The notes beneath the pieces were generated by a model. It saw nothing but the letters and a program-made list of their open reading frames with translations. It was not told where the DNA came from and made no database searches. A DNA stretch of 37,195 nucleotides from an uncultured bacterium (lineage in GTDB: Bacteria > Bipolaricaulota > Bipolaricaulia > UBA7950 > UBA9294). The position numbers were made by a program, and so were the translations under genes. How positions within the stretch are numbered: the stretch's first letter is position 1; every line of letters begins with the position of its first letter. This document shows, in pieces, positions 1 through 37,195 of the stretch. The DNA lies in the NCBI GenBank assembly GCA_913009415.1, contig CAJVYM010000012.1:1-37195 (forward strand), in the 5' to 3' direction.

Positions 1-350
1 AGGTACTGCTTGCCACACTACCTGAGCCCAAACTGGATGGGATTCGCGCCATCCTGGTGGACGAGAAGGCGATTGGCAAAGGTCACCACTATCTCACCGT
101 TGTGCTGGATGCTGATAGTGGTGAGGTTCTGCACCTTGCTGAAGGGAAACGAAAGGCTAGTCTGCACGGGTTCTTTGACAAACTAACACCGGAACAGAAG
201 AAATCGATCAAGGTAGCAGGGATCGATCGTGCCGGAGCGTACAAAGCGGTGATCAACAAGGAGATTCCGAACGCCGACATCGTATACGACAAGTTTCATC
301 TCATCAGCAACTACCACGCGGTGATCGACAAGGTACGACGAGCGGAGTGG
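1..350 (+). pseudogene. ISL3-family transposase, internal fragment
   Basis: The frame is open from base 3 and continues in from outside the window; a GTG at 57 is probably internal. The translation has the ISL3 (IS204/IS1001/IS1096/IS1165) DDE core: VDEKAIGKGHHYLTVV, then VAGIDRAGAYKAVI, then the DKFHLI...VRRAEWR segment. Family members are usually 400-550 residues. Here only about 115 are visible, and the match stops near base 348, where the sequence becomes the antisense of the neighbouring helicase gene. The chance stop is at 363-365. Both genes lose their C-terminus at this junction and no terminal inverted repeat is visible, so it looks like a deletion or recombination joint rather than a clean insertion. 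It is inactive as it stands. Confidence 0.85.
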
Positions 351-2552
351 CGTGTATCCGAGTAGCGAACTTGATGAGTTTTTCCTGTATTTGCTTCCGT
401 TTATTCTTGTATTCCTTTTCCTCTTCTGTCAGCTTCTTCCTCTCTGCAGGGGTGAGTTTTTCGTCGTTCTTTTCTCTTCGTACTTTCTTTACAGCCTCCG
501 ATTTATTGATGATCGTCTCAATGTCCTGATTCAGACTCCGAAAGCCCTCTATGCTCATCAAAGCCTTCATGGCTGCTTCATCACTCATCAAACGTTTCAA
601 GGTGCCATTATCAACATTCACCAACAGAGCGCTCTCCCAGCGTCGCGCCAACAATGTTGCCGAGGTGCCACTCATGGCAACATCGAGGATGCCGGCGGCG
701 TCCAGCTGTTTCATTGCGCTACCATCGTAGGCCAGTACCGGCAGGAAGCTTATAAACTCCTCAACCTTTTTCTCTGGGTTGGATTCATCGATATTCAAGC
801 GGCAACTGTAATCGGCAATCGGTCGTAAAGCTCGATCCGGCGCGAAATCAAAGATATAACATTCTTTCTTAATAATGGTCTCGCGGTGCGGCGAAACATC
901 GTCCGGATTCATCACCGTCCAGGGCGATTGTACGCGGAAAGCTGCCTGGAAATAGGTTTCAGGACTATTTAGGTTGCGTAGCATCAAGATGCCTGTCCAC
1001 GGCCTGATCGTTACGCCCGTGGTCAATTTCGCACATGATAGCGTTATGGTCTTTGTTTTCAGAGGATCGTCCATAGCTTCCAACACAGGCGGCAAGGCTT
1101 AGCGCCGATACCAGCAGAAGCACCGGCAGCAACTACGACCTTATAATCGTGATAGAAACGGTTCTGTTTCTGTGCCAGAAGATTCCGCATTGCATAACAT
1201 TGATTCACATGTTGCAAGAACCAGAAGGTGTGTGAGAGCACATTCAGCAGGCGAACATCGGAAAACGGCATAGGCGGCTTCTTTGCGCCCAGTTTAAGGT
1301 TGTCCACCGTAGTCGCCTGAAACGCACCCCGGATAAGGTTCAACCACTTCTGGACTTCCCCTTCATACTTGAACCTTGCATTATCACCATTGCCTTCCGC
1401 CGAGAAAAAGGTGTTCAGATCAAATTCGTTGAACTCTCCCTGCATGGCGATCTCTCGAATCTCGTCGGGCAGTTGGTAGGTCATCAAGACCATACGCGGT
1501 AGGCAGGTATAGGGACTGTCATCACCTTGCCATTCCTGCTTGACCCGCTGCTCATCCGAATAAGTCCAGTTGAAGATCTGCTCCTCGATAAACTCACCAG
1601 ATGCAATAGCGCGAAACGGCGTGCCGCTGAGATAAAGGTAGGCGTTAGTCGTGATTGGCATGACATCTTCATCAAAATACTGCACTCCCTGTCCTTCGCC
1701 GAACTCTCTTTCTTTCGCGTCTTCAGCCTCAAAAAGCTCTTTGGCTTTTTCGCGCCAGGCGCCATAATGGTACTCATCGAAGATGACGCAATCCCAATTG
1801 ATGGCATGCACCCATTCGTTCTTGATTTTGATTCCACCAGTGCTTGGATTTCTGCCAAGGTAATCCTGAAACGACCCGAAGCAGACAAACGGCTTGGTCT
1901 TGTCGACATCTTCATAGGACAAACCTCCGGGAGCGATGAACTGCCAGCCTTTGAAATCAACATGGCGCTTTAGGTCACTCTCCCAGGAGTGTTGTACTGC
2001 GGGTTTGAAGGTCAAAACCAACAGCTTGCGCCAGCCCATTTGTTGAGCCAGCTTATAGGCCGCATAGGTCTTGCCGAAGCGCATCTTGGCGTTCCAGAGA
2101 AAGTGCGGTGTTTTGTTGGGATTTTCTACCCAAGCCTGTTGAAAATAGACGGCAGTTTTCCCCACTGCTTCAGCTTGCTCAGGGCGCATCTCAAAATCGA
2201 GCGTGCGGTCTTCTTCTGGCACCTCACGATTGCGGACGGCAATGATCGCCGCTTTGACCTTATCCACGGAACACTGGAACCACTCGCCCTCGGGGTTGAG
2301 GGCTCCCATGCTGCGTAAACAACGGTGCACCTCGTGATCGGTAAATACCGTGCCGTCGCTACGCATAGCTGATTCCTCCAGAACGATCCGGTAGGGAAGC
2401 TTGCCAGGTCTGCGGGTTGGGTACTGTTCGGCTACACGCTCTTGAACGTCTCTAGTGGTGTAGCCTACCTTGAGCAGTCCCAAGTATTGCGGATTGGTAT
2501 CTTCGTAGGCGTAAATCGTCGGCTTGAATTCGGGCCGTTGCGGAAAAACTCC
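349..2552 (-). pseudogene. T5orf172/GIY-YIG-like DEAD/DEAH helicase, frameshifted and 3'-truncated
   Basis: This is a restriction-type helicase. Reading down the minus strand, an N-terminal T5orf172-like nuclease domain (PTIYAYEDTNPQY, GLLKVGYTTRDVQERV) is followed by a superfamily 2 helicase: motif I MRFGKTYAAY, motif II VIFDEYHYG, motif III YLSGTPFRA. Near 1095-1112 the frame is lost: one frame ends at a TGA (1059-1061) while the homologous sequence resumes one frame over as LPPVLEAMDDPLKTKT. That part carries LTTGVTI and the motif VI-like YFQAAFRVQSP. The protein ends at KFATRI, where a family member would continue; bases below about 349 are antisense transposase. The first recognisable residues (VFPQRPEF) follow the preceding gene's TGA directly with GTT and no ATG or GTG; the first in-frame initiator is a TTG at 2483. 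With three defects it is almost certainly dead. It belongs with the methylases just upstream. Confidence 0.85.
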
Positions 2553-3395
2553 TCAGGATTCACCGGAATCAGCCCTCTTTTTGAGTTGCCTCTTAGGGGG
2601 CGCAGGTGGCAGGAAGTTTTCGTCTGTCACGATACCTCTCCCGGTTTTTTGCTCCAATTCCAGACGTGCCTTTCTGGAAATTGCGCCACTCTCCTTTCCT
2701 GCTTCTATATTTTCCGGCATGCCGGTCGCCTGGACGCTTTCGGCAAGGGCCGTGAGAATAAGTTCCGCTTCACTCATGTGATCGCGCAGATTCTGGGTCT
2801 TGAGCCCTTTAATCTGCTTATGCTGTTTCACCGAGACCCCGCTCCATTCCCGGTGAACAATATTGGTCAGAATCGCGTATTCATCTTTTTCCTTTATGTC
2901 ATGGTTCTTCCAGTAGTCGGTTAGCTTATTGCGGGTTTCCTGCCCCATCATGCGTTGCTGAATCCACTTCTCGCTTCGCCCGTGCTGCTGCCAGTACTGC
3001 CGCGCGCGGTCCAGCGAACGCACCGGATCGCTCATATCCTGGATGCGCTCGTAACCGACCTTTGCCAGCCAGAGTTTGATGGGCTCGGCTTTGGGGCTGG
3101 GAACTGATTGTATTAAGCGAAGCAATGTTTCAGGATCTGCAACATCCGGTAAGCGCATTTTCCCGTCCTGAGCCTTCATTTTCAACCGGTCACAATTTGT
3201 GCCCACTTCACTTCCTTCGTTTTTCAGCCTGTTTTTAAGCGTCGTCCAGTACGATTTGGCCTTTTTATGGTTTGTTTGTCCTGTAAGCGCGGCAATTATA
3301 TCAATAACCGAAAAGTACCAGATTTCCGCTTTCTCACTATAAACTCTGCGAATCTTGAAATCTTCAAAAACAACCAGCGCCTCTTCCTTAGTCAT
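2553..3395 (-). CDS. Bro-N domain protein of the restriction-modification island
   Basis: The protein has 280 residues. The ATG at 3395 has a GGGAGG site six bases upstream and overlaps the end of the methylase gene (GATGACTAA), so the two were probably translationally coupled. The open frame continues upstream to 3470, but that part only overlaps the methylase. Residues 1-110 resemble the Bro-N/antirepressor fold (FEDFKIRRVYSEKAEIWYFS, VIDIIAALTG, then a tryptophan-containing helix). The C-terminal part is charged and ends in a lysine/arginine-rich tail. Bro-N proteins occur in phages and beside mobile restriction systems, and this type is often found between the methylase and helicase genes of such islands. 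Its biochemical role is not established; DNA binding is inferred from the fold. It is the only long gene of the island with no visible lesion. Confidence 0.75.
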   Translation of the reverse strand: MTKEEALVVFEDFKIRRVYSEKAEIWYFSVIDIIAALTGQTNHKKAKSYWTTLKNRLKNEGSEVGTNCDRLKMKAQDGKMRLPDVADPETLLRLIQSVPSPKAEPIKLWLAKVGYERIQDMSDPVRSLDRARQYWQQHGRSEKWIQQRMMGQETRNKLTDYWKNHDIKEKDEYAILTNIVHREWSGVSVKQHKQIKGLKTQNLRDHMSEAELILTALAESVQATGMPENIEAGKESGAISRKARLELEQKTGRGIVTDENFLPPAPPKRQLKKRADSGES

Positions 3396-4923
3396 CGTTC
3401 GCCTCCCTGTTTGAGGGCTCCGCACTGGCAGGCATCGGGCGGACCATAGATTCAATGAAAGCGATTTCATCCTCCGTTAGGCCGTATTTCTTGTACAGTT
3501 TCTCGTCGGTCCAAGGGTGGCCGAAGTCTTGCATAGGGACATACGCAAATCGCTCACGGGTGATGTCCTGCGAGAAAGACAATAGAGAGATGAGGAAACG
3601 AACAAAACGTGTTTTCGCATAGCCTAAACAATTTTGCGCAGTTGTCTGATTTTCAAAAGCACCAAGGACAATATACGACTCTGTGCACACTTCGTTAGGA
3701 GGAAGTAACTCCACCCTAGATAGCACTCTTCTCGTGCCATCTTTGTCAGGCTGGCCAGCGTGATCGTGTGAGGTTTTCGACGTCATTACCTTCCATTTGT
3801 CAATCATTTCGTGTCCACTTGTTACTCTATTCATCTGTATCTTGCCGCGTCCTGCTGATGAAACTAGAGTTATGGTTCCTTTCCCATCTGGCCTGTCTTT
3901 CGTTTGTAACCCAAAAGGCCGGGTTGCAGATATGATTTGTGTCATGGCGGGTTCATGCTTAGCTTTAACTTTCCGCAATATTGAGACTGCGGGACCAAAG
4001 CGTACAAAAGTCTTAAATTCATTTAGAGGCCTCTGTGATCGATGTTCTGTCCCTTTGAATCTACTTATGACAACACAATCGCCGTGAGTGTCTCTTGACC
4101 ATAAGAAATAGCAGACGCCACCAGCTATATCTACGCCGGGGAAACACTCCCTTGCATCAACATAGTCAACAATAGTGCGTATTTTATCATCGTTAAGCAT
4201 TTCACTTCAAAACTCACTTAGCCCCATTCCTCCTGCAAACCACCGCGAGGGAATGATCATAATTAGAAAACGCGGGTTAAGCTTCTTAGCTTGTTGAACA
4301 AACAACTGATATATGGGCTTTGCTTGCCTTCCAGAACCACCTGTGTCCAACTGATATGGTGGATTTCCAACAATGACATCGAATTTCATGTTAAACACCT
4401 CCGCTGGATCTTCGGTGTGAATGAATTCATAAGCATGCGTTTCCAATTCTTCGCCACGGTCATAATTCGTCTGACTGGCACCGCAGAAAACACAGCGGCC
4501 ATTTTGCCATGTGTGCTCGATCCGCTGGAAACGGATATTGCCTTGTGGGTTGTCAAAGGTGGTACAGACGGAGTATTTGCTGTTGGCCTTCTTAGAGCAA
4601 TAGACCGACCGACGTGCGAGCAAGCTAGTCAATTCGGTAATGCCGATGCCAAAAACCTGTTTCGTGAATATATGATTGAGGCGTTCTTGCTTATCAGGAA
4701 TGATTTCTTCCAGCCCTGCATCGAGCCGCCGGGCAATCTCGCGCAGAAAGACGCCGGTTTTGCAGACCGGATCGAGAAAGGTTGTATTCGGATCACTCCA
4801 TAGGTCAGATGGCAACAGATCGAACATGGCGTTGGCCAACTTCGGCGGCGTAAACACCTCGTCGCTGCTTAGGTTGGCCAGACAGCTCAGTACATCGGGG
4901 TTATAGTTCGCTGTTCTCAACAT
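3388..4923 (-). pseudogene. Eco57I-type adenine DNA methylase split by an in-frame TGA
   Basis: This is an N6-adenine methyltransferase of the Eco57I type. The ATG at 4923 overlaps the preceding small methylase gene by 23 bases. Residues 51-57 are the SAM-binding motif DPVCKTG, and 187-191 are the catalytic NPPYQ. Two Cys pairs, around 109/120 and 144/147 (GRCVFCGA), suggest a small zinc-binding insert. A TGA at 4207-4209 interrupts GLSEF-stop-SEMLNDDK; the same frame then continues for 270 residues with VDYVDARECFPGVDIAGG and a target-recognition-like region to the stop at 3388. Because the frame is kept on both sides, this is a nonsense mutation (for example CGA to TGA) rather than two genes. 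The N-terminal piece alone would keep both catalytic motifs but lose the recognition domain. Confidence 0.85.
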
Positions 4924-5563
4924 TGGCAATCCTCAAGAAATGGACCAACGGATACTCCTTTTGCGGTTTGGGGATAAAGACAGCCTCGCCTAAATCCGAG
5001 AATAGAGGTAATTCCTTCATAACTTCATGTGCGAGCAGACCATGAAAGGTGAAATCTCGGCGCTTGATCATGCTTCCATTGACGAATGACCATTCGGAGA
5101 AAACAATGGGCTGAGAATCGTCTCCTACAGTCTTCAAGGTGAGAGCATCTCCCCAGATGATATTGCGGTCGAGAATGTAGCGAACTGTGTCGCGACATTC
5201 ATCTTTAAAGCCATCTCTGTAAATGCCAGTGTATCGCTTGTCAAATGTGGTGGAAAGCCGGTTGCGGCATGCGGCTACGTTGTCTTGCAGGATATCGATT
5301 CCATAAAGGCTGGAAACAGCGAGCACGGCATATCGTTCATATTCCACTTGGCTCTTGCGATAACGCGCTTCTACTACGTCCAGTTTGCGTCTGAGGACCT
5401 CAACCAAGAAATTCCCTGTCCCGCAGGCTGGTTCGAGAAAACGGGAGTCGATGCGTTCTGTTTCCTGCTTGACTAGATCAAGCATGGCATTGACCTCGCG
5501 TTTGCCAGTCAATACCTCTCCGTGATCAGCTACACGTTCTTTTGAAACGACCTGTTTTTCCAT
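4901..5563 (-). CDS. small SAM-dependent N6-adenine methylase-like protein
   Basis: The ATG at 5563 gives a protein of 220 residues, with an AGGA site five bases upstream. An open frame extends further, to about 5684, but reads through unrelated-looking sequence. Residues 44-50 are EPACGTG, a canonical SAM-binding motif, preceded by the conserved [40 protein letters not shown] and [14 protein letters not shown] follow. No separate NPPY catalytic motif is seen, so the protein may act as a partner of the Eco57I-type methylase encoded immediately downstream, whose start it overlaps. The reading frame is intact. It is likely a remnant of the modification arm of the island; whether it still methylates alone is unknown. 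Confidence 0.75.
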
Positions 5564-5661
5564 CTGTTCCTGTTTACGCCATTTTATTGGTCTATCCCCA
5601 CGATGCACCGCCTCACGGCAAGTTGACTTCACAGCTGCCAAGTCTGGGTTCGAAAGCCTTG

Positions 5662-5895
5662 CTAATGATGCCCAGTGCCATTATAAGCGTGATCATTTAG
5701 GATACTACAGCCACTCACTTTCTCGGGGTGAATCTTCTCGATCCCTTCCAGGGCGTCATACAGACGATGGAACCCACTGGTGCGGAAGTAGCCTACCAGC
5801 ACGTCGAAGTACTGCGTGGTTTGAAGCGTCTTCTTGAACCTGTCCAGCAGTGTTGCGTCAAGCTCGTTGGTGAAGAAAGTGGTATCGGTGCTCAT
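5662..5895 (-). pseudogene. N-terminal stub of a PLD-domain helicase (restriction-type)
   Basis: Residues 1-55 (FFTNELDATLLDRFKKTL, FDVLVGYFRTSGFHRLYDAL, EGIEKI) match the start of the large phospholipase D-like plus SNF2/DEAD helicase proteins that accompany N6-adenine methylases. Those proteins run to about 900-1,100 residues; this one ends after 77, and the match is lost after GIEKI near base 5730. About 80 bases later another minus-strand frame opens into ARLSNPDLAAVKS...IKWRKQEQ, which runs into the small methylase gene. This could be the far C-terminus of the same helicase left after an internal deletion, but I cannot confirm that. It is the first gene of the minus-strand island and is almost certainly non-functional. 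Confidence 0.65.
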
Positions 5896-6179
5896 CGATC
5901 ACCGCTTCTTATCCGGTGCGTTTTATTCAAAGGGCACATCCTTATGTTCGTTCCTGACGATCTCTTTCACACATGGCTATTAGTTTATAACGCTTCACAT
6001 TCCGGTACAAGCACGAGACACAGACGCTGAGCGATCGTGGTTTTCAACTTGATTCAGTTTCGCAAGAGTGATGTCGAATGCCTCCTGAGGATCGTGGCGA
6101 ACGGGCACCCGCTCCTCTACCATTCCACGGGCCCGCGATTCCCATGGGTTGGTCGTGATTGCGGGCGTTGCAAGACAAC
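5896..6179. other. intergenic region without a convincing gene
   Basis: No gene is supported here. A 63-codon minus-strand frame (6186-5995) has no recognisable domain and its start overlaps the promoter of the toxin-antitoxin pair. The stretch separates the restriction island from that divergent module. Confidence 0.5.
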
Positions 6180-6208
6180 TTGACATTGTGACGTTATGAC
6201 GCTATAGT
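6180..6208 (+). promoter_or_regulatory. sigma70-type promoter of the toxin-antitoxin pair
   Basis: The -35 TTGACA (6180-6185) is a consensus match. It is separated by 17 bases from TATAGT (6203-6208), five of six to consensus. The spacer carries TGACGT followed by TGACGC, a short direct repeat that could be the operator bound by the ribbon-helix-helix antitoxin. The antitoxin ATG lies 19 bases further on. Confidence 0.7.
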
Positions 6209-6226
6209 GCCAATGAGGTGAGCCCG

Positions 6227-6451
6227 ATGAACAAGCGATCGACCATCTACTTCGAGCCTGAGTTACACAAGGCCTTACGAATAAAGGCGGCCAACACAGA
6301 GCGCTCGATCTCCGATCTCGTCAATGACGCCATACGGCAAGCGCTTCGAGAGGATCGAGAGGATCTGGCGGCGTTCAAGGAGCGGGTAGCCGAGCCGACG
6401 ATTACGTATGAGGCGCTGCTCGAAGACTTGAAAGCGCATGGCAAGATATAG
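6227..6451 (+). CDS. CopG/RelB-like ribbon-helix-helix antitoxin
   Basis: The protein has 74 residues from the ATG at 6227, which has a GAGGTG site seven bases upstream; an in-frame GTG at 6218 is less likely. The N-terminus KRSTIYFEPELHKALRIKAA is the strand and first helix of a ribbon-helix-helix DNA-binding fold, and the second helix SISDLVNDAIRQALRED completes it. The tail (LAAFKERVAEP, YEALLEDLKAHGKI) is the typical toxin-neutralising segment. The gene overlaps the toxin gene by 14 bases, which couples their translation. By family behaviour it should bind the toxin and repress the shared promoter just upstream. Confidence 0.85.
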   Translation: MNKRSTIYFEPELHKALRIKAANTERSISDLVNDAIRQALREDREDLAAFKERVAEPTITYEALLEDLKAHGKI

Positions 6452-6698
6452 CCTTCTGTTCAAGAAGTCCATCGCGAGAGACCTCCGCGCAATCCCAAAG
6501 AAGGACGTTCGGCGAATCCTGAAGCGGATCGAGATGCTTGCTGTAAACCCGCGCCCGAGCGGGTGCGAGAAACTCACGGATCAGGAGCGCTACCGAGTTC
6601 ACCAAGGTCCCTACCGCATCATCTATGAGGTCCAGGATGATGCCTGGGTCGTCGTTGTAGTCAAGGTTGGTCAGCGAGGGGACATTTACCGACGCTGA
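6438..6698 (+). CDS. RelE/ParE-superfamily toxin
   Basis: The protein has 86 residues. The start ATG lies inside the antitoxin gene. The sequence follows the RelE/ParE pattern: YSLLFKKSIARDL strand and helix, a lysine/arginine-rich helix (KKDVRRILKRIEML), the short NPRPSGCEKL turn, then RYRVHQGPYRIIYEV and a last VVVVVKVGQRGDIYRR strand. The basic and aromatic residues at RYRV, YRII and GDIYRR fit RelE-type ribosome-dependent mRNA cleavage, but a ParE-type gyrase inhibitor has the same fold and cannot be excluded by eye. Length and order are normal for an intact module. It sits between decaying restriction genes and argGH, a common place for stabilising modules. Confidence 0.85.
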   Translation: MARYSLLFKKSIARDLRAIPKKDVRRILKRIEMLAVNPRPSGCEKLTDQERYRVHQGPYRIIYEVQDDAWVVVVVKVGQRGDIYRR

Positions 6699-7254
6699 TT
6701 GAGATGAGTTGGGTCGGATTGAGGTTTCACGGAATCCTATTCCTATATCTCTGCAACGAATCCGGAAGAGCAGCGCGAGACTGAATGCACGAAACAAGAC
6801 TCTCAAGCTTCCCAAGCTCCAGACAAGCGCGCGGCAGGCGTTGAGCGAGCATAGTCGCAGGAACTCGTTGGTTTTGTAGGCTGTTGTCCTACGATTGTTG
6901 GCGGAATGCCTACAAAGAGACTGATCGAGGCCGTGTTTCCGCAAGGCCGAAGCGCTGTTCTGTTGGCACTGAGCAATCCGAAGAACGCGGGCCTACACTT
7001 TCGTCAGATCGCTCGCAGAGCGAATCTTGAACCGAAGATGATGCTCGACAAGAGCTATAGTGATTGATGGTTCCTCCAGGGAGTCGAGGCCAACCTCTTG
7101 CCCCGTGCCCTTGACAGCAGCGATAATATGTCGTACATTCCTGCTGTGATGACTTCAAAATACATCTTCGATAGTTGTACTCGCAGACGGACGGTGGCTG
7201 GATAGGTATCCCGCACCGTAACCTCAGCTCTTTCTGAACACATCTTTGGTCATA
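6699..7254. other. region of decayed sequence between the toxin gene and argG
   Basis: The only recognisable element is the winged-helix remnant at 6906-7067. A 62-codon minus-strand frame (7243-7055) has no family resemblance that I can see. The rest shows nothing convincing. Confidence 0.5.
6906..7067 (+). pseudogene. N-terminal remnant of a winged-helix regulator
   Basis: A 53-codon frame from the ATG at 6906 reads LIEAVFPQGRSAVLLALSNP, then GLHFRQIARRANLEPKMM, and ends at TGA 7065-7067. This resembles the first half of the winged-helix domain found at the head of small nucleotidyltransferase-linked regulators (pattern: LF..TR..VL..LF, then YLRQIAR.). The recognition helix breaks off after EPKMM and the normal wing and second domain are missing. 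There is no clear ribosome-binding site. I read it as a truncated relic. Confidence 0.45.
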
Positions 7255-7283
7255 CGGTCGGGCTTATCCGGCCGATTTCTTTT
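7255..7283 (+). terminator. possible terminator/attenuator upstream of argG
   Basis: CGGTCGG (7255-7261) pairs with CCGGCCG (7268-7274) with one G-U pair across a six-base loop, followed by ATTTCTTTT. The stem is short and the T run is interrupted. It could end upstream transcription or attenuate argGH. Confidence 0.35.
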
Positions 7284-7342
7284 GTCACTACCAAATGCCT
7301 CGTTACATCAGATTATCAAAGATTTTTAGAAGGAGATAAAAC

Positions 7343-8590
7343 ATGAAAGACATTAAGAAAGTCGTTCTGGCGTATTCTGGAGGACTTGACACATCGGTTA
7401 TCCTCACCTGGCTCAAGGAGAACTACGGCTGTGAGGTGATCACGTTCACCGCGGCCCTCGGGCAGGACGCAAGTGAGCTCGACGGCCTAGAAGAGAAGGC
7501 GATCGCCACCGGGGCGAGCAAGGCCTACATCATGGACCTCACCGAGGAGTTCCTCACCAATTACGTCTTCCCAACTCTCAAGGCCGGGGCGGTGTATGAA
7601 AAGGAATACCTCCTCGGCACTTCCTTTGCCCGCCCGTTGATCGGAAAGTACATGGTGGAGATAGCGGAGAAGGAGGGGGCGGACGCCGTCGCCCACGGCT
7701 GTACCGGGAAGGGGAATGATCAGGTACGATTCGAATTAGCGTTCCAGGCGCTTAACCCCCACCTTGAGGTGATCGCCCCGTGGCGCGACGAGAAGTGGAC
7801 GATCACCTCGCGTGAGGATGCCCTGGATTATGCGCACGCTCACGGAATCCCGGTAGCGATGACGAAAGACTCGCTGTACAGCCGCGATGGGAACATCTGG
7901 CACATCAGCCACGAGGGGGGGATCCTGGAGAACCCGTGGAACGAGCCGGATGAGTCCATGTTCCAGCTCTCCGTTTCTCCAGAAGAGGCTCCCGACACGC
8001 CTCTGTACCTGGAGATCGATTTCCAGGCAGGCGTGCCAGTAGCGATCGACGGGAATCAAATGGGCCCAGTAGAGCTCCTTACTTATCTCAATAGCGTTGG
8101 TGGCGCGCACGGTGTTGGGCGAATCGACATTGTGGAGAATCGCCTGGTGGGGATGAAGTCGCGCGGGGTGTACGAGACGCCTGGTGGCACGATCCTCTAC
8201 GCTGCCCATCAGGGGCTGGAGAGCATCTGCCTGGACAAGGAGACCGCGCACTACAAGGAGCTGGTGGCCGCCAAGTACGCTGATCTGGTCTACAATGGCC
8301 AGTGGTTCACCCCGCTGCACGAGGCGCTGGATGCGTTCGTCGACAAGACCCAGGAGACGGTGACCGGCACCGTAAAGGTGAAGCTGTACAAGGGTAGCTG
8401 CAGCGTGGTCGGGCGTAAGTCACCGTACAGCCTGTACCAGGAGGAATTTGCCACCTTCGGTTCGGATGAGGTTTACAACCAGGCCGACGCCACCGGGTTC
8501 ATCCACCTGTTCGGGCTCCCGCTCAAGGTGAAGGCGCTCATCGATATGGAGAACGCTGCGGATCAGGCCGTGGCTGTGGAGGCGAAATGA
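7343..8590 (+). CDS. argG: argininosuccinate synthase
   Basis: The protein has 415 residues, normal for the family. It condenses citrulline and aspartate with ATP to argininosuccinate, the seventh step of arginine synthesis. Residues 10-18 AYSGGLDTS are the ATP pyrophosphatase P-loop. [14 protein letters not shown] and the APWRDEKW segment are the citrulline and aspartate region, and [14 protein letters not shown] is the conserved C-terminal part. A strong AAGGAG site lies eight bases before the ATG. The stop overlaps the argH start (ATGA), so the two are translationally coupled. No other arg genes are in the window. Confidence 0.97.
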
Positions 8591-9969
8591 CGCTGTGGGG
8601 AGGCAGGTTCAGCGGCGAGCCGAGCGCGGCGATGCGCCAGCTGAACGACTCGTTTCGCTTCGATCAACGGCTGTACCACGCCGATATTAAAGGGAGCGCC
8701 GCTTACGCGGCAGCGCTTCAAAGAGCAGGAGTGATCGAACCGGATGAGAAGGACCAGCTCGTAGACGGGCTCCAGCAGGTACAAGCTGAGTTCGACGATG
8801 GTACGTTCCAAGAGAGGCCTGGGGACGAGGACATCCACACCGCGGTTGAGCGACGGCTGGAGGAGCTTGTGGGACCGGTAGGTGGAAAACTGCACACTGG
8901 CCGCTCCAGAAACGACCAGGTGGCAACCGACCTTCGCCTCTACCTCCTGGATGAGATCGCGACGTTGGGCACACAACTCAAGCAGTTGCAGGCAGCGATC
9001 GTAGAGAAGGCAGAGGAAGAGATCGACGTGATAATGCCCGGGTACACGCACATGCAGCATGCCCAGCCGATCCTGTTCAGCCATTGGATCCTTTCCCACT
9101 TCTGGAAGATCGAGCGCGACCTCGAACGCTTATCTGCTGTAGCGGCCGGCGCCTCCGTTTTGCCACTGGGATCGGGGGCGCTCGCCGGAAACCCGTTCGG
9201 GATAGATCGGGAGTGGTTGGCTAGCGAGCTGGGGTTCTCTGGGGTGAGCGAGAACAGCGTAGATGCGGTGAACGACCGGGACTACGTCGTGGAGTTCCTC
9301 GCCTGGGCCGCGCTGGTGCAGGTACACCTAAGCCAGATTGCTGAGGACCTCATCCTGTGGTCGAGCCCCGAGTTCGGGTTCGTCGAGCTGGATGACGCCT
9401 ACTCCACCGGTTCCAGTCTGATGCCACAGAAGAAGAATCCGGATGCGCTTGAACTGATGCGCGGTAAGAGTGGGCGAATGACCGGGCACCTGGTTGGCCT
9501 CCTGATGGCGCTCAAAGGACTCCCCTCCACCTACAACAAGGACCTGCAGGAGGACAAAGAGGCGCTCTTTGACGCGATCGACACCCTGAAGGGAGAGCTT
9601 CCAGTGGCATCCGGTGTAATCAGCACGCTCAAATTGCACAAGGAACGCATCTTTGCCGCCCTCGACGACGGAATGCTCGCTACGGACATCGCCGATTACC
9701 TGGTGCGCAAGGGGGTGCCGTTCCGGCGGAGCCATCATTTGGTCGGCGAGGCGGTCAAGCTAGCGGAAGAGCGGAATTGCTCACTGAGCGAGCTTCCCCT
9801 CTCCGAGTACCAGCAGATCGATCCGATTTTCTCAGAGGACGTGTACGAGGTGTTCGACTTCGGACGCTCGGTTGCCGCCCGTTCCGGGCGCGGCGGCACA
9901 GCACCATCGGCAGTGCGTAGGCAGATAGAGGCGGCCAAGAAGTCACTCCAGAAGAGGTTTATTCCTTAG
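8587..9969 (+). CDS. argH: argininosuccinate lyase
   Basis: The protein has 460 residues, the usual length. It cleaves argininosuccinate to arginine and fumarate, completing the pathway with the product of argG, whose stop codon it overlaps by four bases. The N-terminus [20 protein letters not shown] is typical. [13 protein letters not shown] is the first conserved region, [12 protein letters not shown] the second with the catalytic histidine, and residues 275-285 [11 protein letters not shown] the fumarase/aspartase-superfamily signature with the catalytic serine loop. No lesions are seen. The gene pair ends just before a stretch of insertion-sequence debris. Confidence 0.97.
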
Positions 9970-10137
9970 TGTGGTCGGGGTCGCCTAGCCCGGATGGGGA
10001 ACAGCGGCATGCAACGCTCTAACTGAAACTTCCAGAGGGCGGATTCAACAAGTAAGTGCAACTTTGGGACTGGTTTAACAGGGTGAGCTGCGGTAGCATC
10101 CACAGGGTCATCCAGGCCATAAAACAAAGGAGCACTG

Positions 10138-10300
10138 ATGAACACGTACACGCAGCTCACCGAACAAGAACGATACCAGATCTACGCGCTTAAGCAAGCA
10201 GGACGCAACAACAACGAGATCGCAGCATTCCTGGGTCGTCACAAGTCGACGATCAGCCAGTAGATAGAGCGCAACCAGGCTATGGGAGAATACCATACCG
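10138..10300 (+). pseudogene. IS30-family transposase, N-terminal remnant
   Basis: The ATG at 10138 follows an AAGGAG site five bases upstream. The translation YTQLTEQERYQIYALKQAG, then NNNEIAAFLGRHKSTIS is the helix-turn-helix that opens IS30-type transposases. A TAG at 10261-10263 stops it after 41 codons; weakly similar residues continue for about twelve codons and then the sequence switches to an inverted IS1634 fragment near 10300. The DDE domain is absent. The preceding stretch from about 10044 (ATTCAACAAGTAAGTGCAAC) may be the left end of the element, but its partner end is not in the window. Confidence 0.75.
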
Positions 10301-10808
10301 GACAGCCGCGCGGATCGGTCAACAGCCCGTAGTTCACCTGAAGCTTGCCTTTCTTCTTGTCCCGGCTGTAACCACGCATTGCCAGAGGACAGCTTTCCCC
10401 TTCAAAGTAGCTCGAACTCAGGTCGTACAGCACTAACCCGCCCTCGCTAAGATGACGGCTAGCAAGCTTGCTCATCGGTTCTAATATCCGTGCCGTCACC
10501 CTCCCCAAAACAAGATCTCTCTCACGGGTGTGTTGCAAGGCGATCAGTTCCACAAATCTCAACTACTTCATCGCCTTGAGTACCGCCCGTACATGCCTGT
10601 GCTGGCGGGATGAGACAACATCAAACAATGTGTCCCCGCGTACCAACTGTTCTCCCTTGAGCACCTGGCGTAGTAACTGCACCTGATCCATGGACAGCTT
10701 GGACGGATTAGTCAGGGTTCTCTTCTTTACCTTGCCTCCCTCACGGTAGGACTCCCGCAGGGGGATCGTCGGGTTCGAGTTACGATTAGGGACGATATCG
10801 ATGTGCAT
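10300..10808 (-). pseudogene. IS1634-family transposase, N-terminal remnant with in-frame TAG
   Basis: Reading down the minus strand from the ATG at 10808, MHIDIVPNRNSNPTIPLRES and YREGGKVKKRTLTN are the typical IS1634 opening. The frame is interrupted by TAG at 10563-10565 and then continues in the same frame with FVELIALQHTRERDLVLGR, VLYDLSSSYFEGESCPLA, and GYSRDKKKGKLQVNYGLLT to CPV. At that point, near 10300, it meets the IS30 fragment. VLYDLSSSYFEG contains the first catalytic aspartate; the remaining DDE residues are missing. Family members are about 500-600 residues, so less than a third remains. Confidence 0.8.
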
Positions 10809-10950
10809 GGCTACAAACTCAACGACATTTGCCCGCTAAAGTTGCTACGCCAACAGGGTCACACGCCGTTCCTCACCGCTAAATCGACAGACACTCCGGG
10901 TTAGCAACAACCGTAGAAGCGCAAGAGAGAAGAGTGCACCGATACACGTT

Positions 10951-10978
10951 TTGTTTTGGGTGGATCGAAGTGTAGAAT
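10951..10978 (+). promoter_or_regulatory. candidate promoter of the BMP transporter operon
   Basis: TTGTTT (10951-10956), a 16-base spacer and TAGAAT (10973-10978) lie 59 bases before the GTG start of the binding-protein gene. The match is reasonable (four of six and five of six), and its placement right after the IS debris fits the operon start. Confidence 0.5.
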
Positions 10979-11037
10979 AAAGGTTGTGGATATGGTGCTG
11001 GATGGTCCAGCATCGCAAGAAAGAAAAGGAGGCGTTC

Positions 11038-12219
11038 GTGAAGAAAGTACTAGCCTTGTTGCTGGTTCTCGTACTGGGGGTTTCCCTGGCCGGACTGGCG
11101 AATGGAAAGGTCACTAATGGAAAGGTCGGCATCGTACTGGACGTCGGCGGACGAGGAGATCTCTCGTTTAACGACATGGGCTTCAAGGGAACGGACCAGG
11201 CAGCGAAGGATTTCGGTTTGCAGATGGATGTCGCGCAGAGTTCAACCGCAGCCGACTATCTACCTAACATAAGGAACATGGCCCGCTCCGGAAACTACAA
11301 ACTGATCCTCTGCGTCGGGTACCTCCTCGGTGATGCGCTTAAGACAGCCGCTGCTGAGTTCCCGGATCAGAAGTTCGCCATCATCGACTCGGTCGTAAAG
11401 GCACCGAATGTGATGAGCGTTGTCTTCCGCGAGAACGAGTCGTCCGCCCTCATCGGTGCGTTGGCAGCGATGACCGCGGCTGAGAAGGGGTACAAGTACG
11501 CCGGAATAGTTCTCGGTATCGAGATTCCCGTCCTCTATCACTTTGAGGCGGGATTCCGCTTCGGTATGGACTGGGGACTCAAAAAGTATGCAGAAGTAAC
11601 GGGAAAGACTCCTGATGTTGGGCTCCTCTACACTTACACGGGGACGTTCAGCGACATCGCTCAAGGCAAGGCTGCCACAGAGGCGATGCTCGCTCAGGGA
11701 GCTGTCGGCGTGTATAACGTCGCTGGGCCGCTCGGTGTCGGTGACCTTGAAGCTGTTACCGAGGCTCACACTAACGCTAAAACGACCTACGGCCCTCCGT
11801 ACTACTTCGGCGTCGATTCCGACCAGGACTGGATGGGCAACGGTTATCACGCTCTCGCTAGCGGTATGAAGCGCGTGGACAATGCCTGCTACAACGCAGT
11901 GAAGTCCGTCGTAGACAACACGTTCAAGGGCGTCGTCCTAAGCCTGGGTCTGAAGCAAAATGGTGTTGGCATCAGTGGCGTGTCACAGCTTGCCAACTTC
12001 ATCGACTTCGGTATCGCCGGTGGAGCTGTCAAGGCTGATAACTTCTACAATATCATTGCCAACTGGGCGCTGAACCGCGCAACGGTTCCTGCCTACATCT
12101 GGGATGCTATTGATGAGCTTGATGCTGGCATCCTCTCCGGTAAGATCGTTGTCCCGACAGCGAATACCAGTGATGAGATGAAAGCGATACGCGCGGAGTA
12201 TACCCTGGGCGCACCGTAG
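11038..12219 (+). CDS. BMP-family nucleoside-type binding lipoprotein/protein
   Basis: The protein has 393 residues from the GTG at 11038, chosen because AAGGAGG lies five bases upstream and the signal peptide then starts directly (KKVLALLLVLVLGVSLAGLA). A longer frame back to 10984 has no such support. After the signal peptide, KVGIVLDVGGRGDLSFNDMG and GTDQAAKDFG are the hallmark opening of the BMP/Med family (PnrA, YufN). Later VGYLLGDALK, FGVDSDQDWM and the GVISGVSQ-like C-terminus fit. There is no obvious lipobox cysteine after the hydrophobic stretch (LANG), so the anchoring is unclear. It should present nucleosides or related ligands to the ABC transporter encoded next. A terminator follows immediately. 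Confidence 0.9.
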   Translation: MKKVLALLLVLVLGVSLAGLANGKVTNGKVGIVLDVGGRGDLSFNDMGFKGTDQAAKDFGLQMDVAQSSTAADYLPNIRNMARSGNYKLILCVGYLLGDALKTAAAEFPDQKFAIIDSVVKAPNVMSVVFRENESSALIGALAAMTAAEKGYKYAGIVLGIEIPVLYHFEAGFRFGMDWGLKKYAEVTGKTPDVGLLYTYTGTFSDIAQGKAATEAMLAQGAVGVYNVAGPLGVGDLEAVTEAHTNAKTTYGPPYYFGVDSDQDWMGNGYHALASGMKRVDNACYNAVKSVVDNTFKGVVLSLGLKQNGVGISGVSQLANFIDFGIAGGAVKADNFYNIIANWALNRATVPAYIWDAIDELDAGILSGKIVVPTANTSDEMKAIRAEYTLGAP

Positions 12220-12244
12220 AGTGTGAACAGGCATTGATTAACGA

Positions 12245-12276
12245 GGGAGGGAGGACACTCTCCTCTCTCCCTTTTT
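12245..12276 (+). terminator. intrinsic terminator between binding protein and ABC genes
   Basis: An 11-base stem GGGAGGGAGGA (12245-12255) pairs with TCCTCTCTCCC (12261-12271) with one mismatch, has a five-base loop, and is followed by TTTTT. It lies 26 bases after the bmp stop and 32 bases before the ATPase start. Partial read-through would give more binding protein than transporter. Confidence 0.8.
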
Positions 12277-12307
12277 CTAGCTGTTACAGTCAGTGCAGGA
12301 GCACTTT

Positions 12308-13915
12308 ATGACAGATAAAGATCGTTTGACGAAGAACGAGCCGACTCCAGATTACTACCTGCGCGCAGAAGGGATAACTAAGGTATATTCGGACGGAACA
12401 GTGGCGCTTAAAGAGGCCGATCTCGAGATTCATCGAGGTGAGATCATCGGGCTGTTGGGGGAGAACGGAGCGGGAAAGACCACGTTCACCAAGATTCTCT
12501 CCGGCCTACTTCCGCCAACAAGAGGGCGTGTCATTTCACCTCGCGGTCACATACGCTTCAAAAGCCCACGTGAGGCGCTGGAGTTTGGAATTGGGATGGT
12601 GTATCAGCACTTTGCCCTGGTTGGCACATTCAATGCAGCGGAGAACGTTGCCCTCAGCCACGAGCATCCTTTTAACCGGATTCAGCTTACGGCCACGAAG
12701 AAGAAGCTGGAAGGGCTCATGGAGGAGAGCGGTCTGCACGTGCCGCTCGACGTGCCGGTGGAGAAGTTAGCTGTGGGAGAGCAGCAACGCGTGGAAATCC
12801 TCAAGGTCCTCTCACGTGACATCGATCTATTGATCCTCGATGAACCGACGTCGGTGCTGACCCCACTTGAGGTGGACGAGCTGTTCTCTCTCCTTCGAAG
12901 GCTCAGAGAAGAGAAGAAATCGATCATCCTCATCACTCACAAGCTAAAGGAGGTCGGCTCGGTCACGGATCGCGTCGTCGTCCTCAGGCATGGAGAGATG
13001 GTGGGTGACGTGCCAACGGAGCAGGCGTCGACGCAGCAGCTCGCCCGGTTGATGGTCGGGAAGGCGCTTGATAAGGAAAGCAGCGCTGTGGAACTGCAGG
13101 ACAAGGGGCTTCCCAGGCGCGAGCAAGAGCGGGCTAACGTCCGTTCCAAGCAAGCAGTACTTAAGGTCGATGGTCTCACCGTCAAGGGGAACACCGGCGA
13201 GATCACGGTGGAGGGCCTGTCGTTTGGGGTTTACGGTGGAGAAATTTTTGGCATAGCCGGCGTAGAGGGAAACGGACAGTCGGAGCTGGTTGAGGCGTTA
13301 ACCGGACTGCGCCTGGCCAAGAGCGGCAGTGCGTCGATCAACGGCAAGAACATCCTCGGCCTCGACCCGCGAGAGATCTATATGATGGGTGTGGCTCACA
13401 TCCCCGAGGATCGGTGGCGGCTGGGGCTTGTGCTCCCGTTTACCCTGGCTGAGAACGCGATCCTTGGCGTGCAGCGCTGGGAAGAGTTCCGTGGGCCAAT
13501 GTCATTCCTACGCTGGGGGAAGATCAATCAGCACGTGCGTGAACTGATGGATCGATTCGAGATCAGGGCCACCGGCCCAAGTGCTCCTGCGAAGAGTTTG
13601 TCCGGAGGGAATCAACAGAAACTGATTGTGGGGCGGGAGCTAGCGAAGGATCCGCAGATAGTCGTCGCTTCTCAACCGACGCGAGGCCTTGACATTGGCT
13701 CCGCTCAGTACATTCGCGATCTACTGGTGGAGATGAGAGGCAAGGGACGTGCCATACTACTAGTATCTGCGGACCTCGACGAGGTTCTGGCGTTATCTGA
13801 TCGAATTGCCATCATGTATGAAGGGCGTTTCATGACCATCGCTTCGCCCAAGGATCTCGATCGAGAGACGATCGGCATGTTGATGGGCGGCGTGGCCGTT
13901 AAGGAGGCAGCATGA
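12308..13915 (+). CDS. ABC transporter ATPase, two-domain, nucleoside/BMP type
   Basis: The protein has 535 residues from the ATG at 12308 (AGGAG six bases upstream). It has two ABC domains, as in YufO/NupA and RbsA. In domain 1 the Walker A is GLLGENGAGKTTF, the signature LAVGEQQRVEILK, and the Walker B LLILDEPTSVLT. In domain 2 the P-loop is the degenerate GIAGVEGNGQSELVEAL, the signature LSGGNQQKLIVGRE, and the Walker B end IVVASQPTRGLDIG. The serine in place of the catalytic acidic residue in domain 2 is usual for this family, so one ATP site is probably degenerate. It powers import through the two permeases encoded downstream, whose first start it overlaps (ATGA). Confidence 0.93.
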   Translation: MTDKDRLTKNEPTPDYYLRAEGITKVYSDGTVALKEADLEIHRGEIIGLLGENGAGKTTFTKILSGLLPPTRGRVISPRGHIRFKSPREALEFGIGMVYQHFALVGTFNAAENVALSHEHPFNRIQLTATKKKLEGLMEESGLHVPLDVPVEKLAVGEQQRVEILKVLSRDIDLLILDEPTSVLTPLEVDELFSLLRRLREEKKSIILITHKLKEVGSVTDRVVVLRHGEMVGDVPTEQASTQQLARLMVGKALDKESSAVELQDKGLPRREQERANVRSKQAVLKVDGLTVKGNTGEITVEGLSFGVYGGEIFGIAGVEGNGQSELVEALTGLRLAKSGSASINGKNILGLDPREIYMMGVAHIPEDRWRLGLVLPFTLAENAILGVQRWEEFRGPMSFLRWGKINQHVRELMDRFEIRATGPSAPAKSLSGGNQQKLIVGRELAKDPQIVVASQPTRGLDIGSAQYIRDLLVEMRGKGRAILLVSADLDEVLALSDRIAIMYEGRFMTIASPKDLDRETIGMLMGGVAVKEAA

Positions 13916-15039
13916 GCCAAGAGCTAACAGGGTCCGTGCCCCGGAAGGAGAAGTTCGTTCATCGCACGCTGACCGGGCTCAATCCAGCCATAGAGTCGTT
14001 GCTTGCGGCGGCAGTTGGCCTAATCATAGGAGCGATCCTAATGCTGGTCTGGGGATACAACCCATGGAAGGCATACGTCGCTCTGTTTCAAGGGGCATAC
14101 GGCGACTCGTACGGATGGGCCAGTTCGGCAGCGAGTGGTGTACCGCTGATTCTCACCGCTCTCACGTTCTCCATCTGCGTGCGCGCGGGCATGTTTAACA
14201 TCGGGGCGGAAGGCCAGGTGTATATAGGTGCAGCAGCGGCAGTAACCGTGGGCTACTTCGTCCTGCCGGGCGGTCTTAATCTGATCGTTGGACTGATCTT
14301 TGCCATGATCGGAGGGGCTCTCTGGAGCCTGGGCCCAGCGATCCTGAAGCTCACTCGCGGGGTGAACGAAGTCATCTCGACGATCATGTTCAACTGGATC
14401 GCTCGCTTCCTCACGTTCTATTTAGTTGCCTTTGTCCTTGTTGACCCAGTGCGCGGGGAGAAGACGATAAGTATCCCAGTAAGCGCCCGTTTCCCGGTGC
14501 TTGTACGTGGAACAGACCTGTCATGGTCGATTTTCGCTGCGGTAGCGTTCGCCATCGTCATCTACTTCGTTCTGTGGCACACGGTGATCGGTTACGAAGT
14601 TCGCGCCGCCGGACTGAATCCGTCAGCCGCGCGTTACGGAGGGATCAAGAGCAAGCGCACGATGCTTCTGGCATTCATCCTTGGCGGCCTGGGGGCCGGC
14701 CTTGCCGGGGCAACGATCGTGATGGGGAACCCCCCAACATATGCGATCATCAGCGGGCTACCGCAACTGATGAACACCGGGTTCGATGGTATGGCAGTGG
14801 CCATGGTGGGAAGGAACCATCCCATCGGAATCATCTTCGCGTCCCTTTTCTTCGGAGGTCTAACCGCGGGAGGGCGAACGATGCAGTTCACCGCCGGTGT
14901 TCCGCTAGAAATGGTGCGTGTCGTCGAGGGAGTGATCGTCCTCACGATGGCCATTCCTGAACTGATCCGCGTATTCCGCGTTATGCGCTCGTCGTGGAGC
15001 ACATTGATGAACGTACTGAAGAGGAGGCGATCGGCATGA
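13912..15039 (+). CDS. ABC transporter permease, nucleoside/BMP type (first subunit)
   Basis: The protein has 375 residues and overlaps the ATPase gene by four bases. It has about eight to ten hydrophobic segments of the branched-chain amino acid/ribose permease type. Characteristic stretches are FSICVRAGMFNIGAEGQVYI, RGVNEVISTIMFNWIARFL, the cytoplasmic YEVRAAGLNPSAARYGGI loop, and FDGMAVAMVGRNHPIGI. These are the YufP/NupP pattern. It pairs with the second permease to form the channel. The stop overlaps the next start as ATGA, so the block from ATPase to second permease is one translational unit. Confidence 0.92.
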   Translation: MSQELTGSVPRKEKFVHRTLTGLNPAIESLLAAAVGLIIGAILMLVWGYNPWKAYVALFQGAYGDSYGWASSAASGVPLILTALTFSICVRAGMFNIGAEGQVYIGAAAAVTVGYFVLPGGLNLIVGLIFAMIGGALWSLGPAILKLTRGVNEVISTIMFNWIARFLTFYLVAFVLVDPVRGEKTISIPVSARFPVLVRGTDLSWSIFAAVAFAIVIYFVLWHTVIGYEVRAAGLNPSAARYGGIKSKRTMLLAFILGGLGAGLAGATIVMGNPPTYAIISGLPQLMNTGFDGMAVAMVGRNHPIGIIFASLFFGGLTAGGRTMQFTAGVPLEMVRVVEGVIVLTMAIPELIRVFRVMRSSWSTLMNVLKRRRSA

Positions 15040-15929
15040 ATTGGAGCTTCTTAACTGATCTACTTCGCATTTCACTTCATGCCATGGTTCCAATCACCCT
15101 GACCGCAGTTGGAGAGATCGTGGGTGAGACAGCGGGGCTGTTCAACATCGGCCTTGAGGGCATCATTCTCGTCAGCGCACTCGCTGGAGCCCTCGGTGCG
15201 GAGATGGGCGGACCGATCGTCGGATTGCTTGCCGGGATGCTAGCCGGCGCACTGATCAGTCTCACCTTCTCGGTGATCAACACCTACTGGAAGGGCGACC
15301 AGATGATTACCGGTATCGGGATCAACCTGTTTGCGGCAGGGTTTGTGGCCTTCGGCCTGATCAAGCTTGGTTCTCCGGGATTCTATGCTGTCGCTAGAAC
15401 GGCACAGATCGCCAAGCTGCGAACGCCGATAGGTGCTCTCAGCCCGCTGATCTTCGTCGCCTTGGTGGTGCCGTTCATCGTCTACTGGTTCCTCAAGCGG
15501 ACACGCGCTGGGCTGATCCTGAAGGCAGCCGGGGAGAATCCGGAGGCGGCGGATGTCGCCGGGATCAACGTCAACCTTGTACGATTGCTGGCGACCACGT
15601 TCGGCGGTGTCCTCGCGGGACTGGGGGGAGCGTACATGAGCATCGCCTGGTTCGGATCGGTAACGAAGGACATCTCCGCAGGAAGAGGATTCATCGCGTT
15701 GGCGACGGTCGTTTTCAGCGGTCTGAACCCGCTCCTGGCACTGCTTGGTGGATTCATCTTCGGGTTCTTCCAGAGCCTGGCCACGTGGATCAAGACCCTT
15801 CCGTCCAAGCCGATCCCGTGGCAGTTTGTAGAGATGCTCCCCTACATCGTTACTCTCCTCGTCGTCGCTGGAGCAATCGGCCGCGTTCGCTTTCCAAAGG
15901 AGCTGGGCAAGCCCTACAAACGCGAGTAG
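15036..15929 (+). CDS. ABC transporter permease, nucleoside/BMP type (second subunit)
   Basis: The protein has 297 residues from the ATG at 15036, which overlaps the preceding stop and has GAGGAGG eight bases upstream; the open frame back to 14994 lies inside the previous gene and is not needed. The typical opening is LRISLHAMVPITLTAVGEIV, then GETAGLFNIGLEGIILVSAL. The AAGENPEAADVAGINVN loop is the ATPase contact region, and FIALATVVFSGLNPL a conserved transmembrane turn. These match YufQ/NupQ. It completes the importer with the binding protein, ATPase and first permease; a nucleoside ligand is inferred from the family, not shown. Confidence 0.92.
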   Translation: MNWSFLTDLLRISLHAMVPITLTAVGEIVGETAGLFNIGLEGIILVSALAGALGAEMGGPIVGLLAGMLAGALISLTFSVINTYWKGDQMITGIGINLFAAGFVAFGLIKLGSPGFYAVARTAQIAKLRTPIGALSPLIFVALVVPFIVYWFLKRTRAGLILKAAGENPEAADVAGINVNLVRLLATTFGGVLAGLGGAYMSIAWFGSVTKDISAGRGFIALATVVFSGLNPLLALLGGFIFGFFQSLATWIKTLPSKPIPWQFVEMLPYIVTLLVVAGAIGRVRFPKELGKPYKRE

Positions 15930-15937
15930 GTATCGAG

Positions 15938-15966
15938 TTGACTTGTTGACTGGGAAATCCTATGAT
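15938..15966 (+). promoter_or_regulatory. strong sigma70-type promoter of the phn operon
   Basis: TTGACT (15938-15943), a 17-base spacer and TATGAT (15961-15966) match the consensus at five of six positions each with ideal spacing. It begins nine bases after the preceding operon's last stop and leaves a leader of about 95 bases before phnD. Confidence 0.8.
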
Positions 15967-16023
15967 AACAGTACCAACAAAGGCTCGAGGAAAGGGTCAT
16001 ACTCACGAGAAAAGGAGTGGACG

Positions 16024-16047
16024 ATGGTTCCTCGGAGGGTGCTTTAA
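16024..16047 (+). other. possible leader mini-ORF upstream of phnD
   Basis: ATG-GTT-CCT-CGG-AGG-GTG-CTT-TAA has an AAGGAG site six bases before the ATG, and ends 19 bases before phnD starts. Its peptide would be MVPRRVL. It could be chance, or a translated leader with an arginine pair. Confidence 0.25.
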
Positions 16048-16066
16048 ACCTATAGGAGGTGGCAGT

Positions 16067-17074
16067 ATGCGTAGAATAGTGGTATTGGCCCTAGTGGCCG
16101 TCATGGCACTAGGAATTCTGGGCTTTACGCAGCAGGTAGGGACGAAGGCTCACCCGATCTACATGCTCCTTCCCCCGTCCGCGAACGGAGCGCTCGTCCA
16201 GAAGACGGGAGCAAAGATCGCGGAGGATCTGTACAACCGGACAAATCTGTACATCAAGCCGGTGCTGCAGGCAAATTATGCAGCAATGGTCGAAGCATTT
16301 GCGGCATCGAATGGGGACACGTTCGGGATGCCAGCGACCACCATGTACCTCAGCATTTTCAATCGAACGAAAGGGAATGTAACGCCTCGGCTCGCCTCAG
16401 TGAGATATGGTAACGCCTACTACTTCGCGAGCATCTACTACTGGCGGGATTCCGGGATCAAGTCGGTGCAGGACCTCGCCGGGAAGACGTGGATCTACAA
16501 CGACCCCGGTTCCACATCCGGCTACGTCCTTCCGAGCATGCTCTGGAAGAAGCTGGGGATCACCTTCGATGAGAACCACATCGTAGAGACCGGAAGCCAC
16601 CCGAACTCCATGGCGGCGCTTCTCAACCATCAGGGAGATTTCTGCACGGGCTACGGTTCCCCACCAATCCCGCCCGCTGGCTGCAGCCTGCAGTGGAAGT
16701 ACGGCGACGACCCCGATATGTGGATCTGGGACCGTTACAACAACGCACTCTACCGGTCGGGATTGCGTGGGAAGTGCGTCGACCTGCGCGAGACCATGTT
16801 TAAGACCTACGGTAAGGACAAGGTCCTGACCGAGATCGGCGTCCTCGCCACGATCGGGCCGGTACCCAACGACTGTCTTGCATTCGGGCCCAACTTCTCG
16901 AAGGACCTGCAGGACAAGATCGTTGCCGCGATCCAGGATGAGTTCAAGGATCCCGCGATGAAGGCCCTGTGGAGCGACCCGCAGTTCTACCAGTGGACCG
17001 GCGTGGAGCTAATCACGGACGCCTACTACGACGGCTACCGCGACCTCCTCGGAGTTCCGATCCCGAAGCGATAG
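16067..17074 (+). CDS. phnD: phosphonate/phosphite-type ABC substrate-binding protein
   Basis: The protein has 335 residues from the ATG at 16067; AGGAGGT sits six bases upstream and a signal peptide follows at once (RRIVVLALVAVMALGILGF). The mature part resembles PhnD/PtxB periplasmic proteins: HPIYMLLPPSANGALVQKTG, the hinge VEAFAASNGDTFGMPATT, DLAGKTWIYNDPGSTSGYV, and LGVPIPKR at the end. No C-P lyase, phosphonatase or phosphite dehydrogenase gene is near, so the ligand (phosphonate, phosphite or another oxyanion) is open. It has its own promoter and is followed by a strong terminator before phnC. Confidence 0.85.
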   Translation: MRRIVVLALVAVMALGILGFTQQVGTKAHPIYMLLPPSANGALVQKTGAKIAEDLYNRTNLYIKPVLQANYAAMVEAFAASNGDTFGMPATTMYLSIFNRTKGNVTPRLASVRYGNAYYFASIYYWRDSGIKSVQDLAGKTWIYNDPGSTSGYVLPSMLWKKLGITFDENHIVETGSHPNSMAALLNHQGDFCTGYGSPPIPPAGCSLQWKYGDDPDMWIWDRYNNALYRSGLRGKCVDLRETMFKTYGKDKVLTEIGVLATIGPVPNDCLAFGPNFSKDLQDKIVAAIQDEFKDPAMKALWSDPQFYQWTGVELITDAYYDGYRDLLGVPIPKR

Positions 17075-17111
17075 CGGGTTGTGTGGTTAAATCGCGTATA
17101 GTAAGATCATT

Positions 17112-17140
17112 CGGGAGGGGAAAATCCCCTCCCGTTTTTT
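17112..17140 (+). terminator. strong intrinsic terminator between phnD and phnC
   Basis: A perfect 10-base stem CGGGAGGGGA (17112-17121) pairs with TCCCCTCCCG (17125-17134), has a three-base loop, and is followed by six T residues. It lies between the binding protein and the ATPase, so phnC and phnE probably depend on read-through. Confidence 0.9.
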
Positions 17141-17156
17141 CAAGGCAAGGTAAGCT

Positions 17157-17927
17157 ATGGCCGACCAACTTGTTGTTGAACATCTGACGAAGATCTACGA
17201 ACGGGGTGACATCCTCGCTCTTGACGATATCAGTTTTTCGGTTGTCAAGGGAGAATTTCTCGTGGTGATCGGCCTTTCCGGGTCGGGAAAGTCTACCCTT
17301 TTGCGCTGCATCAATCGGCTCATCGAACCGACACAGGGAAAGGTCTACTTCGACGGTGTCGATGTCACCGCCGCATCCGGAGGCGAGCTACGGCGTCTGC
17401 GCCGCAAGATGGGGATGATCTACCAGCAGTTCAACCTGGTCAAGCGATCTTCAGTCCTTACTAATGTGCTCGCCGGCCGGCTCGGATATGTCAACCCGTG
17501 GATGTCGGCAGTCCACCGCTTCCCACGGGAGGACATCGAGATGGGGCTCAAGAACCTGGAACGGGTCGGGATCAGCGATCAGGCGTACACTCGGGCCGAT
17601 AATCTCTCCGGTGGGCAGCAACAGCGGGTGGGGATCGCCCGCGCGTTGATGCAGGAGCCGGAGCTATTGATGGCCGACGAGCCGGTCTCAGCGTTAGACC
17701 CCGCCACTTCGCACTCGGTGATGAAGTACCTCGAACAGATGAACCAGGAGGATGGGGTGACCGTCATCACCAGCCTCCACTTCCTCTCCCTCGCCCGCCG
17801 TTATGGGACGCGAATCCTGGCGCTCAAGGACGGGAAGATCGTGTTCGAGGGTCTGCCTAGCGAGATCGATGAGGCACGGTTCAAGGAAATCTATGGCGAG
17901 GAAGCCGAACATGTCGAAGTCCGTTGA
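17157..17927 (+). CDS. phnC: phosphonate-type ABC transporter ATPase
   Basis: The protein has 256 residues, normal for PhnC. The Walker A is GLSGSGKST at 39-47, the Q-loop YQQFNLVKRSSVLTNVLAGRL is typical of PhnC, the signature is LSGGQQQRVGIARAL, and the Walker B LLMADEPVSALDP; the H-loop is VITSLHFLSLA. An AAGG site precedes the ATG. The last 17 bases overlap the first permease gene. It supplies ATP for import of the ligand bound by PhnD through the two RDD-fused permeases. Confidence 0.93.
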   Translation: MADQLVVEHLTKIYERGDILALDDISFSVVKGEFLVVIGLSGSGKSTLLRCINRLIEPTQGKVYFDGVDVTAASGGELRRLRRKMGMIYQQFNLVKRSSVLTNVLAGRLGYVNPWMSAVHRFPREDIEMGLKNLERVGISDQAYTRADNLSGGQQQRVGIARALMQEPELLMADEPVSALDPATSHSVMKYLEQMNQEDGVTVITSLHFLSLARRYGTRILALKDGKIVFEGLPSEIDEARFKEIYGEEAEHVEVR

Positions 17928-19182
17928 GGAAATGCAGGCGCTGCGCTTCCGCGTCTTCGCCTTTTTCCTCGACTGGGCCAGTTGGGGGTACATCGCCTAC
18001 GGGATCATGTACCTCCTTAACTCTTATTGGTACACAAACATCCACTACTACGGGCGGCTGAGCGTTCCGACGTGGGGTTGGCCGATCGTCATCCTGGGGA
18101 CGCTGGAGCTTGCCGCCATCAGCCATGCGTTCGGGCACTCGATCGGGCTGAGTATGTTCGGACTACGGCTGGTCACCGATTCCTTTACGCCCCCTTCGCT
18201 TGGCAAGCGGTGGCAGCGGTACCTCGCTTGGCATGTTGCGGTGCTATCTTTCCCCGTCGCAATCTGGTTTTCTACGCAAAAGAGCCGCTTGCTCCATGAC
18301 CGGCTCACCGGCACACGAATGGTTCTTGTGAAACAGTACAAGGACGAGATCCCCATCCTTCCGCCCCGGGCGTGGTACAAGACGAACCGCGGCGAGATGA
18401 GCGTGGTGCTCATCGGGGTTACGTTGTGGGTCGGAGCGCTCGTAACCCAGATCGACCTGCACACCATGATCTCGCGCGTGTCGACGAGCTCCTACCTGTG
18501 GAAAGAGCTGCTCTCCCCCCACTTCACGCACTTTATCACCCCCGATCCCGCGTTGCAGCAGTCGATCGTCAGCGGGATGATCGAGACGATCTTCATGGCC
18601 CTACTCGCCACCGCGGTGGGAGCGGCATTCGCTCTTCCGCTGAGTTTCTTGGGGGCCCGCAACATCATGGGGTTTAGTCCGCTTGGGTGGGTTGTCTTCA
18701 CTGTCGTACGTGGGGTGTTCAACGTCGTGCGATCGATCCAGCCACTGCTTTGGGGGACGGTCTTTGCGGTGTGGGTCGGCTTCGGCATGTTCGCCGGAGT
18801 GATGGCTCTCGGTTTCCACACGGTCGCGGCATTGGGGAAGCTCTACTCCGAGCAGGTGGAGGGGATCGACCCTGGGCCGCTCGAGGCGATCGCCGCCACC
18901 GGGGCGAGGCGTTGGCAGGTGGTCCTGTACGGGGTCGTCCCCCAGGTTATCCCCTCGTTCCTCGCGTTCACCCTCTACCGGTGGGACATCAACGTGCGCA
19001 TGGCGACGGTCATCGCGCTGGTCGGGGGAGGCGGGCTGGGACGGATCATGTTCTACTACCAGAGCCGGGTGGGGCTGCTCCCTGACGCGTGGAACCAGGT
19101 TGGAGCGGTGATCATGACGATCATCGTTGTGGTGTGGGTGCTCGACTACATCAGCGGACGGGTGAGGGAGAAGATCATCTGA
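17911..19182 (+). CDS. RDD-domain/PhnE fusion permease (first)
   Basis: The protein has 423 residues; plain PhnE proteins are about 260-280. The ATG at 17911 (GAGGAAG six bases upstream) overlaps phnC; a second ATG at 17932 is possible. Residues about 12-140 look like an RDD membrane domain: RFRVFAFFLDW with the Asp at 21, GHSIGLSMFGLRLV at 75-88, and RLLHDRLTGTRMV at 126-138 with the His-Asp pair at 129-130. A linker helix at about 160-180 follows. Residues about 215-420 are a standard binding-protein-dependent permease with the EAA-like loop LEAIAATGARRWQVV. The RDD part may act in assembly, ligand access or ion coupling; its function is not known. The stop touches the second permease start. 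Confidence 0.85.
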   Translation: MSKSVEEMQALRFRVFAFFLDWASWGYIAYGIMYLLNSYWYTNIHYYGRLSVPTWGWPIVILGTLELAAISHAFGHSIGLSMFGLRLVTDSFTPPSLGKRWQRYLAWHVAVLSFPVAIWFSTQKSRLLHDRLTGTRMVLVKQYKDEIPILPPRAWYKTNRGEMSVVLIGVTLWVGALVTQIDLHTMISRVSTSSYLWKELLSPHFTHFITPDPALQQSIVSGMIETIFMALLATAVGAAFALPLSFLGARNIMGFSPLGWVVFTVVRGVFNVVRSIQPLLWGTVFAVWVGFGMFAGVMALGFHTVAALGKLYSEQVEGIDPGPLEAIAATGARRWQVVLYGVVPQVIPSFLAFTLYRWDINVRMATVIALVGGGGLGRIMFYYQSRVGLLPDAWNQVGAVIMTIIVVVWVLDYISGRVREKII

Positions 19183-20414
19183 TGAAAGACCGTTACTACG
19201 CGGGGTTCATGACGCAACGGCCCGCGTTCTTCACGGAATTTTCGAAGGGCCTCTCCCGCATCCGGCGCCGCTTCCTCGTGGTCCTCACCGACCTTTTCGC
19301 TCTGATGTACCTGTGGACGCTCGCGTCATACTGCGTGAATGACTTCTTCTATCACGTGAGGAACTTCACGAGCCTTCCATGGTGGGTGATGCTCATCGTG
19401 GCGGTTGAAGTGGCGGCGTTCTGGGAGGCCTTCGGCGTCTCGATTGGGATGCGGCTGCTTGGGCTGCGCCTGCGACCGATCGAGGAACATCGCCTCGGCC
19501 AACACGTCGTCCGCTACATCCTGTGGCACATCTCCCCGCTGTTCTTGTTCAGGCTCCTGTGGAAGAGCGACGCCGTCCCGTGGCACGAAAGCGTGAGCGG
19601 GTTGAAGACTGTGAGGGCGAGCGAGATTGCCATGACGCCCCGTCCGTGGTACACCCGCAGCTGGTCAGTTGCAGCGGTGCTTATCATGCTCCTCAGCCTG
19701 GGGGCGGCGATGCTCATCACCAAGGTCGACTTCTATGCCCTGTCCACCGGTGCCCCGAAGATGATGCCCCTGTGGAGGGGGCTCGTGAGCCCCAACTGGG
19801 CCCTACTCGGCGAGGGGGTCCGCTTGTTGATTGTCACCGTCTTCATGGCGCTCATGGCGACCATCTTCGCAGTGATCATCGCTGTGCCGTTGAGCTTCTT
19901 CGCCGCACGCAACCTCATGCACGGGGTCGTCGGTCAGGCCGTCTACATCATAGTACGAACCATTGCCGACATCATGCGGTCGCTCAATGTGATCATCTGG
20001 GCGATCGTCTTCATCGTCTGGGTACGGGCCGGGGCGTTTTCCGGGATGCTCGCCCTGTTCGTGCAGGCGACCGCCAATCTGATCAAGCTCTACTCTGAGC
20101 GGCTGGAGTCGATCGATCCCGGTCCCCCGGAGGCGATCCGCGCCACCGGGGGGAACAGGCTGCAGGTGGTGATATTTGGGGTCATCCCCCAGATTGTCAA
20201 CCCGTACCTGTCCTTCACTCTGTACCAATGGGACATCAACGTGCGTATGTCCACCATCATCGGGCTCGTCGGCGGTGGCGGAATCGGACAGCTGCTCTTC
20301 CAGTACATGCGGATCTGGGACTACCGCAGCGCCGGGATGATGCTGCTCCTCATCACGATCATCGTCTGGGCAATCGACTACATGTCTTCCCGCCTACGGG
20401 CGCGCCTGAACTGA
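19182..20414 (+). CDS. RDD-like/PhnE fusion permease (second)
   Basis: The protein has 410 residues. The ATG at 19182 overlaps the previous stop by one base (TGATG). The layout is the same as in the first permease: residues 30-145 are RDD-like (RRFLVVLTDLFALMYLW with Asp 37, GVSIGMRLLGLRLRP at 85-99), but the terminal His-Asp is changed to His-Glu at 135-136 (VPWHESVSGLK), so this copy is more diverged. Residues about 200-408 are the permease with PEAIRATGGNRLQVVIFGV and YQWDINVRMSTIIGLVGGGG. The two proteins are clear paralogues that share sequence along the whole length, which suggests duplication of an already fused gene. They probably form the heterodimeric channel of the PhnCD importer. 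Confidence 0.85.
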   Translation: MKDRYYAGFMTQRPAFFTEFSKGLSRIRRRFLVVLTDLFALMYLWTLASYCVNDFFYHVRNFTSLPWWVMLIVAVEVAAFWEAFGVSIGMRLLGLRLRPIEEHRLGQHVVRYILWHISPLFLFRLLWKSDAVPWHESVSGLKTVRASEIAMTPRPWYTRSWSVAAVLIMLLSLGAAMLITKVDFYALSTGAPKMMPLWRGLVSPNWALLGEGVRLLIVTVFMALMATIFAVIIAVPLSFFAARNLMHGVVGQAVYIIVRTIADIMRSLNVIIWAIVFIVWVRAGAFSGMLALFVQATANLIKLYSERLESIDPGPPEAIRATGGNRLQVVIFGVIPQIVNPYLSFTLYQWDINVRMSTIIGLVGGGGIGQLLFQYMRIWDYRSAGMMLLLITIIVWAIDYMSSRLRARLN

Positions 20415-20416
20415 TG

Positions 20417-20521
20417 GCGATTGAGTGATTCAATGAGCGGGAGATTGAGCGATCGTTGTGGTAAATCACCCAACGATGCAATCACCCAATCGATCAATAA
20501 TTCAATCGTCCAATCTCTCAA
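20417..20521. repeat. composite inverted repeat of GATTGAG-like units
   Basis: The left half repeats units such as GCGATTGAGTGATT, GAGATTGAGCG; the right half carries the same kind of units in opposite orientation (AATCACCCAATC, TTCAATCGTCCAATC, TCTCAATT). The centre is a hairpin, ATCGTTG (20452-20458) with CAACGAT (20471-20477). It fills the whole gap between two convergent genes and may end transcription from both sides, although there is no T run. It may also be a small mobile repeat. Confidence 0.6.
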
Positions 20522-20731
20522 TTATGAGCCGAGATTCTCCATGTACTCGCGGATATCATCGAGGCCATAGGTCGTCTTGAGTGCCTCATTGTCCTCGAAC
20601 CACGCGTCCTTGATCGTGTCGTCGCGTCGGATCTCTATGTCTTTGATCCCGAAACTGGCAACCATCTTCTTCGCCTCTTCCTCTATGTGTCTATCCTTCA
20701 CGCGAAACAGAAACCGTGGGAAATCTGGCAT
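20522..20731 (-). CDS. small conserved-looking protein of unknown function
   Basis: The protein has 69 residues. A strong GGAGGTGG site lies four bases before the ATG at 20731, which supports a real gene. It is soluble and charged, with no signal or membrane segment; it has an N-terminal strand (DFPRFLFRVKDRHIEEEA), a middle FGIKDIEIRRDD and a tail ending YGLDDIREYMENLGS. I do not recognise a family. It follows the PPOX gene on the same strand after 59 bases and may be co-transcribed with it. Confidence 0.65.
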   Translation of the reverse strand: MPDFPRFLFRVKDRHIEEEAKKMVASFGIKDIEIRRDDTIKDAWFEDNEALKTTYGLDDIREYMENLGS

Positions 20732-20790
20732 CGTTCCACCTCCATTGGGGTAAGTATACCTGGTATGAGCCTTTTCTTCTCGGTAGGTCC

Positions 20791-21213
20791 TTAAAGATCG
20801 AACGCCTGCGGTTCCATCTCACCGGGGCGCATGTATTCGCCTGCCGATGGCCTCACACGCAGGAGGGTGAAACTGGGATCCTCCGGTCCGCTCCAGTAGC
20901 TTGCGAAGAATTCAGTGTGAGATGAGACCTTCTCTCTTGTTGCAGCATCCGTCACGATCTTCGCCCTCCCGGCCAAGCGGAGATAGCCGCTATTCTCTCC
21001 TTCGGTGAATACCAGACACAGTTCAATCCTGGGATCTCCCTTTATCTGCGCGACCTTAGCACTACTCGTTCCCGTCTCGATCCAGTAGGCGCTATCGTAC
21101 TTGATCAGGGTAACTGGACGGACGTGCGGCCCACCCTCGTCAATTGTCGCAAGCATGACCGAGCTGTATTCGTCAAGGTGCGACAGCGCTTCGCTCTTCG
21201 TATCTTTCACCAC
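20791..21213 (-). CDS. pyridoxamine 5'-phosphate oxidase-like FMN-binding split-barrel protein
   Basis: The protein has 140 residues from a GTG at 21213 with GGGAGG five bases upstream. The sequence fits the general-stress-protein-26/PPOX-like split barrel: YSSVMLATIDEGGPHVRPVT, IKYDSAYWIETGTSSAKVAQ, IKGDPRIELCLVF, then YLRLAGRAKIVTD. Such proteins bind FMN, F420 or haem, and the substrate is usually unknown. It follows hpnE after an 87-base gap and may have its own promoter, so a link to hopanoid synthesis is not implied by spacing alone. Confidence 0.8.
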   Translation of the reverse strand: MVKDTKSEALSHLDEYSSVMLATIDEGGPHVRPVTLIKYDSAYWIETGTSSAKVAQIKGDPRIELCLVFTEGENSGYLRLAGRAKIVTDAATREKVSSHTEFFASYWSGPEDPSFTLLRVRPSAGEYMRPGEMEPQAFDL

Positions 21214-21300
21214 ATCGACCTCCCTTGGCTTGGCGCAATCAGCAAACGTGCACCGCTCTCTTTCTACTATATGTCGCCCTTACGTGCAAATCTGACGCGC

Positions 21301-22596
21301 TTATCGGCGCGCTAGCAGGCTTATTGCGGCGCTGAAGCCCGAGCGCACCGCTCCCTCGATCGTCGATGGCCAGCCGGTTGTTGTGTAGTCCCCTGCCAGG
21401 AACAGCCCCACGATTGGCGTTGTGGTGGCCGGTCGCAGCGCGCCCGCCCCGGGAGAGGGGACGAACGTAGCAAACCTACTCTTAATCACGAGCGAGTCGA
21501 TGAGGTCCGCTCTTTGCCCACGCGGAAGGAGTTTTCTCAGCTCCGATAAGGATATATCCACGATCGATGCGACCGGCATGTCGATCCAGTCCGTTGCTGC
21601 GCTCTGGGAGATGACGATGTGGTGTTTATCGCGCTCGCGATGCGCTGTGGAGACATCGAACACCGCCTGAATTCGCGAGTCGATGGCGATGATGAACGGT
21701 TCATCCATGATCGATCGATCGAACCACAGATGCACGTTCACGATCGGCGCGTAGGCGATCCTGTCCAGGGATGCGAGGAATTGCTGCGATGGAAGAAGCG
21801 GCGTAAGGTCGTGTGGGGGGACGGCGCTGATGATGGCGTGCGCCTCGATGATCTCTCCGCTCGCTAGCTCCACCCCGTGGGCGCGCCCGCGATCGACGAT
21901 GATCCTATTAACGGGTGTTTCAAGGTGCACCCTCCCCTGGTGCGACTCGATGTATGGAATCGCTGAGGCGAAGATCTGCGATAGGGGGCGGGTAAACAGG
22001 CCGATATCCGCCCCGTGCCTTCGAAAGAACCCGCGCTGGAAGACGAGTCGGGCCATGCGTGCGCTCGCATCACGTGCGCGTGCGTTGAGCGTGGCGACAC
22101 AGATCGGGTCCCACAGGGTCGCGATCACTCTTTCCTTCTGGCCATGTACGCTAAGCCACTTGCCAAACGACACATCCCCTGGATCCTGTAGCAGGAGAGA
22201 AAGGCCGGCTCTCACAGCGTTAATCCTCGCAGGGAGGGAAAGAAAGCGGTAGGCAAGGAGGCTTGGAAGGAGGTGCAGGGCTCCGGGGAGGGGATTTGAC
22301 GTGATCTTCCCTCTCTTAGTTTCGCTTCGCATCGGCACGTGTAAGGACGGCTGAAACGAGACTGCATCTTCCTGCCCGAGCAGTCTCAACAGATCAAGAG
22401 AACGAGTGCAGCAGCGCATGAGGACGTGCTGTCCGTAGTCGACCTCCTCATCCATCTGCGAATAGAAGAACGAAGCGGCCCGTCCTCCGAGGTGTTTACT
22501 GCGCTCGATCAAGACGGTCTCTACCCCCCTTTCAGCGAGGTGAGCTGCACTGGCGATCCCAGCGGGCCCGCCGCCGATGATGACGACCGGGTTCAT
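21301..22596 (-). CDS. hpnE: hydroxysqualene dehydroxylase (squalene-forming flavoprotein)
   Basis: The protein has 431 residues. The third enzyme of the HpnCDE route, it reduces hydroxysqualene to squalene. The N-terminus VVIIGGGPAGIASAAHL (GGGPAG at 8-13) is the FAD-binding Rossmann motif, followed by IERSKHLGGRAASF, as in phytoene desaturase-like amine oxidases. The C-terminal FLAGDYTTTGWPSTIEGAV is the second FAD motif of the HpnE group. The start overlaps the hpnD stop (ATGA). A carotenoid desaturase would also fit the fold, but the position directly after hpnC and hpnD, with shc in the same run, makes HpnE far more likely. Confidence 0.9.
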   Translation of the reverse strand: MNPVVIIGGGPAGIASAAHLAERGVETVLIERSKHLGGRAASFFYSQMDEEVDYGQHVLMRCCTRSLDLLRLLGQEDAVSFQPSLHVPMRSETKRGKITSNPLPGALHLLPSLLAYRFLSLPARINAVRAGLSLLLQDPGDVSFGKWLSVHGQKERVIATLWDPICVATLNARARDASARMARLVFQRGFFRRHGADIGLFTRPLSQIFASAIPYIESHQGRVHLETPVNRIIVDRGRAHGVELASGEIIEAHAIISAVPPHDLTPLLPSQQFLASLDRIAYAPIVNVHLWFDRSIMDEPFIIAIDSRIQAVFDVSTAHRERDKHHIVISQSAATDWIDMPVASIVDISLSELRKLLPRGQRADLIDSLVIKSRFATFVPSPGAGALRPATTTPIVGLFLAGDYTTTGWPSTIEGAVRSGFSAAISLLARR

Positions 22597-23447
22597 CTTT
22601 CAAACCACGTATGCAGGATGAGGAGCATCTTCTCGCCCGTAGGTAGCGACAGCCTCTTCTTGAACACGTCGTAGTCTCGCGCTCTTGCTATTCTTAGGAT
22701 ACGCGTGTAGATCTCGGCAAGGAGCACGATGCACCCGCGCGCGTTTCGCGGCAGGAACTTGGAGACGCTCCTTCCCGTGCGCATGTAGTGCAGTGCTCGC
22801 TCGCTCTCAAAGGAGAGGAGATCACGCATCTGATCGTTCATCGCGCCATCGCGCAGCATCCCCTCCGTCACCTCGAAGCGTCGCAGGTCCTCCTGCGGGA
22901 TGTACACGCGGTCGATCGCGATGTCCTCCGCCACGTCGCGTACGATGTTTGCTAACTGCATTCCTAGGCCCAGCTTCTCTCCCGCATCGCGCGCCTTTCT
23001 TGGTAGCCTGTCCGCGCCCCCAGCGAGGATCGGAAGTACCGATAGGCCGACCGCCGAGGCGACGCGGTAGCAGTAGGCCTGAAGATCTGAGAACGTCTCG
23101 TAGCGCGAAATGACAAGGTCCATCTCAACCCCATCGATTACGTGCTCCAGGTCCTGCGGATCGATCCCATAGCGGGCGATCGCATCGGCCAGGGCGATAT
23201 CGATCCCCCCTTGCGGGTCACCTGTGCTCGCCTGATCGAGCCGAGAGCGCAGGCCTTCGAGCTGCGTTTTCTTCTCTTCGATCGATGTATCGGCATCGGC
23301 GATGTCGTCCGCCTCACGGCAGAAGGCGTACACGGCATAGATCGCGCGGCGCTTCTCACGCGGCAGGGTGATGAACGCATAATAGAAGTTCTTCGCCTCG
23401 CGCTTGGTTATCCGCTGACAGAGGCGGTATGAACGCTCTAGATCCAT
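22593..23447 (-). CDS. hpnD: presqualene diphosphate synthase
   Basis: The protein has 284 residues from the ATG at 23447, preferred over the GTG at 23456 because AGGTGG lies five bases before it. It joins two FPP molecules to presqualene diphosphate. The first metal-binding motif is DDIAD at 47-51 (AFCREADDIADAD); the second is in QLANIVRDVAEDIAIDRVYI. Together with IYAVYAFCRE this is the squalene/phytoene synthase family. It overlaps hpnC by ten bases and hpnE by four. Assignment as HpnD rather than HpnC rests on order and on the typical DVAED second motif. Confidence 0.88.
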   Translation of the reverse strand: MDLERSYRLCQRITKREAKNFYYAFITLPREKRRAIYAVYAFCREADDIADADTSIEEKKTQLEGLRSRLDQASTGDPQGGIDIALADAIARYGIDPQDLEHVIDGVEMDLVISRYETFSDLQAYCYRVASAVGLSVLPILAGGADRLPRKARDAGEKLGLGMQLANIVRDVAEDIAIDRVYIPQEDLRRFEVTEGMLRDGAMNDQMRDLLSFESERALHYMRTGRSVSKFLPRNARGCIVLLAEIYTRILRIARARDYDVFKKRLSLPTGEKMLLILHTWFER

Positions 23448-24340
23448 CTTTTCCACCTGCGGCTGACGAGCGTTGACAGGAAGAGCCTGATCTTCTCCGA
23501 CTTAGCAAGCGTTGGGCGCTCCCTTAGCGTGTCGTAGTGAAGCTGCTCGATCTTGTCGAGGATCAGTAGCCCTCCGCGGGAGAAGAGGGCGAGATCGACG
23601 CGCAATGAGCCGCGCACGCGGTCGATCAAGGGAAGCCCGCCTCGGAAGTAATCCCGCGCCCGCTTCACCTGGAAGCGCAACAGATCCTTGAACTGATCCG
23701 TCGCCCGCGCGGCAGAGAGGTCGTCCTCGCTCACGCCGAACTTTCTCATCTCGTCGAGCGGGAGGTAGATGCGCCCGTTTTCGTAGTCGCGCTTCACGTC
23801 CTGCCAGAAGTTTGTGAGCTGCAGCGCAATGCAGGTGTTATCCGACAGGGAGAACAGCTCATCATCGTTATAGCCGAACAGGATGAGAAACAGCCTCCCC
23901 ACCGGGGTGGCGGAGTGCTCGCAGTAATGTAGGAGCTCTTCAAAGTTATTGTAGCGCGCCTTCTCCTGATCGATCCGGTTGGCGGTGATCAGCCGCACGA
24001 ACTGGTCGTGCGGCATACCGAAGCGCTCGATCGTCCCTTTCAGCGCAACCAGAACCGGGTGATGCGGCGTTCCCTCGTAGGTGGCATCGAGTTCCCCCGC
24101 GAAACGATCGAGGAGGGCGCTTCGATCACCTGGAGCCTCGTCTCCGATGTCGTCCACCGTGCGGCAGAAGGCGTACAGGTTGTACAGGGGTTGTCGCATC
24201 GCGCGGGGGATGAAACGCGACACGACGGTGAAGTTCTCGTAGTGGGATAGGGCCAGGCGTCGGCAGAGCGCCTCGGAATCCGCAACAGAAGGGGGAGCCT
24301 GTGGCAGGTTGAGGAGCGCCTCGATGTGCTCTCTTACCAT
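23438..24340 (-). CDS. hpnC: hydroxysqualene synthase
   Basis: The protein has 300 residues. It converts presqualene diphosphate to hydroxysqualene. The opening SHYENFTVVSRFIPRAMRQ and LYNLYAFCRTVDDIGDE (first Asp motif at 63-68) are typical of HpnC. The second motif is NFWQDVKRDYENGRIYLP (Asp residues at 181 and 185). The start lies inside the end of the upstream YjbQ-like gene (7-base overlap), and the end overlaps hpnD. The similarity to hpnD next door reflects a common ancestor. The ribosome-binding site is weak, so translation is probably coupled. Confidence 0.88.
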   Translation of the reverse strand: MVREHIEALLNLPQAPPSVADSEALCRRLALSHYENFTVVSRFIPRAMRQPLYNLYAFCRTVDDIGDEAPGDRSALLDRFAGELDATYEGTPHHPVLVALKGTIERFGMPHDQFVRLITANRIDQEKARYNNFEELLHYCEHSATPVGRLFLILFGYNDDELFSLSDNTCIALQLTNFWQDVKRDYENGRIYLPLDEMRKFGVSEDDLSAARATDQFKDLLRFQVKRARDYFRGGLPLIDRVRGSLRVDLALFSRGGLLILDKIEQLHYDTLRERPTLAKSEKIRLFLSTLVSRRWKRWI

Positions 24341-24828
24341 CCCTGTACTTGTATGAACACCTGGCGCTCACGCGGCCGATCGAGCTCGATCAGGAAGATC
24401 CGCTGCCAACGTCCGAGGAGGAGCTCGCTATCGACGACGGGGATCGTCTCACTCGTCCCCAGGAGAAGGTGTTGGCAGTGAGCGTGCCCGTTTGGGCATT
24501 CGTCCTCGGTCATGTTCGCTGTGCGGATGAAGAAGTCGTTGTGCTTGTAGTCTCCGTCCCGCGGTGCGATGCGCAACAGGAACTGCTTCAGGTCCTCCAT
24601 CAGCAGGGGCTCATCCTCGTTAATCTCGATCGCCGCCGTCGTGTGGCGCGTGAAGACCAACACGGAGCCCTCACGTATCCCGGAGCGCTCCAGGACGTCC
24701 TTCACTTCCTGTGTGATGTCGATGAACTCCGGGGCTCCACTTGCCGTGTGCTTCAAGATCTCTCGATAGAGCCGTGGAGCAACCATCTCCTCTACCCGCG
24801 TACTTGCTGTATCCATTGCGTCTTGCAT
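24334..24828 (-). CDS. YjbQ/UPF0047-family protein in the hopanoid operon
   Basis: The protein has 164 residues. The family signature is clear: VFTRHTTAAIEINEDEP, then APRDGDYKHNDF, and GHAHCQHLLLGTSETIPV with conserved histidines. YjbQ proteins have weak thiamine-phosphate-synthase activity in vitro, and their physiological role is unsettled. The gene begins on the stop of ispH (TAATG) and its end overlaps hpnC, so it is embedded in the operon rather than a neighbour by chance. A role in prenyl-phosphate or pyrophosphate handling would be a guess. Confidence 0.85.
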   Translation of the reverse strand: MQDAMDTASTRVEEMVAPRLYREILKHTASGAPEFIDITQEVKDVLERSGIREGSVLVFTRHTTAAIEINEDEPLLMEDLKQFLLRIAPRDGDYKHNDFFIRTANMTEDECPNGHAHCQHLLLGTSETIPVVDSELLLGRWQRIFLIELDRPRERQVFIQVQGW

Positions 24829-25679
24829 TATTCCCCCTTTTTATCCTTTAATCGGCGCACGACATCCTCGATCACTTTATCGGGGGTCGATGCGCCTGCG
24901 GTCACACCGCACCGCACGCATCCGGTAAACCAATCTTCTCTTATCTCAGCCGACGATTCGATATGATGCGTGGAAACGCCGGTCGCGCTGCACGTCTCCG
25001 CCAGTTTTCTCGTGTTCGCTGAGGACCTGCTCCCAACGACGAGGATCACATCGACCTTCCTTGCCAGCTCACTTCCCGCTTGATAGCGCCTGCCCGTCTC
25101 CGGGCATGTTGTGTTGACGATCCTGATCTCTGATACCCTACCGGCGAACTGTCGCGTTGCTCGCTCGGCGAACTGCGCGAACTGCTGCGGGTTCTTCGTC
25201 GTTTGGGCGATGACGGCGATCCCGGTCGTTCCATCGGGGATCTCCACCTCCGGCGTCTGAGTAGCGATCCCTCGCCCCGCCGTCCAGGAGAGGATCCCCT
25301 TTACCTCGGGGTGCTCCGCCTCGCCGTAGACGATGACGAAGAAGCCTTCCTTGACGAGGTTCTCCGCCGTCTGCTGAGCGTGCCTGACGATCGGGCAAGT
25401 GGTATCGATTATCCGCAGGCCACGATCGCGGATAGCGGAATAGACCTCCTCCCCTGCCCCGTGAGCGGTGATTGCCACCGCCTCGCCGGGAGTGATCTCA
25501 TCGAAGCCGTGTACGAGCCTTCCGCCCTTCTCCGTGAGGCTCTCCACAACGTGCGTGTTGTGCACGATCGCCCCCAGGGTGCACAGGGGACCGTTCTTCT
25601 CAAGCTCGGTCTCGATCATTGTCACCGCCCGGCGCACGCCGAAGCAGAAGCCGAGGACATCAGCCTTTATTACCTGCAT
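24828..25679 (-). CDS. ispH: 4-hydroxy-3-methylbut-2-enyl diphosphate reductase
   Basis: The protein has 283 residues from the ATG at 25679, with GGAGG seven to eight bases upstream. The open frame runs on to 25772 but only through a 9-base tandem repeat, so that part is left out. It is the last MEP-pathway enzyme, making IPP and DMAPP with a 4Fe-4S cluster. Cluster cysteines are C12 (GFCFGVRRA), C95 (DTTCPIV) and C192 (NTTCPET); H40, H73, H123 and E125 match the substrate-binding residues. It lies between shc and the YjbQ-like gene. Confidence 0.93.
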   Translation of the reverse strand: MQVIKADVLGFCFGVRRAVTMIETELEKNGPLCTLGAIVHNTHVVESLTEKGGRLVHGFDEITPGEAVAITAHGAGEEVYSAIRDRGLRIIDTTCPIVRHAQQTAENLVKEGFFVIVYGEAEHPEVKGILSWTAGRGIATQTPEVEIPDGTTGIAVIAQTTKNPQQFAQFAERATRQFAGRVSEIRIVNTTCPETGRRYQAGSELARKVDVILVVGSRSSANTRKLAETCSATGVSTHHIESSAEIREDWFTGCVRCGVTAGASTPDKVIEDVVRRLKDKKGE

Positions 25680-25691
25680 CAAGACTCCTCC

Positions 25692-25736
25692 GTGGGGTTC
25701 GTAGGGTTCATGGGGTTCGTAGGGTTCGTAGGGTTC
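25692..25736. repeat. five tandem copies of a 9-base unit between shc and ispH
   Basis: On the plus strand the units are GTGGGGTTC, GTAGGGTTC, ATGGGGTTC, GTAGGGTTC, GTAGGGTTC. They fill the space from the shc stop to the ispH ribosome-binding site. In the ispH frame they would encode Glu-Pro-Tyr/His repeats. Confidence 0.85.
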
Positions 25737-27684
25737 ATCCTGTCCTCGGGGTAAAGGCTTTCGATAGAGCACGGCGGTAGCGTCCGAGGGCCATCACCGG
25801 GAAGATGTCCCGGTAAAGGTGGTAGTTGATCATGAAATCGACCGGGAAGCCGGTCCCGGTGAAGTACGGCTCGTCCCAGCCACCGTCGTCCCTCTGACTA
25901 CAAATGAGGTAGTCGATCCCCGCACGCGTCGATGGATGATCAATTTCGCCTCCGGCGATCAGCCCGAGGAGGGCCCACGCCGTCTGCGATGAGGTCGATG
26001 GCCCTCTCCCGCGCCAGTCTTCGTCCACGTACCCCTCGATCCGTTCTCCCCACCCACCGTCCTCGTTCTGATGAGCGATCAGCCAGTCGATCGCCCGCCG
26101 GACATAAGGTAATCTCATGTCCTCGCCGATCACGGCGAGGGCCGGAAGGACCGCCCCGATCCCGTAGGTCAGGTTCACCCCCCAGCGGCCGAACCACGCG
26201 CCGTCGGGATCTTGCTCCTTCTTGAGGTAAGCAAGAGCGCGATCGATCACGTTCGATCCCTTCCTGTAGCCAATCCTTCCCAGGTACTCCACAATGTGCG
26301 CGGTCACGTCGACCGACGGGGGATCGATCATCTCCCCGAAGTCCGCAAACGGTATCTGGCGCAGGAACGCCTTGGTGTTGTTTCGATCGAACGCCCCCCA
26401 GCCGCCGTTCGCGCTCTGCATGGCAAGAAGCCACTCGAGTCCCCTATCCAGGGCCCGTGATTTTCTCTTCTTATCGAGGTCGATCCGCTGGATCGCCATC
26501 ATCACGATCGCCGAGTCGTCGGTGTCCGGGTAGGTATCGTTGGCAAACTCGAACGTCCAGCCGCCGGGCTGAGCGTCGCAGCGCACCTGCCAATCACCGC
26601 CCACGAAGATCTGCTCATCGATCAGCCATTTCCCTGCCTTGACCAGCGCCGGATGATCATCGGGAAGGCCGGCATCCTGAAGCGCCACCGCGGCCAGGGC
26701 CGTATCCCACACCGGGGAGAGGCACGACTGCATGCGGAAGGTGTCATCCTCCTCGATGGCGAACCCCTTCTCCCCGTAGAAGCCCTCAAAGCCCTTGCGC
26801 ACGACCGGATCATCCATGTCACGACCGAGGGAGCGAAGCGCGATCAGCGAGTAGACCCACGGTGGTTGGATACCGCCCCATGAGCCGTCCTCTTCCTGGC
26901 GCTCCTCGATCCAGCGCACAGCCTTTCGTATCGCTGCCCTGCGAAACGGCTTGACCTTCGAGTGCTCATACACTCTGAGGATTCGATCGAGCGTGGCGAA
27001 GAGCCTCGCCCACGCCGTGTCCTTCCTGGGAAGTGAAAGATCGGCGCTCGACTTTCCGCTTGTGAACAGCTCGTCGATGTGCGCCCAGCGAGGAAGCGGG
27101 AAGACCGGGCGCAGCAAGCGGATAATCGTCATCGGGACGACCGTCCCCCGCGCCCAGCAGCCGAAGTCGTAGATGCTGATCGGGGACCACTTTGGTAGGA
27201 GGATGATCTCCGGAGGCATCATCGGCGTACCGCGCCAGTCCCACTCACCGAGTACGGCGAGCCAGATCTTGGTGAAGATGCGGGCACGCTCCACCCCGCC
27301 GCGCGAGAGGATGAACGATCGCGCGCGCTCCATCTGCGGTGAGTCCGGGGAGACGCCCGCCATCTTTAGCGCCACGTAGGCCTCGATTGTCGTCGATAGA
27401 TCGGCCGGGCCGTCGTACCAGATCGCCCATGTCCCATCCTCGCGCTGCTTGTTCAAGAGATAATTTGCGATCTTCCTCCACTCCACATCATTTCCCACGC
27501 CGAGGATGTGGGTGAGGAACAGGTGCTCGGAGGTGATTGTCACGTTTGATTCAAGCTCCTCCCACCAGTATCCCTCATCGTACTGCAGATCCAGTAGGTG
27601 CGAGACCCCGCGCTCGATCGAAGAATCGAGCGATTCAGGCGACGCTGTCACTGTCTGCAATTGTGGAGCTCTCTTTGCGGACAT
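25735..27684 (-). CDS. shc: squalene-hopene cyclase
   Basis: The protein has 649 residues, within the family's usual 630-720. It cyclises squalene to hopene and hopanol at the membrane. The catalytic acid motif is DTDDS at 387-391 (usual form DxDDT; Ser for Thr is conservative). Several QW-type repeats are visible: LLNKQREDGTWAIWYDGP, WLLAMQSANGGWGAFD, LKKEQDPDGAWFGRWGVN, WLIAHQNEDGGWGE, and YLICSQRDDGGWDE. The C-terminal GTGFPVDFMINYHLYRDIFP is the conserved end. The start is five bases after ispG; GAGAAG precedes the ATG. A related terpene cyclase is possible, but the hpn genes around it fix the role. Confidence 0.93.
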   Translation of the reverse strand: MSAKRAPQLQTVTASPESLDSSIERGVSHLLDLQYDEGYWWEELESNVTITSEHLFLTHILGVGNDVEWRKIANYLLNKQREDGTWAIWYDGPADLSTTIEAYVALKMAGVSPDSPQMERARSFILSRGGVERARIFTKIWLAVLGEWDWRGTPMMPPEIILLPKWSPISIYDFGCWARGTVVPMTIIRLLRPVFPLPRWAHIDELFTSGKSSADLSLPRKDTAWARLFATLDRILRVYEHSKVKPFRRAAIRKAVRWIEERQEEDGSWGGIQPPWVYSLIALRSLGRDMDDPVVRKGFEGFYGEKGFAIEEDDTFRMQSCLSPVWDTALAAVALQDAGLPDDHPALVKAGKWLIDEQIFVGGDWQVRCDAQPGGWTFEFANDTYPDTDDSAIVMMAIQRIDLDKKRKSRALDRGLEWLLAMQSANGGWGAFDRNNTKAFLRQIPFADFGEMIDPPSVDVTAHIVEYLGRIGYRKGSNVIDRALAYLKKEQDPDGAWFGRWGVNLTYGIGAVLPALAVIGEDMRLPYVRRAIDWLIAHQNEDGGWGERIEGYVDEDWRGRGPSTSSQTAWALLGLIAGGEIDHPSTRAGIDYLICSQRDDGGWDEPYFTGTGFPVDFMINYHLYRDIFPVMALGRYRRALSKAFTPRTG

Positions 27685-27689
27685 CTTCT

Positions 27690-28745
27690 CTATCTCCGCT
27701 CTTTCAGGTATGCTCGCACCGTGCTCACGAACTCATCTGCCAATCTATCCTCTGGGATCGCCCGCTTTACCACCTCTCCAGCGATGCTGATGTTCCCGTT
27801 CTTCTCTCCACCGAACAGGCTGATCTGCGCGTCCTTCGCCTCGCCAATCCCGTTCACGATGCAGCCCATCAGCGCGACCACGAGCGGCTCTGTCACGTCT
27901 GCGAGCTTCTCTTGGATCTCGTTTGCAATCGCAAACAGATCGATGCGCGTGCGCCCGCAGGTCGGGCAGACGCGGTAGGAGATCCCGCGCTGGCGTAGGT
28001 CGAGCGCACTGAGGATCTGGTAGGCGACCCGCACCTCCTCGACCGGGTCTCCGGTCAGGGAGACGCGCAGCGTATCGCCCAGCCCCTCGGCGAGGAGGAT
28101 CCCGATCCCAACAGCGGACTTGATCGCCCCCCCCCACGGGGTTCCCGCCTCGGTGATCCCGATGTGCAGCGGATAATCGACCTCACGCACGATCCGGCGG
28201 TAGGCGGCGAGGGTCATCAGCACGTCGGTTGCCTTGAGCGAGACGACGATGTCGGTGAAGTCAAGCCCTTCGAGCAGCCGGATCTCCTTTAACGCGCTAT
28301 CGACCATACCATCTGATGTCGCATGACCGTTCTCATCGAGAAATTCTGGGGCGAGTGAACCGGAGTTCGCCCCCACGCGGATCGGTATCCCCGCCTCCTT
28401 TGCCGCGAGCACGACCTGCTCGATCCTCTTTGGATCGGTGATGTTCCCCGGGTTCAAGCGAAGCTTGTCCACACCAGCATCGATCGAGGCCAGGGCCAAA
28501 TGATGATCGAAGTGGATGTCGGCGACGAGCGGGAGATCGATCCTTTTCTTAATCTGAGGAAGGGCGCGCGCAGCGGCCTCATCGAGGACGGCGACACGCA
28601 CTATCTCACATCCCGCCTTCTGCAACCGCTCGATCTGCGCTACGGTGGCATCGACATCGCGGGTGTCGGTGTTGGTCATCGACTGCACGGCAACCGGGTT
28701 ATCGCCACCGATCTTCACTCTTCCGATGCTCACTACGCGGCGCAT
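27690..28745 (-). CDS. ispG: 4-hydroxy-3-methylbut-2-enyl diphosphate synthase
   Basis: The protein has 351 residues, the short bacterial form. The penultimate MEP-pathway enzyme, it contains a 4Fe-4S cluster. The N-terminus has GGDNPVAVQSMTNTDTRDV; the TIM barrel has LVADIHFDHHLAL and KLRLNPGNI; the cluster cysteines are C260 and C263 (YRVCPTCGRTRIDL) and C294 (MGCIVNGIGEAKDA), with E302 near the substrate. The start overlaps the end of hpnG by 13 bases and GGAGGGGAG precedes it. Together with ispH in the same run it supplies the C5 units used by the polyprenyl synthase upstream. Confidence 0.94.
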   Translation of the reverse strand: MRRVVSIGRVKIGGDNPVAVQSMTNTDTRDVDATVAQIERLQKAGCEIVRVAVLDEAAARALPQIKKRIDLPLVADIHFDHHLALASIDAGVDKLRLNPGNITDPKRIEQVVLAAKEAGIPIRVGANSGSLAPEFLDENGHATSDGMVDSALKEIRLLEGLDFTDIVVSLKATDVLMTLAAYRRIVREVDYPLHIGITEAGTPWGGAIKSAVGIGILLAEGLGDTLRVSLTGDPVEEVRVAYQILSALDLRQRGISYRVCPTCGRTRIDLFAIANEIQEKLADVTEPLVVALMGCIVNGIGEAKDAQISLFGGEKNGNISIAGEVVKRAIPEDRLADEFVSTVRAYLKERR

Positions 28746-29380
28746 TCTCCCCTCCTCAATGCAGGTTCAGTTGCGATGGCCGTGATCGCGCGGCCGATCG
28801 TGCGGCCGGCGATAATCAGTGTTAAGAGCAGCCGCAGGGTTGAGATCGGATGAGCAATCGCGCGAAGTGCGTCCAAATGATCACCCGTAAATTGCAGCCT
28901 GCGATCGCGTACATCAAGCACCACTCGCAGCGGCAAAAACCAGGTCCCCGCATCGCGCGCGACGCGAGCGAGGACAGCGCTCTCCATATCGACGGCGATC
29001 GCTCCGCTGCGCGAAAGCCTCTCCTTCTCCCGCGGTGATCTGATTACGCTCTTCGTCGTCACGATCCTCCCCACGCGAAATAGCAGTTGCGCCGCGCCGA
29101 GAGCGTTCTGTGCGTTACTAACGAGAGACGGGTCCACCGCGATTTGCACGCCTTCAAAGTCTATTTCTTGCCCGATGATGATCGTCCCCGCAGCGATGTC
29201 GCCCGCGAGCCCACCGCAGAATCCCGTGCTCACAATGACGCTTGGCTTGTCATGCGCACCGATGAATCGAGCGAGCGACCTTCCAGCGTTCTCCCCCATG
29301 CCCGTCACCACGCGGCGCACGCCGGGAAGGCGCGGAATCCAGATACACTCAGCGTGGGAGGCTGCGGTGACGATGATCAT
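28733..29380 (-). CDS. hpnG: adenosylhopane nucleoside phosphorylase-like enzyme
   Basis: The protein has 215 residues from the ATG at 29380, which overlaps the hpnH stop (ATGA); the open frame extends to 29518 but inside hpnH. It removes adenine from adenosylhopane to give ribosyl- or phosphoribosylhopane. The fold is the purine nucleoside phosphorylase/MTAN type: VIVSTGFCGGLAGDIAAGT at about 48-66 and VDMESAVLARVA with the base-binding DMES at 131-134. The function comes from family and position between hpnH and ispG. Confidence 0.88.
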   Translation of the reverse strand: MIIVTAASHAECIWIPRLPGVRRVVTGMGENAGRSLARFIGAHDKPSVIVSTGFCGGLAGDIAAGTIIIGQEIDFEGVQIAVDPSLVSNAQNALGAAQLLFRVGRIVTTKSVIRSPREKERLSRSGAIAVDMESAVLARVARDAGTWFLPLRVVLDVRDRRLQFTGDHLDALRAIAHPISTLRLLLTLIIAGRTIGRAITAIATEPALRRGECAA

Positions 29381-30381
29381 TTCCTTCGTTCCTCGCGGGC
29401 CACGGTGAGCAGGTCGAGTGGGTGGGAGAGCGCGTGCAGGATGCTCGCTCCCTCGAATGACGAATGCATCATGCAGTTGGCACAGCGACGGTCCTTCCCC
29501 GGGCCGTAGTGCTCCCACAGCTTGGGATCGAATAGCTCGTTTATGTCGTCCGTGTGCTCGTCAGCCAGAATGTAGCAGGGCTTGCGCCAGCCGCGCACGG
29601 TGTAGGTCGGCGTCGTCCACGCCGCACAACCGTATTGCCGTTCACCGCGCAGGAAATCCAAGTAGAGCGGGTTGTTGTAGAACGGGAACCCTTTGGAGGA
29701 ATCGAGAATCTGGCGGAAGACCTTGATCGATTCCTGCCGCTGCAGGAACAGCTCACGGTCGGAGACGTCCTCGTAGGCGTACCCCGGCGAGACCATCAAC
29801 CCCTCCACCCCCATCTTGGTCAGGAGGCCGAACAGCTTGTGCACGTCCTCCACGTCCGATCCATGAAAGATCGTGGTGTTCGTGTTCACCCGGAAGCCGC
29901 GCGCGATCGCCTCGCGGATGCTCCGGATCGCCTGATCGTACGTCCCCGGGCGACGCGTCACCATATCGTGGATCTCCTTTGTCCCATCGAGATGGACGAC
30001 GAACGACAGATACGACGATGACTCAAACAGGTCGAGCTTCTCCTCCAGCAGCAGGCCGTTCGTGCACAGATAGATGAAGCGCTTCTCCTCAAGTATAGCC
30101 CGCGTGATCTCGCCGATCTGCTCGTGCAGCAACGGTTCACCGCCGGAGATGGAGACGATCGGAGCGCCGGAGGCGCGGACCGCGGCGAGCGACTGCTCTA
30201 CGCTCAACCGCTGGGTGATGTAGTCCTTGTACTCGATTACCCGGCCGCATCCGATGCAGTGCAGGTTGCACGCTTCCAGCGGTTCAAGCATGGTGACGAA
30301 CGGGAAGTACTTCCTCCGTTTCGCCTTCTGCGCCATCAGGTACCGCGCCATCTTCATATCCAGCTTAACCGGCCGTCTCAT
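29377..30381 (-). CDS. hpnH: adenosyl-hopene transferase, radical SAM
   Basis: The protein has 334 residues. It adds 5'-deoxyadenosyl to hopene, starting the C35 hopanoid side chain. The radical SAM cluster is C38, C42 and C45 (EACNLHCIGCGR). VSISGGEPLLHEQI is the SAM-binding GGE motif, and a C-terminal pair, RRCANCMMHSSFEG, matches the HpnH C-terminus. GGAGG precedes the ATG by five bases. The start overlaps the polyprenyl synthase stop and the end overlaps hpnG. It resembles other SPASM-like proteins, but the neighbours and the FPFVTMLEPLEACN opening make HpnH clear. Confidence 0.93.
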   Translation of the reverse strand: MRRPVKLDMKMARYLMAQKAKRRKYFPFVTMLEPLEACNLHCIGCGRVIEYKDYITQRLSVEQSLAAVRASGAPIVSISGGEPLLHEQIGEITRAILEEKRFIYLCTNGLLLEEKLDLFESSSYLSFVVHLDGTKEIHDMVTRRPGTYDQAIRSIREAIARGFRVNTNTTIFHGSDVEDVHKLFGLLTKMGVEGLMVSPGYAYEDVSDRELFLQRQESIKVFRQILDSSKGFPFYNNPLYLDFLRGERQYGCAAWTTPTYTVRGWRKPCYILADEHTDDINELFDPKLWEHYGPGKDRRCANCMMHSSFEGASILHALSHPLDLLTVAREERRK

Positions 30382-31397
30382 TTCTCCCTCCTCGCCAAGT
30401 ACACGATCAATTCATTCATCAGCTCTTTTCCTTTCTCCGATAGAGGCAAGCGTTCGAGATACTCTCTTGCTTCCTTGAGATGCTGCTCAACCGCCTCTTC
30501 TCCGCTCTTCTTCACGTTGAGGCTGTCCATCAGCGCGATCACGTCTGCGACATCCCTATCTGAAATCCGCTCCTGAGTGTACACACGTTCCAGAAGAGAC
30601 CTCCCCTCCTCACCTGATCGCTTCCTGGCAAGCGCGACCGGGAAGGACTTCTTCTTCCGTCTTATGTCCGATCCCTGCGGCTTTCCGGTGACATCGCCGT
30701 TTCCCCACACGCCGAGCAAGTCGTCCCTGATCTGGAAAGCTCGCCCCAGCTCCACCCCGAGGGAGGTCAGCACGTCGATGACAGCCCGGTCCACGCGAGC
30801 GATGATCCCCGCGGTGCGAAACGCGCAGCGAATAAGCGCCCCGGTCTTCTTGTCGATCATATCGATGTAGGACTGTGCATCGACCCAGCGTTCCTCGAAG
30901 GTCAGATCGAGCCCCTGCCCTTCGATCATCGCCCTTGCCGCATCGACGATCGATCCGGCAGCGCCTACCCCGGAAAGGAGCGCGTTTTTGATCGCGATCG
31001 AATACATCAGGTCACCGGCGTTGATCGCCTGTGATATCCCGATCAGCTTCCACACCGTGGCACGTCCGCGCCTGATCTCGTCATGGTCCTGAATGTCGTC
31101 GTGGATCAGCGAGAAGTTATGCACCAGTTCCAATGCAATGGCCGCGGGAATGGCCCGATCGAGGTCTCCTCCTAGCTCCTGCGTGGTGAACAGCAGCAGC
31201 GATGGCCGCAGCATCTTTCCCAGTGCCTTTACCGCGCGCCCGTTCTCATCGCACAGGCCCACATGATAGCGAAGGATCGGGTAGAGAGGATCTGTATCGC
31301 GTGATGATTCTCCCACAAGCGTAGGATCCCGCAGGACTTCTGAAAGTCCACGTTCAAGCTTTTCTCTGTACAGATGCAGTATCTTCGGTGTATTCAT
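30378..31397 (-). CDS. short-chain polyprenyl diphosphate synthase (FPP/GGPP type)
   Basis: The protein has 339 residues. Substrate motifs are GKMLRPSL at 60-67, the first Asp-rich motif DDIQD at 100-104, and the second region QIRDDLLGVWGN with DD at 225-226; the fifth position there is Gly rather than Asp. A phenylalanine (F95) five residues before the first motif is the position that limits chain length in related enzymes, so a C15 or C20 product is likely; FPP is the substrate needed by HpnD. The ATG at 31397 has GAAGGA five bases upstream and overlaps the response regulator gene by 44 bases. Confidence 0.88.
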   Translation of the reverse strand: MNTPKILHLYREKLERGLSEVLRDPTLVGESSRDTDPLYPILRYHVGLCDENGRAVKALGKMLRPSLLLFTTQELGGDLDRAIPAAIALELVHNFSLIHDDIQDHDEIRRGRATVWKLIGISQAINAGDLMYSIAIKNALLSGVGAAGSIVDAARAMIEGQGLDLTFEERWVDAQSYIDMIDKKTGALIRCAFRTAGIIARVDRAVIDVLTSLGVELGRAFQIRDDLLGVWGNGDVTGKPQGSDIRRKKKSFPVALARKRSGEEGRSLLERVYTQERISDRDVADVIALMDSLNVKKSGEEAVEQHLKEAREYLERLPLSEKGKELMNELIVYLARREK

Positions 31398-32022
31398 CGC
31401 TATCCTTCGGGCGGGGAAACTGTACCACGCCCATCTCCTCCGCTGCCTGCACCAGTTCTGCGGCGCTGTGCGCCCCCAGTTTCCTCATCAATCGTGCGCG
31501 GTGATTACGCACCGTATGTAGGCTCCTCATCATCACACTAGCGATCTCGCTGTTCTTCTTCCCCTCGACAAGCAGCTGCAACACTTCCCGCTCGCGTGGG
31601 CTGAGCGGATCGCGCGCCACGACAGGCACGGGATCCATGGGGAAGCACTTCTCCCCAGCAGCGACGACGCAGATCGCCTCGATCAGCTGCTCCGGGGCTT
31701 CATCCTTGAGTACGTACCCCCACGCACCGTGTTCCCAGGCTTGCGCGATGTACGCATCGTCTGAAAACATCGAGAGGATGATCACCCGCGTTCCCGGCGA
31801 GAGCCTGCGGATCTTCGGCATCGCATCGATCCCGTTTAGAAGCGGCATCGAGATGTCAACAAGCGCGATATCGGGCTTAAGATCCTTCACCTTCTTGGCT
31901 AGTTCTCGCCCGTCTTTTGCTTCACCGACGACAGATATGAAGCCATCGGAAGCGAGCAAGGAAGAAAGCCCCCGCCGCACCAATGTATGATCATCAGCGA
32001 GCACCACCCGTATTGTCTTCAT
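31354..32022 (-). CDS. NarL/FixJ-type response regulator (second in order)
   Basis: The protein has 222 residues. The receiver domain has the acidic pair at 10-11, the phosphoacceptor D56 (IALVDISMP) and the lysine in GYVLKDEAP. The LuxR-type helix-turn-helix is LSPREREVLQLLVEGKKNSE, then SLHTVRNHRARLMRKLG. A 25-residue charged tail follows and lies over the start of the polyprenyl synthase gene. The gene sits 57 bases after the other regulator and directly heads the isoprenoid/hopanoid genes, so it could control them. The target is not shown. Confidence 0.92.
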   Translation of the reverse strand: MKTIRVVLADDHTLVRRGLSSLLASDGFISVVGEAKDGRELAKKVKDLKPDIALVDISMPLLNGIDAMPKIRRLSPGTRVIILSMFSDDAYIAQAWEHGAWGYVLKDEAPEQLIEAICVVAAGEKCFPMDPVPVVARDPLSPREREVLQLLVEGKKNSEIASVMMRSLHTVRNHRARLMRKLGAHSAAELVQAAEEMGVVQFPRPKDSDEYTEDTASVQRKA

Positions 32023-32079
32023 TTCTTGATCCTATGAAGTGTACACTCGATCGGCAAGACGGGGAATAGGGTAAATGTA

Positions 32080-32664
32080 CTAACTTGCGGACATACCCAA
32101 CTGGCGAGCATGCGCCACAAGCCCGACCTGCGTGTGTATTTGAAGCTTCTCCATCAATTGCTGGCGATGGTGCTCGACGGTCTTCTGGCTGATGGAGAGG
32201 AGAGAGGCGACCTCCTCGCTCGTCTTTCCTTCGCCGATGAGAGCAAGCACCTTGCGTTCGCGCTTGGTGAGCGGGGTCGATACCCGCATCACGTTCCCGT
32301 TTGCAGCATACATTATCGCAGCGATGAGATCTTCAGGTAATGCTGCCTTGGATACGAGGCCGCTTGCCCCGCGGGAGATCGCCTCCTGCAGGTATTCCGG
32401 TTCATCGTGCATCGAGATGAGTAAAACGTGCGTTGGTGGAGAGACCTTGCGGATGCGCGCTATCGCTTGCAGCCCGTCGAGGCCGGGCATGACGATGTCG
32501 AGAAGGAACACATCAGGCTTCAGTGTTTCTGCTAGAGCGATCGCGCTCTTCCCGTCTGCTGCCGTTCCGATGACGTCGATCTGCGGATAACCGTGGAAGA
32601 GGTTCTCCAAGCTAGCGCGTACGATAGCGTGATCATCAGCGATCGCCAGGCGCACCCGTCTCAT
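32080..32664 (-). CDS. NarL/FixJ-type response regulator (first in order)
   Basis: The protein has 194 residues. The receiver has DD at 10-11, D56 (VFLLDIVMP) and the lysine in GLVSKAALPED. The LuxR-type output domain is LTKRERKVLALIGEGKTSEE, then ISQKTVEHHRQQLMEKL. It starts inside the histidine kinase gene (29-base overlap, GGAGG six bases before the ATG), so kinase and regulator are coupled and very probably cognate. It is shorter than the other regulator and lacks its C-terminal tail. Confidence 0.93.
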   Translation of the reverse strand: MRRVRLAIADDHAIVRASLENLFHGYPQIDVIGTAADGKSAIALAETLKPDVFLLDIVMPGLDGLQAIARIRKVSPPTHVLLISMHDEPEYLQEAISRGASGLVSKAALPEDLIAAIMYAANGNVMRVSTPLTKRERKVLALIGEGKTSEEVASLLSISQKTVEHHRQQLMEKLQIHTQVGLVAHARQLGMSAS

Positions 32665-33880
32665 ACGGAACCTCCACGGTGATCGTCGTCCCCTGCCCGG
32701 GAGAAGAAATGATCCTCATGCTCCCCCCCACCAGTTCCACGCGTTCCTCGATTCCCCGTAGGCCAAGCCCAAATACCTCTCTCGTGGACATGCCAATACC
32801 ATCATCCTCAACGCTGACGACGACCGCGTCTTCAGTCCTGCGTAGGCTGACCTTGGCCTGGTGTGCCCGTGCATGATGCTCGACGTTAGCCAGCCCCTCC
32901 CGGATGACGTAGAACAGGAGGCTCTCCGTGTCGGAACTGAGGCGAAAGTCGTCTTCCAGGTCGGTGATAACCCTGAGACTTGTCCCCTCCTCCACCATCT
33001 GGGCGAGTCGCCGAACGGAAGGAGCAAGCCCGAGGTCATCGAGGAGCGGCGGCCTGAGGGAATAAGCCAGGGTGCGCGTCTGTCCGATCGCCTGATTGAC
33101 TATCGTCACGATCTCCCGCGAGCGATCCACGTCCATATCTCCCTTCATCGCAGCGAGCCGGAGTTTCACTGCAGCAAGCAACTGACCGAGATTGTCGTGC
33201 AGCTCATGTGCTATGTGCTGTCTTTCCTCGTTCTGTATGGACACGAGGCGTAGGGAGAGCTTGGAGAGCTTCTCCCGCTGCTTGGCGAGGGCTTTGTTCT
33301 TGCTCTGATAGATGTTGGTGAACGAACGCACGGTGTAGGTGAGGACCCCGTAGATCGTCGCCGTGCCAACAAGGATCGTTGCCAGGTTGTAGGATAAGTT
33401 TGCATGGTATGTTCCCATCCCTGGAAACAGGGTGCGATGCGGCAGTACCCCCATGTATTCGAGTATCACCACCAGCGTGTACAGAACGACGACCAGGCCG
33501 GTGACGAGGTAACCCTGCGCCTCGGGGAGGAAGAAGTTGGCGTACATCACCGTGAATATGTAGAACGCGTTTCCGATCCATTGGCTTCCACCGGTGAGAT
33601 AGACGAACAGGGTGATGACCACGGCCTCAGCGATGAAGTAGGAGGCGTGAATCCAATGAAGCGCTGTTTCGCGGTTCTGGCGCTTCACGAGGTATTGAAA
33701 CGGAAAGGTTATCAAGAACCAGGCAAGCGGAGCGTAGAACAGGGGGGTAAACCAACTGATTCCTGCGATTGGCATAACGATCAATGCAACCGCGGCGAAC
33801 GCCCCCAACGTGATCCGCCGCGCGAAGATCGTCTTTAGAATGGTGCGCTTCAGCTCCGGGAATGCCCCCTGCTCCTTCAC
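32636..33880 (-). CDS. membrane sensor histidine kinase, NarL-partner (HisKA_3) type
   Basis: The protein has 414 residues from a GTG at 33880. Residues about 20-185 form roughly six hydrophobic segments without a large periplasmic loop, so the signal may be sensed in or at the membrane. A coiled coil (SKNKALAKQREKLSKLSLRL) leads to the dimerisation motif; the phosphorylated His is probably H228 in IAHELHDNLGQ. The ATPase domain has the N-box EGLANVEHH, G1 DDGIGM, and GLGLRGIEERVELVGG. A membrane-embedded sensor next to lipid synthesis genes suggests response to membrane state, which is inference. Confidence 0.92.
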   Translation of the reverse strand: MKEQGAFPELKRTILKTIFARRITLGAFAAVALIVMPIAGISWFTPLFYAPLAWFLITFPFQYLVKRQNRETALHWIHASYFIAEAVVITLFVYLTGGSQWIGNAFYIFTVMYANFFLPEAQGYLVTGLVVVLYTLVVILEYMGVLPHRTLFPGMGTYHANLSYNLATILVGTATIYGVLTYTVRSFTNIYQSKNKALAKQREKLSKLSLRLVSIQNEERQHIAHELHDNLGQLLAAVKLRLAAMKGDMDVDRSREIVTIVNQAIGQTRTLAYSLRPPLLDDLGLAPSVRRLAQMVEEGTSLRVITDLEDDFRLSSDTESLLFYVIREGLANVEHHARAHQAKVSLRRTEDAVVVSVEDDGIGMSTREVFGLGLRGIEERVELVGGSMRIISSPGQGTTITVEVPYETGAPGDR

Positions 33881-33892
33881 CAGAGTATCGCC

Positions 33893-34171
33893 CTATTTCA
33901 ACTTCGGCGGCAGGACGATCTTGCCGAAGTTTTTCTCATATCGCTGAATGTTCTCTCCAATCGCTTGATACAGCCGCTTCATGTGTCCCGGGTTGAGGAT
34001 CATCCGCGAGACGAGGAGAGCCTGATCGGCCTTTGCCGTCTGCGCTTGAGGATCGATGAACAAGAAATCTATGACAAACTCCTCCTTGCGGTGTGAGATC
34101 AGGGCAAGGTTGGAATAAGCACCGCGGCGCGTCTCGTTATCGGCTGTAATCTGCATCTCTCGATTTGGCAT
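33893..34171 (-). CDS. DUF3467-family small protein
   Basis: The protein has 92 residues; GAGGTGG lies nine bases before the ATG at 34171. ADNETRRGAYSNLALISHRK, then EEFVIDFLFIDP, VSRMILNPGHMKRLYQAIGE and NIQRYEKNFGKI are the conserved DUF3467 blocks. The family is widespread in bacteria and has no established function. The gene ends 12 bases before the histidine kinase start, so it is probably the first or second gene of the two-component unit. Confidence 0.88.
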   Translation of the reverse strand: MPNREMQITADNETRRGAYSNLALISHRKEEFVIDFLFIDPQAQTAKADQALLVSRMILNPGHMKRLYQAIGENIQRYEKNFGKIVLPPKLK

Positions 34172-34256
34172 CTTCTTACCACCACCTCATTATGATGACA
34201 GTGATGGTAGCTTGCCGCCTACCACAGCACAACTCTTCTGCGCGCCCCACCAAGCG

Positions 34257-35522
34257 TTATTGGTTGAGAAAGCGGTCGAAGAAACGCTCTATTGCGTCGC
34301 GGTGGTGGCCGGGGATGAGAACGTGATGGTTCCCCAAGGGGGATGAGAGGAGGGGATCGAGCGATCCATCGATCGACAGTGTTACCTGAGTGCGGCAGAG
34401 ATCCTCACGCGCAAGCGATCCTGTGATCGTCCCCTCGCGCACGAAGAGGCGGTTTAGCCTATCTCCGCCAAGGCGGAACAGGGTGCATGGACCTGGCGGG
34501 ATCTGTGCGGCAATCCCTACTCCAATGCTCGATTCGAAGTGGCTGCGAATGATAAAGCTCGTGGATAGCGAGAGTGGACAGGTACAATGAGCAATGACGA
34601 GTTTTCGCTCGTCGGTATTAATGGATGCGATGTTGGCCATGAATGTTGCTCCTCCAGAGAGAAGAGAGCCGAGGTACATGGAGAACATGGCCTGCATGTC
34701 TCCCTCACACCCGGCAACGATCTGTTCGTCGTTTAAGCGGGAGAGGGCATAGCAACCGGTGTTGTGTAGCCGTTCCACCAGGTCGAAGCAACGGACCGTG
34801 CACGCCGAGAGGCGATACTTGTCGACGATCGAGCGTAAGCCTTCGTAGATTGCGACGCTCCCGCTAAGCTCGGCCTTATTGGGCTCTTTCACGCTTGCTG
34901 CGTTCTTGGTAAACTGGCTGATAGCGCTTCGGCTTGGCTTGTGCGCAGCGGTCTCTTCCACCAGCTCATCGATCGACACATTGACAAGGTCGACCCCCAG
35001 TTGCCCCTTAAGGAATGCACGATCCACGTCGCTTGCCACCAGCCAGTCTGATGGCTCTCCAATCATCCCCACGCGGCTGAAGCGTAGCGCCTCCCAGGCC
35101 GAGTTGATGCGCAGTTCCCTCTCCAGGCCGGCAGCAATCACATCGGCAGTTCCGAAGAGAATCTCTCCGTTTCCTCCATCCTGGCGAATGCGCGCGAGGA
35201 TCTCCAGCGATGCGGGAAGCGAATTCTGCCCGGGATGAGCGATCAGGATAATCGGAGAAGGCATCTGTGACGCCACCTTCAGCACTTCCCGTTCGACCCC
35301 TCCGGTAAGAACAAGGATGGCTGCTACTCCCTCACCTGAGGGGGCCTGTATTTCTTCCAGGCTCAGGTTACCCGCTACGGCAATATCAGCGATAATCTTC
35401 TGCTTGAGCCGATCCATCTCCTGCTTTCCATGCAGTTGTGATGCGCGCGCAATGATTTCGACCTTATCCATAGGACTAAGCGTATGCTGCTGTGAATGAG
35501 AAAGGGATGAAAGCTCCGACAT
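34257..35522 (-). CDS. L-fucose isomerase-like protein
   Basis: The protein has about 421 residues if the ATG at 35522 is used; a GTG at 35552 and an ATG at 35471 are alternatives and none has a good ribosome-binding site. The C-terminal half has the L-fucose/L-arabinose isomerase-like pattern: NTGCYALSRLNDEQIVAGCE, GDMQAMFSMYLGSLLSG, LVIAHCTCPL, and FESSIGVGIAAQIPPGPCTL. The N-terminal half contains ILVLTGGVEREVLKVASQMP and IILIAHPGQNSLPASLEILA. Acidic and His residues in VAGCEGD and the AHCT segment could bind metal. No sugar genes are nearby, so the substrate is unknown. It lies 85 bases upstream of DUF3467. Confidence 0.8.
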   Translation of the reverse strand: MSELSSLSHSQQHTLSPMDKVEIIARASQLHGKQEMDRLKQKIIADIAVAGNLSLEEIQAPSGEGVAAILVLTGGVEREVLKVASQMPSPIILIAHPGQNSLPASLEILARIRQDGGNGEILFGTADVIAAGLERELRINSAWEALRFSRVGMIGEPSDWLVASDVDRAFLKGQLGVDLVNVSIDELVEETAAHKPSRSAISQFTKNAASVKEPNKAELSGSVAIYEGLRSIVDKYRLSACTVRCFDLVERLHNTGCYALSRLNDEQIVAGCEGDMQAMFSMYLGSLLSGGATFMANIASINTDERKLVIAHCTCPLSLSTSFIIRSHFESSIGVGIAAQIPPGPCTLFRLGGDRLNRLFVREGTITGSLAREDLCRTQVTLSIDGSLDPLLSSPLGNHHVLIPGHHRDAIERFFDRFLNQ

Positions 35523-35601
35523 CGAGCTGGGACACCGATCACTAGCGCACACTGCCCTTGGGGACTACAAGAGGTGCGCAATTGTCAACGCCGGGTTTGT
35601 T

Positions 35602-35635
35602 TTGACCCACTTTCACTGGTTCATAATTGACCCAC
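35602..35635. mobile_element. solo IS21-like terminal repeat
   Basis: Two copies of TTGACCCAC (35602-35610 and 35627-35635) lie 25 bases apart with TTTCACTGGT between. Paired GACCCAC repeats of this kind form the ends of many IS21-family elements. No istA or istB gene is adjacent, so this is probably a leftover end. Confidence 0.45.
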
Positions 35636-35639
35636 CTTC

Positions 35640-36116
35640 AGCTCAACAGGCGTACTATTACTACTACAACAATCTCTGTTCCACTTCCATTGTCTCTACC
35701 TGAATCGGATGTTCCCGTAAGAAGAAATATATATGCGCCCGGAACGCTGCATGAATTACCGTTTCTTACGGCGCGAGGTGAGTTTCTTCTTAACACCGAT
35801 TTTCGCGTCCGCTTTGAGGCAACAGTTTGAACTGATAGACAGTGACTGCACCCGGCTTCTCAGTCGCGTAAGAGACCATGTCAATAGGGTTTGTGTTCTT
35901 TGTTGTCGCGGCTGAAGGCGTGGGTTGATGTTAGTGTTAGTGGCGGTTTAAACCGAGATGTGTAGATGCTAAGACACTATCGTCAGCTTCTTCCCTCTAA
36001 CTCGCTACACACGCAGATTGTTCGTTAGTTCTCTCTAGATCAGAGTATTAATGCAGTTTGTACGTCAGCTCTCTACACGCGTGCACTCGTTGTCATTTGT
36101 TTTAATCTTCAACAAC
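35640..36116. other. AT-richer intergenic stretch, no gene
   Basis: No frame here has a family match or ribosome-binding site. The base composition is lower in GC than in the neighbouring operon. A weak direct repeat (CAG-TTGT-CGT-AG-TCTCT pattern) occurs near 36010-36040 and 36053-36075. It is probably the residue of insertion events. Confidence 0.5.
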
Positions 36117-36144
36117 TTAACTTTTAAGCGTCATATGGTATAAT
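36117..36144 (+). promoter_or_regulatory. promoter of the truncated transposase
   Basis: TTAACT (36117-36122), a 16-base spacer and a perfect TATAAT (36139-36144). The gene's ATG is at 36152, so transcription would start at or next to the start codon: a leaderless mRNA. Confidence 0.55.
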
Positions 36145-36151
36145 ATTGCCC

Positions 36152-36751
36152 ATGCGCGACACTAGCTTCTTTACTCATCCTGAGAACGACTGGCAACGGC
36201 GCTACGAAGCCTTGCGTGCCTCGTTCGTAGAACGCTTGCCCGCAAGGATCGTCGCCGATCGCTTCGGCTACTCCCCCGGGTATATCCGGCTGTTGCGCCA
36301 TCAGTTCCAGCACGGGAAGATCGACTTCTCTGAGCCCGTTCCCGAGGGGAAGGCGGCCCGTCGCCGCGTTACCGCCGAGATCAGGCGCCGGATCAAGACA
36401 TGGCGAGAACGCCGCCTCTCCGCCAGTGAGATCACTGTATTGCTCTCCGAAGACGGTATCGAGATCTCTGTGCGCACCGTGGAACGTGTACTGGCAGAGG
36501 AGGGCTTCCCCAAGTTGCCGCGGCGCACCCGGTTGAAGGGGGGACTGACCGTCAACGGAGCCGAGGTGCCGGAGCGCTCGCAGTTGGTGTCGCTCAGCAA
36601 ATTGAACGGGAAGCGCTTCGATTGTGCCGGGGCGGGTGTGTTCCTGTTTGCCCCGTTCCTGGCCCAACTTGACGTCGAGAAGATTGTCACCGCCGCTTCA
36701 CTTCCCGGCAGTAAAGTGATCCCTGCTATCAACTACTTCCTGAATCCGTGA
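36152..36751 (+). pseudogene. transposase, N-terminal part, interrupted by the next element
   Basis: The ATG at 36152 has no ribosome-binding site. The translation FFTHPENDWQRRYEALRASF, then VERLPARIVADRFGYSPGYI and RRRIKTWRERRLSASEITVL is a tandem helix-turn-helix head of a large DDE-type transposase family that I cannot name precisely. The later segment GAGVFLFAPFLAQLDVEKIV, PGSKVIPAINYFL is the point where related proteins continue into the catalytic part. Here it ends with NP and a stop at 36749-36751. The break coincides with the left side of the IS1380-type element, so that element probably inserted here. Confidence 0.65.
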
Positions 36752-36769
36752 AGCAGGCAGTGGTACGAA

Positions 36770-36799
36770 TTGACATTTGCCTGGGCAGGATGCTACATT
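36770..36799 (+). promoter_or_regulatory. promoter of the IS1380-type transposase
   Basis: TTGACA (36770-36775), an 18-base spacer and TACATT (36794-36799). It lies 50 bases before the transposase ATG and after the presumed left end of the element. Confidence 0.45.
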
Positions 36800-36903
36800 G
36801 TGAGGGGTGAGCGTCCATCTGAAACGTTCACCCGGGAGGTGCGGGGAAGATGCGCTTTGAGATCGTACAGGGGAATGAACTACTCTCTAGCCATTCAGGA
36901 CTG

Positions 36904-36933
36904 GCCCCGTAGAAACAAGGTTTCACGGGGCAG
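36904..36933 (+). repeat. 30-base hairpin insertion, copy 1
   Basis: The order is GCCC, CGT, the core AGAAACAAGGTTTCA, CG, GGGC, AG, followed by host GC. The stem GCCCCGT pairs with ACGGGGC, and the inner GAAAC pairs with GTTTC over an AAG loop with one bulged A. Removing exactly these 30 bases restores the transposase frame. Confidence 0.8.
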
Positions 36934-37070
36934 GCTCTGGTCGGGGAGTTACTGAGCAAGACTAAGCTGCGTAAGCGATTGGACAAGGTGCTGCTGCCAG
37001 ACCATCCATTTCCGGAGATCAGCCACGGGGAAGTGGCGACAGCGATGGTTGGGCTGATCTGTGTGGGGAA

Positions 37071-37100
37071 GCCCTACAGAAACAAGGTTTCATAGGGCAG
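37071..37100 (+). repeat. 30-base hairpin insertion, copy 2
   Basis: The order is GCCC, TAC, the same core AGAAACAAGGTTTCA, TA, GGGC, AG, followed by host GC. It differs from copy 1 only at CG to TA on the left, T to C beside the core, and CG to TA on the right, so the outer stem still pairs. Removing these 30 bases restores Gly-Lys-Pro-Asp-Phe-Asp. Confidence 0.8.
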
Positions 37101-37195
37101 GCCCGACTTCGATGCCATCGAGCCATTCCGGGATGATCCATTCTTTACTACGTCCCTGGGGCTTGATGTGGTGCCATCCAGTCCGACCTTAAGGC

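Follow-up and report, generated by a model that had tools for sequence, protein, structure and literature searches.

The window, which is the whole stretch of 37,195 nucleotides that we analysed, is contig C12 of genome G000 (2.32 Mb in 180 contigs). At its right end lies part of an IS1380-type insertion sequence, whose transposase frame contains two short palindromic inserts. The features are as follows.

36739..37195, + strand: IS1380-type element, left end (CCTGAATCCGTGAA) and 5' part, truncated by the contig end
36850..37195, + strand: IS1380-family transposase frame, N-terminal 115 codons, with both inserts inside (tblastn relatives at 57-82% identity)
36905..36934, + strand: palindromic element copy 1, 30 nt, CCCCGTAGAAACAAGGTTTCACGGGGCAGG, inserted between TGG and CTCTGG (model R1, 46.3 bits; the model was trained on sequences that include this copy)
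36910..36912, + strand: in-frame TAG from copy 1
37072..37101, + strand: palindromic element copy 2, 30 nt, CCCTACAGAAACAAGGTTTCATAGGGCAGG, inserted between AAG and CCCGAC (model R1, 41.9 bits; likewise among the sequences on which the model was trained)
37093..37095, + strand: in-frame TAG from copy 2

The left end of the IS1380 element recurs in contigs C98, C99, C118 and C133, each time with different flanks, and the element boundaries are also based on an alignment with the copies in C129, C32 and genome G002. The transposase frame starts with an ATG at 36850. Pfam DDE_Tnp_1_4 is matched by a full-length IS1380 relative from G002, whereas the fragment in the window matched no Pfam family by itself. 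The left end sits within the 3' part of a 201-amino-acid helix-turn-helix-like frame (36146-36751), and the mobile element may have landed within another gene there.

A preliminary description of this DNA had proposed two 30-nt hairpin inserts, each bringing an in-frame TAG into an otherwise undamaged transposase frame. Both inserts and both stop codons were confirmed. Apart from the two TAGs, the frame is open up to the contig end at 37195, so that its integrity holds for the 115 codons over which it can be checked. The core shared by both inserts, AGAAACAAGGTTTCA, has only these two matches in the window at up to two mismatches, compared to an expected 0.04, and none of 100 shuffled sequences reached two. 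When 51-nt contexts were folded, the two inserts gave -24.2 and -20.2 kcal/mol (z of -3.6 and -3.1), each better than all 200 shuffles, and folding was good on both strands at each insert. Five transitions are the only differences between the two copies. Four of these form two compensated pairs (C-G to T-A and G-C to A-T), as had been claimed for the outer stem, but the fifth (T to C) disrupts one inner pair, so pairing is only partly kept. The simple reading of the window inserts is a loss of transposase function.

Other copies of the insertion sequence show both sites filled or empty. A second copy in the same genome (C98) carries both inserts and has outer flanks that differ from those of the window. 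In contrast, site 1 is empty in C129 and in the decayed C32 copy, also from G000, and both sites are empty, where covered, in the IS1380 relatives from other phyla (L033-L043). In the sister genome G002, a decayed relative (C24, 74893) is filled at site 1 and empty at site 2. Three further left ends (C99, C118 and C133) stop just short of site 1. By a hand count, these ends and those of C12 and C98 lie 127 bases beyond the last difference between copies, as is expected from a k-mer overlap, and thus the three copies are uninformative on site 1. The same count bears on whether the hairpins arose by chance or through faulty assembly near the end of the contig, as might be suspected since the window stops 94 bases past insert 2 and several contigs break within the insertion sequence. 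The break positions fit a k-mer overlap and not the hairpins, and with both inserts present in two differently flanked contigs and insert 1 in a separate genome, this explanation is refuted in practice.

The hairpins are not restricted to IS1380. A pattern with a fixed outer stem, searched across the phylum, had suggested that they were, giving outside IS1380 only one two-mismatch match in G013 that is not recognisably a member; this candidate conclusion was wrong because the pattern fixed the wrong part of the element. With the inner part freed, dispersed copies were found in G002 (two in C92, one in C112), G000 (C41 and C13) and G017 (five). Searches with the exact core and one mismatch gave matches in G000, G002 and G017, and the reversed pattern gave none in these genomes. 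A covariance model was then built from nine members, with matches accepted at E-values up to 0.2. Of 100 genomes of the phylum, 18 contained hairpins that matched the model, with up to 34 per genome (34 in G029, 28 in G009, 13 in G034, 9 in G000, 7 in G002 and 6 in G017), where the E-values are rough, weak matches may be due to chance, and the counts come from searches whose filters lose weak matches. A scan for perfect hairpins was uninformative on families because the units are imperfect; it nonetheless provided the lead to C13. IMG/VR, scanned with the insert pattern and IS1380 peptides, yielded nothing, and Rfam gave no match.

The unit is 30 nt long (29 in some subfamilies) and consists of CCCC, an imperfect stem, a 3-nt loop, the returning stem, GGGC and an unpaired ARG; 34 distinct 32-nt rows gave the consensus nCCCCAGTGnAATAGGATTnCACGGGGCAGGC. 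What is conserved is the ends (CCCC and GGGCARG), while the inner stem varies with compensation. Across the alignment, 33 cells were altered on both sides of a pair compared to 11.5 in shuffles, with the changes held by three inner pairs. The covariation score was 0.258, against 0.123 for shuffles and at most 0.099 for slid structures; related rows inflate such counts, and the slid control preserves that relatedness. Most units lie outside recognisable genes. In L197 (G034 C110) and L205 (G031 C191) the units occur as direct repeats, and in L197 one starts where the previous one ends.

We also observed a second hairpin family, CCTGYCTG...CAGRCAGG, for example at L096 228-257, in L143 and at L107 2085-2111. 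Most of its members are 27 or 30 nt long, and their inner stems vary; G000 and G002 have 27 copies each, and the reversed pattern gave none. Larger dispersed palindromes often hold this family in the same loops, between A and CAAG, in which the window's family is found, and the result is palindromes nested within palindromes.

Comparison of filled and empty sites shows that the units are inserted precisely. The filled sequence AACGTGGCAGA[30 nt]CAAGCTGCTCACGCTACG (L184) and the empty sequence AACGTGGCAGACAAGCTGCTCACGCTACG (L223) match letter for letter across the joined unit, and the filled and empty L105 sites form a second exact pair, with the junction between AACGTGGGAGA and CAAGCTCCACACGCTAC. 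In L187, L200 and L203, units interrupt a repeat between GTTCGTTG and AGTTCGTTG. A larger dispersed repeat, AACGTGGCAGACAAGCTGCNCACGCTAC, has many empty occurrences and also occurs with a unit between A and CAAG. Apart from one ambiguous base (C), no target sequence is duplicated, and at L187, L200 and L203 the 3' base is A, so a duplicated C is not needed there. A purine lies directly 5' in 39 of the 41 listed copies, many of which share one host repeat and are not independent. The preliminary description had proposed a minimal mobile palindrome moved in trans, and the part of this proposal that can be read from the sites, namely further copies outside IS1380 with exact empty sites, has held up; action in trans is a reading from these patterns, with no element-specific enzyme identified. 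Two details did not survive: the GC...GC flanks are a local coincidence and not a family rule, the 5' base being a purine and the 3' base usually but not always C, and the 15-base core, taken as the conserved part, turned out to be the portion whose stem varies.

These results also bear on an alternative in which the palindrome itself is immobile: both inserts would be ancestral to a single IS1380 lineage, and local template switching on copy 1 would have produced copy 2. At site 1, the copies in C12 and C98 and the decayed one in G002 C24 have the GTAGAAAC variant in common, which points to a shared ancestry of insert 1; the C24 copy has no insert 2. However, a shared ancestry of insert 1 also fits a mobile palindrome, and units with exact empty sites stand at unrelated places in several genera; we therefore regard an immobile palindrome as unlikely. 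We consider it probable, at roughly 0.78, that each insert belongs to a REP-like family of tiny mobile palindromes dispersed in this Bipolaricaulota lineage, the units presumably being acted on in trans by a Y1 transposase.

Units were found in other IS1380 genes as well. L181 (G000 C6) is a second, different IS1380-type transposase (DDE_Tnp_1_4) in which a unit lies in frame without a stop and is read as YPNEVRLHGAG. At this site, about 10 residues are absent from a plasmid relative (L220), whose gene has a frameshift close by. L180 (G000 C2) is 85% identical to L181 over 1,310 bases and has the same 32-letter stretch at the same site, with one additional C at the right junction that breaks the frame. 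Identity of the unit at 32 of 32 positions within genes that are 85% identical suggests recent insertion or conversion. All three independent IS1380 sites hold the unit in the same orientation, which counts against the mobile-palindrome explanation, and two of the three gain a stop. As a separate observation, a full-length IS1380 transposase in G002 (L050, C235:45072-46415) has as its sole interruption a 27-nt hairpin of the CCTG family with an in-frame TGA, which sits at a third kind of site.

The two stop-bearing inserts raise the question of whether the transposase is still made, with ribosomes skipping the 30-nt hairpin in the mRNA by translational bypassing or a similar process. The length of 30 preserves the frame, the inserts form hairpins, both are kept in two copies of the insertion sequence, and each gap is bounded by the same or synonymous codons (GCC/GCT for Ala, CCC/CCC for Pro). 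In addition, C12 and C98 differ in four codons downstream of the first TAG, in each case synonymously (P about 0.007). This last result is a real oddity, since a gene that died long ago would not behave in this way; bypassing would explain it, as would recent insertion into, or conversion between, diverged copies. The other points lose force in the light of the family: since the 30-nt unit lies mostly outside recognisable genes, its length is a property of the element itself, and the match of the boundary codons largely follows from the element's first C preceding a target C. Moreover, the position of the stop differs between the two copies, and the stop-free unit in L181 is simply translatable. 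Bypassing is thus very improbable as an account of the inserts. We give equally little credence to the idea that ribosomes bypass or read through the stop-bearing inserts so that these are tolerated, which would make a bacterial mobile palindrome silent at the protein level, like the mitochondrial byps.

As for how a REP-like mobile palindrome would spread, its movement is inferred from the footprints left at filled and empty sites. The units would move as single-stranded hairpins, and the likeliest mover would be a Y1 (HUH) transposase of the IS200/IS605/RAYT kind acting on them in trans; the handling of single-stranded hairpins by such an enzyme would account for the lack of a duplicated target and for the requirement that the stem be paired. 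Y1_Tnp genes were found in G000, G002 and G003. Units are present at two of 12 Y1 loci. At one of these, in G002 C301 (L084 1371-1402), the unit follows closely on a Y1_Tnp (RAYT-like) gene fragment. None of the 12 Y1 loci has units on both sides of a Y1/RAYT gene, and support for a Y1 enzyme as the mover is thin. Multi-copy IS1380 genes would be ordinary targets, and stop-bearing transposase copies would be defective, owing their spread to intact copies or to gene conversion. Units within transposase genes mean that one mobile element disables or decorates another.

A literature search for 'Bipolaricaulota' and 'palindromic' together found no paper. The hairpin family appears to be undescribed, for which a negative search is weak evidence, and the host phylum is little studied. 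Among known systems, the mitochondrial byp elements and T4 gene 60 carry a short inserted hairpin within a coding frame, with a stop and with codons that match at the two ends. The matched take-off and landing codons here (Ala GCC/GCT and Pro CCC/CCC) resemble these, though such a match would arise anyway where an element that begins with C enters before a target C. In contrast, the present units lie mostly outside recognisable genes, and skipping is very improbable here. Non-autonomous IS200/IS605-type elements lack target duplication, have end hairpins and are moved in trans; they have two separate end hairpins and cargo. The unit described here shares the absence of target duplication, the hairpin and, presumably, movement in trans, but the whole element is one hairpin.

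Rickettsia palindromic elements are about 150 bp, often lie in frame and encode a conserved peptide (PMC10969869). They share with the present family the occurrence of palindromes within reading frames, as in L181, where the unit is in frame without a stop; the unit here measures 30 nt, and a stop is acquired at two of the three IS1380 sites (TAG at both window sites). REPs are 20-40 bp and mostly GTAG- or CGTC-tagged, with the GTAG kind linked to RAYTs, and they are known within genes, at times twice in one gene (PMC3733652). The family described here likewise consists of imperfect palindromes of 20-40 nt with a conserved unpaired end motif that are dispersed, mostly intergenic and sometimes within, or twice in, one gene, and a 30-nt unit in 18 of 100 genomes with up to 34 copies agrees with REPs in size and dispersal. 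However, its end motif, CARG 3' of the stem (CYTG 5' on the other strand), is neither GTAG nor CGTC and falls outside both described REP superfamilies, and no unit-flanked RAYT was found at the 12 Y1 loci; we therefore describe the family as REP-like. It also differs from REPs in that the ends of its units are resolved to the base by empty sites, with one ambiguous C. Taken together, a 30-nt mobile unit whose empty sites match to the letter, which duplicates no target sequence and whose stems vary with compensation, provides an unusually clean case on the movement of REP-like palindromes.
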